DNA of 55,773 nucleotides from Thermoprotei archaeon (GTDB lineage: Archaea > Thermoproteota > Thermoprotei > QMSL01). The translations under genes and the position numbers were made by a program. Where the stretch lies: the NCBI GenBank assembly GCA_003650925.1, contig QMSP01000009.1:1-55773 (forward strand). The letters run 5' to 3'. Below are positions 1 to 55,773 of the stretch, piece by piece. Under the pieces are notes generated by a model that made no database searches, had not been told where the DNA came from, and saw only the letters and a program-made list of their open reading frames with translations. Position 1 is the first letter of the stretch, and every line of letters starts with the position of its first letter.

Positions 1-203
1 AACCATTACTTCTGAGCTTGTGTAGAACCTCTTCTCTAGGCCTAGTGCTTCACATAGCCCATTGAGAAATTCAAGTTCATCATACATAGTCAGAAATTCT
101 TCTACAATTTCACTAAAAGTCTTACCACTTAGGCAAGCTTGCTCTTCACCCTTCTGACTAGATCCTCTCTTAACGAGAGCGTGACCTTGATCTTCCTGGT
201 CAA
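1..203 (-). pseudogene. Frameshifted ribbon-helix-helix (CopG/VapB-like) gene, cut by window edge
   Basis: On the minus strand a TTG at 203 opens a frame beginning LTRKIKVTLSLREDL and ending at TAA (131-129). The adjoining frame then continues with SGKTFSEIVEEFL and stays open to the window edge. Together they make a typical RHH domain: a beta strand (KIKVTLSL), helix 1, a turn and helix 2 (TFSEIVEEFL). The join near 128-137 therefore looks like a one-base frameshift. A TATA-like TTATATA at 240-234 lies about 30 bases upstream of the TTG, which supports that start. RHH proteins of this kind are usually antitoxins or autoregulators. No toxin gene is visible on this side of the edge. A sequencing error would give the same picture. 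Confidence 0.55.
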
Positions 204-389
204 TCAGAGTCACCAGCGGTATACGTATGTACGTATATAAGGATTTCTCCTGTACATTATTCACTATGTCCTCAAAGTAAGACCTGGCAGACTCATGCAA
301 GACAAGGAGAATTCTCATGGGGCTTCAACATGGCTTGCATAATTCTCTCGTCTGAGCTGTGTATGTCATCAAGCTATTGTGACCTTAGC

Positions 390-1163
390 CTACGTTTCTT
401 GCTGAGATTGTTGACGTTGGGCCTTCCTTTCCTCTTTATACTTTTTGCTCCTTAGGTATGCTCTGATGTATGCTGCTCCTACTGCTAGTATGAAGCCTCT
501 TTCATCGAAGTCTTCTGAGAAGAGTCTCTTGCCTATCTCATAGGCTCTGTCCATCTCCTCGATTGTTATCTCATCAAGGGGCTTGCTGAATACCTTCAGT
601 ATGAACTCAAGCTCTTCCTTGGTCAAGGGGTTAGGGATTGCTGCGGTGTAGACTTCAAATATTCCTTTAATCCTCTTCTTCAGGAACTCTGCCTCTTTGC
701 TGGTTACTATATCTTTTATGCTGAGGAAGTCGGCTATGACGGAATGAGCTTCAATTGATGCTCTAGTGATGGCTTGGGTGAAGTTACCAAACCTCCTCTC
801 TAGCCCTCCTACCCTCTCCTCCAAGCCTCCTACTCTTCTCTCTAGGCTTTCGATTCTCTTCTCTAAAGCTGTGAATCTCTCGTCTATTCGCTTGAACCTC
901 TCATCTATCTGCTCAAACCTCCTATCTACTTGCCTAAATCGCTCGTCTATCTGTTCGAATCTTCTATCTATTTGTTCAAACCTTCTGTCTATCTGTTCAA
1001 ATCTCCTATCCATCTCCTTGAATCTCTCATCCACTTGTTTGAATCCCTCATCTATGTGAGCGAATTTCTTGCCAAGCCAGTACGCGAGACTACTAACTGA
1101 GGCTATTATTGTTATGATAGGACCTAGTACGCTGAGGAGTATGAGCGTCTCCACTTGGTGCAC
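390..1163 (-). CDS. Membrane-anchored long coiled-coil protein with RFEQID heptads
   Basis: This is a 257-residue protein of unknown function. Residues 6-30 form a hydrophobic segment, probably an N-terminal membrane anchor. Residues about 37-127 are some 13 uninterrupted heptads of the pattern (I/V/M)D(E/R)RF(E/K)Q, changing at the end to LE(K/R)R(I/V). The remaining 130 residues are helical and charged, ending in a K/R/Q-rich tail. The heptads are visible in the DNA as imperfect 21-base repeats. The GTG start at 1163 lies about 27 bases from a TTTTAA box (1193-1188), so the mRNA is probably leaderless. Similar anchored coiled-coil proteins recur in thermophilic crenarchaea. A structural or tethering role is an inference. 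Confidence 0.75.
   Translation of the reverse strand: MHQVETLILLSVLGPIITIIASVSSLAYWLGKKFAHIDEGFKQVDERFKEMDRRFEQIDRRFEQIDRRFEQIDERFRQVDRRFEQIDERFKRIDERFTALEKRIESLERRVGGLEERVGGLERRFGNFTQAITRASIEAHSVIADFLSIKDIVTSKEAEFLKKRIKGIFEVYTAAIPNPLTKEELEFILKVFSKPLDEITIEEMDRAYEIGKRLFSEDFDERGFILAVGAAYIRAYLRSKKYKEERKAQRQQSQQET
440..1080 (-). repeat. 21-bp tandem coding repeat (heptad repeat), core about 845-1055
   Basis: Within the coiled-coil gene the DNA shows back-to-back 21-base units, each encoding one heptad. The clearest units lie between about 845 and 1055. Several adjacent units are nearly identical at base level (cttctatctatttgttcaaa-type variants), which suggests recent unit duplication or gene conversion. 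Copy number can be expected to vary between strains. Confidence 0.6.
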
Positions 1164-1376
1164 CGATGACTAGTTCGAGCTTGAGAGTTAAAAGGCTAAC
1201 TCAAAGACCTAGTGTTGAAGCTCAAGCGAGGATTTTCTTCGAGCATTTAACTTAGAGCAAGAAATGGCTTGAAAGAGCGATCTTCACTCAGTGAGGGTCT
1301 ATGATGGGCCACGATGTGGAGCCTCTCATGTTCAGATAAATCCTCAGCATGTAGAATTAAGGATTGGGAGGAGCGT

Positions 1377-2288
1377 ATGGTGGAGGCTATCTTGGGAATA
1401 AACAATTGTTTTGCTGTGAAGAGATGGCCTGAGCCAAGGGCTTGGGCAGAGATCATATCGTCCGAGCTGGAGCTTAAGCATGTCCAGTTCTCCTATGACT
1501 TGCTCGACCCTAGGACCAAGGAGCCAACCTTATCATACATGATATCTGAGATAAAGGAGGCCTGCAAAGAATATGGGCTTGAACTTCACAGCACCTTCAC
1601 AGGACTAGCGGCTTATAGCTTCAACCTATTGATGCATCCCAATCCTCTGATGCGCTATGACGCCATGGACTGGTATGTCAGTGCTATAAGGGTGGCCTCT
1701 GAGCTTGGTGCTAAGGCCACAGGAGGCCATGTAGCTGCTATGAGCTGGAGGGATTATCTGGATGAAGCTAGAAGGAGAAGGCTCATTGAAGGCCTACTGG
1801 AGAGCTTAAGGGCACTATCCTTTGTGGCCAAGGTGTATGGCCTTGAGATGCTTCTCTGGGAGCCCATGCCTGTGGTGCGTGAGCCACCATGCACAATATC
1901 TGAGGCAAAAAGGCTCCTCAAGGAGGTTAATGAAGGTGCTAGTGTTCCTATCAAGCTATGTATAGACCTTGGTCATGCTTGTGCATGGAAGGTTGAGAGC
2001 AGGCGTGACCTGGATCCTTATGCTTGGCTTGAGGAGCTTGGAGCTGAGTCTCCTGTTCTTCATGTCCAGCAGACTGATGGCAAAGCTGATAGGCACTGGC
2101 CTTTCACTGAGGAGTACAATAAAGTAGGCATCATAAGGCCTGATAAAGTACTTGAGGCTCTCGATAGGTCAGGCGCTAGGCAGGTCCTCTTGGCACTTGA
2201 GATAATACATCCCTTTGAGGCCAGGGAGGAGAGGGTTCTGGAGGACTTGAAAGAGAGCGTGAGGTTCTGGAAGCAGTATCTTGGTTAG
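1377..2288 (+). CDS. Sugar phosphate isomerase/epimerase (xylose isomerase-like TIM barrel)
   Basis: A 303-residue TIM-barrel protein of the AP-endonuclease-2 / sugar isomerase superfamily. Recognisable blocks are LLWEPMPV with the metal-ligand Glu, LCIDLGHAC with Asp and His, HVQQTDG, and a late LALEIIHPFE with the last Glu. These are the usual positions of the divalent-metal ligands in epimerases acting on ketoses or ketose phosphates. The ATG at 1377 is preferred over the upstream in-frame ATG at 1314 because gggaggag (1366-1373) lies just before it and the upstream residues do not look like protein. It is followed by a second isomerase-type gene in the same direction and probably serves the same sugar route. 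Substrate is not determinable; a D-erythrulose/tagatose-type epimerase is one possibility. Confidence 0.8.
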   Translation: MVEAILGINNCFAVKRWPEPRAWAEIISSELELKHVQFSYDLLDPRTKEPTLSYMISEIKEACKEYGLELHSTFTGLAAYSFNLLMHPNPLMRYDAMDWYVSAIRVASELGAKATGGHVAAMSWRDYLDEARRRRLIEGLLESLRALSFVAKVYGLEMLLWEPMPVVREPPCTISEAKRLLKEVNEGASVPIKLCIDLGHACAWKVESRRDLDPYAWLEELGAESPVLHVQQTDGKADRHWPFTEEYNKVGIIRPDKVLEALDRSGARQVLLALEIIHPFEAREERVLEDLKESVRFWKQYLG

Positions 2289-2378
2289 TAGCTCTTATTC
2301 ATTTCTTTAAATACTCCTTATTCAAGACATCCTATGCACTACGATCATGCTCTGGACGTTGGACAGTCTTTGATTAGC

Positions 2379-2385
2379 TTTTAAG
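2379..2385 (+). promoter_or_regulatory. TATA-like box upstream of the isomerase gene
   Basis: TTTTAAG lies about 45 bases before the ATG at 2426, leaving a leader of about 20 bases that contains the SD GGTGAT at 2415-2420. The box-leader-SD spacing fits an SD-led archaeal transcript. Confidence 0.4.
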
Positions 2386-2425
2386 TTGATAGCCACTGTA
2401 TAGATTTTATTGCTGGTGATTTTGG

Positions 2426-3547
2426 ATGAGGATAACTAAGGAGAATTTAGCTAAGCTCGAGGAGTACTACAAGGGCTATCTTGAAGGAGATAAGCTGGAC
2501 GAGTTCTTCAGGGATTTTGAGATAAGGTTCGCTGCCGGTCATTGGGCCGCTGGTGACTTCCTAGATAGATTCGCTACCAAGGGCTATTGGCCAGAGCTTG
2601 ATAGTAGTATTGAGGCTCAGATGGAGCGTGTAGCTAAGGCAGGCATTGAGGGAATAGAGTTTCACAACACGGTGTTCCTAGATGAGAAGCTCAAGGTAAA
2701 TGAGGACATAGTGACAAGGGTCAAGGAGCTGCTTGAGAAGTATAAGCTTAAGCCCACGACCATGAACATCAACATGTTCACTGACCCAAGGTGGAAACTT
2801 GGAAGCGTCACTCATCCAAAGAGGGAGGTACGTGAGAGAGCACTTGAAGTTCTACTAGAGGCTGTGGACTTGGCCAAGAGGATAGGCTGTGAAGTGGTAA
2901 GCTTCTGGCCTGGTCAGGATGGATGGGACTATAACTTTGAGGTCAATTATGGCAAGCAGTTTGAATGGTTCCTAGAGGCTTGTCGTGAGGCTGCTAAGCG
3001 CTGCAAGGAGCTGGGCTTGAAGTTTGGTGTTGAGGCCAAGCTCAAGGAGCCTAAGGAAGGCAATATGATCATACCAACTACACATCTCGCGGGATGGATT
3101 GCCTACACCATAAACAAGGAGCTGGGAGGGCAAGTGATGGGTGTCACCATAGACTATGGGCATGAGCAGATGTACGCCGTTGAACCAGCCTTCACAGTAT
3201 ATGTCCTTCACAAGATGGGAGTTCCCATTAGCAATATACACATAAATACTGCTAAGCTTCACAGCAATGATGAGGATAGGGTCTTTGGCACTGGTGACAT
3301 ATGGCGTTTCGTCGACTATCTCTACGCAACCATAGATGTGGGATATGATGGATGGTATACGGAAGACCAGTTCACGTACAGAATGGATCCTGTCAAGGGA
3401 ATGCGCCTCTCGAAGGAAATCTTCGGCAATCTCATGAAGAAGGCCTTGGCCATATACGCTCACAAGGATGAGCTAGAAGAGGCACGAGAGTCAGCTGACC
3501 AGGCAAAGGTTATTGATGTAGTCAAGCGCTACATATTGACCTTCTAG
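2426..3547 (+). CDS. Xylose isomerase-family sugar isomerase
   Basis: A 373-residue protein whose blocks follow those of xylose isomerase: EGIEFHN (catalytic His region), FWPGQDGWDY, the metal ligand in FGVEAKLKEP, YGHEQM, then NIHIN and NDEDRVFGTGD. In canonical enzymes the third block is PETGHEQ and the fourth IDLN; here they read TIDYGHEQ and IHIN, so two metal-site acidic positions are changed (Glu to Asp, Asp to His). The fold and metal dependence are therefore clear but the substrate may not be xylose. The SD GGTGAT lies 5 bases before the ATG. The next gene is convergent and encodes an FGGY kinase, consistent with an aldose-to-ketulose, ketulose-to-phosphate route such as L-rhamnose or L-fucose. 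The sugar itself is an inference. Confidence 0.82.
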   Translation: MRITKENLAKLEEYYKGYLEGDKLDEFFRDFEIRFAAGHWAAGDFLDRFATKGYWPELDSSIEAQMERVAKAGIEGIEFHNTVFLDEKLKVNEDIVTRVKELLEKYKLKPTTMNINMFTDPRWKLGSVTHPKREVRERALEVLLEAVDLAKRIGCEVVSFWPGQDGWDYNFEVNYGKQFEWFLEACREAAKRCKELGLKFGVEAKLKEPKEGNMIIPTTHLAGWIAYTINKELGGQVMGVTIDYGHEQMYAVEPAFTVYVLHKMGVPISNIHINTAKLHSNDEDRVFGTGDIWRFVDYLYATIDVGYDGWYTEDQFTYRMDPVKGMRLSKEIFGNLMKKALAIYAHKDELEEARESADQAKVIDVVKRYILTF

Positions 3548-3582
3548 AATTCCAAAGTTGTTCCTCTTTTTATCATTTGTCT
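3548..3582. terminator. T-rich shared end of convergent genes
   Basis: Between the isomerase stop and the convergent kinase stop there are only about 35 bases, containing a cctcttttta run on the plus strand. T-tracts of this sort act as intrinsic termination signals in archaea. Only the plus-strand tract is obvious. Confidence 0.35.
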
Positions 3583-5097
3583 CTACCACTTCTCGCTTTG
3601 ACAGTGATGTTCGAATTCATCTATGTACTCCATGAGCAGGTTCTCCTCTACATCGATAGGCTTCACACGCCTCTCCGCTATTATGGACTCTATGAGCTCT
3701 CTATCTATATCGCATGGCGATACATCCTCATAGGCAGCCTTGGCTGTTATAGCCGCTCCTAGGCTGGTGAGGTCGGTGTAACCAGCTCTTAGCACTTCTG
3801 CATCCCTGAATATGGTAGCTAGGAGCTTGAGGTATAATCTGTTCCTAGCGAAGCCGCCTACCACAAACATTCTTAATCCCTTCAGGCTCCTCCTCTTGAA
3901 TATGGCTTTTACAGCGAAATACGTCTGTATAGCCATGGAGAGGTTCAGTACATGGTATGCTAGCCTAAGGTCACTGAAGAAGATGTTGCTGCCTATGATC
4001 CTTCCCTTTGATCGAGGGAATTGTCCTGAGCCTGGAGTAAGAGTGGGCACTATGAAGACCTCTTTTCTCCTTAGGATGTTCTTTAGCAGTCTAACGTCTA
4101 CATCTAGGTCTATTATACCACGCCCTAAGCGAAAGGCCCTCATGATGAGATTCATGTAGTGATCAAACTCAAAGCCTCCTTTAAACCTCGAGGATCTGAT
4201 GGGTCTGCTGAAGGCGTCTATGTAGTAGAGGACATCTCTATAGAGGTCATCCTTTGAGGGCTCATAGGCTAGACCAGGACACATGAAAACACACCAAGTG
4301 CCAGTCGAGGCCAGTACAAAGTTACCACTCTCCTCAGTTAGTAAGAAGGGAAGAAGTGAGGCATTTGAGTCGTGTATTCCTGTGGTAACTAAGGCCTCCT
4401 CAAGCCATTTAGCTCTCCCTATAGGTCTCCATACTTCGGTGAAGGTCTCTGGAAATCTAGACGGCACATCCAGGTCTCTGGCTACATGGCTCCAGTCCTC
4501 ATCGACTATATCGTATAAGTACGTATGACAGCCAACTGACGTTATCTCAACTGACTTTACCTCGGTCATGACAAAGGATAGATACTGAGGCAGGAAGAGT
4601 ATGTTCTTGCTTCGCTCATAGACCCTTGGGCGAACTTCTCTGTGCCAGTAGAGCTGAATGCCAAAGTTGAGAAGTTGACCATATGGTGGAGTCCCAGTTC
4701 TCAAGTATAGCTCCTCAGGACTTCCAAAGGTTTCATAGAACTTCTCTCTGATGCTAGGCTCTATTTCATGATTATAGGAGACCACGGGAAATACGAGCTC
4801 TCCTTTCTCATCAAGAAGGACTCCTGTTGCTCCAAAGGTAGTTATAGCGATGGCTCTAACGTCCTCTCTTCTAGGAATTTCATCAAGAACTCTCCTCATC
4901 CATCCCACAATGGCTCCAATATCATCACATAGGATACCACCTATAGTCTTCTCCTCTATCCTCATGGAGGTGCCGTAAACAGGCTTTAGATCGCTCGTGA
5001 AGAGAGAGAACTTCTTATTTGTCTTACCTATATCGTAGACTGCTATCAGATACTCCTCTCTACTCATGGGCACTTTACCAGCCTCCATTATATTCAT
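3583..5097 (-). CDS. FGGY-family carbohydrate kinase (rhamnulokinase/fuculokinase type)
   Basis: A 504-residue sugar kinase of the FGGY/actin-like ATPase superfamily. The N-terminal phosphate-1 loop reads AVYDIGKTNKK, a TTFGATGV strand follows, and the ATP-binding glycine motif is LASTGTWCVFM near residue 265. A C-terminal MFVVGGFARN block matches the adenosine motif. The ASTGTW form is seen in kinases of L-rhamnulose and L-fuculose and related sugars, so phosphorylation of a deoxy-ketose is likely but not proven. The start ATG overlaps the stop of the upstream glycosidase by four bases (ATGA, 5097-5094), which indicates translational coupling and decides this start over the internal Met 11. 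It should act in the cytosol downstream of the glycosidase and isomerase. Confidence 0.85.
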   Translation of the reverse strand: MNIMEAGKVPMSREEYLIAVYDIGKTNKKFSLFTSDLKPVYGTSMRIEEKTIGGILCDDIGAIVGWMRRVLDEIPRREDVRAIAITTFGATGVLLDEKGELVFPVVSYNHEIEPSIREKFYETFGSPEELYLRTGTPPYGQLLNFGIQLYWHREVRPRVYERSKNILFLPQYLSFVMTEVKSVEITSVGCHTYLYDIVDEDWSHVARDLDVPSRFPETFTEVWRPIGRAKWLEEALVTTGIHDSNASLLPFLLTEESGNFVLASTGTWCVFMCPGLAYEPSKDDLYRDVLYYIDAFSRPIRSSRFKGGFEFDHYMNLIMRAFRLGRGIIDLDVDVRLLKNILRRKEVFIVPTLTPGSGQFPRSKGRIIGSNIFFSDLRLAYHVLNLSMAIQTYFAVKAIFKRRSLKGLRMFVVGGFARNRLYLKLLATIFRDAEVLRAGYTDLTSLGAAITAKAAYEDVSPCDIDRELIESIIAERRVKPIDVEENLLMEYIDEFEHHCQSEKW

Positions 5098-8078
5098 GAC
5101 TCTGTAGGCTTCATAACTCTAAGCTTAACTTTAGTCAAACCGAAGGGTCTTAATATGTACTCATCAGTCCAGTGGGCTATATCCCTGAAGGTCTCAGGCC
5201 CTATGAACTCAGGGTCTCCTCCTCTATAGTGCAGAGGCCCTAGTGCATTCCTCAAGGTTCCTATGAGCAGTATCTCTATCTTGTTCATGCCGCTATGTAC
5301 GTACTCTGTTATGTCAAGACTTTCTCTCCTCAAGATCACTTTACCAGCTTCCTTCTCATTCACATAAACAATGACTAGAGCCGCATCAAGCTTCTCCATG
5401 TCCAACACTACTCTTGCTCCTCTGGGGACTTTAAGCTCAATGTCCTTCTCTAACATAATCTTGCCTACATAGAATGGATAGCCTACTCTGCATAGATCAC
5501 CTAAATCAACTTCTACAGGCTCCTCTACTATTGAGGAGCAGCCTTTAGGTCCTATCTCTACACCGAAATCCCCAAGTATGTAGATGCATTCAATCTCAGG
5601 CTCTAGGTCCACAGTTCCCTCAAGCTCTATGGTATTAAGTCCTTTTCCAACTAAGCCAGATACGTCTATCATCGCGAAGTTCCAGTCGATCCAGTACTTC
5701 TCAGCCTTAGGCTTCACTTCAACTCCATTAACTCTTATCCTATACCTCTCAGGCCTCTCAATGACCAGATAGATCCTCCTATCCTTAAGATCGATCTTGG
5801 ACTCAAACTCAAATCTGAGGGTGAACTTAGTGCCTAATCCCTTCTCGACTATCTCATCATGTGCTCTCCACACTGGCACTACATCACTCCATGCACCTTT
5901 AACTCTGTATCTACAGTAGTCAAGAACTAGCACGTTAGGGTCTAGGCGCTTCAATCTCCAAGCTCTGTTCAGCTCCATACTGTAGGCAGTCACTACCTCA
6001 TCATCTCCTCCTCTACTTATAGGCTCTCCAGGATAAAGCACGTAAAGTCGAGAGCTAACAGGCGCCAGCTCAAGGCTGATCCACGTGCGATTATCCTTGA
6101 CCTCCACCTCCTGATCAATGATTTGGCCTGTGAAGGGATCCCATAGCTCCACATGGTATATGCCCTCAACACCTGCCTTTATGTAGTGTCTTCTGACTCG
6201 ACTAGTATTGACGAGAAACAGTATGAAGCTACCATCTGCTTCCTTGAGGCAGTATAATACATCACCTTCATTATCACCTTCAATGACTACTGGCTTAGGT
6301 ACCTCCTTCAACGCCCTGGCTAGAAGCTCTTTATCAACTCGCTCAATTACTCTAGCCCTGCTCAATAGCCTGCCTATCTCTTCGCTGGGTACTGCATCGA
6401 TCAATGATGGTAAGGGCTTTATCGCTATGACTAATCCTCCTTTCTCGATGTACTCCTTGAGGAGTTTCACAGTTGACCTAGTCAACGTTACGCTTGGAGG
6501 TATTATTACAGCTCTATACCTCGCTTGACCTACTATAAGCTCTGAACCTCTGACATGGGCATACTTGGTCATCAATATCTCATCGCCTAGCTCGAAATCC
6601 ACGTGAAGCGTGAGCAGTGTTCTGAGAAGCCTATAGAATGCATCGTCCAGCTCCCTCACCTTCTCTTCATTAAGAGGTGTATAGAGAGCCCATGCACTGC
6701 CTATGGGATGTATGACCAGGACAGGAGCTATACGTTTACCTTGAGAGAGTACGTAACTGAGCCTAGCGAAGTAATCCTCTATGAGCTTATTGTATCTCCA
6801 CCATGGCTGGCTCCAGTGGAAGTTCAGTCCATAATCTCTTTTCCTACGACCTCTCATGGAGTAGGGTACTAGATGATGATTTAGAAGGTTTACTCCCATT
6901 ACGAGAAGCCAATCTCCAATCCACTTGCGATCTTCAAATGTAGGATAGTTCCCTGTACATCCATATACTTCACATAGAACTCTTTGCCTTCCGAGCTGAT
7001 TAGCTACACTTGCGACTTGTTTTACAGTCAGTAGTCCTCTCCATATCTGCATACCTAAATGGTCTATCCCAGGAATGTGCATGTGCTCATAGTGAGGCAT
7101 GGCAGCGCCTATGCTCAACATCTGTGACAATAGGCTATCCTCATCAAGATAGTGCCCCGTGAACTTGAGGCCATGTTTATCACACCACTCATATATCTGC
7201 CTTGAGAAGGCCTCGATGAATAGGAGAGTTATGGTTCTCCAGAAATCATACCTTGTCTTCATGTAGTTGCCTATGTCAAAGAATAGCTCTGGAAGCTTCG
7301 GCACTATGTCATAGCCATTGAGCTCTCTGAACTTCTCAGGCAGCCTATCAGTCCATGGTATAGCGAAGGGTGGTATTCTAGGACCTCTAGGTGGCATTCT
7401 TTGCCTTCTAGGCGGCCTGCTTAGTGAAAAATTAGGCTCATCAGTGAAGACACCTGGTATTATCTTCCCAAACTCATCTCTGAACCTCTTAGCATATGGT
7501 TCATAAGCTAGCTCAATGAACTTCTTGACTACGCCTGAGTCCAGCAGGTCGACGTAGCTGAGTCCGCAGAACCAAGTTTCTCCCACGGATGCTGTATACT
7601 TGACGAAGTTCAAGTATAGATATCCTGCTCTCTCCTCTCCTCGTTCAGCAGGCTCATAGTCGAGTGGTATGCCTTCAGGGCTCAGCTTACATCTGAAGAC
7701 AGCTAGGACGTCCTCTCCATCATAGGCTCTTCCATCCATTATAAGGACAAGAGCTCTCGCTCTGTACTTAGGGCCTAGGGCAGGAACCAGTCCTCCAGCA
7801 AAGCCAGATGGCCACCAGAGCTCATCATATATCCATATAGTCATGTTATGCTTCCTTGCTTCATCGACAGCTGCCTTAAAGCATTTAAACCACTCCTCGC
7901 TTAGAAAGGTCGTCTTCAGTCCCTCTCTTGCATGGAAGAAGGCCCCTCCATAGCCTCCCTCATTAAGCAATCTGACCTGTCTAGAGATCTCTTCGGGAAT
8001 GAGCTCATCGTTTATTGACCAAAATGGAATTCCTCTATACTCAGGAGGTGGACTCTTGAACAGGTCTTTGCTAGGCAG
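5094..8078 (-). CDS. GH106-like glycosidase (alpha-L-rhamnosidase type), apparent CTG start
   Basis: A large cytosolic-looking glycoside hydrolase of the GH106-like group. An N-terminal barrel carries the blocks PEYRGIPFWSIND, GGYGGAFFHAREGL, IWIYDELWWPSGFAGG, PGVFTDEPNF and FTGHYLDEDS. A Rossmann-like middle part (VIIPPSVTLT) and C-terminal beta-sandwich, carbohydrate-binding-type regions follow. No signal peptide is seen. The first ATG/GTG/TTG codon in frame is the TTG at 7970, but about 36 conserved residues including PEYRGIPFWSIND are encoded upstream, open back to TAA at 8099. The only plausible initiator is CTG at 8078, directly behind a perfect GGTGAT (8087-8082). It is followed by an overlapping FGGY kinase gene. 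Release of L-rhamnose from glycans is the best guess; the substrate is uncertain. Confidence 0.8.
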   Translation of the reverse strand: MPSKDLFKSPPPEYRGIPFWSINDELIPEEISRQVRLLNEGGYGGAFFHAREGLKTTFLSEEWFKCFKAAVDEARKHNMTIWIYDELWWPSGFAGGLVPALGPKYRARALVLIMDGRAYDGEDVLAVFRCKLSPEGIPLDYEPAERGEERAGYLYLNFVKYTASVGETWFCGLSYVDLLDSGVVKKFIELAYEPYAKRFRDEFGKIIPGVFTDEPNFSLSRPPRRQRMPPRGPRIPPFAIPWTDRLPEKFRELNGYDIVPKLPELFFDIGNYMKTRYDFWRTITLLFIEAFSRQIYEWCDKHGLKFTGHYLDEDSLLSQMLSIGAAMPHYEHMHIPGIDHLGMQIWRGLLTVKQVASVANQLGRQRVLCEVYGCTGNYPTFEDRKWIGDWLLVMGVNLLNHHLVPYSMRGRRKRDYGLNFHWSQPWWRYNKLIEDYFARLSYVLSQGKRIAPVLVIHPIGSAWALYTPLNEEKVRELDDAFYRLLRTLLTLHVDFELGDEILMTKYAHVRGSELIVGQARYRAVIIPPSVTLTRSTVKLLKEYIEKGGLVIAIKPLPSLIDAVPSEEIGRLLSRARVIERVDKELLARALKEVPKPVVIEGDNEGDVLYCLKEADGSFILFLVNTSRVRRHYIKAGVEGIYHVELWDPFTGQIIDQEVEVKDNRTWISLELAPVSSRLYVLYPGEPISRGGDDEVVTAYSMELNRAWRLKRLDPNVLVLDYCRYRVKGAWSDVVPVWRAHDEIVEKGLGTKFTLRFEFESKIDLKDRRIYLVIERPERYRIRVNGVEVKPKAEKYWIDWNFAMIDVSGLVGKGLNTIELEGTVDLEPEIECIYILGDFGVEIGPKGCSSIVEEPVEVDLGDLCRVGYPFYVGKIMLEKDIELKVPRGARVVLDMEKLDAALVIVYVNEKEAGKVILRRESLDITEYVHSGMNKIEILLIGTLRNALGPLHYRGGDPEFIGPETFRDIAHWTDEYILRPFGLTKVKLRVMKPTES

Positions 8079-8081
8079 GAT

Positions 8082-8087
8082 ATCACC
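8082..8087 (-). promoter_or_regulatory. Shine-Dalgarno that supports a CTG start
   Basis: GGTGAT on the minus strand matches the 3' end of archaeal 16S rRNA and sits 3 bases before CTG 8078. Other genes in this window use the same hexamer (before 2426, 29367, 37506), with 5 bases of spacing. No ATG, GTG or TTG lies downstream of it in frame until 7970. Confidence 0.5.
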
Positions 8088-8291
8088 AAAATGAACTTAT
8101 AACCAGAAGCTTTTAACCATAAACAGTCATGAATTAGAACTGATAGTATTTCAAATAACCATGACCACTGTGAATATATTTCTCTCAGGTTGTATAACCA
8201 GTGGGTACTGGCTTGGTCAAAGCTGCTGAATACTCGTCATGGTGGTTGATATGGCCGATGTATATTTTACTGAGAATAGGTGAGGCTCTTG

Positions 8292-8720
8292 GTGGTTAGA
8301 GTTAAAGTTCGTCTTGTCAATGAACGTAAGGGGATTTCAAGAACTATAATAGCCCTAGTTGAAGGTGGAGCTGAAAGTCCAGTACCAGTCGTAATGGTGT
8401 CTTCCGAGGATGCTAAGGCGCTAGGCCTAGACCTATCAAGAGATTTTGAACTCATAGAGGTTGAGCTTGCACTTGGCAGAACATGTGAGTTAGTCTCAAG
8501 GAGTAGGTTTAAAGTAGAACTACTTGATGGAGATGACAACGTCTTGTCGAATACTCGTGCATATCTCATAGTAAGTGCTAACCTTAACGAGCCTCTTATG
8601 ACGGACACCACAATAGATGAGCTCGGCATTCAAGTCATCAGCTTCAGGAGAGGCCTTTGGAGGCATGTAAATGACCCCAGCGATTTCATACGAAGGAGTG
8701 CTTTTCCTTTCGCATCATGA
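8292..8720 (+). CDS. Retropepsin-like-fold protein of crenarchaeal type, catalytic Asp replaced
   Basis: A protein of about 142 residues, homologous by eye to the product at 13873-14295. Both have a VRV(K/R)(V/L)RL strand, an ALV-x-x-G-x-E loop, a strand-rich middle, and a C-terminal SD/TD-xx-xx-ELxI-VI-...-W segment ending near RRS/RQS. The layout of strand, loop and hydrophobic strands resembles the single-domain aspartic (retropepsin) fold, in which the loop would be DTG or DSG. Here it reads VEGGAE, so the Asp is absent. I infer a fold relative without ordinary protease activity. The GTG at 8292 is preferred to the GTG at 8280 because a TATATTTTA box at 8260-8268 places transcription start near it. 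Function unknown. Confidence 0.6.
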   Translation: MVRVKVRLVNERKGISRTIIALVEGGAESPVPVVMVSSEDAKALGLDLSRDFELIEVELALGRTCELVSRSRFKVELLDGDDNVLSNTRAYLIVSANLNEPLMTDTTIDELGIQVISFRRGLWRHVNDPSDFIRRSAFPFAS

Positions 8721-8872
8721 CCAGTTCATCCATCGATATTAAAGTCTTCACATTGGTCATGATCAGGATGGTAAGGTTCTGTATTCAATAGCATAAGAGA
8801 TGCATAGCCATTCACATGAGGTCTACGCAATTCCTAAAAAGCCCCTCTCTATAATAGTACTGGTGTCATGCC

Positions 8873-9094
8873 TTGAATGGTGAGGGAACTGAAAAGGTCA
8901 GCGTGGAGATACCTAAGGCGTTATACGACAAGATCAAGGAGTTCATAGATAAGCATGGAGGATTTAAATCCGTTGAAGAGTTCGTGTGCTTTGTACTGGA
9001 ACAGGTGCTTGAGGAAGAGACCACTGAGAGACCTTATACTCCTGAGGAGGAAGAGGAGATCAAAAGGCGACTGAGAGCGCTCGGCTACCTGTAA
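8873..9094 (+). CDS. Ribbon-helix-helix protein with RLRALGYL tail
   Basis: A 73-residue protein. Residues 7-15 (EKVSVEIPK) form the DNA-contacting strand, followed by two helices (ALYDKIKEFIDKHG and SVEEFVCFVLEQVLE) and an acidic linker that ends in KRRLRALGYL. This is a CopG/MetJ-type RHH domain, which dimerises to bind operator DNA. The TTG start is 8 bases after GGTG (8861-8864). It is convergent with another RHH gene whose product ends with almost the same motif. No toxin gene adjoins either, so they look like transcriptional regulators rather than antitoxins. Targets are unknown. Confidence 0.75.
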   Translation: MNGEGTEKVSVEIPKALYDKIKEFIDKHGGFKSVEEFVCFVLEQVLEEETTERPYTPEEEEEIKRRLRALGYL

Positions 9095-9098
9095 TGTG

Positions 9099-9317
9099 CT
9101 AGAGTTCCTCATCCTCAGGCAGATATCCCAGAGCCTTCAGCCTTTTCTTCACATCTTTTGATTCAAGAAGTGGTATATGCTTCCTTATGAGGAACACTAT
9201 GTACTCAGTAGGGCTTCTGAAGCCTGTCCCCTCAAGAGCCTTGGCTAGTCTCTCATAGAGTGGCCTAGGGATTGATATGTTCACGTAATCTCTTCGCTTC
9301 TTCTCCTCCTTAGCCAT
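9099..9317 (-). CDS. Ribbon-helix-helix protein with KRLKALGYL tail
   Basis: A 72-residue RHH protein: strand RDYVNISIPR, helix RPLYERLAKALEGTG, helix SPTEYIVFLIRKHI, then KKRLKALGYLPEDEEL. The ATG at 9317 is chosen over the GTG at 9329 because GGTGAT lies 7 bases upstream of the ATG and would overlap a GTG start. The gene is divergent from nadM, and the interval between them contains a perfect 12-base palindrome (9331-9342) suited to autoregulation. It ends four bases from the convergent RHH gene 8873-9094, which looks like a paralogue. Confidence 0.78.
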   Translation of the reverse strand: MAKEEKKRRDYVNISIPRPLYERLAKALEGTGFRSPTEYIVFLIRKHIPLLESKDVKKRLKALGYLPEDEEL

Positions 9318-9330
9318 TAGCCTTATCACC

Positions 9331-9342
9331 GTGATATATCAC
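9331..9342. promoter_or_regulatory. Palindromic operator candidate between RHH gene and nadM
   Basis: GTGATATATCAC is a perfect 12-base palindrome lying just upstream of the RHH coding start. Its half-site word recurs at 9386-9392 (GTGATAT), before nadM. ACTTACAT at 9341-9348 recurs inverted as ATGTAAGT at 9391-9398. An RHH dimer or tetramer binding both ends could control both divergent genes. The role is inferred from position and symmetry only. Confidence 0.45.
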
Positions 9343-9423
9343 TTACATTTCCATTATTTAACCTTTATGAATGCTTATTAACTCAGTGATATGTAAGTTA
9401 TACTACGTGGCGAGGATAAGAGC

Positions 9424-10017
9424 ATGAGCGGTAAATATCGCCTGGCAGTATACTTGGGGAGATTTCAGCCTCCTCATCAAGGTCACCTTGAGAGCGTGAA
9501 GTTAGGGCTTAGGATTGCAGAGCACGTCGTAATAGGAATTCGTGATACTAAACTTGACTTCAAGGACCCGCTTACGGTGGAGGAGAGGTTTGAATGCTGG
9601 AGAAGGCTCATTAAATGGGCTGAGCTCGATGCTGATAGAGTGAGCTTAGTGAAGGTCCCGGACTTTGGCAAGGGAACCGGCATTCCCTATGAAGACAAGG
9701 CCATATTCACTGATCATCCTCTTCTAAGGTGGGCTAAGGAGGTTGAGAAGTTACTAGGAATGAACCCTGAAGATACGGTGTTCATAGGCAACAAGCCTCC
9801 CATGGTGATCGCCTTCAATCTACTCGGGTACATAGTGTTTCCTGGTCATAGAAACGTGCATAGACTAATCGAGGTCTCAGCCACCGAGCTGAGGAAGTCG
9901 ATAATGTCTAATGATGGGCGATGGAGGAACATACTCCCTTCCCCCGTCGTCAGGTATCTTGATGAGATAAATATTCGTGAAAGGCTCCTTAGGCTACATA
10001 GGCAGGAGGGGCCGTAA
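9424..10017 (+). CDS. nadM: Nicotinamide-nucleotide adenylyltransferase
   Basis: A 197-residue cytidylyltransferase-fold enzyme joining NMN and ATP to give NAD and pyrophosphate, the last step of NAD synthesis. The N-terminal GRFQPPHQGH block contains the HxGH nucleotide-binding motif (residues 18-21). The second signature (I/S)SxTxxR appears as VSATELRKSI near residue 155. The family is normally about 170-185 residues; this one has a slightly longer C-terminus (RERLLRLHRQEGP). It is divergent from an RHH gene across a region with symmetric elements. The cytosolic role is well supported by motif and length. A related archaeal adenylyltransferase with another substrate cannot be fully excluded. 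Confidence 0.88.
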   Translation: MSGKYRLAVYLGRFQPPHQGHLESVKLGLRIAEHVVIGIRDTKLDFKDPLTVEERFECWRRLIKWAELDADRVSLVKVPDFGKGTGIPYEDKAIFTDHPLLRWAKEVEKLLGMNPEDTVFIGNKPPMVIAFNLLGYIVFPGHRNVHRLIEVSATELRKSIMSNDGRWRNILPSPVVRYLDEINIRERLLRLHRQEGP

Positions 10018-10071
10018 GCCTCATGCTCATGGAGACTAACCCTAAAGTGAGAAGTCTACACATACGGGAGC

Positions 10072-10833
10072 GTGGATAATTTGATTCAAGACATAATTAC
10101 CTTTGCTATCATAGGGTTTACTGCTCAGATAATCGATGGCGCCCTTGGAATGGCATATGGGGTTTGCTCAACAACATTTTTGCTCAGTATAGGCATATCA
10201 CCAGCTGTGGCAAGTGCGAGTGTTCACACGGCAGAGATATTCACGACTGCTGCGTCTGGGCTTTCACACTTAAAGCTTGGAAACATTGATAGTAGGCTTC
10301 TTAAGAAGCTTCTGATTTCAGGAGTAGTGGGTGGTGTTCTAGGAGCATATATTCTCACTACTATATCAGAGGAGATAATTAAACCATTTGTTGCTCTCTA
10401 CCTGCTTATAATGGGCGTGATAATACTTAGGAAAGCGCTCAAAAACTTCCGAACAGGAGAAGTGAAGACTAAAATCTTCCTGTTAGGGTTGGTTGGAGGA
10501 TTTTTTGATGCGATAGGAGGTGGTGGTTGGGGTCCAATAGTAACATCTACCTTGGTGGCAAAAGGGCACAGTCCTAGGATTGTAATTGGCTCAGTCAATC
10601 TTGCAGAGTTCTTTGTAACTGTAGCTGAAGTTGCGACTTTTCTCTCAACGATTAGGTTAGTACATTGGCAGATAATTGTTGGTCTAATCATTGGAGGAGC
10701 ATTAGCAAGTCCTCTAGCATCATATGCCTGTAAGAGGCTACCACCCCGGGTGCTGATGATTTCAATCGGAATGTTAATAATAGCTTTAAGTATGAGGACC
10801 ATCCTCATGGTTTTCAACCTTATGCGGTGGTGA
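10072..10833 (+). CDS. TauE/SafE family membrane transporter
   Basis: A 253-residue integral membrane protein of the TSUP (sulfite exporter TauE/SafE) family with about eight hydrophobic segments. The family's internal duplication is visible: DGALGMAYGVCSTTFL in the first half and FDAIGGGGWGPIVTSTL in the second. Both carry the Gly-rich re-entrant motif that follows an acidic residue. These carriers move sulfite, sulfoacetate or other small organosulfur anions across the membrane. The start is GTG at 10072. It lies 54 bases after nadM with no clear promoter, so it could be co-transcribed. Substrate is unknown. Confidence 0.85.
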   Translation: MDNLIQDIITFAIIGFTAQIIDGALGMAYGVCSTTFLLSIGISPAVASASVHTAEIFTTAASGLSHLKLGNIDSRLLKKLLISGVVGGVLGAYILTTISEEIIKPFVALYLLIMGVIILRKALKNFRTGEVKTKIFLLGLVGGFFDAIGGGGWGPIVTSTLVAKGHSPRIVIGSVNLAEFFVTVAEVATFLSTIRLVHWQIIVGLIIGGALASPLASYACKRLPPRVLMISIGMLIIALSMRTILMVFNLMRW

Positions 10834-10903
10834 TTTGAATGAGTCAAGTTCATTAAATAGATACGCTAAAGTACTATAGGCTGAGGTTACGTGAGGGGAA
10901 GAG

Positions 10904-12268
10904 ATGGTGGGTGATGATATGTCCAGACTCCTAGTCATAGGCATAGATAGTGCTGAGCCCATGCAGATCGAGGAGTGGATTGACCATCTTCCTCACATGA
11001 AGCAACTCTACGATGTCTTCTACACTAGAGTCGAGAGCACAGTTCCTCCTATAACGATTCCCGCCTGGCTCACCGCCTTCAGTGGCCTCAATCCTGGCCA
11101 CTTTGGCCTCTACGACCTGAGGTATAGGCTCAAGAGGAGCTATACGAAGTATGGCCTCTACAGCTATAGGCTTGTTGAGGACGTGGATTTCATATGGAAT
11201 GCCATGAGCAGAAAAGGCTTTAAAGTGGCTCTCTGCTTTGTGCCAGGGACTTATCCACCACCTAAGATCAAGGGCTATGTCATATCAGGCTTCTTCACTC
11301 CTAACGTGGGCAGTAGCTTCACCTGGCCTTTCAGGCTTAAGTATGAAGTGCTTGAAGCTGTTGGAGGGGCTGACAAGTATATAATTGATATACATGATTA
11401 TAGGAGAATGAACCCTAAGCTTCTCTACAAGGCCTTAATCGATAAAGTCGTACATGACTTCAAGGTTATAACCCATGTACTCACCAAGTATGAGTGGGAC
11501 TTGGCCATAGCGGTTCTCATGTCCATAGACAGAGCTCAGCATACTCTATGGCGCTTCTTTGACCGTGAACATCCAAGGTATGTCAAGGATCCAGAGCTTG
11601 AGGAAGGCCTGCTTAACATCTATAGGAAAATAGATGAAGAGCTAGGTAAGCTTCTCGAGAAGCTGCCTAAGGATGTGAAGGTCATAGTCATGAGCGACCA
11701 TGGAGCCAAGAGAATGCACTATCGCATCAACGTCAACGAAGCTCTAGCCGAAGAGGGCCTCTTAAAGCTTAAGGAAAAGCCTGAGAAGCCTATGCCTCTG
11801 GGCCAGCTAGATAAAAGAGGCCTTATAGACTGGGAGAGGACAATTGCATGGTCTTGGGGCGCTTATGTGGCCCAAGTGTGGATAAATCTTGAGGGGAGAG
11901 AGGCCAAGGGATGTGTAAGGAAGGAGGACTATGAAGATACGTGCAGACAAGTTGCAGACTTCCTGCAGAGCATGGAAGGGCCTGATGGAGAGAAGCTTCG
12001 AAATAAGGTATTCTTCAAGTGGGAGATATACAAAGGCTCCAAAGTCGAGATGATGCCTGACATAACCGTCTACTTTGATGACTTACACTATGGAGCTAAT
12101 GAGATGATAGGCTTTAATAGCCTGTATAGCCTTGAGACCTTGAAAGGACCTGATGATAGCAATCATAGTGAGAGGGCTATATTCATGTGTAATGAGAAGC
12201 CATCTATAAGCATAAAAAATCTTGAAGACGTAAGGAAGCTTCTTGAATTACTGATAGAGACTATTTAA
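10904..12268 (+). CDS. Type I phosphodiesterase / nucleotide pyrophosphatase family protein
   Basis: A 454-residue member of the alkaline phosphatase superfamily (type I phosphodiesterase/nucleotide pyrophosphatase). The metal and nucleophile positions are visible: Asp in VIGIDSAEP, the probable nucleophile Thr in PPITIPAW, Asp and His in MSIDRAQHTLW, Asp-His in VIVMSDHGAK, and a late His in NHSERAIF. No signal peptide is present, so it should be cytosolic. Archaeal members are often poorly characterised and may act on phosphodiesters or phosphonates. An alternative start is the ATG at 10919, preceded by GGTGAT. A possible TATA box (TTAAATAGAT, 10853-10862) lies upstream. Confidence 0.85.
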   Translation: MVGDDMSRLLVIGIDSAEPMQIEEWIDHLPHMKQLYDVFYTRVESTVPPITIPAWLTAFSGLNPGHFGLYDLRYRLKRSYTKYGLYSYRLVEDVDFIWNAMSRKGFKVALCFVPGTYPPPKIKGYVISGFFTPNVGSSFTWPFRLKYEVLEAVGGADKYIIDIHDYRRMNPKLLYKALIDKVVHDFKVITHVLTKYEWDLAIAVLMSIDRAQHTLWRFFDREHPRYVKDPELEEGLLNIYRKIDEELGKLLEKLPKDVKVIVMSDHGAKRMHYRINVNEALAEEGLLKLKEKPEKPMPLGQLDKRGLIDWERTIAWSWGAYVAQVWINLEGREAKGCVRKEDYEDTCRQVADFLQSMEGPDGEKLRNKVFFKWEIYKGSKVEMMPDITVYFDDLHYGANEMIGFNSLYSLETLKGPDDSNHSERAIFMCNEKPSISIKNLEDVRKLLELLIETI

Positions 12269-12314
12269 TGGATGAAAACAGTCTGGTTTCTTAGACCACT
12301 AGAGCTATTTGATG

Positions 12315-12461
12315 TTACTCTGGCTCTATTACTACTATAACCTTGATCCTCCTCCCACGGTACTGTCTTAGCTTCTCCTGGTACTCCTTTGGTGGGTAGA
12401 TTACTATTCTGTCCTTCGTGTACTTAACCACAGATGCTTCAAATACATAAGTAATGCTCAT
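12315..12461 (-). CDS. Small AbrB-like protein paired with tnpB (copy 1)
   Basis: A 48-residue protein beginning MSITYVFEASVVKYTKD and containing IYPPKEYQEKL and an IKVIVVIE end strand. Strand, turn with PPKE, short helix and strand resemble half of a swapped-hairpin AbrB/SpoVT domain, where IPKEIREKL is the usual helix motif. A homologous 47-residue gene stands in the same divergent position beside the second tnpB. It therefore seems to belong to the tnpB module and is probably a DNA-binding regulator, comparable to transposon-associated small proteins such as DUF2080. The ATG at 12461 is chosen over the longer start at 12515 because the paralogue begins at the matching residue and an SD (GGTGGCT) precedes it. 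Confidence 0.65.
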   Translation of the reverse strand: MSITYVFEASVVKYTKDRIVIYPPKEYQEKLRQYRGRRIKVIVVIEPE

Positions 12462-12539
12462 ATCTAGCCACCATATGTATAAATAGCTAGAAAAACATAA
12501 ATGACTTTCTAGCATTAACTACTACATGGTGGCTGGGGG
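12462..12539. promoter_or_regulatory. Divergent promoter with inverted repeats, tnpB locus 1
   Basis: The 78-base interval carries AGCCACCAT (12466-12474) mirrored by ATGGTGGCT (12526-12534). Inside it GCTAGAAA (12486-12493) is mirrored by TTTCTAGC (12506-12513); both pairs centre near 12500. The outer arms include the SD sequences of the two divergent genes, each 5-6 bases from its start codon. The centre is A/T-rich and could serve as the TATA region in both directions. Confidence 0.5.
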
Positions 12540-12590
12540 ATGAGGGTTAGAGTAACCGCTAGGGTCAAGGCGGTTACTCCTAATCCCCAG
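12531..12590 (+). repeat. Nested inverted repeat over the start of tnpB copy 1
   Basis: A perfect 10-base inverted repeat, GAGTAACCGC (12550-12559) with GCGGTTACTC (12570-12579), lies within codons 4-14 of tnpB. An outer pair, GGCTGGGG at 12531-12538 with CCCCAGCC at about 12586-12593, brackets it, so an RNA hairpin would bury both SD and start codon. The second tnpB has an unrelated palindrome at the same place. Confidence 0.6.
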
Positions 12591-13760
12591 CCTATATTAT
12601 CTTTCCTGAAAGCCTACCGTGACTGGACACAGTACGTAGTAGACCAGATATGGGGCTTAGACCATATTCCTTCAATGAAAGAACTACACCGCAGGTTCTA
12701 CAAGTTATTAAGAAAGCAGGGATTTCGAGCACATCACTGCCATAAGATAGAGCGTAGGGCTAGAGAAGTTGTTAAAGCAACCAAGAAGAATAACGGAAGT
12801 AAACCAGTATTGAGAAAACTAACGGCTAGACTTGACTATCAAGATTACAAGCTAGACGTAAATAGTAAAACGTTGAGAATAGCTGTCCTCAATAATGAGT
12901 GGATTGAGCTAAAGCTACAATGGTATAGCTATCTAGATAAATACTTTAATGGTGAGTGGAAACTTAAGGAAATTCTCGTTAGCTACAGGGTTGACAATAT
13001 ATGGGTTTACTTCACGTTCGAGAAGGAGGTAGTGTTCAAACAGCCAAGAACTATTATGGGTATAGACATTAACTTCGATAATATAACTTACACCATAATT
13101 GATTTACGAGGCAACCTAGTAACTATGGGTGCCATACCGTTCAATGGGTTGAAGAGGGCATTAGCATATAAGGTAATTGTGGAGAAAATTCAGAGGAAAT
13201 ACTCTAGGAGATGGAGATATGTTAAAGGAATAAGGGAAGCTATTAGAAAACACAGTAGGAGAGCTAGGAATATTCTCTTGGACTCATGTCATTTCATTTC
13301 TAGGAAGGTAGCAGAGATAGCTAAGGAGTATAATGCTATGATAGTATTGGAAGACTTGAATAAGCTTAGAGAAAGAGTAAATGGTACTAAGAAGTTTAAC
13401 AAAAAGTTATCATTATGGACTTATCATAGAATACAGTCATACATTCATTACAAAGCACTAATTGAAGGACTGCCAATAACCTATGTGAGCCCAAGAAATA
13501 CATCCAAAACATCACCTTTAGGGGGAGAACTGAAGTTCATTAACTATAAGTGGATCATATTACCAAATGGACATGTTGTTACTAGGGATATTGTTGCCTC
13601 ATGGAACCTAGCATTAAGAGGGCTTAAACTCCTTACCCGAGATGTGGGGAGCTGTGGTTTCATGGACTCCCTGAATGCCCCTGACCAGATGCAAACCCAA
13701 GAAGGGATGAGGGAGAAGCCCGTGCAGGTATCCAAAATACTCATAGTTACCAAAAGATGA
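12540..13760 (+). CDS. tnpB: TnpB RNA-guided nuclease, zinc finger lost
   Basis: A 406-residue TnpB of the IS200/IS605 (IS1341-like) group. The RuvC acidic residues are all present: D176 in MGIDIN, E271 in VLEDLN and D350 in VTRDIVASWN. The region that is normally a CxxC...CxxC zinc ribbon instead reads TSPLGGEL...ILPNGHV, so all four cysteines are gone while the flanking residues remain; such forms are found in some crenarchaeal TnpB lineages. TnpB proteins are RNA-guided DNA nucleases using a guide RNA made from the element's right end. No tnpA transposase is nearby, so movement would need help in trans. A divergent small AbrB-like gene lies 78 bases upstream. Confidence 0.88.
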   Translation: MRVRVTARVKAVTPNPQPILSFLKAYRDWTQYVVDQIWGLDHIPSMKELHRRFYKLLRKQGFRAHHCHKIERRAREVVKATKKNNGSKPVLRKLTARLDYQDYKLDVNSKTLRIAVLNNEWIELKLQWYSYLDKYFNGEWKLKEILVSYRVDNIWVYFTFEKEVVFKQPRTIMGIDINFDNITYTIIDLRGNLVTMGAIPFNGLKRALAYKVIVEKIQRKYSRRWRYVKGIREAIRKHSRRARNILLDSCHFISRKVAEIAKEYNAMIVLEDLNKLRERVNGTKKFNKKLSLWTYHRIQSYIHYKALIEGLPITYVSPRNTSKTSPLGGELKFINYKWIILPNGHVVTRDIVASWNLALRGLKLLTRDVGSCGFMDSLNAPDQMQTQEGMREKPVQVSKILIVTKR

Positions 13761-13795
13761 TGCACGGGCAACCACTAAAACCTTATTACAATAAG
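13640..13795 (+). ncRNA. Predicted omega-RNA/right-end structure of tnpB copy 1
   Basis: TnpB guide RNAs overlap the 3' end of the gene and run into the element's right end. Here GGGGAGC...GGACTCCC (about 13647-13673) can pair. A perfect 9-base stem GCCCGTGCA (13718-13726) / TGCACGGGC (13761-13769) spans the stop codon, followed by CTTATT-AC-AATAAG (13782-13795). The scaffold end, and so the guide start, is probably between 13770 and 13800. Boundaries are estimates. Confidence 0.45.
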
Positions 13796-13872
13796 TTGAG
13801 CTTTTATATTGATGACTGTTGCTAAGAAGGTTAAGCGCATTGGTAAGATGAGACTCATCAGGGTGTATATCC

Positions 13873-14295
13873 TTGGGAGTAAGGGTAAGATTGAGATTAA
13901 GGAGTACTTCAAAAGAAGTGCAAACCAGCGCTCTGGTGAATAGTGGGTATGAAACTGAAGAGCCTGAGATAATAATTCCAATGGCTTTAGCCAGAGTATT
14001 GGAGCTTAGCCCTTCAAGTACAGTATCTTCATATCTGGTAGCAGGTGGCTCTCATCTCTCAGCCATAAGAGCTAACGAAATGCTCAAGGTCTCTATAATG
14101 CTTGAGGACAGGGCTACTAATGAAGTAGATGCTGTTCCCATCATAGTCCCTGGAGAGAATGAGGTGATTATAAGCGATAGACTAGCTCATGAATTAGACA
14201 TAGTGATACTGGATACATTCAACGGAGAATGGTGTCTAAGAGATGAGCTGGGCAGGAAAGTAAGACAGAGCACAGCACCACAGTATTGGCAATAG
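13873..14295 (+). CDS. Retropepsin-like-fold protein (crenarchaeal family), second copy
   Basis: A 140-residue homologue of the 8292-8720 product. It opens with VRVRLRLRS, has the loop ALVNSGYETEEPE where a retropepsin would show DSG or DTG, then the strand pair LLS...YLVAGGS. It closes with IISDRLAHELDIVILD, GEWCLRDELG and PQYW. With Asn in place of Asp it is unlikely to be an ordinary aspartic protease. The TTG start is preceded by GGTG at 13861-13864. It sits between the two tnpB loci with no visible operon partner. Function unknown; the fold assignment is an inference from motif spacing. Confidence 0.62.
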   Translation: MGVRVRLRLRSTSKEVQTSALVNSGYETEEPEIIIPMALARVLELSPSSTVSSYLVAGGSHLSAIRANEMLKVSIMLEDRATNEVDAVPIIVPGENEVIISDRLAHELDIVILDTFNGEWCLRDELGRKVRQSTAPQYWQ

Positions 14296-14327
14296 CCTTA
14301 GCTTGGGCTTAATTACTTCCAATTATT

Positions 14328-14471
14328 TTAATCACTTTCCTTGATTACTATTACCTTTACTTTCTCTCCATGTAGCTTCTTCAACTTTTCCTGATATTCC
14401 TTTGGAGGATATATCAAGTACTTCTCACCAGTCTTAACAACCTTCGCCTCGAAGACGTATATAAACCCCAC
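14328..14471 (-). CDS. Small AbrB-like protein paired with tnpB (copy 2)
   Basis: A 47-residue protein with the segments GFIYVFEAKVVKTG, LIYPPKEYQEKL, KKLHGEKVKV and IVIKESD. It is clearly paralogous to the 12315-12461 product, sharing YVFEA, VVK, IYPPKEYQEKL and KVIV. The GTG start at 14471 follows an SD GGTGAAT on the minus strand. It lies 76 bases from the divergent tnpB start, against 78 in copy 1. The swapped-hairpin AbrB-like reading is an inference; the repeated association with tnpB is directly visible. Confidence 0.65.
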   Translation of the reverse strand: MGFIYVFEAKVVKTGEKYLIYPPKEYQEKLKKLHGEKVKVIVIKESD

Positions 14472-14547
14472 CTAAATTCACCGTTTATATTTTGAACACT
14501 AAAGCTTATAAATCTGTATACTGTTAACACTTATCGGTGAATACCCG
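14472..14547. promoter_or_regulatory. Divergent promoter with inverted repeats, tnpB locus 2
   Basis: ATTCACCG (14476-14483) is mirrored by CGGTGAAT (14535-14542), with arms 5 bases upstream of each start codon exactly as in locus 1 but with another sequence. A TTATAA palindrome at 14507-14512 lies at the exact centre (14509.5) and could be a shared bidirectional TATA box. The arms include the SDs of both genes. Confidence 0.5.
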
Positions 14548-15783
14548 ATGAGGGCGTCTATCACCCGAGCTAATCGGGTGATGCCCGAGGGAGTTTACTA
14601 TAGGACATTAAAAGCAAGAGCAGAGATTATTGAAGGAAATATTAATGATTTGCTGTGGGATTTAACGGTTTACAAGTATGCACTTCAGAAATGTATAGAA
14701 GCTTTATGGGAATTAGATAAAATCCCAAAGAAGAGCCAAGTGCATCAACTATTCTATCCGATGCTGAGGGATCATGGTTTTAGAGCACATGTAGCTAGGA
14801 ATATCTATTCAACAGCACTAGCCTTAGTGAAATCAGCTAAGGAAAATAATGGTTCTAAACCGGTTGTGAAGAAAATGACTGCTAGACTTGACTACCAAGA
14901 TGCTAAGGTAGACATGGATAGCCATGTTGTGAAAGTGATTCTTAGAGACAAGTGGTATACTCTGAAGATTATTCATAAGAAGGACTTCATCGAGAAGTTT
15001 AAGGGTTTGAAGTGGAAGGAGGTTCACGTAAAGTATTGCAATGGAGTATTATATGTCAGCATAATATTTGTGATTAGATACAAGCCATACGTTCCTAGAG
15101 GTGCTATAGGTTTAGATATCAATTTGAGGCAGATAACTACCTATGATGGTTCAAATGTTAGGAGATATAGGACAAGATTCATTGACGCATTGAGCAAAAG
15201 AGCTAGAGCTGAAGAATTACAGAGGAAGCATCCTAGAAGGTGGAGGTATAATAAAAGAATCCTGAGTAGAGTTAGAGCACTACATAGGAAGGCAAGGAAC
15301 ATCGTGCTTGATTGGTGTAGGAAGTCCGCTAAATACATAGTCCTTAAAGCTAAGAAGTATGGCTATGCAATTGCTTTAGAGGATTTAACAAACTTACGTG
15401 AAAACATTGTTGAGAAAGAGGGTGTTTTTGTTTGGAAGCTATCCATGTTTACCTACAGGAAACTTCAAGAAGCAATAATATCGAAAACCATCGAGCACAA
15501 CGTGCCCGTAATCCTCGTAAACCCAAGAAACACTTCAACTACATGCCCTAGATGCGGAACAAAATTATCTTACACCTATAGGTTGGCAATATGCAGGAAA
15601 TGCAATTTCAAAGCTGATAGGGATAAAATTGGTGCTATAAATATTTGGCTAAGGTCTCTTTATGTGTATGCGGGGGAGCATGGGTCTACCCTAAGTGCTC
15701 CCGCTGTGAAGGATGAAGCCCGACAGAGCGGGAGAATAAAGGATGAGGGGATGAAGATAATGATTAAAAGTGTTCAAAAGTAA
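14548..15783 (+). CDS. tnpB: TnpB RNA-guided nuclease with intact zinc finger
   Basis: A 411-residue TnpB. RuvC residues are D190 (IGLDIN), E278 (ALEDLT) and D359 (ADRDKIGAIN). The zinc ribbon is intact with C333, C336, C349 and C352 (TTCPRCG, ICRKCNF). It is only distantly related to the copy at 12540, so the two are separate element families and not a recent duplication. It is divergent from a small AbrB-like gene and has no tnpA partner. An internal ATG at 14581 is a possible alternative start. As a family it cuts DNA guided by an RNA from its own 3' end and promotes retention of the element. Confidence 0.9.
   Translation: MRASITRANRVMPEGVYYRTLKARAEIIEGNINDLLWDLTVYKYALQKCIEALWELDKIPKKSQVHQLFYPMLRDHGFRAHVARNIYSTALALVKSAKENNGSKPVVKKMTARLDYQDAKVDMDSHVVKVILRDKWYTLKIIHKKDFIEKFKGLKWKEVHVKYCNGVLYVSIIFVIRYKPYVPRGAIGLDINLRQITTYDGSNVRRYRTRFIDALSKRARAEELQRKHPRRWRYNKRILSRVRALHRKARNIVLDWCRKSAKYIVLKAKKYGYAIALEDLTNLRENIVEKEGVFVWKLSMFTYRKLQEAIISKTIEHNVPVILVNPRNTSTTCPRCGTKLSYTYRLAICRKCNFKADRDKIGAINIWLRSLYVYAGEHGSTLSAPAVKDEARQSGRIKDEGMKIMIKSVQK
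14560..14582 (+). repeat. Perfect hairpin inside the start of tnpB copy 2
   Basis: ATCACCCGA (14560-14568) and TCGGGTGAT (14574-14582) form a 9-base stem with a GCTAA loop at codons 5-12. Related CCCGA/TCGGG words at 14533-14549 and 14583-14590 allow alternative pairings, including one over the start codon (ATCGG 14533-14537 with CCGAT 14545-14549). This recalls an attenuator-like switch. Confidence 0.6.
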
Positions 15784-15795
15784 CTAAAAGTATCA
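15665..15795 (+). ncRNA. Predicted omega-RNA/right-end structure of tnpB copy 2
   Basis: The 3' end of tnpB contains GGGAGCA (about 15674-15680) pairing with TGCTCCC (about 15696-15702), with an inner GGG-TCTA-CCC. CTCCCGCT then pairs with AGCGGGAG about 25 bases later. Such stacked stems at the tnpB 3' end are the usual signature of the guide-RNA scaffold. The scaffold end and guide start are not identifiable from one copy. Confidence 0.5.
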
Positions 15796-15809
15796 TTTAG
15801 ACCTGAACC

Positions 15810-16214
15810 CTACTTGAGCTCCTTGCTGAGATTGAAAGGCTTTCCCTCCTTAAGCACTTTCCCAGGTATTTTATCCTTATACTTTCTCAGGAAGGATAGA
15901 TCCTCCTCCTCATCCCTGAGCTCGTCAGGAAGCATCCTTGGTATCTCCTCCTCAATTGGATACCATCGCTTACACCTAGGGCATATCAATATGCCTGCGT
16001 CAACCTCTCGCTTGAAGCACTCCTCACACTTTATGTCCTCCCTTCCCAGCTCTTTGGTATACTTGGCTAGGAAACCACAGTACAGCTCACAGACAGGCCT
16101 TTTATCAGTTGGAGGCTCTCTTTTCTCATATCTATTCTCCTTGAACACCTTCAGTGTGAGAGGAAAATGTTTACACATGGGGCAGGCTAGGAGGTCTAGT
16201 AGCCTGTACTTCAT
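15810..16214 (-). CDS. Trm112 family zinc-binding protein
   Basis: A 134-residue Trm112-like protein. It starts MKYRLLDLLACPMCKHFPL, the classic LLxxLxCPxC opening, and has the second zinc pair in LICPRCKRWYPIEEEIPRMLP. Additional cysteines (CELYCGF, CEECF) sit in the insert. In archaea and eukaryotes Trm112 is an activating subunit for several methyltransferases acting on tRNA, rRNA and release factors. The ATG follows AGGGGAG. It is transcribed toward the tnpB locus. Candidate partner methyltransferases in this window lie at 49794 and 50528, but any pairing is speculative. Confidence 0.88.
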   Translation of the reverse strand: MKYRLLDLLACPMCKHFPLTLKVFKENRYEKREPPTDKRPVCELYCGFLAKYTKELGREDIKCEECFKREVDAGILICPRCKRWYPIEEEIPRMLPDELRDEEEDLSFLRKYKDKIPGKVLKEGKPFNLSKELK

Positions 16215-16566
16215 GAGCTTCTCCCCTTAATATCTCGATAAGCTCTGGAATAAACGTTTACGTAGCACCATATCTTGCCTAACATTCGTCACATTTATCT
16301 ACGAGCACATAGCTAGTGATCATGGATGATGAGACGGTAAGGTGCAGACTTGATGAAGAGTGACTCCAATGCTGACGCAAATTTGTGAAGAGCATGCTTT
16401 TTATACACCATTACCTACAACAATGATGGAGATTAGACACCACATGCCTTCAGCAATACAAAAATCACTTGAAAGAGCTAGAGGGGAACTCAAGGTAAGG
16501 AAGCATGTTGAAATGTTTGAAAGATTCTACAAGGATATAAAACTAGAGGCTTTCACAAGATACAAT
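16215..16566. other. Gene-poor interval with a possible C/D sRNA and a short ORF
   Basis: No confident gene fills this 350-base stretch. It contains a box C/D-like arrangement at 16326-16375 and a short reading frame, MMEIRHHMPSAIQKS..., starting about 16420. A TTTTTATACA box lies about 20 bases before that start. The frame looks protein-like for about 45 residues but then runs antisense into the end of the gene at 16567-17364. It may be a truncated gene remnant. Confidence 0.4.
16326..16375 (+). ncRNA. Candidate box C/D guide sRNA
   Basis: In order: ATGATGA (box C), a 12-base spacer, CAGA (degenerate D'), two bases, TGATGA (C'), a 15-base spacer and CTGA (D). This resembles an archaeal 2'-O-methylation guide, although D' is imperfect, the D'-C' distance is very short and no terminal stem is obvious. 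Confidence 0.22.
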
Positions 16567-17364
16567 CTACACGTATCCATCCTTGCGTCCTCCCCTCTTC
16601 TCCTTGAGATACTCTTCAATAGCTTCATAATACTCATCAGTTACGAGAAGGTTCACTATATCTACATAAGCATCTAGCTCCTTGGCGTAGTGCCTAGCCC
16701 ATTTCACTAGAACCCTCAAGTTCTCTTTATTGTATGTCACAATGCCAAATAAGGCTACGTTAATGGCTGTGGCTACGTAGAGTAGCGCCAGGAGATAGCT
16801 GTACATGCTATAAGCTTCCTCATTGGCTCGCTCCATAAGTAATGTTAGGAACTTCTCAAGACCCAACTCCTTAACCTTCTCTACTAGCCAAAGGTCATAG
16901 TCAAAAAGTTGAGCAATAGCATATTCCAAGTCTTCTAGGGGGATATCAGCCTCCGTACATCTCTCCTTGAGAAGTCCTAGATAAAGTTCATAAAATTTTC
17001 TTTCAAGTTCAGCTATTTCATCCAGAAGTCTAAATGTCTCCTCTAAGTGAAGTGCATAGAGTCTTGAAATAGAGAAACTTGATAAAAGAGAGGTCACATA
17101 CATCACAAAGATAGGATAACCCTCATTAAACGTTTCAACCATCTCTTCTAGCTCTACTACGAGGAGCTGCTTTACAGTTCTTTCTATTACTAATTCACAT
17201 ATTCTTCGAAGCTCTTCCTCTCTTACTCCAAATAGCTCCATAAATCTTCGCGATATATCAAGAAGACTAGGTTCTTCCAAGATATGAAAACTCGAAGTAG
17301 TTACATTAACATCAAGTGGTGGTGGTAGAGTCTTACTTACCACTAATGGTGCCACTCCAGTCAC
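16567..17364 (-). CDS. Hypothetical helical protein
   Basis: A 265-residue protein that I do not recognise. After an N-terminal stretch of about 35 residues it is almost all predicted helix, with regular Leu/Glu/Lys periodicity and aromatic pairs (FYELYLG, YSMYSYLLALLYVATAI). One stretch, SYLLALLYVATAINVALFGIV, is hydrophobic enough for a single membrane segment or a buried helix. The end is highly charged (YLKEKRGGRKDGYV). Codon use matches the neighbourhood, so I treat it as genuine. It neighbours a PaREP1-family gene in the same direction. No function is proposed. Confidence 0.6.
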   Translation of the reverse strand: MTGVAPLVVSKTLPPPLDVNVTTSSFHILEEPSLLDISRRFMELFGVREEELRRICELVIERTVKQLLVVELEEMVETFNEGYPIFVMYVTSLLSSFSISRLYALHLEETFRLLDEIAELERKFYELYLGLLKERCTEADIPLEDLEYAIAQLFDYDLWLVEKVKELGLEKFLTLLMERANEEAYSMYSYLLALLYVATAINVALFGIVTYNKENLRVLVKWARHYAKELDAYVDIVNLLVTDEYYEAIEEYLKEKRGGRKDGYV

Positions 17365-17410
17365 TAAGTCTACCCAATAATATTCTAATAATGCGACCTA
17401 TTAAGCTAGC

Positions 17411-17590
17411 TTACTTTCCTCTAAGTTCTCGACCCCACATACGTAAGAGTTCCTGCCTGTAGCTTTGAACCCTCAGGCTACCATTCTTAAAGCTTGTAGC
17501 TCATGTAATCCGCAGTACTTCGTTCCTCGCTATCAGAGATACGTTGACATCTTCTCGACGCATTTTATCAAGGATTAATTCTAATTGCAC
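17411..17590 (-). pseudogene. Possible small gene remnant with in-frame TGA
   Basis: On the minus strand a GTG at 17590 opens a protein-like frame (VQLELILDKMRRED..., RNEVLRIT) that meets TGA at 17503-17501. It continues in the same frame (NGSLRVQSYRQELLRMWG) to TAA at 17411. Both halves look like coding sequence with a basic, helical end. It could be a decayed gene, or two chance frames. The family is not recognised. Confidence 0.3.
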
Positions 17591-17622
17591 AGAGTGAGGT
17601 AGCGTATTATCGAGTCCTTATC

Positions 17623-18111
17623 TCACATATGCACTCCCAAATATTTTCTCAATTTTTGAATTAGTTTCTCAGCATCCTCCTTATGTACGTTGAATGTTGT
17701 AGGTCTGAGAAAGTTATGATAATAGTTTGCGTGTAGAGTCTCCACGCTGGAGAACAATCTTGTATATTCTGGATCCTTCTCCTTCTCCGTCAGGTATAGT
17801 GAGATCTCCTTTAAATCCTTATGCGTATAGTGTGGTAGCCCCTCTTTCTCACCGATAGCATTGAGTAGTGCTGTTACTGCACCCCAATATTTCTCGCTAG
17901 CTTGTACAAGATCATCCTTCTCTACAAACTCCTTAGCCTCTCTTAGATACTTCTCATGAAGCTTGATGTATAGCTCTATTCTAGTCCTGGGATCTAGCTT
18001 CTCAGCTATGGATTCTACAATAAGTTCCTCAATGCTCTTACCCTTCCTCCTAGCAATTTCAATCAAAAACTCGTAGATCTCCTTGGAAACCTCGATACTC
18101 ACCACAAGCAC
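17623..18111 (-). CDS. PaREP1-family protein
   Basis: A 162-residue protein with the PaREP1 layout known from Pyrobaculum and relatives. The N-terminal part (VSIEVSKEIYEFLIEIARRKG) resembles a small helix-strand unit. It is followed by the diagnostic helical region YLREAKEFVEKDDLVQASEKYWGAV, then HYTHKDLKEI and an ETLHANYYHNFL segment. These are HEPN-like helical proteins that occur in multiple copies in crenarchaeal genomes; their biochemical role is not established. It lies 3' of a possible small remnant and upstream of the hypothetical gene at 16567. I see no partner nucleotidyltransferase. Confidence 0.78.
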   Translation of the reverse strand: MLVVSIEVSKEIYEFLIEIARRKGKSIEELIVESIAEKLDPRTRIELYIKLHEKYLREAKEFVEKDDLVQASEKYWGAVTALLNAIGEKEGLPHYTHKDLKEISLYLTEKEKDPEYTRLFSSVETLHANYYHNFLRPTTFNVHKEDAEKLIQKLRKYLGVHM

Positions 18112-18297
18112 TCACCACTTATTCAATAAAAACAAATTAAGTAATTAATTTGTCCTCTCAGGGGATTACTTGTACTCATGAGCGAGTGGATACTAGACTT
18201 ACTTGTCCACTAGGCTTCAATATAAGACGCCATTCATTGGATGATCCATAGAAGATAGGCTTACCACAGACACATATCAGTTCTTGCACAGCTAGGG

Positions 18298-19410
18298 ATG
18301 GCCCACCTTGACTTCTTCAGGGTGCTCAAAAGCATTCGATGGCAGAAGCGCTTATTTGACCATCAGGCGTATTATGAGGCGAGAGCGAATATGCGTGAGG
18401 AGATGTCCAAATATTTGAAGTATGGTGCTGTCATAGCTCTAATCATAGTCATGCTTATTGTGCCATTGATTATTCACTTGTCCACAATGAACACTATTAT
18501 GACAAATCCAGCAACAGAAAACAGGAAGGAGCTAGATAAGGCTAAGGTTCTAGAAGAAGTTGAGTCAGGTCAACAAGAAGTAACATCGTCTGGTAGATAT
18601 CAGGTGTTCGTTTACAACATCACAGAGAGCATACTAACGCTCAAAGTGAACAATGTGACTGTTGTCGTAACTAGTAAAGAAGGTCCCGTAGCTATTCTCT
18701 ACATCTCAATACACAGGATTAAAGGCGTAGACTACGCAAACTGTACTCTTATCACTAGAGGTTCTCTTTGGTTTAGTAATCAAACACAGGAGAAAGACCA
18801 TGTGAGGATATGCAAACTACTACCCTTAGAGGATGCATTCTCGCCAATAATCAAAATTGAGCGAATAATCCAAGCTTACAAGGTGTACTTGTGTAGGTTA
18901 TATCCAGTCAACATGACGTTCAAATATCCTGGTAAGGAAAGGTCACACATCGTAAATGTTACATTGTACAAGGTGGTCGAGGTAAATGAAACTTATGTTG
19001 TTGGCAAAGCTTACATAATTTCAAAAGTACGGGTTGAAGACAATAAGGTAGTCGAGGAAACATACTGGTATAGCAATAAATCGCTCATATCAAAGCGTGA
19101 AATAACTTATCCAATAATTGTAGAGAGAGTTAAGACGCTAATGAAAATGCTCAATCTTACTGTACTAGAGATTATTAGCTATACTCATGACTATGAACTT
19201 ACACTTCCTCAGCCACTTGTCACGATAATAAAGCTTAATGATGAATATGGCATTGTAAACAACATAGTGCTTCCTGGAGCACCAGAGAAAATAGGATATC
19301 CAAAAGAAATAGTTGAGAAAATGAAATTCATGCCAATAGCTAAAATATGCAAAGAACTCGGAATAGTACACCCATATATAGTGCTATCACTAGCACGTGT
19401 TGAAACATGA
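18298..19410 (+). CDS. Membrane-anchored extracellular protein of unknown function
   Basis: A 370-residue protein with one membrane segment at about residues 41-62 (YGAVIALIIVMLIVPLIIHL) after a basic cytosolic start. The remaining 300 residues would face outside. They contain many N-glycosylation sequons (NIT, NVT, NCT, NQT, NMT, NET, NKS, NLT), typical of archaeal surface proteins, and mostly beta-strand character. A TATA-like AATATAAG lies at about 18219. The ATG at 18391 (MREEM) is an alternative start that keeps the membrane segment. No family recognised. Flanking genes run in the opposite direction, so it is probably transcribed alone. Confidence 0.65.
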   Translation: MAHLDFFRVLKSIRWQKRLFDHQAYYEARANMREEMSKYLKYGAVIALIIVMLIVPLIIHLSTMNTIMTNPATENRKELDKAKVLEEVESGQQEVTSSGRYQVFVYNITESILTLKVNNVTVVVTSKEGPVAILYISIHRIKGVDYANCTLITRGSLWFSNQTQEKDHVRICKLLPLEDAFSPIIKIERIIQAYKVYLCRLYPVNMTFKYPGKERSHIVNVTLYKVVEVNETYVVGKAYIISKVRVEDNKVVEETYWYSNKSLISKREITYPIIVERVKTLMKMLNLTVLEIISYTHDYELTLPQPLVTIIKLNDEYGIVNNIVLPGAPEKIGYPKEIVEKMKFMPIAKICKELGIVHPYIVLSLARVET

Positions 19411-19579
19411 CAAAACGTCCCTTTCACCTTAAACTCCATGGATTTTACTCATAAAAGATCACAAATATTTTCGTGACATAATATGTACTTAGACCAATGA
19501 AGCTCTTTCCATAATCTCCAAGGCTAGACATTTTAGGGGCTAAAATAGAAGAAGCTCTTTTGCTCAATTGACTGGATGG

Positions 19580-20776
19580 CTAGTAGTCCTCTTCGCTGCC
19601 CGCGCCTACTATTCTCTCATGTAGTCTTTCCGTCTGCTCACTTGTATATCTGCTCTCAGCCCTTGGCCTCCTCTTTTTACCTCTCCTCATGACTCTGTCA
19701 AGTTTGTTGTGGAGCTTATTGAATGCCTCTGCTAGATACCAGCCGTGGGCAGTGACGACGAGGGGCTTGGAGGATGAATATATTCTGGCTATGATCTCGT
19801 AGAAGTTTCTCTTTCCATCGCGTTTTCTCCTCTTCACATCTATTATGACTTCCTTGGTGCCTTTATAGAATGTAAAGCCTGAGTTCAACACTCGAGCGAT
19901 CTTGTCCTGAATTGTCTTCAGGTCTAGGAACTCGCCGTGAGCTGGTGAGCCTAGAATTCGCACATGAACCATTTCCTCAACTTTGAACTCAAGCAGTAGG
20001 GCTATTATCTCCATGGGGGTTATTATGCCAAGTCCTCTGCGTCTTTCAACTACACAGACCTGCTTTCTCAGCTCTCTTAGGCCTTTCGCTGCGTTTGCTA
20101 GCGTATCATCTTCCTTGACTATCAATGGGTTCTCATCCATCAATTCTTTGACGAGAATGTCCCATACTCTCACACTCTCTCCAACGAACTCTCCTCTAGT
20201 CATGCCCTTCTCAGGCTGTGTGAAGACAAGGACTATATCTTCAGCTGTTATGGTTCCTTCTATACGGCCATGGTCATCGACTACTGGCAGCTGTCCTATA
20301 TCATGTCTACACATGATGCTTCGCGCTGTCGAGACCTTCTCATATCCCTTTACCGATAGCCTCGATGGCTTCATTGCATCTCTGCACAATACGTCCTCAA
20401 GAGCTGAGGTCTTCATCATCGCATCGAGTATATCCATACATGAGATCACGCCGATAACCTTGCCTTTTTCCATTATTGGTATTGCTCTAAGTCTGTTAGA
20501 AACCATGAGGTCAACAGCCTCCAGTACTGTTGCCTCTCGGCTAAGAGATGAAGCTCTTCTTGCGACATTGCCGAGTAGAGTGCGCTCTGGGTGCATGGTA
20601 TCAAGGATATCTAGCGCTGTTACTACTCCCATTCTCTTCTTGAATACTACCAGCGCCTCACAAGGGCCTAATTGATGAAGGCTTCCCACAAATCTAGAGA
20701 CTGTATCTGTTGCCGAGAACATTAGTGGAGAAGTCCTCATAAGCTGTGAAACTGGCTGAAAAGCTATTTCTCTCAT
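19580..20776 (-). CDS. Four-CBS-domain protein with HPF/S30AE-like C-terminal domain
   Basis: About 398 residues. The first 265 hold four CBS motifs in two pairs, each with the typical end GVVTALDILD, GVISCMDILD, GTITAEDIVL and GIITPMEIIA; CBS pairs bind adenine nucleotides. Residues about 275-355 follow the pattern of the ribosome hibernation factor HPF/RaiA (S30AE): MVHVRILG, strand EVIIDVKRRKRDG, YEIIARIYS, then GWYLAEAFNKLHNKLDRVMRRGKK. A CBS-containing ribosome-binding hibernation factor (Dri) has been described in Pyrobaculum, so a nucleotide-sensing ribosome silencing role is likely. The ATG at 20776 is chosen over the TTG at 20785. The C-terminal tail is charged and probably disordered. 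The HPF assignment rests on my reading of motifs. Confidence 0.72.
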   Translation of the reverse strand: MREIAFQPVSQLMRTSPLMFSATDTVSRFVGSLHQLGPCEALVVFKKRMGVVTALDILDTMHPERTLLGNVARRASSLSREATVLEAVDLMVSNRLRAIPIMEKGKVIGVISCMDILDAMMKTSALEDVLCRDAMKPSRLSVKGYEKVSTARSIMCRHDIGQLPVVDDHGRIEGTITAEDIVLVFTQPEKGMTRGEFVGESVRVWDILVKELMDENPLIVKEDDTLANAAKGLRELRKQVCVVERRRGLGIITPMEIIALLLEFKVEEMVHVRILGSPAHGEFLDLKTIQDKIARVLNSGFTFYKGTKEVIIDVKRRKRDGKRNFYEIIARIYSSSKPLVVTAHGWYLAEAFNKLHNKLDRVMRRGKKRRPRAESRYTSEQTERLHERIVGAGSEEDY

Positions 20777-20957
20777 GATTATCAACGTATAGCTTCTAAT
20801 TGGGCTAGGTATTATTTAAACCCTACGTTAAGGCTCAAGAGACCATGAATAGTTTAGCTCTCAAGCCCTACATGAGAACATGAATGAACGCTTCATTGTC
20901 ATGTAGAGCTATCTATTTCTTCTAGGGAGCATAGGCACTATCTGTAGGTGAGTCTAA

Positions 20958-22121
20958 GTGAATAGAGTGGAGGATTTATCGTTTGATTACACGAAGGCTA
21001 GTCCAGTAAGCTTCATGGAGTACATGATTAAGGTCATGAAGCGGATAAGGATAAGTGATGTTGAGAAGTCCTTAGTAGAGAAGTTCTTGAAGGCTAGGAA
21101 GAAGGCAAGAATAAAGAGAAGACTGTCGGATGACGGTGTTGTGAAATTAAAAGCATACATAATACCTCATGATATAGAGGTTGAGAGCAAGTATGGGATA
21201 CCGATTAAGATAAAGATAGCGAACAATTCAGGTCTCAAGATAATTAATGGCAGAAGGCTAGGCCTCTTCATGAGGCTTGGACCATTAGGAGGCTATTTGC
21301 TGGGGGAGTGGAAGTGCAGGACATTCCTTGCATACACGGAGATAGATTATGAGATAAGAGGAAGAATCAAGGTAAGGGCAAGGCCAATAATGGTGCCCTT
21401 GAACTCATGCGAATGCATAGAGGATCCGAGAATAGACCCGGATGACGCTAAGGTGATGTATCATGTGCGCGGATACTACATCATCTGGCCGAGCAAACTG
21501 ACTGAGATGCTTGAGAACCAGATGGAGATAATTTTAACATTCAAGACCGTGCTCAGTGAGGAGAACGATGTGTTGAAGATAGAGCCCTTGATGTTCATGG
21601 ATAGGAATGGTGACGTCTTCCTGCTAAGGCACTATCGTGACTCATTCCCCTTGACGTCAAAGTACATGACCATAAGGCCTATATTGCTTGAGCTGGGCAC
21701 GGGCGGAGTATTCGTAGCGCCAAGACAGGATAACGTAGTGCCATTTGATGAGCTTGAGCCTGTGCCAGACCTATTGCCACAGGAAAGAGAGAAGAAAGTC
21801 GGAGGGAATGTATCGGTGAAGATATCCAGCAATGAATATCTACTGATTTATCATGCAGTTGAGGAGTACTTTGGCGGCTATTATACCTACGCAGCTCTCT
21901 TCAGCGAGGATGGCGAATACCTTGGCTCCACCGTGGAGCCAATAATACCAGTATCGCCAGACATGTATCCAGGATGTAGGCCCACGACCATATTCGTGTG
22001 TGGAGTAGTCAAGGTTGGTGATGAGCTAATAATATCAGCAGGGAAGGATGATGAGATAATAGTGCTCTATGAGTGTGAGGTAGACGACATAGTTGAGAGA
22101 ATGAGGTTTGTAAAGGGTTGA
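20958..22121 (+). CDS. GH130-like five-bladed beta-propeller protein
   Basis: A 387-residue protein of the glycoside phosphorylase/hydrolase GH130 superfamily (COG2152 type). Diagnostic blocks are CECIEDPRIDP (the EDPR motif), YLLIYHAVEEYFGGYYTYAALF, TVEPIIPVSP and IFVCGVVKVGDELIISAGKDDE. The usual opening for the sugar-binding propeller is replaced by a more divergent N-terminal 100 residues. In the family the Asp of EDPRIDP and nearby carboxylates act as proton donor to beta-mannosides with phosphate or water as nucleophile. The GTG start is 5-6 bases after GGTGAG. A second GH130-like gene is at 48587. Whether it is a phosphorylase or hydrolase cannot be told. Confidence 0.72.
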   Translation: MNRVEDLSFDYTKASPVSFMEYMIKVMKRIRISDVEKSLVEKFLKARKKARIKRRLSDDGVVKLKAYIIPHDIEVESKYGIPIKIKIANNSGLKIINGRRLGLFMRLGPLGGYLLGEWKCRTFLAYTEIDYEIRGRIKVRARPIMVPLNSCECIEDPRIDPDDAKVMYHVRGYYIIWPSKLTEMLENQMEIILTFKTVLSEENDVLKIEPLMFMDRNGDVFLLRHYRDSFPLTSKYMTIRPILLELGTGGVFVAPRQDNVVPFDELEPVPDLLPQEREKKVGGNVSVKISSNEYLLIYHAVEEYFGGYYTYAALFSEDGEYLGSTVEPIIPVSPDMYPGCRPTTIFVCGVVKVGDELIISAGKDDEIIVLYECEVDDIVERMRFVKG

Positions 22122-22160
22122 TATGCTGAGACCTCATCGAAGCATTAGCTAGGATCTCGC

Positions 22161-22567
22161 CTAAGGAAGCACTTGAACGCCAAGGCGTTTTGCTATTGCC
22201 GCCTGCTTCTTGTCTAGCGTCAATAATGGCCTATTTTCATGAATTGCCAGGGCTATGGTGAGTCATATATCGTTATATGGTGCATGATGGATATTTTGAA
22301 GGCTTCCTCAAGGAGCTCTAGCTCTGAGTAGAGAGCTATATTCTTGCCTATCATCATGGGCAACACTTCATATGCTCCCATAGCCTCCTCTTTGCTTAGC
22401 AGTTCTCTCTCATAAGCTCTCCATATAGCGTTACATACTTCCTTTACGACATGATCTACAGAATCTACAGATATCGTGCCCTCAAGATACTTCGAAAGCT
22501 CTTCCCAGCCCTCCTCTCTAAGTATGATCGTTGCTAGAGCTGATGTATCAACTACTATCGCGGCCTT
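22161..22567 (-). pseudogene. vapC: Decayed VapC PIN-domain toxin
   Basis: The frame AAIVVDTSALATI, followed by DSVDHVVKEVCNAIWRAY, is a PIN-domain toxin with the first Asp and the conserved Glu. It reaches ITIYDS and is cut by a TAG at 22255-22253. After a shift near 22254-22260 the next frame completes the domain: IALAIHENRPLLTLDKKQAAIAKRLGVQVLP. A deletion of about four bases explains the break. There is also no ATG, GTG or TTG at the beginning: the position where MAAIVVD would start is AAG (22567-22565). So both initiation and the C-terminal Asp cluster are lost. The adjoining vapB is intact. Confidence 0.75.
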
Positions 22568-22781
22568 CCCTTACGGAATGGATAGAAAAACCCCTGGGCA
22601 CTGACCAGGTGGCCTTCTCTAGTCTTTCAAGGACTGCCTTGAAGTTCTCCTTTGCCTCTATCTCTCTGATCTTCAACTCGACGAATCTTCTTAGCTCCTC
22701 TGCCCAGTTGATTTTATCCTTATAGAGCTCCATCTTCCTCTTTATTTCCCTTCTTACTCTGAAGCTAACGACCTCACTCAT
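22548..22781 (-). CDS. vapB: VapB-type antitoxin, intact
   Basis: A 77-residue protein: N-terminal strand VVSFRVRREIKRKM of RHH/AbrB-like antitoxins, a long helical middle (NWAEELRRFVELKIREIEAKENF) and the toxin-neutralising tail ending PRGFSIHSVREGRDSS, which resembles the (V/P)(K/R)G...SxRExRDS tails of crenarchaeal VapB. It overlaps the vapC remnant in the usual way. With the toxin dead, it may persist as an autoregulator or to neutralise a related toxin elsewhere. A TATA-like CTTATATATG (minus strand, about 22821-22812) lies about 30 bases upstream. Confidence 0.75.
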   Translation of the reverse strand: MSEVVSFRVRREIKRKMELYKDKINWAEELRRFVELKIREIEAKENFKAVLERLEKATWSVPRGFSIHSVREGRDSS

Positions 22782-22817
22782 AAGAGACGCTTAGTACCGT
22801 TAGCTGAAGCTCATATA

Positions 22818-22853
22818 TAAGTCTACCTGATAAGTAGACCATGCTAAGTAGAC
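22818..22853. promoter_or_regulatory. Operator-like repeats upstream of vapB
   Basis: TAAGTCTAC (22818-22826), TAAGTAGAC (22831-22839) and TAAGTAGAC (22845-22853) are three iterations of a 9-base word at 13-14 base spacing. The first two also form the inverted pair GTCTAC/GTAGAC. They adjoin the vapB TATA box and suit cooperative binding by the antitoxin. Confidence 0.5.
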
Positions 22854-22983
22854 ATATGTGATCACTCTAAAGCTTCTCTTCCTCAGATCTCCTTCACTAA
22901 GACCATTTCCTCCTTGATATCCATAGGGAGCTCTCCTTCTACACACCTTTTAGAGAGCTTGCCCATATATTACTTGCCCTAAA

Positions 22984-24213
22984 CTACGACCCAAATAGGC
23001 AACCTCTGGCGTATCCCCCATGATGAAGTCCTCCCATCCACTCATAGTCCTTATCCTCTGGCTCTCCTTCAGGGCTCTTTATCTCCCAACAATAGTAGTA
23101 TCCTTCATACTTACTCCCCTTGGAGTCCTTGAACCAGCTGCCTATGATAACCTTTCCCTTGGCTACTATTGGCTTACAGCAGCAAGCCATCATGTAGACA
23201 TCATCAGTGGTCATGAAGATCTCTCCTTTCTCGTAGTCGACTATGAACAAGCGATTCTTGTTTATATCATATGCAGTTCCTGAGTTCATAGGCAGATTGT
23301 TCCTGCCTAGAATTATGAAGACTCCATCAACAGCCACTCCTCCAGCATAGCCCCATGGGTCATCGCATGACGATGAAACGTATCCTAGTGCCTCAAGGTC
23401 TAGTCTCCATATGGGTCTTCCAGACGCTATGTCCAAGCACCGAAATCTACCATTAGCCGTCCAGACTATCACCTTGCCATCAATCGTTAGAGTTCGTGGC
23501 CCCCCTATGAGAGAATCCCACACTTTATCCCCATATTTCGTAGTGCCATAGTCCTTTGTCCAAAGTATGATACCCTCATCCTTCCTAACTACGACTACAT
23601 GGCGAGAGCACACTACTACGACGTAATCATTCCATATCTGAGGACAAGCATAAGTTGTAGGAGGACTAGGTAGTGTTAGCGAGCATGTCTTATCGCCATT
23701 CTTATCATATGCCACTAGGTTCTCGCGGTGTAATGGCCTACACACCCAGAGGAGCTCTTGTTCCTCGTCGTAAGTAGGTTCTTGACCAGCCATGACCTCA
23801 TGGCTCCACTTATCGATCCAGGCTACTCTACCATCGCTTTTCCTTATGATGGCAATGCCGTTCTTAAACTGAACTGCAATGTATTCTTTCCATGCTTCAG
23901 TTATGGCCTCACCAATGAATTCACCTAAATCCAGGTTTACAGTCCACAGTATTTCGCCTTTAAGAGAGAAGCGTCTAACATGACCTCCTTGTGAGACTCC
24001 ATAGAGGCCATCTCTTTCCACCCAAGGAGCTCCTGGCACTTGTCCAGGCATGATGAACTCTCGTAGCACTCTACCACTCTCTGGATCGACCTCCCAGAAC
24101 GCATTTCTGTAGGTTGCTGCTAACCATAGCCTGCCTAGCTTGTAGACCCCATGTTCTGCTGGCCCTACGCCAACTGGCAATCTCCATTTCTCGTTAATCT
24201 CTAATCTCCTCAT
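22984..24213 (-). CDS. PQQ-like beta-propeller repeat protein (cytosolic)
   Basis: A 409-residue protein made of about seven to eight beta-propeller blades of the PQQ-repeat/WD-like kind. Repeating elements include GRVLREF, GEILWTVNL, GRVAWIDKW, GIILWTKDY, GRPIWRLDL and GEIFMTTDD, each an aromatic-containing strand after a polar turn. There is no signal peptide. It is divergent from the GH35 beta-galactosidase gene, which suggests a part in glycan recognition or handling. Late Cys residues (MACCCKP) are unusual for a thermophilic cytosolic protein. No catalytic motif was recognised. Confidence 0.72.
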   Translation of the reverse strand: MRRLEINEKWRLPVGVGPAEHGVYKLGRLWLAATYRNAFWEVDPESGRVLREFIMPGQVPGAPWVERDGLYGVSQGGHVRRFSLKGEILWTVNLDLGEFIGEAITEAWKEYIAVQFKNGIAIIRKSDGRVAWIDKWSHEVMAGQEPTYDEEQELLWVCRPLHRENLVAYDKNGDKTCSLTLPSPPTTYACPQIWNDYVVVVCSRHVVVVRKDEGIILWTKDYGTTKYGDKVWDSLIGGPRTLTIDGKVIVWTANGRFRCLDIASGRPIWRLDLEALGYVSSSCDDPWGYAGGVAVDGVFIILGRNNLPMNSGTAYDINKNRLFIVDYEKGEIFMTTDDVYMMACCCKPIVAKGKVIIGSWFKDSKGSKYEGYYYCWEIKSPEGEPEDKDYEWMGGLHHGGYARGCLFGS

Positions 24214-24396
24214 GTGAAGCTCTCCTCACTAATACCTATGATATGGCTTCTGTGAGAAGAGCTTTTTGTTGTGGATAACTACTTCTAACCAACCTTTTAG
24301 ATGAGGAGCGCTGGGCTTATCTAGTCTTCTAGCTCTACATTAAGGATGAGCCTCACATTAGGCTCTGTTAATTCGTCTGGGCTGGAGGTGTGATGC

Positions 24397-27300
24397 ATGG
24401 AAGGAAGCACCTCACAGGCAGGCAGTGTTGAATTCGATGAGAAGTCCTTCATCATAAATGGTAGGCGTATCTTCATCTTTAGTGGAGAGATGCACTATTT
24501 CAGAATTCCTAAGGAACTATGGCGTGACCGTATTCTAAAGGCTAAGCGTGCCTTCCTGAACACCATAGCCTCCTACATAGCCTGGAACTGGCATGAGCCC
24601 TCTAAAGGCATCCTCATCTTCAGCGGAGATCGCGATGTCGAGAGATTCATTAAGCTATGTGGAGAGCTAGGCCTCTTCTTCATAGCTCGACCAGGTCCAT
24701 ACATATGCTCTGAATGGGATAGTGGTGGTCATCCCAACTGGATATATGCTGAAGGATGCCTGCTTCGCTCACTTGACCCTGTTTATATGAATCATGTTAA
24801 GCGTTGGTATGATGTTATCCTCCCCATCATACGTCGCAATTCAGCGCCTGAAGGAGGCCCTGTGATAATGCTACAAGTCGAGAATGAGTACTTCTGGGGA
24901 AATGTCCCCTTCATTCTAAAGCTTTATGAGCTCGCTCGTCAGCATGTTCATGGAATACCCATTGTGACTAATGAGAATCGATATGTCAGAGGAACTCCCA
25001 TCATAGATACTATTGATGACTATCCTTCTCCATGGGAGATAACTCGCTTTGAAGACAAAATTCGAAGACTACTGAGTGAACAGCCAGATAAGCCACCAAT
25101 GTTCATGGAGCTGGAGGGTGGCTGGTTCTCTGAGTTTGGCACTAAGTTGCCAACTAGTCGAGGAAGCTTCCCACCTGAGTGGACTGAGATCCTTCTCAAG
25201 ACTGCTATTGGCATGGGCATTAATGGTATAAACATCTATATGTTCCATGGCGGCACCAATCCAGGATACTTCACTGCCAAGTACATAACCACGACGTATG
25301 ACTACGAGGCTGCCATTAGTGAATGGGGTGAGCTCAGGGAGAGATACTATGCCATAAGGAGAGTAGGTGCTTTCATACACTTCTTCCAAGACTTCCTCCT
25401 TGAGACCACGCCAAGAGAGGATTACGCTGAAGTGGATAATCCTGAGCTCACACTATTTGCGCGATGTAAGGGTGACGCTGCAATAATCTTCATACGCAAC
25501 ATGACCTCCAGAGCCCAACAATATAAGGTCAAGTTAAGGTCAGGAGAGGAGATACCCACTAGGATAAAGGCCTTCATACCACCTCGCTCAATGAGGATAT
25601 TGTTCGTGAGGTACAAGATCCCTAACTCAAGCTTCACTCTAGAGTACTCCACCTCAGAGCCTATGATGTTGCTCGATTATGGAAGGAGAAAGGTCTTATT
25701 GCTTCATGGTGCCCTAGGCGAGAAGGGAGAGTTGAGATTAGCTTCAGATAAGGTAATCGAGGTAACCTATAAGCCAAGCGAAGTAGAGGTGAGATCGACT
25801 GAAGATGGTCGAAAGCTGGTTGCTGAATATAGGCATGAAGCACATGAGTCCATATTGGAGGCTAGGTCGGGCAGCGAGCTCTTGCAGATAATAATCACAA
25901 CGACTGAAAGGGCATCTCGCAGCTGGCTTGCATACTTCAGGGGAAGTCCTGTTGTCTTAGTCTCTGACCTCTACTTTATGGAGAATTACAGAGAAGAGGA
26001 CTCCTCTCTTCACATAGACTTCGAAGTCAAACCATGTGAGAAGCCCTTTGAGATGATCTTGATCGCAGATAGGGAGGTAAAGGAGATAATATTTGATGGG
26101 GTCAAAGCTGTTGTTGAGAGAATCGTTGATGGTATATACCGAGTAAAAATAGGCCCTGTCAAGATTGGAGAAGGAGTTCAAGCCAAGTTGTCAGAGATAT
26201 GGCGATTAAGATATGAGCCCATTGAGGTAAAGGGAGAGCCTATCAAGCCATATACTCCTCTTGAGCTTCTAGGCGTCTATGATAATGGATATGTTCGCTA
26301 TACGATAGAGTTCAGAGCTCCTAAGGACTTGAGGAACAAAATGCTATTCATAAGCTATTTCAATGACTTCGCATCCGTCATACTCAACAAGAAGTTCCTA
26401 GGCTCAGGGTATAGAAGCATTGAGCTTGATGCCAGTGAGGCCCTTAAGGAGAGAGAATACAATGTTCTCCACATAATCCTGGAGTCCACAGGTCACAATA
26501 ATGATGGCCTCCTCTACATCCTCAATGGAATAACTGGAGGCATCTACATAGACAAGGTCAAGGAGATAGAGCTGACAGAGTGGAGTAGGCTCCCTATACC
26601 GACCATGTGGGAGATAATCAAGGAATCCCCTTTGGCCGACATAGACGTATCGGAGTTTCTGATGAGGCCTGAGAGGAGCAGGACGTTCATGAGGATCATG
26701 GAGAGGGCTAGAGGCAAGCCTGAGCCCTGCACTAAGGTGTCAAGTGATGGACTCTATGAAAAGATACTAAGCGTACCGCCTGAGTTGGCTGATGCATATT
26801 TCATTCTAGAGATTGAGCAGCCTCAGGTTATGCTGATATTTGTCAATGGAAAACACGTGGGCAGTGCAACATGGATTGATAGAGGAGGAAGGCTTGTCGT
26901 AGATATAACCGATTTCCTTCAAAGGCCAGGCGATAATAGGATAAGGATATTGAGCTATGATGGCTGCAAGCGCATTATGCTGAAGATATACAGATATAAA
27001 GTTGAGGGATCTTGGTTCCTCTATGAAGGCACGAAAGGGCTTTGTGAAGAATGGTACAAGAGGCCAAGTGAAGACTGGAAAGTGATTAAGTTGCCTATAA
27101 AGCATAGAGAGGGGCCAAGGGGAAGTATCTTGTGGATAAGAGGGAAAGCTCACGTCAAGGTCAAGGATAAGATAAGAGCACCTCTTGGCCTAAGGATTGA
27201 GGCCTCCAGTAGATGTCTGATATTCTTCAATGGTAAGCTCATAGGGAGGTATGTACCTGAAGGCCCACAGTCGAAGTTCTACATCCCCGAGCCTCTGATA

Positions 27301-27423
27301 AAGGAGGAGAACGACATAGTCTTAATGATCCAAGATATTGGAAGAGACCCTCTACTCCAGAGCGTGGACGTAGAGCCGTACTTCATACATCGTACATGCA
27401 GTATGAAGATAGAGTTCTACTAG
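24397..27423 (+). CDS. GH35 beta-galactosidase family protein
   Basis: A 1008-residue glycoside hydrolase family 35 enzyme. The N-terminal barrel starts FIINGRRIFIFSGEMHYFRIP. The acid/base Glu is E164 in LQVENEYFWG and the nucleophile is E238 in MELEGGWFSEFG. TTYDYEAAISEWGE corresponds to the family's TSYDYDAPI-E-G block. About 600 further residues form beta-sandwich domains of the galactose-binding type, with two similar late modules (FVNGKHVGSATW and FFNGKLIGRYVPEG). No signal peptide is seen, so it is probably cytosolic and acts on imported oligosaccharides. GGAGGTG precedes the ATG. GH35 members remove beta-galactosyl and sometimes glucosaminyl residues. Confidence 0.88.
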   Translation: MEGSTSQAGSVEFDEKSFIINGRRIFIFSGEMHYFRIPKELWRDRILKAKRAFLNTIASYIAWNWHEPSKGILIFSGDRDVERFIKLCGELGLFFIARPGPYICSEWDSGGHPNWIYAEGCLLRSLDPVYMNHVKRWYDVILPIIRRNSAPEGGPVIMLQVENEYFWGNVPFILKLYELARQHVHGIPIVTNENRYVRGTPIIDTIDDYPSPWEITRFEDKIRRLLSEQPDKPPMFMELEGGWFSEFGTKLPTSRGSFPPEWTEILLKTAIGMGINGINIYMFHGGTNPGYFTAKYITTTYDYEAAISEWGELRERYYAIRRVGAFIHFFQDFLLETTPREDYAEVDNPELTLFARCKGDAAIIFIRNMTSRAQQYKVKLRSGEEIPTRIKAFIPPRSMRILFVRYKIPNSSFTLEYSTSEPMMLLDYGRRKVLLLHGALGEKGELRLASDKVIEVTYKPSEVEVRSTEDGRKLVAEYRHEAHESILEARSGSELLQIIITTTERASRSWLAYFRGSPVVLVSDLYFMENYREEDSSLHIDFEVKPCEKPFEMILIADREVKEIIFDGVKAVVERIVDGIYRVKIGPVKIGEGVQAKLSEIWRLRYEPIEVKGEPIKPYTPLELLGVYDNGYVRYTIEFRAPKDLRNKMLFISYFNDFASVILNKKFLGSGYRSIELDASEALKEREYNVLHIILESTGHNNDGLLYILNGITGGIYIDKVKEIELTEWSRLPIPTMWEIIKESPLADIDVSEFLMRPERSRTFMRIMERARGKPEPCTKVSSDGLYEKILSVPPELADAYFILEIEQPQVMLIFVNGKHVGSATWIDRGGRLVVDITDFLQRPGDNRIRILSYDGCKRIMLKIYRYKVEGSWFLYEGTKGLCEEWYKRPSEDWKVIKLPIKHREGPRGSILWIRGKAHVKVKDKIRAPLGLRIEASSRCLIFFNGKLIGRYVPEGPQSKFYIPEPLIKEENDIVLMIQDIGRDPLLQSVDVEPYFIHRTCSMKIEFY

Positions 27424-27451
27424 GCTCATGTAACTCATTACTCAGTGTTTA

Positions 27452-27808
27452 TTAAGTAGGCTTGTAGTCCTCCTTCTTCATATCCTCCAATAGTCTGGCT
27501 ACATCCTCAAGAAAGCTTGTAGCGCTCTTCATGACCTCGATTATGGTGTTGAGCCTTGAGGCTAGATATTCCCTCCCCTTAGGAGTCAGGCGATATACCT
27601 TCTTCTTCCTTCCCTTCTCACGAACTTTCGATACTTCAATTAATCCTTCTCTACATAATATGAACAATAATGGGTATAGAGTTCCAGGTGATAGCTTTAT
27701 ATAGCCTTGGGACATTTGGGATAGGCGACTTCTTATCTCGTAACCATGAGCTTCACCTTTTGCTAATACTGCGAGGACTAGAATTCTCAATATTTCTCCT
27801 CTTCTCAT
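27452..27808 (-). CDS. PadR-family transcriptional regulator
   Basis: A 118-residue winged-helix regulator: LRILVLAVLAKGEAHGYEI (first helices), LSPGTLYPLLFILCREGLIEV (recognition helix and wing start), then KKKVYRLTPKGREYL. A C-terminal dimerisation helix follows (about residues 85-112). PadR proteins often repress neighbouring exporters and respond to drugs or small molecules. Here it is divergent from a four-gene ABC operon, with only 48 bases between the starts. That interval and the start of the next gene contain three regularly spaced repeats, so it probably controls itself and the operon. Confidence 0.88.
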   Translation of the reverse strand: MRRGEILRILVLAVLAKGEAHGYEIRSRLSQMSQGYIKLSPGTLYPLLFILCREGLIEVSKVREKGRKKKVYRLTPKGREYLASRLNTIIEVMKSATSFLEDVARLLEDMKKEDYKPT

Positions 27809-27845
27809 AGCATCTCGCGGTAAGTTTATTAGCCTCCTGTTATAA

Positions 27846-27882
27846 ATATATCGACCATGATGTATCGAAAAAGATATATCGA
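27846..27882. promoter_or_regulatory. Three 14-bp-spaced repeats, probable PadR operator
   Basis: ATATATCGA (27846-27854), ATGTATCGA (27860-27868) and ATATATCGA (27874-27882) repeat exactly every 14 bases. They lie over the TTATAAATATA box that serves padR on the minus strand and extend across the ATG at 27857 of the divergent gene. Confidence 0.5.
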
Positions 27883-29389
27883 TTTAGTAGTTGCAATGTG
27901 TCTCACGTTACCATTAGTACTACTTTGTTGGCAAGGCGCAGTCATTCATGCCTATCAATCATTGTTAATCAAGAGAGAATTTGCCGTGGAAGTCGGCACA
28001 GCGTTGATATCGCTGGAAACTACCTATCCTCAGATTTTAACTGCGGGAGAGATTTACAACGTCACAGTGAATGTCAGGGTAATCGATCTAGGTGATGAGA
28101 AGTATGTGGAGCTGAGGTACATCTACATTGAGCTAGAGGGTACTTCCATAGCTTCATCTAGAGTTATAAAGAGGAGTCGCTCATCTAAAGGCATGTTGGC
28201 TGAGGAAATCTTTACTTTACTCATATGTGACCCCGCCTTCAGTGAAATAAAGGGAGGTGAGAAGAAGCGATATGATCTCAAGGTCACCATAGGCCTGTTC
28301 TCAGAGAATAAGGATGGTGAGAAGAGCAGTGTTGAATACTCTACAAGGTTGCCTGTCTATGTTTATTCACCGCCTGTCTACTTGGAGATTGATATAGTAG
28401 CACCCTCCACAGTAATAGAGAAGGAGAACTTTACAGTCATGATAAGCATCAAGAACATAGGCGACTACAACATAACTGAAAGTGGCGTGAGAATACAAGG
28501 GCCCATAGTAGTCTATGGTGCTGATATGCAGCTCCTTGGACAATTAGCTCCAGATGAGGGAAAGCAAGCACTCTTCACTGTTAAGGCTGAAGAAAAGGGA
28601 GAGATTATTATAACAGCGGTTGTTTGGGCCATAAACCCTGCGGGCTTTAACCTTACCAGATCAAGAGACGTAGTAGTCAAAGTCAAGGGTATGCCCAAGC
28701 TTGAATTATATGCCAACACAACTCAAGGAAGACTTAAGCTCTATGGCTGGCTTATCCCCTCAAGACCATTCACTACCATCATACTGCAGGAGAAGCAGGA
28801 TGACGAGTGGATTTCAATAGCCAGCATTCCCATAGACCCATCAGGCTATTTTGAATACACAATAGAGCGCCCAGCCATAGGTGTTCACACCTACAGAGCT
28901 CTATGGCCTGGGGATGAGGATTACTCCTCCGTTAGCTCAGAGTACGTCAATATATTCATCGAGAAGACTGCTAGCTACATAATCCTCTCAGCCTCAACTA
29001 CTACAGCTAAGGAGGGCTCCACTATTGTGCTGAAAGGAACGATTAGGCCATCTGTATCAGGGACTGTGTACATATTTATGGATTGTGGTGATGGATGGAA
29101 GCCAGCTGGCTATGCTACGGTTGTTGATGGGGAGTTTGAAGCTAAGGTCATCGTAAAGGGAAAGCCTGGTAGCCTATGTAGATTCAAGGCTGTGTGGCCT
29201 GGTAGTGATGAAGTGCTAGGCTCTGAGTCAAATGTAGTTGAGGTGAAGGTTGAGAGACGTGAATGGTATAGTCAGCTTCCTCAGCTTCTTCAAGAGATAT
29301 CCTTGCCCTTATCTATAGCTATTGTCTTACTTATCATGATACTCATAGTTCGAAGGGTGATTAAACGTGGCAGGTCTGAGCGTGTATAA
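27857..29389 (+). CDS. Exported Ig-like/CARDB-type surface protein with C-terminal anchor
   Basis: A 510-residue protein with an N-terminal signal sequence (LVVAMCLTLPLVLLCWQG), a large extracellular beta-rich part and a C-terminal membrane anchor (LSIAIVLLIMILIVRRVI) followed by a basic tail. Two similar segments, containing FEYTIERPAIGVHTYRALWPG and FEAKVIVKGKPGSLCRFKAVWPG, look like tandem Ig-like repeats; ENFTVMISIKNIGDYN is a CARDB-type strand pattern. The operator repeats overlap the first codons, and ATG 27896 is an alternative start that keeps the signal. It overlaps the downstream permease gene by 23 bases, so it is probably a component of that ABC system. Confidence 0.7.
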   Translation: MMYRKRYIDLVVAMCLTLPLVLLCWQGAVIHAYQSLLIKREFAVEVGTALISLETTYPQILTAGEIYNVTVNVRVIDLGDEKYVELRYIYIELEGTSIASSRVIKRSRSSKGMLAEEIFTLLICDPAFSEIKGGEKKRYDLKVTIGLFSENKDGEKSSVEYSTRLPVYVYSPPVYLEIDIVAPSTVIEKENFTVMISIKNIGDYNITESGVRIQGPIVVYGADMQLLGQLAPDEGKQALFTVKAEEKGEIIITAVVWAINPAGFNLTRSRDVVVKVKGMPKLELYANTTQGRLKLYGWLIPSRPFTTIILQEKQDDEWISIASIPIDPSGYFEYTIERPAIGVHTYRALWPGDEDYSSVSSEYVNIFIEKTASYIILSASTTTAKEGSTIVLKGTIRPSVSGTVYIFMDCGDGWKPAGYATVVDGEFEAKVIVKGKPGSLCRFKAVWPGSDEVLGSESNVVEVKVERREWYSQLPQLLQEISLPLSIAIVLLIMILIVRRVIKRGRSERV

Positions 29390-30521
29390 GTATGCAGTAA
29401 AGTTCGCTTGGAATGACATGCTGAGTAGAAAGGTAAGAGCCACGCTCACAGTCTTCAGCATAGCCGTTGGCATAGCAACCCTCGTAGCCTTGATGTCCAT
29501 AACTTTAGGTATGCGTACTCAAGTGGAGAGTATGCTTTCTGAAGCTCTTGGACTTGCCGTGATATTGTCTGGAAAGACTGCTATAGAGGTTCCAGTGAGC
29601 TTAGTTCCTGTAGTCAAGAATATACCCGGCGTAATAGATGCGTATCCTGTGATAGAGCACATGGCAACTATTGAGAAGGCGATGCAGCCAGTCTTTGTCA
29701 GAGGAGTGCCTCCTGACAAACTACTTGATGCATTTCCCATGCTGGAGGTCAAAGAGGGAAGAATATTTCAAGGGGAGGAGAAGGCTATTCTGATAACTCC
29801 TAGGCTCGCTGAAAGGCTAGGTCTGGACATTGGTGATATAGTCGAGATATCGCCAGGGACTGTAGGAGCCTCAGGTGAGAAATATGAGATCATAGGAGTT
29901 GTCAAGCTAGGGATTTCCATTGGAGATTTCATTATCATGCCTCTCTCTAAGGCTCAGGAGCTATATAATAGGCCAGGCTATGCGTCTGCCATTATAATCA
30001 AGGTGGCGTCGAGGGATACGATCAAGCCTTTGGCTGATGCCTTAAGGGAGATGTTTCCTGGTGCTAGGATTATGGAGCCAGAACAGATTGCTAAACAGAT
30101 AGAGAGGATAATGAATGTTATAAACGCTACACTGTTGTCCATTGGCTCAATAAGCCTTGTAGTGGCAGCTCTTAGTGTCATGAATACAATAACTATGGTT
30201 GTGAGGGAGAGAATTAGAGAAATAGGCATTCTCAAGGCTCTAGGAGCGCAGAGGAGACATGTACTAGCCATATTCATGTCAGAGGCACTCTTGTTAAGCA
30301 TCATAGGCGGCATCATAGGAATAATAATGGGCATATCTGGTGCTCACGCGGTAGCAGAGGCTCTGGTTCATTTCATAGGCCTTAAACTAAGCCCAGTTAT
30401 AGATTTACTAACTCTAGCTGAGGGAATGATCATTGCTATTCTGGTAGGAAGCATAGCCAGTTTTCATCCCGCCTGGAAAGGTGCTAACATAAGGCCTGTG
30501 GAGGCGCTTAGATATGAGTGA
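29367..30521 (+). CDS. FtsX/MacB-like ABC transporter permease
   Basis: A 384-residue permease with the FtsX layout: TM1 at residues about 25-48 (LTVFSIAVGIATLVALM), a periplasmic-type MacB_PCD domain of about 200 residues, then three C-terminal membrane segments. The cytosolic coupling motif RERIREIGILKALGAQRRHVLAIF sits between the second and third segments and is typical of the family. The GTG start is preceded by GGTGAT with 5-base spacing. The ATPase gene overlaps its end by eight bases. MacB-type systems work by mechanotransmission, extracting or releasing surface lipoproteins or peptides, and do not transport through a channel. Confidence 0.88.
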   Translation: MAGLSVYKYAVKFAWNDMLSRKVRATLTVFSIAVGIATLVALMSITLGMRTQVESMLSEALGLAVILSGKTAIEVPVSLVPVVKNIPGVIDAYPVIEHMATIEKAMQPVFVRGVPPDKLLDAFPMLEVKEGRIFQGEEKAILITPRLAERLGLDIGDIVEISPGTVGASGEKYEIIGVVKLGISIGDFIIMPLSKAQELYNRPGYASAIIIKVASRDTIKPLADALREMFPGARIMEPEQIAKQIERIMNVINATLLSIGSISLVVAALSVMNTITMVVRERIREIGILKALGAQRRHVLAIFMSEALLLSIIGGIIGIIMGISGAHAVAEALVHFIGLKLSPVIDLLTLAEGMIIAILVGSIASFHPAWKGANIRPVEALRYE

Positions 30522-31407
30522 AGTAGCCATTGAGCTTATTGGTGTTGAGAAGGTATACAATCCTGGGACAAAGAGCGAGGTATGGGCACTTAGGGGCATA
30601 GACCTGACTGTTAGAAGAGGAGAGTTCATAGCGATAATGGGTCCAAGCGGCAGTGGGAAGACTACTCTTTTAAACATAATGGGAACCATGGATAAGCCTA
30701 CAAGAGGCAGGGTTATAATAGAGGGAGAGGACGTTACCGATTACCCCGAGGCTGAGTTGGCTCACATCAGAAGGGACAAGATAGGCTTCGTATTCCAGTT
30801 CTTCAATCTAATTACTACGCTTACTGCGCTCGAGAATGTCATGTTGCCCATGCTCTTGACAGGTCGGTATACAGAAAAAGAGGCTCAGGAGAAGGCCTTA
30901 GCTCTTCTGGCACTAGTCGGACTTGAGGAGAGAGCAAATCATAAGCCGCATGAGTTAAGTGGAGGAGAACAACAGAGAGTCGCTATAGCAAGAGCATTGG
31001 CCAATCACCCTGCTTTTGTACTAATGGATGAGCCTACAGGTGCTCTTGACACAGTGACAGGCAGTAAAATAATGTCCCTATGTAGGCTTCTCAATGAGAG
31101 GTTTGGCCAGACCTTCATTGTAGTTACTCATAATCCAGGAGTCGCTAGAATGGCCAAGAAGATATATCACATCCGAGATGGCCGTCTCTACAAATCTCCA
31201 CCGCAGGATCTGCTTCAATTTGCTTGGGAGCCAGATGAGGCTGAGAGGAGAAGGATTATGCGGATCTATTTGAAGATGCTCAGACAAGACCTTATCGCCT
31301 TGAGAAGGAGATTTCGTAGTGGACATGTGGGTGAGGAGGAGTATAGGAGGCTGAAGCGGATGATAGCTCATGAACTTGACCTCATCAAGAGGGGGATAGA
31401 TCTATGA
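30514..31407 (+). CDS. ABC transporter ATP-binding protein (MacB/LolD type)
   Basis: A 297-residue ABC ATPase with Walker A GPSGSGKT (residues 43-50), a Q-loop in FVFQFFNL, signature LSGGEQQRVAIARAL, Walker B FVLMDEPTGALD and an H-loop in FIVVTHNPG. It pairs with the FtsX-type permease immediately upstream. The family ends at about 225 residues; here about 65 extra C-terminal residues (KMLRQDLIALRRRFRSG, EEYRRLKRMIAHELDL) form a charged helical tail, perhaps for regulation or dimerisation. Its stop overlaps the start of the next gene (ATGA). Confidence 0.92.
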   Translation: MSEVAIELIGVEKVYNPGTKSEVWALRGIDLTVRRGEFIAIMGPSGSGKTTLLNIMGTMDKPTRGRVIIEGEDVTDYPEAELAHIRRDKIGFVFQFFNLITTLTALENVMLPMLLTGRYTEKEAQEKALALLALVGLEERANHKPHELSGGEQQRVAIARALANHPAFVLMDEPTGALDTVTGSKIMSLCRLLNERFGQTFIVVTHNPGVARMAKKIYHIRDGRLYKSPPQDLLQFAWEPDEAERRRIMRIYLKMLRQDLIALRRRFRSGHVGEEEYRRLKRMIAHELDLIKRGIDL

Positions 31408-33488
31408 GGCTACATGTACTTTTAATAGTCCCTGCGATATTGTTGATGCTGACATCCCAAGCCCTTCTAGCAGCTCCTTATAGTGCTTTCGTGACGATAT
31501 CTCGGAGCGTAACGTTTAGTAGAACACTTAATCCGCTTGGAGAGGTTGTATCAACTGAAGTCACAACGAAGATAACTATTCAGAACAATCTAACATTCCC
31601 GCTAACTCTATACGTATATGATATTGAGGAGGAGGTTGGAGCTCTTGAAATATCACACACGCCATTCATTAGAAGGACTCTAGTGCCCGGCTATGAATTG
31701 CTTGGCTGGCATCTAAAAGTTGGCTCATTAGATACCGCAGAGATAACGATTCGTGGCACTCCTCTTGAGGAGCTTCCTCTCGACATAGAGATATACTACT
31801 GCATCAATGGCAAGCCTGCAGCTCCTGTTAAGGAGGGGAAGGTCTGGAAGCTGAAGGTAGATATTGATGACAGGTTGACAATAGCGCTCAAGTTAACAAA
31901 TAGATTGCCGAGGCTTTTCAATGGCATAAGCTACGATAAGATACCCCTCAGCGTCCTGGTATCCATACCATTTCCAGAGGACATATTGGAGCTGGAGTAC
32001 TCGAACATGGAGCCATCACGTCTACTGGCCAGCAGCTGGATTCTTACTACTATGAACACTCAATGGCTGAATGTTACATACAGAGTCAAGAGCTTAGGTG
32101 CTTGGGGCGAGGTAAGCTTAGAACCCATCACTATTACATGCCTCCCATCACAGGACACATCTTCAATGGAGCTGCTTCAGGCCAGAGAAGCTGAGCAGCT
32201 GGCTAAGACCTTAATGACCATTCAGGCAACCATTAAGGTGTTAAGAATAGAGTTACAAAGTATTACTCAGGCTATAGTCCTAGCAGCTGACTCTATCAAA
32301 GTTCCTGAGGTGGACGTTAAAGCTCTTGAGGATGAACATAAGCTGAGCAAGGCATTAAAGGAATATTCTAACTACATGCTTGAAGTGGCTGAGATGCTTG
32401 ATACTTTATCAAATCAAACTGAGGAGAGCATAGATCTTCTCATCAAACTCATATCAGTGATAGATCCATCACAGCTTACCAACCCCTCGCCAGAGTTCAG
32501 AAACTTAATGGCGAACTTAACTGCAATATCCTATGGGCTCACTACTGCATCAACTCAGCTTGAAATAATGAGTGAAAGTCTGGGTATGCTCTCTGAAGGG
32601 GTTGAAGGTCTTGAGAACGCAACAGAGGCACTTTCCCATACACTATTGAGTATTTCACAGCAAGTTCAGATGATATCAAAGAGACTTAACGAAATAGCTG
32701 AACACCTCTCAATGCTGGATAGAGGCCTATACAGTGTAGAGGAAGTCCTTGCAAACCTATCTAGCGCCTACTTTGAGAAGGCCCGTGTCCTAATGAGCAG
32801 GCAGGCCCTACAGGGCTTTCAACAGAGGTTCTGTGCTATGTCAAGAGCTTGGGCTGTGCTATCCCGTGAAGATGTGCGCATGCCCATAGGCTATAGACTT
32901 TCAAGGAGGGATAATGAGTGGATTGTATCTGATGTCCGTATCAGAAACCTCGAGGAGCATGTAGTTATGTGGTTAAGCATCAAGGTAGAGAATGGGCTTA
33001 TAGAGAGCCTGACCTTCGAGAGACAGCCAGCTAACCTGACTTCAGCACTTATTGAATTATCTGAGGATCGTACAGCAGTCCTTATTCCAGTCTTCAGTCA
33101 GGTTAATGGGAAGTTAGCTCATCCTATCCTTGGGGAATTCTCCCTAGCGGTAAAAGCTGAAGGGAGACCTCGGGTTGTGATTGAACCTCTCTACGTACCT
33201 GAGGATGAGTACATAATCATAAGTCGTCAGAGCACATCATACACCTTCTCCATAGAGATGCCAATATTGTCCAGAGAGGTGCTTCCATCCCTGCCTACCA
33301 TGCCCATCTATGAGGAGGAAGTAGGGCTTAGAATACCCTATCGAGCAATTCTAACCTCGGTATTATTGCTGATAATCATCGTGTGCATATACCGAATGAC
33401 CAAGAGAAGAGCTGAGGATGTTGAGCTGGCTAAGCTTGAGGAGGAGCTATATGAAGTGGAGAGGAGGCTGGTCGGCGATACGGACTAG
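31404..33488 (+). CDS. Exported coiled-coil protein of the ABC operon
   Basis: A 694-residue protein with a signal peptide (LLIVPAILLMLTSQALLAAP), an extracellular beta-rich N-terminal half, and a long helical coiled-coil part at about residues 250-460 rich in Leu/Ile/Ser/Thr heptads (for example LSHTLLSISQQVQMISKRLNE). A second beta domain and a C-terminal membrane segment (AILTSVLLLIIIVCIYRM) with an acidic cytosolic tail follow. Its start overlaps the ATPase stop. It is likely the external partner of the ABC permease, like a membrane-fusion or substrate-binding element. No exact family recognised. Confidence 0.7.
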   Translation: MRLHVLLIVPAILLMLTSQALLAAPYSAFVTISRSVTFSRTLNPLGEVVSTEVTTKITIQNNLTFPLTLYVYDIEEEVGALEISHTPFIRRTLVPGYELLGWHLKVGSLDTAEITIRGTPLEELPLDIEIYYCINGKPAAPVKEGKVWKLKVDIDDRLTIALKLTNRLPRLFNGISYDKIPLSVLVSIPFPEDILELEYSNMEPSRLLASSWILTTMNTQWLNVTYRVKSLGAWGEVSLEPITITCLPSQDTSSMELLQAREAEQLAKTLMTIQATIKVLRIELQSITQAIVLAADSIKVPEVDVKALEDEHKLSKALKEYSNYMLEVAEMLDTLSNQTEESIDLLIKLISVIDPSQLTNPSPEFRNLMANLTAISYGLTTASTQLEIMSESLGMLSEGVEGLENATEALSHTLLSISQQVQMISKRLNEIAEHLSMLDRGLYSVEEVLANLSSAYFEKARVLMSRQALQGFQQRFCAMSRAWAVLSREDVRMPIGYRLSRRDNEWIVSDVRIRNLEEHVVMWLSIKVENGLIESLTFERQPANLTSALIELSEDRTAVLIPVFSQVNGKLAHPILGEFSLAVKAEGRPRVVIEPLYVPEDEYIIISRQSTSYTFSIEMPILSREVLPSLPTMPIYEEEVGLRIPYRAILTSVLLLIIIVCIYRMTKRRAEDVELAKLEEELYEVERRLVGDTD

Positions 33489-33581
33489 AGCCTATTTAAC
33501 TAGATGATGTCTCTTAAGCTGCTATTATAGGCTAAAGAATTTATATCATCAATATGCTCAATAATTGGTAGAGGTGCCTTC

Positions 33582-33818
33582 ATGCACCTCATACTGGCCA
33601 TAGTAGGCTTCATAATAGGCCTACTAATAGGACTTGTGGTCCTGAGAGCTGGGCCTCTCATCTCCCTAATACTTGGTCTCATAGGTGCTTTCATATTCCC
33701 TTGGCTTTTCCCTCTTGTACTAGCGCTAATAGCCCTCTTCATAGCCTTTATAGTACTCCTGGCCATCCTGTTGGTGATAGGGCTCATATTGATTCACATG
33801 GGCATCTTTAGAACATAA
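33582..33818 (+). CDS. Small three-helix membrane protein
   Basis: A 78-residue protein that is almost wholly hydrophobic, with about three membrane helices separated by Gly/Pro turns (GFIIGLLIGLVVL, PLISLILGLIGAFIFPWLF, LALIALFIAFIVLLAILLVIGLIL). GAGGTG lies 5 bases before the ATG, and a TTTATATC box lies at about 33539-33546, both supporting a real gene. It stands between the ABC operon and the flippase gene, which is convergent. Function unknown. Confidence 0.6.
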   Translation: MHLILAIVGFIIGLLIGLVVLRAGPLISLILGLIGAFIFPWLFPLVLALIALFIAFIVLLAILLVIGLILIHMGIFRT

Positions 33819-33828
33819 CCAGAATGTG

Positions 33829-35352
33829 CTATGATGATACAAGTATTGGGCTAAGTTTTCTCACCAGACCTTTCAAGGGCCCTATCATGATCCCTTCAAG
33901 TAGCTGTACATCCTCCTTTTTGAGCACCTTCAAGATCCTCAAGATCAAGGCGTAAGATAGAAGGTATAAAAGTCCAAGCCCTATGAGAAGAGGTAATCTC
34001 CAGTATAGCTCCATGATCTCTATGAGCAGAGATAGAGTTAGAATGGGTGAGGTTATGAAGGCACTGAAGACTATCTTCCCGATCTCGCTTACATCAACTT
34101 CTATCCTAACCATGCGCCTTAACAATAATGTAGAGGCTATGGCTCCTGTCACTAAAGAAAGCACCCTTGCCATAGCAGCACCTTCTATGCTCAGGATAGC
34201 GATCAGGTTAAGGCTAAGAGCTAAGTCGATTACTATCACCATGATGTTAATTAACATGACGAGAAGGCTCTTCTTAAGGGTGAGTAGAGCTATTATGATC
34301 TCGGGATATATGGCTGCTAATAGTGAGAAGAAGGCCATGATTTGGAAGGGATAGATGCTTCTCTCATATCTAATGCCAAGTAGTGTCACAACCACAACAG
34401 GTGCTGTTAAAGATGAAAAAACCACTGCTGGCGTATAGGCCAGGAAGAGATACCTTATGATCTTGGATATGCCCAACTCAACGATCTCTGCATTCTTAAC
34501 GGCATAGAGCTTACTTAGGAAAGGGAAGACTATGTATGATATTATCAAGGGTATGCCCCACAATATCATGAAGGCCGTTGTGGCTACATGGTAGTAGCCT
34601 AGCTCCTCAAGCTTGAGCACCTTAAGAACAACCAGCCTATCCGCCCAGTTGGCCACTATAGCTATGATATTTGACACGTAAAGGGGTATTGAGTATGACA
34701 GAAGTGGCCTCATAGGGTGCCATAGCTTTACTGGTCTAAACTTTCTAAAGGCCACCAAGAAAAACATGGCCACTGCAGTTGCCGCTTGTATAAGCCATCC
34801 TATGGCTACGCTCAGAAGTCCTAGACCACGATACAACATCAATATTATGGAGACATAGCCGAAGCTCCAAGAGGCAATTGTGATCAGAGCCCTATACGAC
34901 CAAAGCTCCAAGGCCTGCATTATAGCATCAAGGAGAGACGATAGAGTAGAGAAGAGCATGCTTACTGAGAGAATTCTGATCAAGCCAGTATACGACTCCT
35001 TGCCTAAGAGAAGCCTAGATATATTAGGAGTCAAGATCTGGACAAGAGCGAATATGGTAAAAGCCATGACACTTACCACTACGAAGCCTGTAAAAGCTAC
35101 AGCGCCAGCCTTATCCTTCTCTCCTCTGCCTAGGTAGTGAGGAATGAAACGAACTAAGGCAAGATGTAGAGCTAGCGTAGGTGCGAAATTTAGTATTACC
35201 CATAGAAAACACAGAGCTGAGTAGACCCCCATCTCATAGGGAGGTAGCAACCTGGTAAGGCATATGAAGTATATTGCTCCTATCAAGGTTAGGACTATCT
35301 GCTGAGCATAGACTATTATGGTGCTTCTTGCAAGCCTTACCGTATGAGACAC
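33829..35352 (-). CDS. Polysaccharide flippase (Wzx/MOP superfamily)
   Basis: A 507-residue membrane protein with about 14 hydrophobic segments and the MOP-superfamily opening LARSTIIVYAQQIVLTLIGAIYF...RLLPPYEMGVYSAL. The second half repeats the pattern (VSNIIAIVANWADRLVVLKVL). It is of the polysaccharide biosynthesis type, which flips lipid-linked oligosaccharides across the membrane for N-glycans or surface polymers. The GTG start overlaps the stop of the upstream gene by one base (TAGTG), so the two are translationally coupled. Glycosyltransferases, normally clustered with flippases, are absent here. Confidence 0.85.
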   Translation of the reverse strand: MSHTVRLARSTIIVYAQQIVLTLIGAIYFICLTRLLPPYEMGVYSALCFLWVILNFAPTLALHLALVRFIPHYLGRGEKDKAGAVAFTGFVVVSVMAFTIFALVQILTPNISRLLLGKESYTGLIRILSVSMLFSTLSSLLDAIMQALELWSYRALITIASWSFGYVSIILMLYRGLGLLSVAIGWLIQAATAVAMFFLVAFRKFRPVKLWHPMRPLLSYSIPLYVSNIIAIVANWADRLVVLKVLKLEELGYYHVATTAFMILWGIPLIISYIVFPFLSKLYAVKNAEIVELGISKIIRYLFLAYTPAVVFSSLTAPVVVVTLLGIRYERSIYPFQIMAFFSLLAAIYPEIIIALLTLKKSLLVMLINIMVIVIDLALSLNLIAILSIEGAAMARVLSLVTGAIASTLLLRRMVRIEVDVSEIGKIVFSAFITSPILTLSLLIEIMELYWRLPLLIGLGLLYLLSYALILRILKVLKKEDVQLLEGIMIGPLKGLVRKLSPILVSS

Positions 35353-35672
35353 TATCCTCCACCCTGCTTCTCTTCCTTCGCTTCCTCCTTCTTGGCTTCT
35401 TTTTCAACCTCCTTCTCAAGCTCCTTAAGTTCCTTCTCTATCTCCTTCTCGATCTCCTCCAGCTTAGGTGGTGGAGGAGTTGTAGCCAAGGTATACCCTA
35501 TCCATGCCATGATTCCTAGGACTGCTCCTACGGCTATGAATGCTGTTATCTTCAATATGAGCATGGCCCACTCGCTGAGGAATACGAGCCAGGCGTAGAG
35601 AGCAATCCCCACAATGGAGCCTATTGCCATGAGCACTCCTATTATCTGATCACGTGTCAATTTGCTCACCAC
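35352..35672 (-). CDS. Small two-TM protein with acidic/basic coiled tail
   Basis: A 106-residue protein with two membrane helices (IIGVLMAIGSIVGIALYAWLVF, ITAFIAVGAVLGIMAWIGYTLA), then a proline linker and a Glu/Lys-rich coiled coil (EEIEKEIEKELKELEKEVEKEA) ending GGG. Proteins of this exact build are found in many crenarchaea and are uncharacterised. Coupled by one overlapping base to the flippase gene, it may organise or regulate it. A leader of about 30 bases and an A/T-rich stretch precede the start at 35672. Confidence 0.7.
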   Translation of the reverse strand: MVSKLTRDQIIGVLMAIGSIVGIALYAWLVFLSEWAMLILKITAFIAVGAVLGIMAWIGYTLATTPPPPKLEEIEKEIEKELKELEKEVEKEAKKEEAKEEKQGGG

Positions 35673-35841
35673 GCATTTCTAAATACGACACAATATTTTT
35701 ATGCGTTTTGATAGAGACGAAGTAGCAGTCCAAACTAAAAAGCTTAAGCACTCATCCATTGAGTTGAGCTATCTCGGTGGAATTTCACTACAAGAGATAG
35801 GCTTATTTGTAGAGTACTTTTCATAAGCTAGGGGCTAGGCT

Positions 35842-37503
35842 TTGGTGACTAGTGATGAGCTAGGATGGCTGATATTCCTCAGTCTAGCAGCTGTACTATC
35901 CTTCATATACGCCAAAAGGCGTGCTGTAGTCATACTGCCTGCTCTTATGCTAGCTTCTCTGTTATCAAGATGGCTTGGTCTTAAGCCATTTGAACCTCTA
36001 CTTCAATTCTCAAGCTTAGCAACTGCTCTTCTAGTGTTCATAGTTGGACTCGAACTTAATGTGGACTTTGTGAGAAGGGAGAAAGAGAGGATCGTCCTCA
36101 TGTCCTTCTTCGAGTTCCTCTTCATGCTGAGCATCTTCTATGTGCTTAGGAGTGTTAAGGACATACCTCTGTCCCTCGCCTTTATGGCCACTATAATAGC
36201 CTCTAATGAAGCCTTTGCTTTGGCGGCAAGTAATGATCCTGACATAAGAGCCTTAAGCATGACTATATCAGTGTTTGAGGACAGCTTTGCAGTATTCCTA
36301 TTGTCCATAGGTTTCTTCTCCTCGGCGCAGGTGTCAATAGGGGGAGAGAGTATCGAGAACTTGATGCTATTGAGCATAGCTCTTATGTTAATGCTCATAG
36401 TATTAGCCAAATTCTTCAATAAGCTTGTTAGAAGTATTGAGGATAGAAATGCCAAGATTCTACTATCCCTTCTATACCTGCTCTTTCTCATAGTCCTAGC
36501 AGACCTCATCAAGCTCCCTGAAGCTCTAGTGGTGTTCATAGGAGGGTTAGCTCTGGCTATACATGGCTTTGATGAGGAGACTACCAGAGCCTTAGAGACC
36601 TATATGTCTATTGCCCTTATGGGCTTTGTCATGTCACTTCCCTATGTAATTCAAGAAGAGCTCACCTCAGAGATCTTCATGAAAGGTCTTGCATGGGGTC
36701 TCTGCTTCTCTATAATAGCCTTCATAGTACGTTCACTCATACTCTCAGCTGCTACTTTCCTTTCAGGACTTGATTTAGGCTCTTGTCTGATCTTGTCTCT
36801 AAGCCTTGCTAATATGGGAGAGTTCGGCTTACTTGTTGTGTTTGAACTCATGAGGGAGAGGATAATACCAGCAGAGCTAGCCCTAGGAGCTATGTTTGCC
36901 TACGCCTTTAACTTAACCTTGGTCTCCCTTGTGGTGCGGAGAATGGACTACATAGTACATCTAATACGCTCAAGAACTCCTTCATGGCTAATAGTCAGGA
37001 TGAAGAGCGTAAGTGCTGAGATTGACAACTTCATAAGAATAGCTATGAAGGAGGAGAGCTTCAGAAGCTATTTGTATGAACTCGTAATCCTCGTGGCCTT
37101 CGTCTACATAATGACGGGAGTAGCGCAATGGTCCTCATGGAGTATTATGAGTTATCTGTTCTCACTCATAGTCTTCGGCGCCTTCATAGCTGCCATTTAC
37201 ATAGTTTTCCAAAGAATGAGCGAGCTGCTCCATTTCAAAGATTTTACAGGAAGGTCGTTCTTTCTTCTTATCTTAAGATATACCATGCTATATGTAATCC
37301 TTGCTCCACTCTTAGTCTCCCTTGAGAACCTGCTCAGGACGGGATCTCCTATTAAGCTATCACATCCCATTTCCCTCTTCTTTATATTCATCTCAGCTGT
37401 CCTCCTTCTGAAGGGGACCAAGCTCATAGCGTCCTACATGAGCAGTACTGTCAAACGCCGAGAAGTAAAGCGCACCGAGGAGAAGAAGCATAGAGGTGAT
37501 TGA
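35842..37503 (+). CDS. CPA2-type cation/proton antiporter
   Basis: A 553-residue membrane protein of the monovalent cation:proton antiporter-2 (KefB/NapA-like) family with 12 or more helices. Family features are LVFIVGLELNVDFVRRE after the third helix, ASNEAFALAASNDPDI in place of the usual TSTA block, EDSFAVFLLSIGF, GGLALAIHGF and LANMGEFGLLVVFEL. The C-terminal 170 residues add more helices and no NAD-binding domain. The start is TTG 35842 or GTG 35845. It overlaps the next gene's upstream region. Na+/H+ or K+/H+ exchange is likely. Confidence 0.85.
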   Translation: MVTSDELGWLIFLSLAAVLSFIYAKRRAVVILPALMLASLLSRWLGLKPFEPLLQFSSLATALLVFIVGLELNVDFVRREKERIVLMSFFEFLFMLSIFYVLRSVKDIPLSLAFMATIIASNEAFALAASNDPDIRALSMTISVFEDSFAVFLLSIGFFSSAQVSIGGESIENLMLLSIALMLMLIVLAKFFNKLVRSIEDRNAKILLSLLYLLFLIVLADLIKLPEALVVFIGGLALAIHGFDEETTRALETYMSIALMGFVMSLPYVIQEELTSEIFMKGLAWGLCFSIIAFIVRSLILSAATFLSGLDLGSCLILSLSLANMGEFGLLVVFELMRERIIPAELALGAMFAYAFNLTLVSLVVRRMDYIVHLIRSRTPSWLIVRMKSVSAEIDNFIRIAMKEESFRSYLYELVILVAFVYIMTGVAQWSSWSIMSYLFSLIVFGAFIAAIYIVFQRMSELLHFKDFTGRSFFLLILRYTMLYVILAPLLVSLENLLRTGSPIKLSHPISLFFIFISAVLLLKGTKLIASYMSSTVKRREVKRTEEKKHRGD

Positions 37504-37505
37504 CC

Positions 37506-38387
37506 ATGAAGCCTAGACACCTCTTCATGGAATGTTCCATAATGGAACTTCATAGGAGAAAGCTCATAATACTCTTGATTATCATAGTGGTTCTGCTTTA
37601 TGCTACACTCATAGAGCCTAATCTACTGTGCATAACAACACTTGAATTTTATAGCTCAAAGCTCACCACTAAGGAGCCTATTGTAATAGCCCATATAAGT
37701 GACCTTCATATAAGGCATTTTGGCGTAAGGGAAAGCAAGCTAGCTGATATCCTCAACAAGCTCAAACCAGATCTGGTCCTCATAACGGGTGATCTCATAG
37801 AGAGCGAAGGTGGTATTGCTCCTCTTGAACAATTGTTACTTAGGCTAGAAAACATGACTATCATCGTCACTTTAGGCAATTGGGACCATCGTAGTGGATG
37901 CACAGACAAGCTCTTAGATACCTTAAAGAAGTTCAATGTGATAGTTCTGAGGAATGAGAACACTCTGCTTCACGTGAAAGAGCAGAAGTTATATATCGTA
38001 GGAGTAGACGACTTCATAACTGGCCATGCTCATATTGAAAAAGCCTTTCTTAACGTCGATAGAAGATACTTTGTAGTGGCCATAATGCATTCTCCTGACC
38101 TAGTAAGCGACCTAGCTGAACATAGGCCTGATCTAATATTAGTCGGTCATACTCATGGCGGTCAAGTTTTAGGCCTTTTGATAGGACCCATACTTCGTCT
38201 CATCGCAGGAGAGCATGTATGCTTAAGTGGGCTGTATGTCGTCAAAGGTGTGCCAGTGTACGTAACTCGAGGCATAGGATGTACACTCTTCGATCTAAGA
38301 CTTCTATGCCCTCCTGAGATAGCTATAATAAGATTGATAGGCAAGAGTAGTTGTGAAGATGATGAGTGCTTCGCGGATCTGACTTGA
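37506..38387 (+). CDS. Membrane-anchored metallophosphoesterase (YkuE-like)
   Basis: A calcineurin-like phosphoesterase of about 293 residues. A hydrophobic anchor at about residues 18-37 (LIILLIIIVVLLYATLI) precedes the catalytic domain. Metal-binding motifs are IAHISDLHIR, LITGDLIE, LGNWDHR (family: GNHD/GNHE), AIMHSPD and VGHTHGGQV. The ATG at 37506 has GGTGAT 5 bases upstream and is preferred to the TTG at 37500. YkuE-type enzymes are surface-facing phosphodiesterases, proposed to act on phospholipids. It follows the antiporter gene immediately and is probably co-transcribed. Confidence 0.87.
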   Translation: MKPRHLFMECSIMELHRRKLIILLIIIVVLLYATLIEPNLLCITTLEFYSSKLTTKEPIVIAHISDLHIRHFGVRESKLADILNKLKPDLVLITGDLIESEGGIAPLEQLLLRLENMTIIVTLGNWDHRSGCTDKLLDTLKKFNVIVLRNENTLLHVKEQKLYIVGVDDFITGHAHIEKAFLNVDRRYFVVAIMHSPDLVSDLAEHRPDLILVGHTHGGQVLGLLIGPILRLIAGEHVCLSGLYVVKGVPVYVTRGIGCTLFDLRLLCPPEIAIIRLIGKSSCEDDECFADLT

Positions 38388-38539
38388 TGATGTAGACCAC
38401 CGACGCTGAGAGACAATCCCCCCTCAGATGGCATCTCATCTTGATCAATCTTGATAATATTGAACGTAAATGCATTTCAAATTCTCTGTAAGGAAAGAGA
38501 TAAGACATGGTTATGATAATCCTTCATTAGGTGTATGTG

Positions 38540-39253
38540 ATGATATACGTGGGCACGTCTGGTTGGAGCTATGATTGGAACCCTGATGGCTTCGAATGGT
38601 ATGTCAAAAATAGTGGCCTTAACACGGTAGAGCTTAATGCTAGCTTCTATCGTTTCCCCTTTCCCTCCATGGTCAAGTCATGGGCTAGAAGAACTCCTGA
38701 AGGCTTCATATGGAGTATTAAGGTCAACAGGCTCATTACTCATAGATACAGATTTTCAATTAAGGCTCTAGATGTATGGAGAAGGTTCTATACTCTTTTC
38801 AAGCCTCTTGAAAGCAAGATACGTTTCTGGCTATTTCAACTTCCTCCCTCATACAGGCCTCGAGGGAAGATGTTGGATAACTTAGAGAAGTTCATAGAAG
38901 AGGTAAACCTTGGTGAAAAATTTGTGCTTGAATGGAGAAATAAAGAATGGTTTAGGGATGAATGGATTAGATGGGCTGAAAAGCTTAAGATAACTCTTTG
39001 TAGCGTTGACGCACCTGACCTTCCTCATACCATTCTTAAGAGTAGCCGCATGGTCTATCTTAGGATGCATGGTAGAACTGTGTGGTATGCATATAGGTAT
39101 AATGAAAAGGAGCTGGAGGAGGTCGCTAAGAGGCTCATGAAAGCGGATGCTGCTGTCTATGCTGTCTATTTCAATAATAATCATGATATGCTTGACAATG
39201 CTAGGCTGATGCTAGCCATCCTCAGAGCCATGAGACTTTACCAGAACAAATAG
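38540..39253 (+). CDS. DUF72 (YecE-like) family protein
   Basis: A 237-residue DUF72 protein with a TIM-barrel-like fold. The opening YVGTSGWSYDWN and TVELNASFYRFP, then FIWSIKVNRLITH, FVLEWRNKEW and YLRMHGR, with a late YAVYFNNNHD, are the diagnostic blocks. The biochemical role of the family is not established; the conserved residues suggest a hydrolase or nucleic-acid related enzyme. AGGTG lies 6 bases before ATG 38540, preferred over GTG 38531. Its 3' end overlaps the convergent acylphosphatase gene by 16 bases. Confidence 0.87.
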   Translation: MIYVGTSGWSYDWNPDGFEWYVKNSGLNTVELNASFYRFPFPSMVKSWARRTPEGFIWSIKVNRLITHRYRFSIKALDVWRRFYTLFKPLESKIRFWLFQLPPSYRPRGKMLDNLEKFIEEVNLGEKFVLEWRNKEWFRDEWIRWAEKLKITLCSVDAPDLPHTILKSSRMVYLRMHGRTVWYAYRYNEKELEEVAKRLMKADAAVYAVYFNNNHDMLDNARLMLAILRAMRLYQNK

Positions 39254-39516
39254 AAGTCCTCATATTCCCCTTTATAGTCCTTGTAATAGACCTCCACTCT
39301 TTCAACTATAGCTGATGGAGGGCCCCGTCTAATTATATCCAAATATTGTTCAATTTTGACACGAGGGCCTTCGGCTACTATTTCTACGCTGCCATCACTA
39401 AGGTTTTTGACATAGCCTTTAAGCCCCAGCCTTCTAGCATGGTATTGAGCGAAAGCTCTGAAGCCTACTCCCTGTACTACACCATAGATCCTGACAAGCA
39501 CTCTTATCATCTCCAT
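39238..39516 (-). CDS. acyP: Acylphosphatase
   Basis: A small enzyme of about 92 residues that hydrolyses acyl phosphates such as carbamoyl or 1,3-bisphosphoglycerate phosphate. The signature GVVQGVGFRAFAQYHA contains the phosphate-binding loop and catalytic Arg; the second motif is GYVKNLSDGSVEIVAEG with the catalytic Asn. The ATG at 39516 has GGTGAT 7 bases upstream; longer starts at 39525 and 39528 overlap it. Length matches the family. Confidence 0.9.
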   Translation of the reverse strand: MEMIRVLVRIYGVVQGVGFRAFAQYHARRLGLKGYVKNLSDGSVEIVAEGPRVKIEQYLDIIRRGPPSAIVERVEVYYKDYKGEYEDFYLFW

Positions 39517-39591
39517 ATGACCCATCACCGGACGCTCTTCCTAAATGTATATTTAACAGTAAGTAATTTTTGTCTCCTTACACTCATCCTT

Positions 39592-40704
39592 ATGGACATA
39601 GGTGAAATATTGAGCAGATACTTCGAGGAGATAACAACCTATGATAAGCTTGTCGAAGCCCTTAGAGGTATGTTTCTCGATTATGCTGATAGACTTGTTG
39701 AACTTGAGGACAACTATGAGGATAAAATGAGAGGTATCCTCAACGAGATATCCTTGCTCAAGGGCACGTTCATCGACATACCCCCTTATGAGCCTAGAAG
39801 CTTCGCTGTCTTCGATGGTGCGAGCGCTACGATGGATCTTGAGGCTGGATATATAGGTGTCTATGCAGCTTTGGCCATATTGTTTCCTGGCATGAAGAGG
39901 ATCTACAGTAGAGACTCCTACGGAATAGTTCCTCAGGATCCCTCAAGGCTTAAAGAGGTCTCTGAACACCTCGTCCTCAATAGGCTTCTAGATTTGACGA
40001 GAGAAAGAAAGGTAATGGAGCTTGCAGAGCGTGTAGTCAAGGAGTACCGACCTGAGATAGTGCTCATTGATGGCTCTCTTATGCCTGTACCTCGTACTGG
40101 GCTGGAGGACAGGTCTGACTTGCTCATGAAGGAGTATGATAGATACTTCGGTTCAATATGTAGACTTCACTTTGTAGCTAGGAGCCATAAGGTGCTGTTG
40201 ATAGGGTTTGTCAAGAGAGTTAGATCCAAGCTCTTAAGGGGAGAGACTAAGAACCTTCAAGTATCTCTTCCTCCTAGGCTTGAGCGACTACTTGAAGGTC
40301 TGCCAGACCTGTACGATGTATTGATAGTTGACATGATTTTAGGACAGGGAGAATACTTCCCCAGAAGGCCAATTCTCATCAGACATAGCTCTACGGAGGA
40401 TATAAGGATTGCATCAATCTTCATAAAGCCAAGAGAGGACACCACTCCCTTCAGACTAGACATAGGAGGCGTAGCTATAGAAGAGGAGGACATCGCAATG
40501 AACCTCGTAATCAAAGCTCTAGGCTTTATAAAGAACTACATGACGAGCCTTGGCCTTCCTTACCCTATACTTAAGGTGGATGAGGAAGTCAAGCTCTCTA
40601 GAAGACTGATAAGAGAGATATATGATGACATGAGGTATCGCTATCTGCATAAAGGCAAAGGCAGAATACTATCGATAAAGACTGTGTGGGGAGAATATCT
40701 GTGA
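39592..40704 (+). CDS. nurA: NurA nuclease
   Basis: A 370-residue NurA-domain protein, a 5'-3' nuclease that works with HerA in resecting DNA ends. The metal-binding Asp is in SFAVFDGASATM, a second in EIVLIDGSL, and VLIVDMILGQGEYF and FRLDIGG lie at the positions of later catalytic residues. The family is usually 300-450 residues. ATG 39592 is chosen because a TATATTTAA box at 39548-39556 lies upstream and the longer open frame overlaps the acylphosphatase gene antisense. herA follows after 37 bases, the standard archaeal nurA-herA order. mre11 and rad50, often adjacent, are absent from the window. Confidence 0.85.
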   Translation: MDIGEILSRYFEEITTYDKLVEALRGMFLDYADRLVELEDNYEDKMRGILNEISLLKGTFIDIPPYEPRSFAVFDGASATMDLEAGYIGVYAALAILFPGMKRIYSRDSYGIVPQDPSRLKEVSEHLVLNRLLDLTRERKVMELAERVVKEYRPEIVLIDGSLMPVPRTGLEDRSDLLMKEYDRYFGSICRLHFVARSHKVLLIGFVKRVRSKLLRGETKNLQVSLPPRLERLLEGLPDLYDVLIVDMILGQGEYFPRRPILIRHSSTEDIRIASIFIKPREDTTPFRLDIGGVAIEEEDIAMNLVIKALGFIKNYMTSLGLPYPILKVDEEVKLSRRLIREIYDDMRYRYLHKGKGRILSIKTVWGEYL

Positions 40705-40741
40705 AATAGGTATTTAAGCCCCTGAAGTGCCATATGCAGTG

Positions 40742-42271
40742 ATGGAGCAGCCTGATGTTGAGTTTGAACTAGTTGGCAGAGTATATAGTGAGGATGGAGT
40801 ATACAGACCCGACCCTTTAACCTTCACTTTGCTTGAGGGAGCCAACATATCACAAGGAGAGATAGTGTGTATAAGACATCCGAGACTTGAGAATACATAT
40901 GTTTTCTATCAGGTAGTAGAGGTGCCATTAAGGAGAAAGGCTAAGGACTACGAGGAAGACCTGATAAAAACGAACAAGGTTTTTCCTGACCCAGAGAGGA
41001 ACTATCCAAGGGCATTAGCTGAGCAGATAGGCTACATAGACCCCACATCTAAGGAGCTAAGGCCTCTTCTTGAACATATAAAACCTCTAACTGAAGTGTA
41101 CAGACCCCCTCCTGAGGCTATTAAATCTCTTCTTCAGCCCGATAGAAATGGCGTGTACCTTGAGCTTGGAAGGATATATCCTCATGAAAGGCTTCCCCTA
41201 TATCTTGACCTCAGAATCCTCCTTAGACAAGGCCTTCTAATAATAGGAGGAGTAGGAACTGGAAAGACCACTACCATGATAAGCCTCTTGATAAAGTTAT
41301 TGAGAACTTGCGCTGAGAAAGGTCTACATCCCCACATCCTCATAATAGACAAAGATGGAGAGTATGGATGTTATGAGCTGGTATCCCTTGCTAGATCCAT
41401 GCTCGGCTATGAGAGGGTTGATGTAAACGATATAGTCCTTAGAAGAGCTTTCACGGATGCTGACTCTCTTCATAAGGAGTTGCTTAAGCTCATGGGGTTA
41501 CATCCTGCCAGCACCTCAGCTAGAGCTCTTCGAGCTGTAGTGGAAGAGCTTATTAGCACTATGAAGCGAGTAGAGCTCAATGTAGATCTAATCGAGAGCC
41601 TTCTCATGAAAATCTCTTCCATGAGAAGTAGGGGTGTAGGTGATTTAATGTCTAGGCTAAGGGGCCTTAAGGAGAAGTTGCCTTCCCTGCTGGGAGAAGG
41701 CGTATCACCTCTAGAGATTGTAGAGTTGCTCAAAGAGAAGACCATAGTTCATATAGACTGCTCTAATGCTAGTAGCTGGAGTGAAGTCGTATCTAAGCTG
41801 GCCGGCCTTCTGGACTACATCTATGAAGAGGCACTGAAAGATAAAAGCTTCGGTTGCCTTCTAGTGATAGATGAAGCTCACTTTTACGTACCTGAGAGAG
41901 GAACTTTTAACCCCGCTGGAGATGCACATAGAGAGATGGAGGATGTGTTAGTAGGCAAGATAGCTACAACCGGAGCTAGAAATGGCGTAGTAGTCTTCGC
42001 CACTACGCAGAGACTCAGTATTGTCAAGAAGACCTTCAGCACTCAAATAGGGCAGAACTTAATAGCTCATAAAGTTGAGGACGTAGACCTAGAAAGGCTG
42101 AAGGAGATAGCTGGCCCTACCCTAGCCGAAGTGGTTAGAATACTTCCCAGAGGATATGCCCTTGTCAAAGCCACTGCTAATCCTTTGAAAAGGCCTGTTA
42201 TTATAAGGGTTGAGAAGCTAGCCAGTCCTCTCTCAGCCATGACTACATGTCTTGACAGATGGAAAGGCTAA
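40742..42271 (+). CDS. herA: HerA DNA translocase/helicase
   Basis: A 509-residue HerA/FtsK-superfamily ATPase. The N-terminal HAS-barrel domain (about residues 5-130) precedes Walker A GGVGTGKT (169-176), the TMISLLIKLL helix, LIIDKDGEY and Walker B LLVIDEAHFYVPE, with ATTQRLS as sensor region and a C-terminal GYALVKATA. HerA hexamers power DNA-end resection with NurA. ATG 40742 is preferred to GTG 40727: TATTTAAG (40711-40718) lies about 28 bases upstream, so the message is probably leaderless. Confidence 0.9.
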   Translation: MEQPDVEFELVGRVYSEDGVYRPDPLTFTLLEGANISQGEIVCIRHPRLENTYVFYQVVEVPLRRKAKDYEEDLIKTNKVFPDPERNYPRALAEQIGYIDPTSKELRPLLEHIKPLTEVYRPPPEAIKSLLQPDRNGVYLELGRIYPHERLPLYLDLRILLRQGLLIIGGVGTGKTTTMISLLIKLLRTCAEKGLHPHILIIDKDGEYGCYELVSLARSMLGYERVDVNDIVLRRAFTDADSLHKELLKLMGLHPASTSARALRAVVEELISTMKRVELNVDLIESLLMKISSMRSRGVGDLMSRLRGLKEKLPSLLGEGVSPLEIVELLKEKTIVHIDCSNASSWSEVVSKLAGLLDYIYEEALKDKSFGCLLVIDEAHFYVPERGTFNPAGDAHREMEDVLVGKIATTGARNGVVVFATTQRLSIVKKTFSTQIGQNLIAHKVEDVDLERLKEIAGPTLAEVVRILPRGYALVKATANPLKRPVIIRVEKLASPLSAMTTCLDRWKG

Positions 42272-42395
42272 TCTCACTCTTGCAGGGCGCTAATCCCTTA
42301 CTTCTAAATGTCCGCTTTACATGACATGATATCTTGGACAAAATCCCTTTTATATCATTTCTAGGATATAACGATCTTGAAGAGGTATCGCAGTA

Positions 42396-44336
42396 ATGAG
42401 TAGATATCTCATGGTAATACTTATAGCGCTAGGCACTGTGGTATTGGCCATAAATATGAGCCTATTGTGGAGAGAGTCCAATAGTACGCCGCCTAAGCAA
42501 TCCTTAGAGGCCTTCTCCAGCTATGATGAGCTACGCAAATATCTAGCAGCGATTTGTACAAGGGAAAGCTATGAGAGAATATTCAAGCCACCTATGAGAG
42601 CTACATTACGTGCCACAGAGACTGTTGAAGCTTTTTCTCCTCAACCTTCCTCGATGATTGTCAAGGGCCTATACTACTCTGAGACCAATGTACAGGTAGC
42701 TGGTGTTGATGAAGCTGATATAGTCAAGACTGATGGAGCCTACATATACCTGGCCATGGACGACAAAGTATACATAGTAAGAGCCTATCCTCCCAGCGAA
42801 GCTGGGCTTATACATGTACTGAGAATTAACAATATCGTTCATGGGGTCTATCTCTACAAAGATTATCTCGTTGTGATATGTTCTTCAATGCTGATGAGGT
42901 GCATTAAGCCTTCCGTAGTCAACACCACGCTCATGGTATTCTCCGTTTCAAATCGTAGCAGGCCAAGAGCTCTGTTCCATCTCTCCATGTCAGGTCACTA
43001 TCTAACCTCTAGAAGGCTTGACAAATTCCTATACCTTTTACTTCAGTGCCCCATTAAGAGAGGAAGGGAGATAATAGTCCCCCGTATCAATAGTACCATG
43101 ATTAAGCCCAGTGACATTCTTTGCTCAAAGGAAACTCTTCCTCATAACTATGTAGTCATCGTAGCTGTGGACATAACAAATGGAAGGCACAGCGAGAAAG
43201 CACTTCTAATAGGGTCTAGCGATTGGGTGTACATGTCCAAGAACAGCCTTTACATAATATCGACCAGGTATACACGCCCAATAGTCGAGACAATAATAGA
43301 TAAAGCCCTGAGAAAAGCCCTGTACTTATTCAAAGGACCTTTCAGATTAAGATTGAAGACGATATCATACGATAGTGCACCTTATGGAAAGCTCACCAGA
43401 GCCATGAATATAGTCCTTAGCCATCCGTTTCATTATCCATTCACAAGGGAGTCCTTAGTTGGTATGCTTCTTGAGACTACAAGGGCATTTCTGGACAGGA
43501 AGCCTGTTGAGGAAAGCATTATCTATAAGTTCAAGCTTGAAGGGCTTGAAATGAGGCAGATAGCTGAGGCTGTTGTCAAGGGAAGGGTTTTCGATCAGTT
43601 CTCCATGGATGAATACAAGAGGTACTTCAGGATAGCTACTACATGTACAATAATTGACATTGTGGGAAATGCCGTTGAGAGAAAAAGCGCTAACAACATA
43701 TATGTGTTCAATGAGAACCTCAACCTAATAGGCAAGCTGGAGGGCTTGGCGCCTGGGGAGCGCATCTATGCAGCCAGATATTTAGGCGACATAGCTCTTC
43801 TCGTGACTTTCAGAAGAGTTGATCCACTCTTTGGAATTGACCTTTCTGATCCCATGAATCCTAAGGTAGTTGGCTTCCTGAAGGTGCTAGGCTATTCTGA
43901 ATACCTTCATCCCTATGGAGATAACTTGTTGATAGGCATAGGAATGGCAGCTGATGAAAAGGGAAGATTTCATGGCCTAAAAGTATCGCTCTTCGATATA
44001 GATGATCTCAGCAATATAGTCGAGGTCTCCAGACTTAAAATAGATGGATGCGTTTGGTCGGAGGCTTTTCGAGAGCATCACGCCTTTACGATAAATGATA
44101 AGAAGAGCTATTTCATGTTTCCCATAAGGATATTCTGTCGCTCTGAGCTGATGAGAGGACTTCTTGTAGTAAGCATAAGAGGTGATAGGCTTGAGCAAAA
44201 AGGCATCATAAGGCATGACTGCTTGAGAGGAATTTACATAGGAGATTTCATCTACAGCATAGGCCACAGTAGTATCATAATTGTAGATGACAGCACATTG
44301 GAAGTAGTAGGAGTTGTTGACCTTACCAAAGGCTAA
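42396..44336 (+). CDS. Exported beta-propeller protein (PF09826-type)
   Basis: A 646-residue surface protein with an N-terminal signal or anchor (YLMVILIALGTVVLAINMSLLW). The diagnostic segment YYSETNVQVAGVDEADIVKTDG, here given in parts (YSETNVQVAGVDEAD, IVKTDGAYIYL), marks the Beta_propel family of archaeal and bacterial secreted proteins. Later blades include IYAARYLGDIALLVTF, LFGIDLSDPMNPKVVGFL and LHPYGDNLLIGIGM. Function in the family is not known; surface adhesion or cell-wall interaction is a reasonable inference. Several glycosylation sequons are present. A TTTTATATC box at about 42348 and an SD (GAAGAGG) precede the start. Confidence 0.82.
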   Translation: MSRYLMVILIALGTVVLAINMSLLWRESNSTPPKQSLEAFSSYDELRKYLAAICTRESYERIFKPPMRATLRATETVEAFSPQPSSMIVKGLYYSETNVQVAGVDEADIVKTDGAYIYLAMDDKVYIVRAYPPSEAGLIHVLRINNIVHGVYLYKDYLVVICSSMLMRCIKPSVVNTTLMVFSVSNRSRPRALFHLSMSGHYLTSRRLDKFLYLLLQCPIKRGREIIVPRINSTMIKPSDILCSKETLPHNYVVIVAVDITNGRHSEKALLIGSSDWVYMSKNSLYIISTRYTRPIVETIIDKALRKALYLFKGPFRLRLKTISYDSAPYGKLTRAMNIVLSHPFHYPFTRESLVGMLLETTRAFLDRKPVEESIIYKFKLEGLEMRQIAEAVVKGRVFDQFSMDEYKRYFRIATTCTIIDIVGNAVERKSANNIYVFNENLNLIGKLEGLAPGERIYAARYLGDIALLVTFRRVDPLFGIDLSDPMNPKVVGFLKVLGYSEYLHPYGDNLLIGIGMAADEKGRFHGLKVSLFDIDDLSNIVEVSRLKIDGCVWSEAFREHHAFTINDKKSYFMFPIRIFCRSELMRGLLVVSIRGDRLEQKGIIRHDCLRGIYIGDFIYSIGHSSIIIVDDSTLEVVGVVDLTKG

Positions 44337-44418
44337 AGTAAAGGCTATCAACCTCAGAGACTAGCTTCAACCTTAAGAGGAAATCCTTATGTAAAGTCAG
44401 CCTTTTAGTAGATATACC

Positions 44419-45444
44419 ATGAGATTTCCCGACCCTTTTTCGGAACGTGGTGTGTGGCTAAAGGCAGCTTTACATGCCCACTCCACCGCCTCAGATGGAC
44501 TACTACGTCCCGAGGAGGTGATCAACTACTATGCTCGTGCTGGCTACAGAGTTGTATCCATAACAGACCATGATAAGCTAACAAGGCTTAATAGCTCTAA
44601 TGGGTGCCTCGTAATCCCAGGCATAGAGGTCACCGTAGGAAAGGATGGTACTGAATATCACCTCGTAGTACTAGGCGTAGAGGAGGAGCCTCGAAGAGCT
44701 AAGGACCCTCAGGATATAATAGAGTGGGCCAGGGAGAGCTCCGCCGTAGTCATAGTGGCGCATCCATATTGGTCAGCCATGGGGTTCAAAGAATTGACAC
44801 TACTAGAGGGCTATGATGCAATTGAGATCTACAATACTGGTTGCGACATAGAGGTTGGTAAGGGCTATTCAACAGTATATTGGGACTATTTGCTTTCTCA
44901 TGGTATTAGAGTCTTCGGAGTTGCTGTGGATGATGCTCATCGATATACTAACCCCCCTACTGATGCTCTTGGTGGATGGGTTTGGATCAAGGTTTCTGAA
45001 GTTGAGACAGATGCTGTCCTCAAGGCTCTACATCAGGGCATCTTCTATTCTAGCATGGGGCCTGAAATCAAGGACTTCAGGTTGAGCTCTAGCACTTTAT
45101 TCGTCAAGTGCTCGCCTGTTGCTAGAATAGATATAATATCCTTGAATGGAAAAGGTCTCAGCATAGATATTGACATCCTACATCGTTTGATAAAAGGATG
45201 GAAAGCTAATGACAAGGGTGCTAAAAGCCTTATAGAGAATATCACGATTAAAGCAGCTGATGGAATGAGAATATTAGAGGTAGAAATGATAGGCAATGTA
45301 GTCATTAGTATCTGTGAGGCTGATGGAGCTCTTCATGGACTCTTTATTGATGGAGTGAACATGTTCGTGGATAAATACTTTAGAGTAGAGGTCACGGACT
45401 TCAAAGGGAGAAGAGCTTGGTTAAACCCCATATGGTTGCCATGA
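44419..45444 (+). CDS. PHP-domain phosphoesterase
   Basis: A 341-residue PHP (polymerase and histidinol phosphatase) superfamily protein. The metal-ligand motifs are LHAHSTASDG (HxH), ITDHDK, IPGIEVTV, VIVAHPYW and FGVAVDDAHRY. It lacks a polymerase part; similar stand-alone proteins with C-terminal beta extensions are phosphoesterases of the CehA/McbA type. Residues from about 230 form a beta-rich domain (ARIDIISLNGKG, FRVEVTDFKGRRAWLNPIW). No signal peptide. Preceded by a short intergenic region after the propeller gene. Confidence 0.85.
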   Translation: MRFPDPFSERGVWLKAALHAHSTASDGLLRPEEVINYYARAGYRVVSITDHDKLTRLNSSNGCLVIPGIEVTVGKDGTEYHLVVLGVEEEPRRAKDPQDIIEWARESSAVVIVAHPYWSAMGFKELTLLEGYDAIEIYNTGCDIEVGKGYSTVYWDYLLSHGIRVFGVAVDDAHRYTNPPTDALGGWVWIKVSEVETDAVLKALHQGIFYSSMGPEIKDFRLSSSTLFVKCSPVARIDIISLNGKGLSIDIDILHRLIKGWKANDKGAKSLIENITIKAADGMRILEVEMIGNVVISICEADGALHGLFIDGVNMFVDKYFRVEVTDFKGRRAWLNPIWLP

Positions 45445-46017
45445 GGTGAAGAGCCTATCATCGAATAACCCTTGAGTCTATCAGATAGCTCAGGAAGATG
45501 AGCATGACTTTCTCACTACTGAAGATGAGTATTTGAGGAAGGCGCTTATGGCTGGCATCAGCCCTTACGAGCATCATCATACATCAGCTTAGCTCAGCTA
45601 CATCATCTCGCTAATATCTCTATCGGCGAGCTTATATAAATCTACCATACGCTAATGCTTAAGTGCCTCCTGCACAATATGGTCTATCGAATGATGACCG
45701 CGTTGATGGCAAAGTGTGGACTTTACTGCTATGTGATGCGTAGATGCTTTCTAGGAACCTCTTTTCTCATAGATTATTCCTATCCAGTCCCATCCTCTAT
45801 ATTGCCTTTTATCATTTCGTTTCCCTCCTCTTAAGCTCTTTAACAGCTCTTCTCACTTGATAAAGCTTAAACCTACAATCAACCTCCTTAACATATCTCA
45901 ATCTCCTCCTATGAGGATTAATTACATTCTGAGCTAAGGATTACCTGAAGTTAAGAGGAATAGGAAGGGGAAGAGGTACATCATTAGGAAAGAAAGCCCA
46001 TTATGGAGGTGAGTAGA
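45445..46017. other. 570-base gene-poor interval with coding remnants
   Basis: No complete gene is evident. On the minus strand a frame 45812-45940 reads NVINPHRRRLRYVKEVDCRF...LYQVRRAVKELKRRETK before its stop. It looks like the end of a basic protein but has no start. On the plus strand 45946-46012 encodes RNRKGKRYIIRKESPLWR and a stop just before the endonuclease gene. A TTATATAAAT box lies at about 45631-45640. The interval looks like scar tissue from insertion or deletion. Confidence 0.45.
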
Positions 46018-46899
46018 ATGGTAAGGAAGATTTTAAATGATGAAGTATTGAGAATAATCAAGGAATTAAGAGAGAAAGGCTATGGGTACAAGAGGATTAG
46101 GAAGTATCTCAAGGAGCATTATGGGCTTGAAGTAAGCAACTCAACACTTCGCTACCGGATTAAAATCGTACTTGGAGATAAGAATGCAGCAAGAAATGCG
46201 GCAGTATCAGAAACACCATGGGAGCCAAGGAGATGCCCAGAGCTCGCATACATTATCGGAGTGACACTAGGAGATGGATATATAGGCTTATGTAAGAAAT
46301 ACAGTAAAGGTAAATGTATCAAAAGATATGTGTTCAGACTTAAGGTAAGGGACAAGGCATTTGCAGAGGAGGTTAAAAAAGCTATTGAAAGGCTAGGGCT
46401 ACATTGCACCAAGGTTATAGAGTACTATGATGGGCGAGATAAGGCAACATATTACAGCGTCTACTGTTACGTCAAGAGATTTGTATTATTCTTAAGGAGT
46501 TTAAAGGATCACCCAGAAGATGTATGGCAGTGGATAGAGAGATACGAAACATACTTTTTAAAAGGGCTCTATGAGTCAGAGGGATGTCTGCACAAGAGTG
46601 GTAAGGTTCTGATTTACAACACAAGAAGGGAGTTTATTGATATAGCTACAAGATGCTTACAAAGGCTGGGAATAGGGTACAGCGTTTCATTCAAAGATAA
46701 GAGAGTGCATAAAGGAGTGTGGAGAGTGTACATACCAGCACGAGAGGCGAAAAGATTTCTAACAATAATAAAGCCAGTTATCAAGTATTCAAGAGATGAT
46801 CCACACTATCAAAGAGTCAAGAAAGAAAGAGAGGAAAGGCAAAGGAGAAGGCTAAAAACCTCCAAAGGCCACCCCAAGCTCCTGAGAGGGCGGTTCTGA
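46018..46899 (+). CDS. Free-standing LAGLIDADG homing endonuclease-like protein
   Basis: About 293 residues. An N-terminal helix-turn-helix (YGYKRIRKYLKEHYGLEV, SNSTLRYRI) precedes two LAGLIDADG motifs: LAYIIGVTLGDGYI, with catalytic Asp, and YFLKGLYESEGCL, with Glu. The pair of motifs is typical of a monomeric enzyme cutting long asymmetric sites. A basic tail (KKEREERQRRRLKTSK) may add DNA contact. The ATG at 46018 follows GGAGGTGA (46005-46012) by 5 bases, so the ATG at 46003 is excluded. It is not inside an intein or intron here and sits next to gene fragments, suggesting a mobile endonuclease. Confidence 0.82.
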   Translation: MVRKILNDEVLRIIKELREKGYGYKRIRKYLKEHYGLEVSNSTLRYRIKIVLGDKNAARNAAVSETPWEPRRCPELAYIIGVTLGDGYIGLCKKYSKGKCIKRYVFRLKVRDKAFAEEVKKAIERLGLHCTKVIEYYDGRDKATYYSVYCYVKRFVLFLRSLKDHPEDVWQWIERYETYFLKGLYESEGCLHKSGKVLIYNTRREFIDIATRCLQRLGIGYSVSFKDKRVHKGVWRVYIPAREAKRFLTIIKPVIKYSRDDPHYQRVKKEREERQRRRLKTSKGHPKLLRGRF

Positions 46900-47022
46900 T
46901 GTCAGTGAAAGGGGCCTCTTCATCTTCTCTGCGATCACCTTCCTTCATCATCCAATATCATAGATAGGCCTAGAGATTTATATAATGTTCTCCCTGATCT
47001 TGTCAGCTAAGACGTGATATTG

Positions 47023-47823
47023 ATGAAGGCCAAGCCTCCAGAGTATATCGAGGCTTGGAGAAAAGTTAGAAGGATAATAGAGAAAGCTGACCTAGTCATA
47101 GAAGTACTGGATGCTAGGGATCCTCAGGGCACTAGATGCCCTAGAGTGGAAAGGCTAGCTATTAATATGGGCAAGCGTATTCTTCTAGTCATAAACAAGG
47201 CTGACCTAGTCCCTAAGGAGGTTCTAGAGGAGTGGAAGAGAGTTCTCAACAGAGAGTTCCCCACGATATTCATAAGTGCAAGAGATAGATTGGGCACGAG
47301 ATATCTATGGAGAGCCATAAAGGCTTATGCCCCCAAGATACCAGTCAAGGTGGCTATAGTAGGTTATCCCAACGTGGGCAAGTCCACCATAATAAACGTA
47401 CTCAAAGGAAGGCACTCTGTAGGAACGTCTCCTATTCCTGGCTTCACCAAGCATACACAGCTTGTAAGAGCCTCCTCCTTCATCACTGTCATAGACACTC
47501 CTGGTATAGTGCCTCTTGATGAAGATGAGGAGACTCTGGCCATAAAAGGAGCTCTTAGGCCAGAAGCTCTTGAGGACCCTCTAGGTCCTGCCCTGAGACT
47601 TCTGGAGCTTGCCTTGACTAAAGACCCAGACGTAGTTGAGAGGGTCTATGGTATTGAGGAGCATATTCCTCTTAAGATACTTGAGAAGCTAGCTCGTAGG
47701 AGAGGATTGCTCCTCAAAGGAGGTAAGCCCAATGTAGATGAGGCAGCTAGGATTATACTGAGGGATTGGCAGAATGGTAGGCTAGTCTTCTACATGGAGC
47801 CTAAGGACTATGGCCTAGCGTAG
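47023..47823 (+). CDS. Circularly permuted GTPase (YlqF/YawG family)
   Basis: A 266-residue GTPase with permuted motif order G4-G5-G1-G3: LVINKADLVP, FISARDRLG, then VGYPNVGKST and DTPGIVP. IPGFTKHTQ gives the switch I Thr. The family functions in ribosome assembly, mainly of the large subunit. ATG 47023 is preferred to GTG 47014 because GTGAT sits just upstream. A TATA-like TTTATATAA at 46978-46986 precedes it by about 40 bases. The 3' end overlaps the convergent SerK-like gene by nine bases. Confidence 0.88.
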   Translation: MKAKPPEYIEAWRKVRRIIEKADLVIEVLDARDPQGTRCPRVERLAINMGKRILLVINKADLVPKEVLEEWKRVLNREFPTIFISARDRLGTRYLWRAIKAYAPKIPVKVAIVGYPNVGKSTIINVLKGRHSVGTSPIPGFTKHTQLVRASSFITVIDTPGIVPLDEDEETLAIKGALRPEALEDPLGPALRLLELALTKDPDVVERVYGIEEHIPLKILEKLARRRGLLLKGGKPNVDEAARIILRDWQNGRLVFYMEPKDYGLA

Positions 47824-48480
47824 CTCCTCGAGAGGATAGTGGATCCTCAGTGTTCTGTGATTTAAAGAGCCTAGAACTATGTGCCTAGTTGTCTTAGGGG
47901 GGAATAGCTCTCCTTCAAGAGCTTTCATAAGCACTTCCCCTTTCCTGACTCTAGGAGCCATTAGGATGACTTTACTGTTTGGAATGAAATCATCGCTTAC
48001 GTATTCTATCTTACATCCCCTGTCCAAGAGCTTTCTCTCTAAGCTATGAAGAATTCTATAGGAGTTCATTATATCGATGAATTCCCCAATCAGTAGTCCT
48101 CTATTGCCCATAAGGACTATAAAGCTTGTTAGCCTCTCGCCTAGGCTTCTGAGAGCCTCACTTCTCTCAGCTACTCTGAAATTAAGACCCATCTCCTTGA
48201 GCATCTTGTATATGAGCGACTCCTGAATCTTCACAACCCTTGCCCATCCATAGACAAGCACGTATCGAGTCATGTAGTCTACCAAAAGGGCTGGAACCTT
48301 TGTATATCCCATTAGATTCAAAGCCTTCACTCTATGCATTCCATCCAAAACCACCATGGTAGTACGCTCCACTAGGATGGGATTTATAATGACCCTTCTT
48401 CTCTTGATGTCATTCATGAGCTCAGCTAATCTGCTCTCTTGAATAGCCTCATGTGGTCTTAAGCCATTTATGGGAACCAG
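47815..48480 (-). CDS. SerK-like (ParB/Srx fold) ADP-dependent serine kinase family
   Basis: About 221 residues of the ParB/sulfiredoxin-fold family. The motifs VVLDGMHRVKAL (D-G-x-H-R) and VPALLVDY, and the C-terminal GELFPPKTTRHI, match archaeal free serine kinases (SerK), which phosphorylate serine with ADP. The ATG at 48417 truncates the domain: the upstream frame encodes ERVISLVPINGLRPHEAI, the family's first strand and PHE motif, and stays open to a TGA near 48550 with no ATG/GTG/TTG. A CTG at 48480 is a possible start, but the true start is unclear. A HAD phosphatase resembling phosphoserine phosphatase is nearby (52819). Confidence 0.65.
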   Translation of the reverse strand: MVPINGLRPHEAIQESRLAELMNDIKRRRVIINPILVERTTMVVLDGMHRVKALNLMGYTKVPALLVDYMTRYVLVYGWARVVKIQESLIYKMLKEMGLNFRVAERSEALRSLGERLTSFIVLMGNRGLLIGEFIDIMNSYRILHSLERKLLDRGCKIEYVSDDFIPNSKVILMAPRVRKGEVLMKALEGELFPPKTTRHIVLGSLNHRTLRIHYPLEELR

Positions 48481-48586
48481 TGATATTACTCTCTCTGAGC
48501 CACTTCTACTGACTGATGACCTATAAGAGCACCCCCTTCTGAGAATATCTACTTCGTATCTTCAAAAATTCTTTCGCTGCTCTCTG

Positions 48587-49609
48587 TCACTCTACAGGCT
48601 TCATCTCGCTTAATAGGTCGTCTATGCTGAACTGTGCAAAAGCTACGAAGCTATCAGCTGCTCCATAGGAGATGAGAAGCTTATCTTTCACTTTTTGAGC
48701 GCCACATGGAAAGACTACTCCTGGCCTATCACCAAACCTTTCGTAAACCTCTTTAGGCTCCATGACATAGTAAGGCACAACTCCACTTATCCTTGGATAA
48801 TCTCCATCGTAGGTTAGGGTAAGGGCTATGAGCCTATATATCTCATCTACTCCTCTTGAGTGTATTATGGCTAGCCACTCATCATCACCTACCTTGATCA
48901 GCGGCGCTCCCCATCCTACCCTATCCTCAAACTTAGCAGGCTCCATGACTAAGGTATTATTATCTATTAGAAGACCCTTGACTTCTTCGCCTACGGGCTT
49001 GAGAAGCTCTTCCTTTGGAATCTCTCCTATCCATAAGCTAAGCCTCTCTCCTTCAAGATGAGGCCTATGAAGGACAAATAGCCTATCAGTGGTTTCAAGC
49101 AGTACAACATCTTTATTGGTTATCATTCTCTCCTTCATCTTCTTGGGAAGCGTGAAGTAGGCTAGCTTATCCCAGTAGGCATATGGATCCTCCGTAGTAG
49201 CTATCACAGGCACAGTCCGCTCTCTGTTTATTGTACTGAAGTAGAAGCACGTTCTCCCCGCATATATCATGATGAGCTTATTCCCCAACGTCTGAACTCT
49301 TGGATCCTCAACTCCCCATATGTCATACCTATTGCTTGGCCATACAACTAACTCAGCTGAGTACTGATTGAACATTACGTAGTGTTCTTCAAAGTCTTCA
49401 AGAGAAAAGTCTATTCTAGCTACTGCACTAACGTACTTATAGTATCCTAGAATAAGTCTTGCGTAGACATGGACTCTTTCACCCCTGATGAGAAGAGCTG
49501 GATTGAAGGCTGTTACAGGATGACGTTGTGGAAAGTTCTTAAGGAATATTCTATCAGCAGTTATAACGCCAAGCCTGGTGGCCATATCTTTACACTCAGG
49601 CCTTCTCAT
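48587..49609 (-). CDS. GH130-like beta-mannoside phosphorylase/hydrolase family
   Basis: About 340 residues of the GH130 superfamily, closer to the typical form than the 20958 gene. Blocks are VTAFNPALLIRG, VHVYARLI, WGVEDPRVQTLG, LIMIYAGRT, GWGAPLIKVGDEWLAIIHSRG and VVFPCGAQKVKDKLLISYGAADS. The EDPR Asp and the late YGAAD are diagnostic. The open frame begins at GTG 49765, but the first 52 residues do not look conserved and span TTTTAAAC and ATTATATC promoter-like boxes (about 49720-49704). The start is therefore set at ATG 49609; ATG 49585 is another choice. It is likely to act on short mannosides or related glycans in the cytosol. Confidence 0.82.
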   Translation of the reverse strand: MRRPECKDMATRLGVITADRIFLKNFPQRHPVTAFNPALLIRGERVHVYARLILGYYKYVSAVARIDFSLEDFEEHYVMFNQYSAELVVWPSNRYDIWGVEDPRVQTLGNKLIMIYAGRTCFYFSTINRERTVPVIATTEDPYAYWDKLAYFTLPKKMKERMITNKDVVLLETTDRLFVLHRPHLEGERLSLWIGEIPKEELLKPVGEEVKGLLIDNNTLVMEPAKFEDRVGWGAPLIKVGDDEWLAIIHSRGVDEIYRLIALTLTYDGDYPRISGVVPYYVMEPKEVYERFGDRPGVVFPCGAQKVKDKLLISYGAADSFVAFAQFSIDDLLSEMKPVE

Positions 49610-49793
49610 GTCATTCAACTTTTTGACATATTCAGCGACCTTAACATTCCTCGCTCCTCTAAGAGGCAAACTATCACCAAGGAGTACTTCATAGGCCAGA
49701 GATATAATATTGTCGTTTAAAAGGCTCTGATGATAGATAGATGTGTGACAGAGTTTAATTCCCACTCTATCAGTTCTCTCTTAGTGAAGCAGC

Positions 49794-50525
49794 ATGGAAA
49801 TGAGCTATGAATATATCGAGAGAATAACCTTGGCCAATGTGACGTATGGCAGATATGGCGTGGCAGACAGGATTGCAAGAGCCTACGCAAGACTTGTCTA
49901 CGACAGATTCATATCTAAGATGAGTGAAGAGGAAGTGTTTAGGATAATAGATGAGGTCACGGGTGGTCTTGGGTATAGAAGGAATGATTTCAATGTGATG
50001 CGCATGTCCTACTGCGGCTCTATCATAGCCTGGCCTGAAGCTGTGTCTAGAGGTGATAAGGTCTTGGAGATAGGCACAGGGATAGGGAGGACATGTTATG
50101 TAATCGTTAACTGGTCACAGCCCTCACTCTACGTGACCATAGATAAATCACCTGAGATACTCGCTATAGCCTTGTATAGAAATCCTGTCAACGCATATAG
50201 AGATGCTCTGAACAGCTCCATAGTCAAGATACTACTCTGTGATGCCACCAAGGCAGTTCCAAAGATGAGCATGAGATTTGACCATATAGTGCATGATGGT
50301 GGTCCTTGTCCATCTAGAAACCCTAGCCTTTTCTCCAAAGATTTTCTCGAGCAACTATCCCTTCTTCTAAAGCCAGAAGGAACTATGTCGATATTTGCTG
50401 GAAGAAATAAAAAATGGCAGGATAGAATCTACAAGAACTTGAGAGAACTAGGTTTCAGAGTCGAGACAGAGTCTTTTCCAGACTCTCCTGTGATAGTCTT
50501 CCATTGTACGAAGATCAAAGCTTGA
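49794..50525 (+). CDS. Class I SAM-dependent methyltransferase
   Basis: A 243-residue Rossmann-fold methyltransferase. The SAM loop is VLEIGTGIGRT, the acidic end of strand two VTIDKS, with LLCDATK and FDHIVHDGGPC as the following strand. LKPEGTMSIFAGRNKKW closes the core. The spermidine synthase-like arrangement (VHDGGP, SRNPSLFSKDFL) resembles archaeal proteins annotated as spermidine synthase-like methyltransferases, but the aminopropyl-transferase signature is absent. Substrate unknown. Start is ATG 49794 or 49800. Confidence 0.8.
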   Translation: MEMSYEYIERITLANVTYGRYGVADRIARAYARLVYDRFISKMSEEEVFRIIDEVTGGLGYRRNDFNVMRMSYCGSIIAWPEAVSRGDKVLEIGTGIGRTCYVIVNWSQPSLYVTIDKSPEILAIALYRNPVNAYRDALNSSIVKILLCDATKAVPKMSMRFDHIVHDGGPCPSRNPSLFSKDFLEQLSLLLKPEGTMSIFAGRNKKWQDRIYKNLRELGFRVETESFPDSPVIVFHCTKIKA

Positions 50526-50527
50526 GT

Positions 50528-51799
50528 CTAGGCAACTAGCTTAGCTATCAAGAATCCTTGACATTTATGCAAATGAGGAAATAGTCTAACTACGTGGTCG
50601 CTACATGTATATCCTCTATAACCTCGGCTTCCTTTTATCGCAGGTTTTTCAGCCTTTACTCCATGACTGGAGATGAGGTAGTCTACAAGTCTCTCTCCCT
50701 CCTCTGGAAGAAGGCTGCAAACTGAATAGATCACTATAGGGCTCATCATTATCGATGATCTGAGCAACATCTCCTGTATCCTGACATATCTTACTATATC
50801 CACATCCTCTAGTCTCAGCCTTAGAGAGGGATCTTGAGCTATAGCGCCAGTTGAAGTACATGGTGCATCAACTATAGCCTTATCCACCTCCTTAAGCAGA
50901 TGTTTTCTTGAATCGCCCCTGACTACAGTCACATTGCTTAAGCCTGCTCTTCTAATGCTCCTCAGAAGGGAATTTAACCTCCTCGCAGATATATCAACAG
51001 CTATGAGCCGTCCTTTATTTTCCATAAGCTGGCCTATGAGAGTAGTCTTCATTCCAGGAGCTGCACACAAGTCAGCCACCACCTCCCCTGGTCGTGGATC
51101 AAGAGCGTGGACAGCAGCAACACTTGCTCTATCCTGAAGAAATATTAGTCCTTTTCTCGTCAAGTCTGACTTCAAGACTCGCCATAGCTCTCCTCTCTCT
51201 ACTCTCAGGAGTTCATAGAATTCCTCATCCTGAACAACAACTACCTCAAGCCTCTCAAGCCTTCGGATAGCATTTTCAACACTTATCTTCAGGGTGTTTA
51301 CTCTAAGCCATCGAGGAGTTATAAGGAAGGCCTCAAAAAGCTTTATGGCCTCATTGCCCAGAAGCTCTAGCATCCTTCTTGTGAACCATAGTGGGAGGGA
51401 ATACTTTATGGAGAGATGCCTGGCAAGATCAGTATCTCTCAAGGCATTACCCTTCATTATTAGAAATAGGATCTCAGGCTGTAGTCCTAGGCTTTTGAGC
51501 TTAGCATGCAGCTCCTCTTGCCTCTTGCCTACATATAACATGAAGAGCTCGATAAGAGGTCTTGAGCTCATACTACTTCTCATAACCTCTCCTAGTAGTT
51601 CAAGCTTTTTGTAGCTCTTTAGCATCTCTGCCGCCACCTTGTAGGCTAATCTTGAAGCTCTCTCAGTTGGGGCTAGCCTTTTCGTCCTGATGGCTTCGAC
51701 AAAAGCCCTTTTAAAAGATGCACCCTCTTTAATTCTCAACACTATATCTCTTGTCAACTCTATGGCCACCTTCTCCTCACTACATAGTGACTTGGGCAT
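50528..51799 (-). CDS. NOL1/NOP2/Sun (NSUN) RNA cytosine-C5 methyltransferase
   Basis: A 423-residue RsmB/NSUN-type RNA m5C methyltransferase. The N-terminal NusB-like helical domain (about residues 1-150) precedes LRVNTLKI, FLQDRASVAAV, the SAM motif VADLCAAPGMKT, VAVDIS-type AVDISARRL, motif IV IVDAPCTSTGAI and motif VI IYSVCSLLPEEGE. Both catalytic cysteines, in APCT and VCSL, are present. It methylates cytosines in tRNA or rRNA. It is convergent with the methyltransferase at 49794, with three bases between the stops. Confidence 0.9.
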   Translation of the reverse strand: MPKSLCSEEKVAIELTRDIVLRIKEGASFKRAFVEAIRTKRLAPTERASRLAYKVAAEMLKSYKKLELLGEVMRSSMSSRPLIELFMLYVGKRQEELHAKLKSLGLQPEILFLIMKGNALRDTDLARHLSIKYSLPLWFTRRMLELLGNEAIKLFEAFLITPRWLRVNTLKISVENAIRRLERLEVVVVQDEEFYELLRVERGELWRVLKSDLTRKGLIFLQDRASVAAVHALDPRPGEVVADLCAAPGMKTTLIGQLMENKGRLIAVDISARRLNSLLRSIRRAGLSNVTVVRGDSRKHLLKEVDKAIVDAPCTSTGAIAQDPSLRLRLEDVDIVRYVRIQEMLLRSSIMMSPIVIYSVCSLLPEEGERLVDYLISSHGVKAEKPAIKGSRGYRGYTCSDHVVRLFPHLHKCQGFLIAKLVA

Positions 51800-51826
51800 A
51801 TAGCCACTAACTCCACTCTGAACTCA

Positions 51827-52714
51827 TCATCCTGTCTCTCTTATAGTATACGCTCTTCTCCCTAGCCTGAGGATACCTACTCTAAGCCCGGTCAGGTCCT
51901 TTAGAAGTTCATGAGTAGCTCTCACAATATCGAATGGCTTCACTCTTCTATGCTCAAGACTCACAAGCCTATGAGCACATCTTCTTATGTCAGCTCCCAA
52001 ATCTCCAGCCTCATCTAACGCCCTGTCAAGCTCTCTCACGATGCTTGGAGCGTACCTCATCATGGTTGCATAGTGGAACAAAATTATGGAGAGATTCCAG
52101 GGAATGTCTCTGTTTTCATAGATGTATTCAACGCATCTTCTGACATTGAAGAGTACGAGGTCTTTTAGTATCTCGTACGGATATCCTTCACATAGCTCAT
52201 CGACCTCACACTCAACCAGATAGTCCTTGACAGCCTCATTGAGCCTGAGCCATAGCTCATCAAGCATATGCCTGCCTGTGGGCATGAAGTCCATGTATAG
52301 GCCTCTTAGGTCATGGAGCACATGACCATATTCATGTAGAAGAATGCACTCACAAGGAGCAGTTTCTCCATCGTAGAGTGCTATCTCATACTCTATAGGG
52401 CTATGCTTATATGTCATGCCTAAGGGACTTTGAAGTATGCTTCTCTTTATCCTCACTCTTATTTTCGCCTTTACTCCCATACGCTCCGATAGCCAGTCTA
52501 TGAACTTCTGTTGTCTATCCTGTCTTGTACTATAATGCTCGCCTACTCGTGCTCCTTCTAGAAGCTCAAGGTATCTTAGTAATATATCATTCATGAGGAA
52601 TCCGCCCAGCAACCTCTCTAGAAAGGTTCTCAGTGTCTTATAAGCCTTTTGGAAATGGATCGAAAGAGTCATCACCATGTATCGAAAGAGCCTCAGAGGG
52701 GGTTTAGTCTTCAT
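51827..52714 (-). CDS. HEXXH metallopeptidase-like protein
   Basis: A 295-residue protein with a zinc-protease motif LLHEYGHVLH (HEYGH at residues 127-131) and a candidate third ligand in NEAVKDYLVECE (E160), which is the spacing of gluzincins. The rest is helical with conserved-looking Cys (CECILL, VECEVDELC, RRCAHR). No membrane segment or signal is obvious. I do not recognise a named family. An alternative start is the internal Met 41 (MNDILLRYLELL). It is likely co-transcribed with the NSUN gene 27 bases downstream. Confidence 0.65.
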   Translation of the reverse strand: MKTKPPLRLFRYMVMTLSIHFQKAYKTLRTFLERLLGGFLMNDILLRYLELLEGARVGEHYSTRQDRQQKFIDWLSERMGVKAKIRVRIKRSILQSPLGMTYKHSPIEYEIALYDGETAPCECILLHEYGHVLHDLRGLYMDFMPTGRHMLDELWLRLNEAVKDYLVECEVDELCEGYPYEILKDLVLFNVRRCVEYIYENRDIPWNLSIILFHYATMMRYAPSIVRELDRALDEAGDLGADIRRCAHRLVSLEHRRVKPFDIVRATHELLKDLTGLRVGILRLGRRAYTIRETG

Positions 52715-52818
52715 TCATCTGATTTGGTACCCCTCATCATCGGCAGGTTGTTATACGTATAGCCTAGGACTTAAATTTAGCTGTAATCTTTATTAGACCT
52801 CATGTAGCTGTAGGCTAT

Positions 52819-53463
52819 GTGTGGCTCATAGCGTTCGATGTGGATGGAACTCTCCTAGAAAGGCCTAGATCTAGCTGGGCTCTTCTTCATGAAGTACTAG
52901 GGACGGAGAATAAAGCTAAGCTACATAGGGAGTGGTTTAGAAAAGGCCTTATAACATATCATGAATGGGCTAGGCTCGATGCTTCATTATGGAAGGGACT
53001 CAAGGTAGACGAGATCTTGCATAAGATCAGAGACAAAGTGAAGCTTAGAGAAGGTGCCAAAGAGCTCCTTGAGAAGTTGAGAAGTTATGATGTAAAAATA
53101 GCCCTGCTGAGCAGTGGTGTAGATCTGGTTCTCAGACATGCACTTGACAACCTAGAGGTCGATTATTTGGTGTGCAATAGTCTTGCGAGCAGGAATGGAG
53201 TTCTCACGGGTGAGGTTATAGTGAGAGTAGACTTCTACGGTAAGGGCAGAATACTCAAGAAGCTGCGCTCTCAGCTAGGAGTGCCCAAGCACAGAGTCAT
53301 AGCTATAGGTGATGAAGTCAACGATATAGCCATGTTTGAGGAAGCTGCTTTCTCAATAGCCTATAATCCTTCAAGCAAAGAGGTAGTCTCGAAGGCTAGG
53401 TATGTAATTATATCTCCAAAGCTCAATGTGCTAGAGGATCTCATATTCTCTCTGATCAGCTGA
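52819..53463 (+). CDS. HAD-superfamily phosphatase (phosphoserine phosphatase-like)
   Basis: A 214-residue HAD hydrolase. Motif I is IAFDVDGTLLE (nucleophile and general acid Asp), motif II LLSSGVD, motif III GKGRILKKL with the Lys, and motif IV AIGDEVNDIAMF. The helical cap between motif I and II (residues about 15-75) is the size found in phosphoserine phosphatase. The GTG start follows a TTAAATTTA box at about 52770. The presence of a SerK-like gene 4 kb away suggests phosphoserine, but this is only circumstantial. Confidence 0.82.
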   Translation: MWLIAFDVDGTLLERPRSSWALLHEVLGTENKAKLHREWFRKGLITYHEWARLDASLWKGLKVDEILHKIRDKVKLREGAKELLEKLRSYDVKIALLSSGVDLVLRHALDNLEVDYLVCNSLASRNGVLTGEVIVRVDFYGKGRILKKLRSQLGVPKHRVIAIGDEVNDIAMFEEAAFSIAYNPSSKEVVSKARYVIISPKLNVLEDLIFSLIS

Positions 53464-53545
53464 CTGTAAACATACTCCTGGTCGAAAAGGCTTTTTGAAA
53501 GGTTTATTTAGCCCAATAGAACTCACTAACATAGGGGCTAGTAGT

Positions 53546-55773
53546 ATGAAGATTAGGCTCATCTTAATCATGGTGCCCATCCTCATCGGCCTGTTACTAT
53601 GTTGCTCTGAGGTCAAGGCATTAGTTGAGTATGTCGGGTTGACGTGCTATGTAAAAGATTCACTGACTTTAGAACCACTTGCCAATGCATATGTGGTTCT
53701 CATAGATCAGAACTATAGAATAAGTATTTTCCGAACAGATGACGATGGGAAAGTCTACATAAGTCTAGAGCCCGGTCGCTACATTCTGATATTCCTCCAC
53801 GACCTGCCCGATACACCTGGGATGGACTACGTCCCTGCAAGATTTGATGTAGAGGTAAAAGTCGAGGATGTAGGTAAGAAATGGAATGCTGAGGTATTGC
53901 TGCTTCCTGGTGCTACTGTAATCCTTAGGGGTAACATAGAGTATATTGGAGGCAGCTATGGTGGTTACTATATGGTCAAGGTTCTAGAACCGTTGACTAT
54001 GTCTCCGCCATCTCCTCCTGGAGGAAATGCCACTCCTATCCTCACCTATGGCAGTACAAGGCTTGAATCAGTTCTTCTTCGAAGAGCATTACCTAAGGTG
54101 TTCAAGACTATAGACATGGTAGTGGTTCCTGCTAAGACAGATGTAGTCCTCCTCTTCCATGCCTATGTCTATGATGAGAGAACAGAGTACTTATATAGGA
54201 TCCTCAAGTTCACCCTAGATACTCAGGGCAAGCCGATCAATTTGAACCAAGGCGCTATGATAAAGCTTGATTACACCAAGCAAGCGATAACACAAGTGCT
54301 AGATGTTGTTCTGTCTGATGTAGACTATGTAAGAGATCTCCTCGTAAGAGCTGAGAACGAAGGCTTCTACGTGGCTGCTGAAAGGGAGGACCTTCTCAGA
54401 GCTGAAAGTCTGATAAGGCTTGCTCAAGGGAAGATAGAGGAAGGCGATTACGAGAGTGCAGTATCGCTCCTAAGCGAAGCCTACATAATGACTCGTCACG
54501 CCCTAGTGAGAAGACTAAACTACATGTACGCTGTAGCTATGGCTAGTGCCTACATTCTGCCAGCCTTCCTCTCTTTCTTCGCCATAACCATGGCTTTCTT
54601 CCTGTTCGAGGAAGATCGCAGAAAAGCGCTGACTTTTCTCATAGCATACATAATATCCATAGTAGCCTTCTACTACGTGTATCCAGGGTTCAGACTCATC
54701 ATCAATCTTGGCAAGTTCCTTGATTTTGGCATGGTGACCACAGCATCATTGTTGCTCTTCTTGGCGTTGGTCTTTGTATTGCCCAGAGTGTTCAAGGAAC
54801 CTACACTGCCTGGAGAAGTTTCGAGAATGGCTGTCCTCACAATAACATTCTCAGTGGCTAAGAGATATGCTAAGCGTAGAAGATTAAGATGCATCATTAC
54901 AGTCTTCACAATAGCCCTCCTCATCTGGGCCTTCACCGTACTGACCTCGATATCAACAGTCTATGGTCTTACTGTAACCAAACTGCCCACTCCTGCAAGG
55001 GAGGTTAGAGTACTCGTCATGAGGAACCTTGTTGAGAACACCCCCTATCCTCTTCCCTATTACGATATACCATGGCTTACAAGGTTCCTTAATCTCACAT
55101 TTCTAGCGCCTATAGCCTACAATTATCCATCTGCAACTCCTGTATTGGCTGCTAACTTACGTGGAAGAAGCTTGGAATTCATGGGAGTAATAGCCATTAA
55201 GCCCTCATGTGAAGCCAAGCTGATTGGTCTAAATGAATTAGTTGTGGAGGGTAGATATCCTATTGATGAAGACAAGCACTTCATAATGATAAGCCGTAGC
55301 TTTGCTGAGGAACATGGAGTTAGACTGGGGGATGTACTTGAGCTATGGCTACAGAGAGGCACTATTAGAGTGGCTAGCTTGGGTAAGGTCAAGGTGGTTG
55401 CTATACTAGATGATGGAGCTCTTGACAACCTCAAAGACCTTGATGGCGTTCCTTATCTGCCAATGAAACTCATTGGCGGCAAAGTAGAGCCATGCGATCC
55501 CAGTGAAGTGGTGATCATAAACATAGACCTGTTGCTTGAAAGGATTCTACCTGTTCTCGAACGAGGAGGGGCTTTGCCTACCCTGGCTGAGATTATATCA
55601 CTTTACAGGATAGCCTTTGGCATTGAGGGAGACCTTGATACATATCGTGATGTAGCACGCAGCATCGTCTATCTGAAGGGCTACTCGGTGTCCATAATCT
55701 ATGATGGAGTAGCCGAGAAGCTATGTCTAGGAAGCAAAGTCGAGATTAGAGGTTATGTTCCAATGATGGTACC
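53546..55773 (+). CDS. Large FtsX-like ABC permease with exported N-terminal domain, truncated by window end
   Basis: At least 742 residues, open to the window edge. It starts with a signal peptide (LILIMVPILIGLLLCCS), then a beta-rich domain of the carboxypeptidase-regulatory/CNA-B kind (DSLTLEPLANAYVVLIDQ, GKVYISLEPGRYILIFLHD) and a helical hairpin. Three membrane segments follow at about residues 330-415, and then what looks like the start of an FtsX core: basic RRRLR, a membrane helix (CIITVFTIALLIWAFTVL) and a MacB_PCD-like extracellular domain (EGRYPIDEDKHFIMISRSFAEEHGVRLGD). The remaining C-terminal membrane segments lie outside. It resembles the permease at 29367 with a large added N-terminus. 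ATG 53546 follows a TTTATTTA box at 53502-53509. Confidence 0.75.
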   Translation, partial: MKIRLILIMVPILIGLLLCCSEVKALVEYVGLTCYVKDSLTLEPLANAYVVLIDQNYRISIFRTDDDGKVYISLEPGRYILIFLHDLPDTPGMDYVPARFDVEVKVEDVGKKWNAEVLLLPGATVILRGNIEYIGGSYGGYYMVKVLEPLTMSPPSPPGGNATPILTYGSTRLESVLLRRALPKVFKTIDMVVVPAKTDVVLLFHAYVYDERTEYLYRILKFTLDTQGKPINLNQGAMIKLDYTKQAITQVLDVVLSDVDYVRDLLVRAENEGFYVAAEREDLLRAESLIRLAQGKIEEGDYESAVSLLSEAYIMTRHALVRRLNYMYAVAMASAYILPAFLSFFAITMAFFLFEEDRRKALTFLIAYIISIVAFYYVYPGFRLIINLGKFLDFGMVTTASLLLFLALVFVLPRVFKEPTLPGEVSRMAVLTITFSVAKRYAKRRRLRCIITVFTIALLIWAFTVLTSISTVYGLTVTKLPTPAREVRVLVMRNLVENTPYPLPYYDIPWLTRFLNLTFLAPIAYNYPSATPVLAANLRGRSLEFMGVIAIKPSCEAKLIGLNELVVEGRYPIDEDKHFIMISRSFAEEHGVRLGDVLELWLQRGTIRVASLGKVKVVAILDDGALDNLKDLDGVPYLPMKLIGGKVEPCDPSEVVIINIDLLLERILPVLERGGALPTLAEIISLYRIAFGIEGDLDTYRDVARSIVYLKGYSVSIIYDGVAEKLCLGSKVEIRGYVPMMV

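Follow-up and report, generated by a model that had tools for sequence, protein, structure and literature searches.

Two Mobile Elements with Divergent Gene Pairs

The window, i.e., the whole stretch of 55,773 nucleotides that was analysed, belongs to a 2.14-Mb thermoproteotal genome of 81 contigs and contains two mobile elements arranged nearly in tandem. Each of them carries a tnpB gene and, on the opposite strand, a very small gene. The features are as follows, those termed operators being proposed ones:

12259..13775, + strand: element 1, from left end GACTATT... to right end ...GGGCAACCAC; the ends recur in homologous copies with other flanks, e.g., L033 (C3, same genome), L063, L065, L068, L096 and L102
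12315..12461, - strand: small gene 1, putative AbrB/MazE-like protein of 48 aa, ATG start
12486..12513: proposed operator 1, dyad GCTAGAAA-AACATAAATGAC-TTTCTAGC over the TATA region
12540..13760, + strand: tnpB1, 406 aa; RuvC D-E-D present, zinc-ribbon cysteines missing; NF040570 106.6 bits
12552..12577, + strand: stem GTAACCGC...GCGGTTAC in the first codons of the tnpB1 mRNA
14294..15810, + strand: element 2, from left end AGCC(TTAGC...) to right end ...GACCTGAACCC; the ends match copies L031, L087, L089 and L093, with a partial match to the IS607 tnpA element
14328..14471, - strand: small gene 2, putative AbrB/MazE-like protein of 47 aa, GTG start
14494..14521: proposed operator 2, TATA box (CTTATAAA) and imperfect dyad GAACAC...GTATAC; weak, with 4/6 positions matched
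14548..15783, + strand: tnpB2, 411 aa; RuvC D-E-D and zinc ribbon intact; NF040570 104.3 bits
14552..14586, + strand: two-helix stem-loop in codons 2-13 of the tnpB2 mRNA

The start-to-start gaps from the small genes to the tnpB ATG codons (12540 and 14548) are 78 and 76 nt, in full agreement with the first-pass annotation, which had placed a divergent gene of 47-48 aa at 76-78 bases from each tnpB. Identity is 56% over 48 residues between the two small proteins and 36% between TnpB1 and TnpB2. The longest ORF of small gene 1 reaches an upstream ATG at 12515 (66 aa), but the start at 12461 is preferred on account of the family alignment, the GGTG ribosome-binding motif and the position of the operator. 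As judged by eye, a GGTG motif is located about 7-10 nt upstream of most start codons, both of the small gene and of tnpB.

Two neighboring ORFs terminate at the element boundaries. Element 1 includes in its left end the final codons and the stop (12259-12268) of a phosphodiesterase-like ORF (10904-12268), whose C-terminus was probably replaced by the insertion. A 140-aa ORF (13873-14295) has a weak match to clan AA aspartic proteases, and its end coincides with the left end of element 2, whose insertion may have cut it.

Conservation of the Small Gene Beside tnpB

A class-wide search (81 genomes) together with a scan of 84,980 species genomes yielded 55 distinct strong relatives of the small protein, 48 of which are divergent to an adjoining tnpB ORF or large tnpB fragment, the loci coming mostly from metagenome assemblies and related copies not being fully independent. 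The gap between the small gene and the likely tnpB start is mostly about 65-90 nt in these strong relatives. Among the other seven, L091 faces a 42-residue tnpB remnant, L066 and L073 are cut by a contig end, and no tnpB was detectable beside L081, L083, L092 and L104. In the source genome itself the small protein gives five strong matches and a weak one, and all five strong matches are divergent to tnpB. The matches come from Thermoproteota, with the exception of one contig filed as Woesearchaeota that may be misbinned, and a search of viral contigs and plasmids returned no relatives. L076 and L077 are 6144-bp stretches of identical sequence that run in opposite directions on the same 49-kb contig, which may reflect a large inverted repeat or an artefact of assembly.

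The dN/dS values of close small-gene pairs are mostly 0.00-0.23; the outlying pairs (L074/L075, 1.5; L062/L075, 0.38) both compare different subfamilies. By this measure the small gene is under purifying selection, and the reading as a chance ORF was rejected on the basis of dN/dS and family size. The claim that the pairing exceeds chance is upheld by both the adjacency counts and the coding constraint, and a preponderance of relatives away from tnpB was not seen.

Weaker relatives of the small protein (~30 bits) are found upstream of other TnpB-like genes on the same strand. In this second, co-directional architecture, which is independent of the divergent one, the small gene comes first and mostly overlaps the TnpB-like start by about 20-45 nt. 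A separate TnpB-like family is located behind such overlapping small AbrB-like genes (L023 2997-4210, on G000 contig C8; L043, L045, L046, L050, L051 and L054); it has no Pfam match, and its TIGR01765 match is below the cut-off.

A Single Clade of TnpB Proteins

In a tree with three TnpBs as the outgroup, the TnpBs accompanied by a small gene form one clade (100/100) together with that of the tnpA-bearing element C3b and L113, a tnpB with neither neighbour seen. This clade is divided into two subclades, and the distances among small proteins track those among TnpBs (Mantel r=0.51). Given one TnpB clade and a small protein that follows it, a single ancestral pairing suffices for both window elements and an independent double acquisition is not needed; judging from these sequence relationships, the two pairings are probably not independent. 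The first-pass annotation had argued the opposite, on the grounds that the two TnpBs belong to different lineages. While they do fall in two sister subclades, calling these different lineages was an overstatement, and the independence drawn from it does not hold. The loss of the zinc ribbon that it ascribed to one TnpB is real, with the four cysteines missing in TnpB1 and in its entire subclade. The RuvC D-E-D residues are intact in all full-length members, and the NF040570 scores of both window TnpBs are above the cut-off. A TldR-like dead TnpB was rejected because of the intact D-E-D site.

The beginning of tnpB encodes a conserved RNA structure in both subclades. In the tnpB2-type subclade, to which the pair counts are restricted, 99.1% of the cells of the start stem-loop are paired over 22 sequences and 40 cells have changed on both sides, giving a covariation score of 0.53 versus 0.20 for shuffled and at most 0.08 for slid alignments; the tnpB1-type stem was seen by eye in its entire subclade. 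The stem-loop does not depend on the presence of the small gene, since the tnpA-bearing IS607 relative has it as well, and it may represent a second, translational control or a TnpB-binding site.

Element Ends and the Relationship to IS607

Copies located in different flanks (L087/L089/L090, L057/L058, L036/L047 and L065/L068) have about 1.5 kb in common, spanning from 25-80 bp past the small gene stop to just beyond tnpB, which places the small gene inside the mobile element. The ends differ by TnpB subclade, being AGCC|GT... and ...GAACCC in the first and GACTATT... and ...GGGCAACCAC in the second, to which element 1 belongs. Right ends are conserved among copies, and an Rfam search gave no match. 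In one copy (L090), tnpB is internally deleted and the small gene and ends are intact, leaving a MITE-like derivative of ~1 kb.

The same genome harbors the tnpA-bearing IS607-type element C3b (L020, about 7857-9885). Its TnpA is of the IS607 type (HTH_17 plus resolvase), and its tnpB is split by a frame change and groups within the first TnpB subclade. The left end AGCCGTAGCAAAGTTTATATGATTGTATATG and the right end AAAGAGGTGAACCC of C3b are nearly identical to the ends of several small-gene elements; this agreement at both ends applies to the first TnpB subclade, whereas the ends of element 1 differ. A serine recombinase tnpA is absent from both window elements. As C3b-like ends are kept and tnpA is missing, part of the family at least looks like tnpA-less IS607-type elements. 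CC adjoins both ends of the IS607-like small-gene elements, which can be compared with the GG overlap of IS607 (PMC4058570).

Predicted Fold of the Small Protein

The monomer model contains strands at residues 10-14 and 18-22 followed by a helix at residues 25-32 (pLDDT 87), and this predicted beta-beta-helix order fits the expectation for MazE/AbrB proteins. The small proteins of the window match no Pfam or NCBIfam family, and their co-directional relatives give matches to TIGR01439 (E=7e-4) and PF04014 (E=0.014-0.058), all below the cut-off. A Foldseek search of the PDB with the monomer gave nothing significant (best E 2.4), MazE and VapB chains appearing among many sub-threshold matches, and a sequence search of the PDB returned nothing. 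The AbrB-like fold that had been proposed at first pass is moderately supported, by the profile matches of the relatives and the strand-strand-helix order and not by Foldseek, and an AbrB-like small protein is likely but unproven. In the AbrB-type protein Sso7c4, DNA contacts include R11 and R22 (PMC5222340); by position, residues 10-21 of the small protein would correspond to the AbrB-type DNA-contact region.

A Dyad Centered on the TATA Box

Many copies carry an inverted repeat between the two genes whose center lies on the TATA core or at most 2 bases off. Examples are the perfect 28-30 bp palindrome of L058, AGAGTGTAAA...TTTGCACTCT in L087 and GCTAGAAA...TTTCTAGC in window copy 1. The arms vary by lineage yet remain matched within each dyad: in 28 representatives, own arms match at 138/224 positions, versus 110.9 +/- 5.5 (maximum 131) when the right arms were shuffled among them 3000 times. 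At least 6/8 arm matches are found in 9/20 non-redundant divergent promoters and in 7/11 co-directional ones, versus 5/203 other TTATAA sites from the same sequences (Fisher 8e-8 and 6e-8, respectively), with the register fixed on the TATA core, the shift and arm offsets picked after seeing the data, and the controls given equal freedom except for the choice of offset. A strong dyad is present in roughly half of the divergent promoters; 11/20 are below 6/8, with a dyad that is weak, as in window copy 2, or absent. An unrestricted per-locus search is noisy (total 402 versus a shuffle maximum of 372), with few loci significant alone. Because most of the co-directional promoters also carry a TATA-centered dyad, the dyad is linked to the small gene and not to the divergent layout. 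A single strand of dyad 1 folds (z=-4.67) and that of dyad 2 does not; a role as a terminal transposition hairpin is unlikely given the position over the TATA box in the element interior.

The five copies in the source genome carry five different arm sequences. Across 35 representatives, residues 10-21 of the small protein, predicted to form a beta-hairpin, covary with the operator arms once the distances among TnpBs are taken into account (partial Mantel r=0.36, P=2e-4), and the rest of the protein does so less (r=0.16, P=0.003), these P values being approximate, as permutation does not fully remove relatedness. In part of the family, a TATA-centered dyad with covarying arms suggests an operator at the gene's own promoter, as is typical of AbrB-type regulators. 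It had been put forward that the small protein may repress tnpB, and this proposal is now backed by a dyad that is centered on the TATA box and covaries with the protein.

A Model for Autorepression and Its Alternatives

What the sequences show directly are the pairing, the membership in the element, the coding constraint, the shared ends and, for part of the family, the dyad and its covariation. The reading that we favor, with a probability of about 0.72, is that the small gene encodes an element-borne autorepressor, a minimal AbrB/MazE-like protein that acts on a symmetric divergent promoter as a brake on tnpB. The small protein would act as a homodimeric DNA-binding protein, and the dimer would occupy the dyad, whose arms lie on either side of the only TATA box between the divergent genes. 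Once bound, it would keep TBP/TFB from the near-palindromic TATA box, such that tnpB and the small gene would be repressed together. The RNA-guided nuclease is thus predicted to be held at a low, self-limiting level. Both binding and repression are deduced here from sequence. In addition, tnpA-less elements with kept ends may be mobilised in trans by an IS607 TnpA, at least in the case of some elements.

An extension of this model, which we rate slightly below even odds, is that the elements form 'immunity groups' like those of lambdoid phages, in which the repressor hairpin and the operator arms would be changed together in each lineage, avoiding cross-silencing. If so, TnpB expression would be under element-specific, orthogonal control and several elements could coexist per genome.

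The best placed of the alternatives, even so an unlikely one, is that the small protein works like an antitoxin, binding and restraining TnpB itself, with operator binding being secondary, as in AbrB-type antitoxins. The co-directional loci fit this scheme, as a small gene that comes first and overlaps the nuclease gene by ~20-45 nt is what antitoxin-toxin operons display, and MazE is among the nearest sequence families. On the other hand, 47-50 aa leave scant room for the C-terminal toxin-binding tail of MazE/VapB, and residues 10-21 covary with the operator, the part of the element with which they were compared.

As a further alternative, the small protein might be an accessory transposition factor, replacing the lost tnpA in end binding or excision control. 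In its favor, the small gene occupies the position that tnpA has in the IS607 relative, and these elements have retained their ends. However, the dyads are located deep in the element, where they cover the intergenic TATA box, no matching dyads were seen by eye at the element ends, the same promoter dyad accompanies the small genes that precede other TnpB-like genes in the co-directional set, and the small protein is without a recombinase domain; we consider this role improbable. Equally improbable is a role in activation or DNA architecture of the kind of Sso7c4, an AbrB-like crenarchaeal protein that bends and bridges DNA (PMC5222340), since the site covers the TATA box itself, where a dimer, once bound, would be expected to obstruct TBP/TFB and not to assist them.

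Comparison with Known Systems

An open-access literature search, with most subscription papers outside its reach, found no paper linking TnpB with AbrB or SpoVT regulators. An element-encoded dedicated repressor would provide a concrete candidate for the means by which hosts are spared damage from TnpB nucleases. The predicted operator system is small (a protein of about 50 residues and a 30-bp DNA site), and the family would offer repressors and operators that are naturally matched in hyperthermophiles, lineage by lineage, as well as a case of IS607-type elements without tnpA that still keep their ends and nuclease.

IS607 elements, with a serine recombinase tnpA and tnpB, have TnpBs of the same clade, and some small-gene elements share the C3b ends; unlike them, small-gene elements have no tnpA and carry a divergent gene of 47-50 aa beside tnpB instead. 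IS1341-type elements likewise consist of tnpB and a right end without a transposase gene, but small-gene elements add a regulator-like gene and a shared divergent promoter and, in part of the family at least, have IS607-type ends. TldRs are nuclease-dead, TnpB-like RNA-guided repressors, and they too link regulation to tnpB; here, in contrast, TnpB retains D-E-D and regulation would fall to a small protein distinct from TnpB. SpoVT-AbrB regulators, Sso7c4 included, resemble the small protein in size, strand-strand-helix order, the weak profile matches of its relatives and the proposed dimer on a dyad. It differs from them in scoring below every curated cut-off, in being located beside tnpB and not beside a toxin, and in its lack of a C-terminal extension. 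The nearest working analogy is provided by the anti-CRISPR-associated (Aca) autorepressors and by archaeal viral promoters whose inverted repeats lie over the BRE (PMC11065993): in both cases a small mobile-element repressor would act on its own gene and on a partner gene, at core promoters overlaid by an inverted repeat, but the proteins are unrelated, and the partner of the small gene is an RNA-guided nuclease and not an anti-defence gene.

Follow-up and report, generated by a model that had tools for sequence, protein, structure and literature searches.

The start codon of tnpB, the nuclease gene of RNA-guided transposons, lies within a hairpin whose sequence matches the rules for a kink-turn, an RNA shape to which the host's L7Ae protein binds. 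That the beginning of tnpB is occupied by a structured RNA of the sense strand is virtually certain from the pairing, strand, and coding evidence below, and it is likely that this RNA contains a kink-turn in the main subfamilies.

Two tnpB modules and their start hairpins

The window, that is, the whole 55,773-nucleotide stretch of DNA that was analyzed (contig C9), comes from a genome that stands alone in its family among the genomes compared. Relatives were searched in Thermoproteota (taxonomy inferred). The window contains two tnpB modules (12.3-13.8 kb and 14.3-15.8 kb), both accompanied by a small ORF that runs divergently, and tnpB copies or fragments number about a dozen in the host genome. 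Both products contain the Cas12f1-like_TNB domain (39 bits in locus 1 and 62.5 bits in locus 2 vs a cut-off of 26.3). L7Ae is encoded in the same genome (G000:C5, 111 bits). An Rfam scan of the window returned no relevant family, viral contigs gave no match, and plasmids and phages yielded TnpBs of about 32% identity, nothing closer.

A repeat search recovered, exactly in place, all four inverted repeats that the initial annotation had reported at the two tnpB starts. These four repeats resolve into different things: two belong to hairpins inside tnpB, and two are matches between Shine-Dalgarno sequences, with a dyad that flanks the TATA box being separate from both. The tnpB-internal repeats (GAGTAACCGC 12550-12559/GCGGTTACTC 12570-12579 in locus 1 and ATCACCCGA 14560-14568/TCGGGTGAT 14574-14582 in locus 2) are beyond chance (RNA fold z -2.6 and -4.9). 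Folding places them at the inner end of longer hairpins not covered by the initial annotation, with an outer stem in locus 1 and with stems and G-A pairs at about 14544-14591 in locus 2, and the AUG falls in an asymmetric bulge. The genes and hairpins are as follows:

12540..13760, + strand: tnpB of locus 1, 406 aa (translation; Pfam Cas12f1-like_TNB, 39 bits)
12531..12592, + strand: locus 1 hairpin (folding, repeat search; codon-shuffle z about -2.2, -2.15)
12531-12538/12585-12592, + strand: locus 1 outer stem, GGCTGGGG (as stem: GGCUGGGG)/CCCCAGCC
12540-12542, + strand: locus 1 AUG, within the one-sided bulge GAUGAGG
12550-12559/12570-12579, + strand: locus 1 upper stem, GAGUAACCGC/GCGGUUACUC
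14548..15783, + strand: tnpB of locus 2, 411 aa (Pfam Cas12f1-like_TNB, 62.5 bits)
14544..14591, + strand: locus 2 kink-turn hairpin (folding; covariance-model match 14539-14594, E 7e-14; codon shuffles)
14544-14546/14589-14591, + strand: locus 2 C-stem, CCC/GGG
14547-14549, + strand: locus 2 3-nt loop, GAU
14548-14550, + strand: locus 2 AUG, covering the loop and the first G-A pair
14550-14551/14587-14588, + strand: locus 2 tandem G-A, GA with GA
14552-14555/14583-14586, + strand: locus 2 NC-stem, GGGC/GCCC
14556-14559, + strand: locus 2 bulge, GUCU
14560-14568/14574-14582, + strand: locus 2 upper stem, AUCACCCGA/UCGGGUGAU
15799..15810, + strand: probable right end of element 2, AGACCTGAACCC, matching the mini-element right end CAGACCCGAACCC (identity boundary of 13 mini-elements)

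The locus 1 TnpB is without the Zn-ribbon cysteines, with TSKTSPLGGEL at the place of TCPRCG in locus 2. It retains the D/E/D motif regions, and its Pfam score is far below that of locus 2; judging from the sequence, this protein is possibly repurposed or decaying.

A hairpin family across Thermoproteota

The tnpB copies of the host and related genomes share the design of the hairpin with changed letters, the arms including ATCACCC/GGGTGAT, ATCCGCC/GGCGGAT, ATCCACC/GGTGGAT, ATCTCCC/GGGAGAT, ACCACC/GGTGGT, and ACAACC/GGTTGT. A covariance model built from 16 copies and run on 398 genomes of the phylum produced 41 matches, and the strong ones outside the training set lay at a tnpB AUG, a tnpB remnant, or a mini-element. 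A second model, run on 229 genomes from another class of the phylum, produced many more, with 27 of the 229 genomes positive. Nearly all matches at E<=1e-5 are at tnpB starts or in omegaRNA mini-elements. Altogether, 99 sites (95 distinct rows) were aligned, comprising tnpB start codons and about 30 TnpB-less mini-elements. The matches L022 (Desulfurococcales MAG AUK150) and L124 (genome G463) are identical and apparently represent one locus; L128 and L156, from one genome, have identical hairpins.

Several hairpin-bearing tnpB genes (L010/L086 on G000:C3 and L043/L073 on G055:C3) lie directly 3' of an apparent IS607-type recombinase C-terminus and have no small ORF. In other copies, the small ORF seems to replace the recombinase.

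Covariation, strand, and coding tests

Pairing is maintained in 88% of alignment A1, 92% of alignment A2, and 90% of the cells of alignment A4 (99 matches). Covariation reached 0.391 in A2 and 0.386 in A4 vs at most 0.10 and 0.12, respectively, with slid partners, and double changes occupied 152 cells of A4 vs 48.6 after shuffling. Copies within one genome are not independent. In a tree-aware null, the substitutions of each tree branch were redistributed among 39 structure-aligned copies (1000 nulls). Single-branch double compensations numbered 17 vs 2.4±1.5 expected and covariation was 0.541 vs 0.153, neither value being attained in any of the 1000 nulls, in an alignment where nine rows had been shifted one base in the upper stem for better pairing, an adjustment that favors the structure. 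The unadjusted pair counts from A1, A2, and A4 agree in direction with this test. The conservation of paired arms in orthologous loci, proposed earlier as a check, thus holds for the tnpB hairpin; the Shine-Dalgarno arms fail it.

Deviations from Watson-Crick pairing comprise 129 G-U vs 17 A-C, which indicates that the hairpin is an RNA of the tnpB-sense strand. Synonymous-codon shuffles gave z = -4.8 for locus 2 and z < -1.8 for 24 of 25 tnpB starts (mean -2.9), compared with a mean of -0.16 for 54 control windows further into genes. These shuffles, together with the two reading phases of the GA described below, rule out protein-coding constraint as the cause of the hairpin.

Kink-turn signature

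The locus 2 hairpin reads CCC-GAU-GA-GGGC…GCCC-GA-GGG, the sequence pattern of a kink-turn. The same order of helices runs through the family: a C-stem, a loop of 3 nt (mostly GAU or AAU), a GA in each strand, and an NC-stem. The kink-turn overlaps the start region of tnpB, with the AUG inside, the Shine-Dalgarno sequence a few nucleotides upstream, and L7Ae encoded by the host. The tandem G-A is intact in 43 of 45 coding copies vs 21 of 30 mini-elements (Fisher p=0.005; copies not independent). In one subfamily, the n-strand GA belongs to the Glu codon GAG in phase 0 (25 of 26 genes); in the other, it belongs to the Arg codon CGA in phase 1 (22 of 22 genes), which accounts for only 2.6% of the Arg codons in those same genes. 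The maintenance of GA in two reading phases, along with the use of a rare codon, argues that the RNA motif, not the amino acid, is conserved. A mini-element from G350 has a wholly different, complementary C-stem (UUGGUC/GACCAG) and no AUG, with the G-A pairs retained.

Locus 1 departs from this pattern: its n-strand reads AAU, with no GA, and the G-A signature of the kink-turn is absent. Its paralogue on contig C3 retains the hairpin. The locus 1 hairpin has probably diverged such that a canonical kink-turn is no longer formed.

TnpB-less mini-elements

About 30 mini-elements without TnpB keep both the hairpin and the omegaRNA end, and the hairpin is retained in mini-elements of at least five genomes. 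Among them are 13 copies in G527 that have sharp common ends and share a layout of left end, TATA box, hairpin, omegaRNA-like core, and right end CAGACCCGAACCC; further mini-elements are found in G218 and G173. Having common ends, no transposase or tnpB gene, and several dispersed copies, these elements qualify as MITEs. Pairwise differences per site among the 13 copies are lowest in the hairpin (0.061), followed by the omegaRNA core (0.093) and right end (0.101), whereas the left end (0.163), linker (0.241), and 5' spacer (0.324) are less conserved. In the G527 elements, broken reading frames and the occasional loss of the AUG show that the hairpin is kept for a non-coding reason. Since it survives without a nuclease gene, it probably controls the transposon RNA along with the timing of nuclease synthesis. 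Nevertheless, 9 of the 30 mini-elements have lost the G-A pairs and kept the hairpin, so its role is not strictly tied to the kink-turn.

In several mini-elements (L096-L099, L138-L164), the second GA has become AA and the stems are kept; with no start codon left to control, the kink-turn may be in decay there. A match to HgcC (RF00062; 1357-1490, - strand) lies immediately 3' of the hairpin in the G173 mini-element L083 and scores 37.7 bits, below the gathering score of 50. HgcC RNAs have been linked to transposase genes in Thermococcus (PMC4247193).

Six other elements (G000:C8:9500, denoted L020, and L059, L063, L064, L065, and L057) consist of a divergent small AbrB-like ORF and a non-coding stretch of about 200 nt, with no tnpB. 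Where legible, they carry a terminal motif of the GATGAARCCC/AACCC type, as do the tnpB elements. The L020-type elements are possibly composed of a regulator and a guide RNA only.

Comparison with known systems

Regulation of mRNAs by kink-turns and the existence of tnpB-derived MITEs are already known. A search of papers available without subscription found no kink-turn or L7Ae reported at tnpB starts.

A close counterpart is the l7ae leader of S. acidocaldarius, where a 5' kink-turn with a GAU loop, beside the Shine-Dalgarno sequence, lets L7Ae repress the translation of its own message (PMC5539422). Both are start-region kink-turns with a GAU 3-nt loop, two G-A pairs, a 4-bp NC stem, an adjoining Shine-Dalgarno sequence, and L7Ae in the host (PMC5539422; PMC6298567). 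In tnpB, by contrast, the AUG is inside the kink-turn, the element is mostly coding, and the gene is that of a transposon nuclease. The l7ae leader takes on structure only once L7Ae is bound (PMC6298567), whereas the tnpB element has an additional long hairpin predicted to be stable alone. S. acidocaldarius L7Ae also binds kink-turns in coding regions (PMC5539422). The mRNAs of saci_1468, saci_2027, saci_1347, and nop5, recovered by L7Ae RIP-Seq, have L7Ae-type kink-turns at their starts or within coding sequence, some of which were tested in a position directly 3' of a start codon; the main text of that study names no transposase or tnpB (PMC5539422).

Among transposon-related RNAs, sRkB and sRkC of P. 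abyssi are repeated, promoter-driven non-coding RNAs of about 215 nt that are related to the 3' end of OrfB/TnpB and contain two kink-turns shown to bind L7Ae (PMC3124441). These RNAs differ in being euryarchaeal and in that no tnpB 5' end is described for them (PMC3124441). MITEs of Staphylothermus marinus are repeats of about 260 bp related to the region upstream of an IS607-type tnpB (PMC2678158); the portion of that report considered here treats them as DNA repeats only and discusses no RNA structure, kink-turn, or omegaRNA. The omegaRNA/reRNA (HgcC, RF00062; RAGATH-18, PMC11061315) is part of the same transcript as the tnpB hairpin but is located at the 3' end of tnpB, the hairpin being a separate 5' element. 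RAGATH-18 also contains a possible kink-turn (PMC11061315).

Proposed role of the hairpin and alternative explanations

The TATA box lies about 40 nt 5' of the AUG (median of 19 loci), which, given the usual archaeal TATA-to-start distance, would place the beginning of the hairpin near the 5' end of the RNA. There, the AUG would be surrounded by a short first stem, the GAU loop of 3 nt, two G-A pairs, and another stem, the start codon itself contributing the final two loop bases as well as the first G among the G-A pairs. Host L7Ae would bind this kink-turn as it binds that of the l7ae mRNA, hiding the Shine-Dalgarno sequence and the AUG and thereby limiting TnpB synthesis. The bound protein could also protect or mark the 5' end of an RNA whose 3' end is the guide RNA. 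On balance, we lean toward this reading, namely, that the kink-turn-based hairpin serves as the structured 5' part of the tnpB/omegaRNA transcript, bound by L7Ae and gating TnpB translation. Its parts differ in strength. L7Ae is a reasonably probable ligand in view of the l7ae leader precedent, the L7Ae-bound non-coding RNAs of P. abyssi, and the presence of an L7Ae gene in the host. The effect on tnpB translation is proposed tentatively, as is 5'-end protection of the transcript. Of the earlier suggestion that RNA hairpins control tnpB translation, the hairpin itself is borne out by covariation, codon choice, sense-strand deviations, and the AUG inside it, and control is the inferred part. 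Possible but doubtful is an extended scheme in which L7Ae recruited to the AUG commits each RNA either to translation or to retention as a guide-RNA RNP, with mini-elements keeping the kink-turn to enter the same RNP pathway.

The tnpB hairpin is predicted to be stable alone, unlike the l7ae leader, so it might block initiation without L7Ae. This bears on an unlikely alternative, in which a plain thermostable stem limits initiation or stabilizes the RNA 5' end in hyperthermophiles with no dedicated protein; the loss of G-A pairs from 9 of 30 stem-keeping mini-elements is compatible with it. Such a stem leaves unexplained both the 43/45 conservation of the G-A pairs in coding copies and the invariable use of the rare CGA.

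TnpB or another protein could also be the ligand. We consider it rather unlikely that TnpB, alone or with omegaRNA, binds the hairpin as an omegaRNA mimic, for autoregulation or guide-RNA excision without L7Ae. At the same loci, words of the GATGAGGGG type are shared by the 5' hairpin and the region close to the 3' end of the omegaRNA, the hairpin is conserved like the omegaRNA core in mini-elements that need TnpB in trans, and TnpB reportedly processes its own mRNA into omegaRNA (PubMed id 37272862, as cited in PMC12817955). However, a specific kink-turn consensus would not be needed for such binding, and the 5' hairpin could not be shown to be homologous to the omegaRNA stems in sequence or structure.

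A cis-acting DNA hairpin used in transposition, either as the single-stranded end recognized by a Y1 transposase or as a recombinase site, and kept for mini-element mobility, is improbable. Hairpins at the ends are typical of IS200/IS605 transposons, and retention in mini-elements of several genomes would fit, but the tnpB hairpin is internal: in the 13 aligned mini-elements, the left end lies upstream of it, across about 100 bp that include the TATA box. This boundary mapping disfavors the hairpin as the transposon left end. Moreover, the ends of the G173 mini-elements carry hairpins distinct from this one, which is itself found behind IS607-type recombinase genes as well as in stand-alone elements; its loop contains the AUG, and G-U deviations far outnumber A-C.

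It is very improbable that the hairpin arms form a palindrome in double-stranded DNA that serves as operator for the divergent small protein. The small ORF adjoins many hairpin loci, but the hairpin is equally present without it, and this, together with the sense-strand G-U bias, rules the operator out; the internal loops are also asymmetric, and the TATA-flanking dyad is a better operator candidate. A chance or codon-bias artifact deserves practically no credence, for although Shine-Dalgarno sequences and GC content do create short complements, as in the promoter arms, the codon shuffles, tree-aware null, A4 covariation, and G-U bias refute this origin for the hairpin.

For the question of how the TnpB nuclease is kept low and balanced against its guide RNA, a start-codon kink-turn would offer a concrete, testable control point in archaea, one that links RNA-guided transposons to the L7Ae/C-D box RNPs of the host. 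Such a kink-turn may also account for the L7Ae-bound, transposase-related non-coding RNAs described previously. The retention of the hairpin in mini-elements shows that the 5' end of the RNA matters beyond encoding TnpB. If the extended scheme is correct, a widespread group of TnpB transposons in archaea, together with their TnpB-less mini-elements, would carry in the transcript a built-in switch operated by a host protein.

The divergent promoter and the small protein

The following features belong to the region between tnpB and the small ORF:

12315..12461, - strand: divergent small protein of locus 1, about 48 aa, weak AbrB/MazE-like pattern
12466..12534, no strand assigned: Shine-Dalgarno-type arms of locus 1, AGCCACCAT 12466-12474 (small-ORF side)/ATGGTGGCT 12526-12534 (tnpB side)
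12486..12513, no strand assigned: TATA-flanking dyad of locus 1, candidate operator, GCTAGAAA 12486-12493/TTTCTAGC 12506-12513
14328..14471, - strand: divergent small protein of locus 2, 47 aa, same family as that of locus 1
14476..14542, no strand assigned: Shine-Dalgarno-type arms of locus 2, ATTCACCG 14476-14483/CGGTGAAT 14535-14542
14494..14521, no strand assigned: equivalent of the dyad in locus 2, GAACAC 14494-14499/GTATAC 14516-14521 around CTTATAAA 14505-14512

The promoter-flanking arms, which are the Shine-Dalgarno sequences of tnpB and of the small ORF, are not conserved as pairs. At 19 divergent loci, the longest complement between the two Shine-Dalgarno zones averaged 5.2 within loci vs 5.1 between loci (permutation p=0.32), which rules out a co-evolving dyad. 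Long arm matches were seen only in the two window loci (9 and 8) and in one relative (7). Here, chance complementarity is accepted, given that Shine-Dalgarno sequences and GC content yield short complements. The initial annotation had offered co-evolution with a cognate regulator as one possible cause of these arms, and for them it is not supported. Its observation that arms match within a locus and not between loci applies to the tnpB hairpins and, again, not to the Shine-Dalgarno arms; it is true also of the TATA-flanking dyad, which had not been included.

The small protein matches no Pfam family at the cut-off (MazE_antitoxin at E 0.089 in 1 of 19 sequences), and the best Foldseek matches include VapB/MazE/RIFT folds, all at E>2. 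Searches of Pfam, NCBIfam, and PDB sequences and folds thus gave weak AbrB-type hints, no more.

At the divergent promoter, it is the dyad flanking the TATA box for which co-evolution with a cognate regulator is supported. The mean match was 5.04 within loci vs 3.79 between loci (0 of 20,000 permutations), and a score of at least 6 was found at 13 of 29 loci with the small ORF vs 4 of 48 without it (p=0.007). From its sequence and placement, the dyad is a candidate operator of the divergent small AbrB-like protein, which probably represses both genes via the locus-specific dyad at their shared TATA region. In locus 2, the dyad is weak, with 4 of 6 positions complementary (score 4, alone not significant). 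Dyads elsewhere include GAGTAC/GTACTC in G054b, ATAGCTA/TAGCTAT in G389a, and GAGCAAAA/TTTTGCTC in L065.
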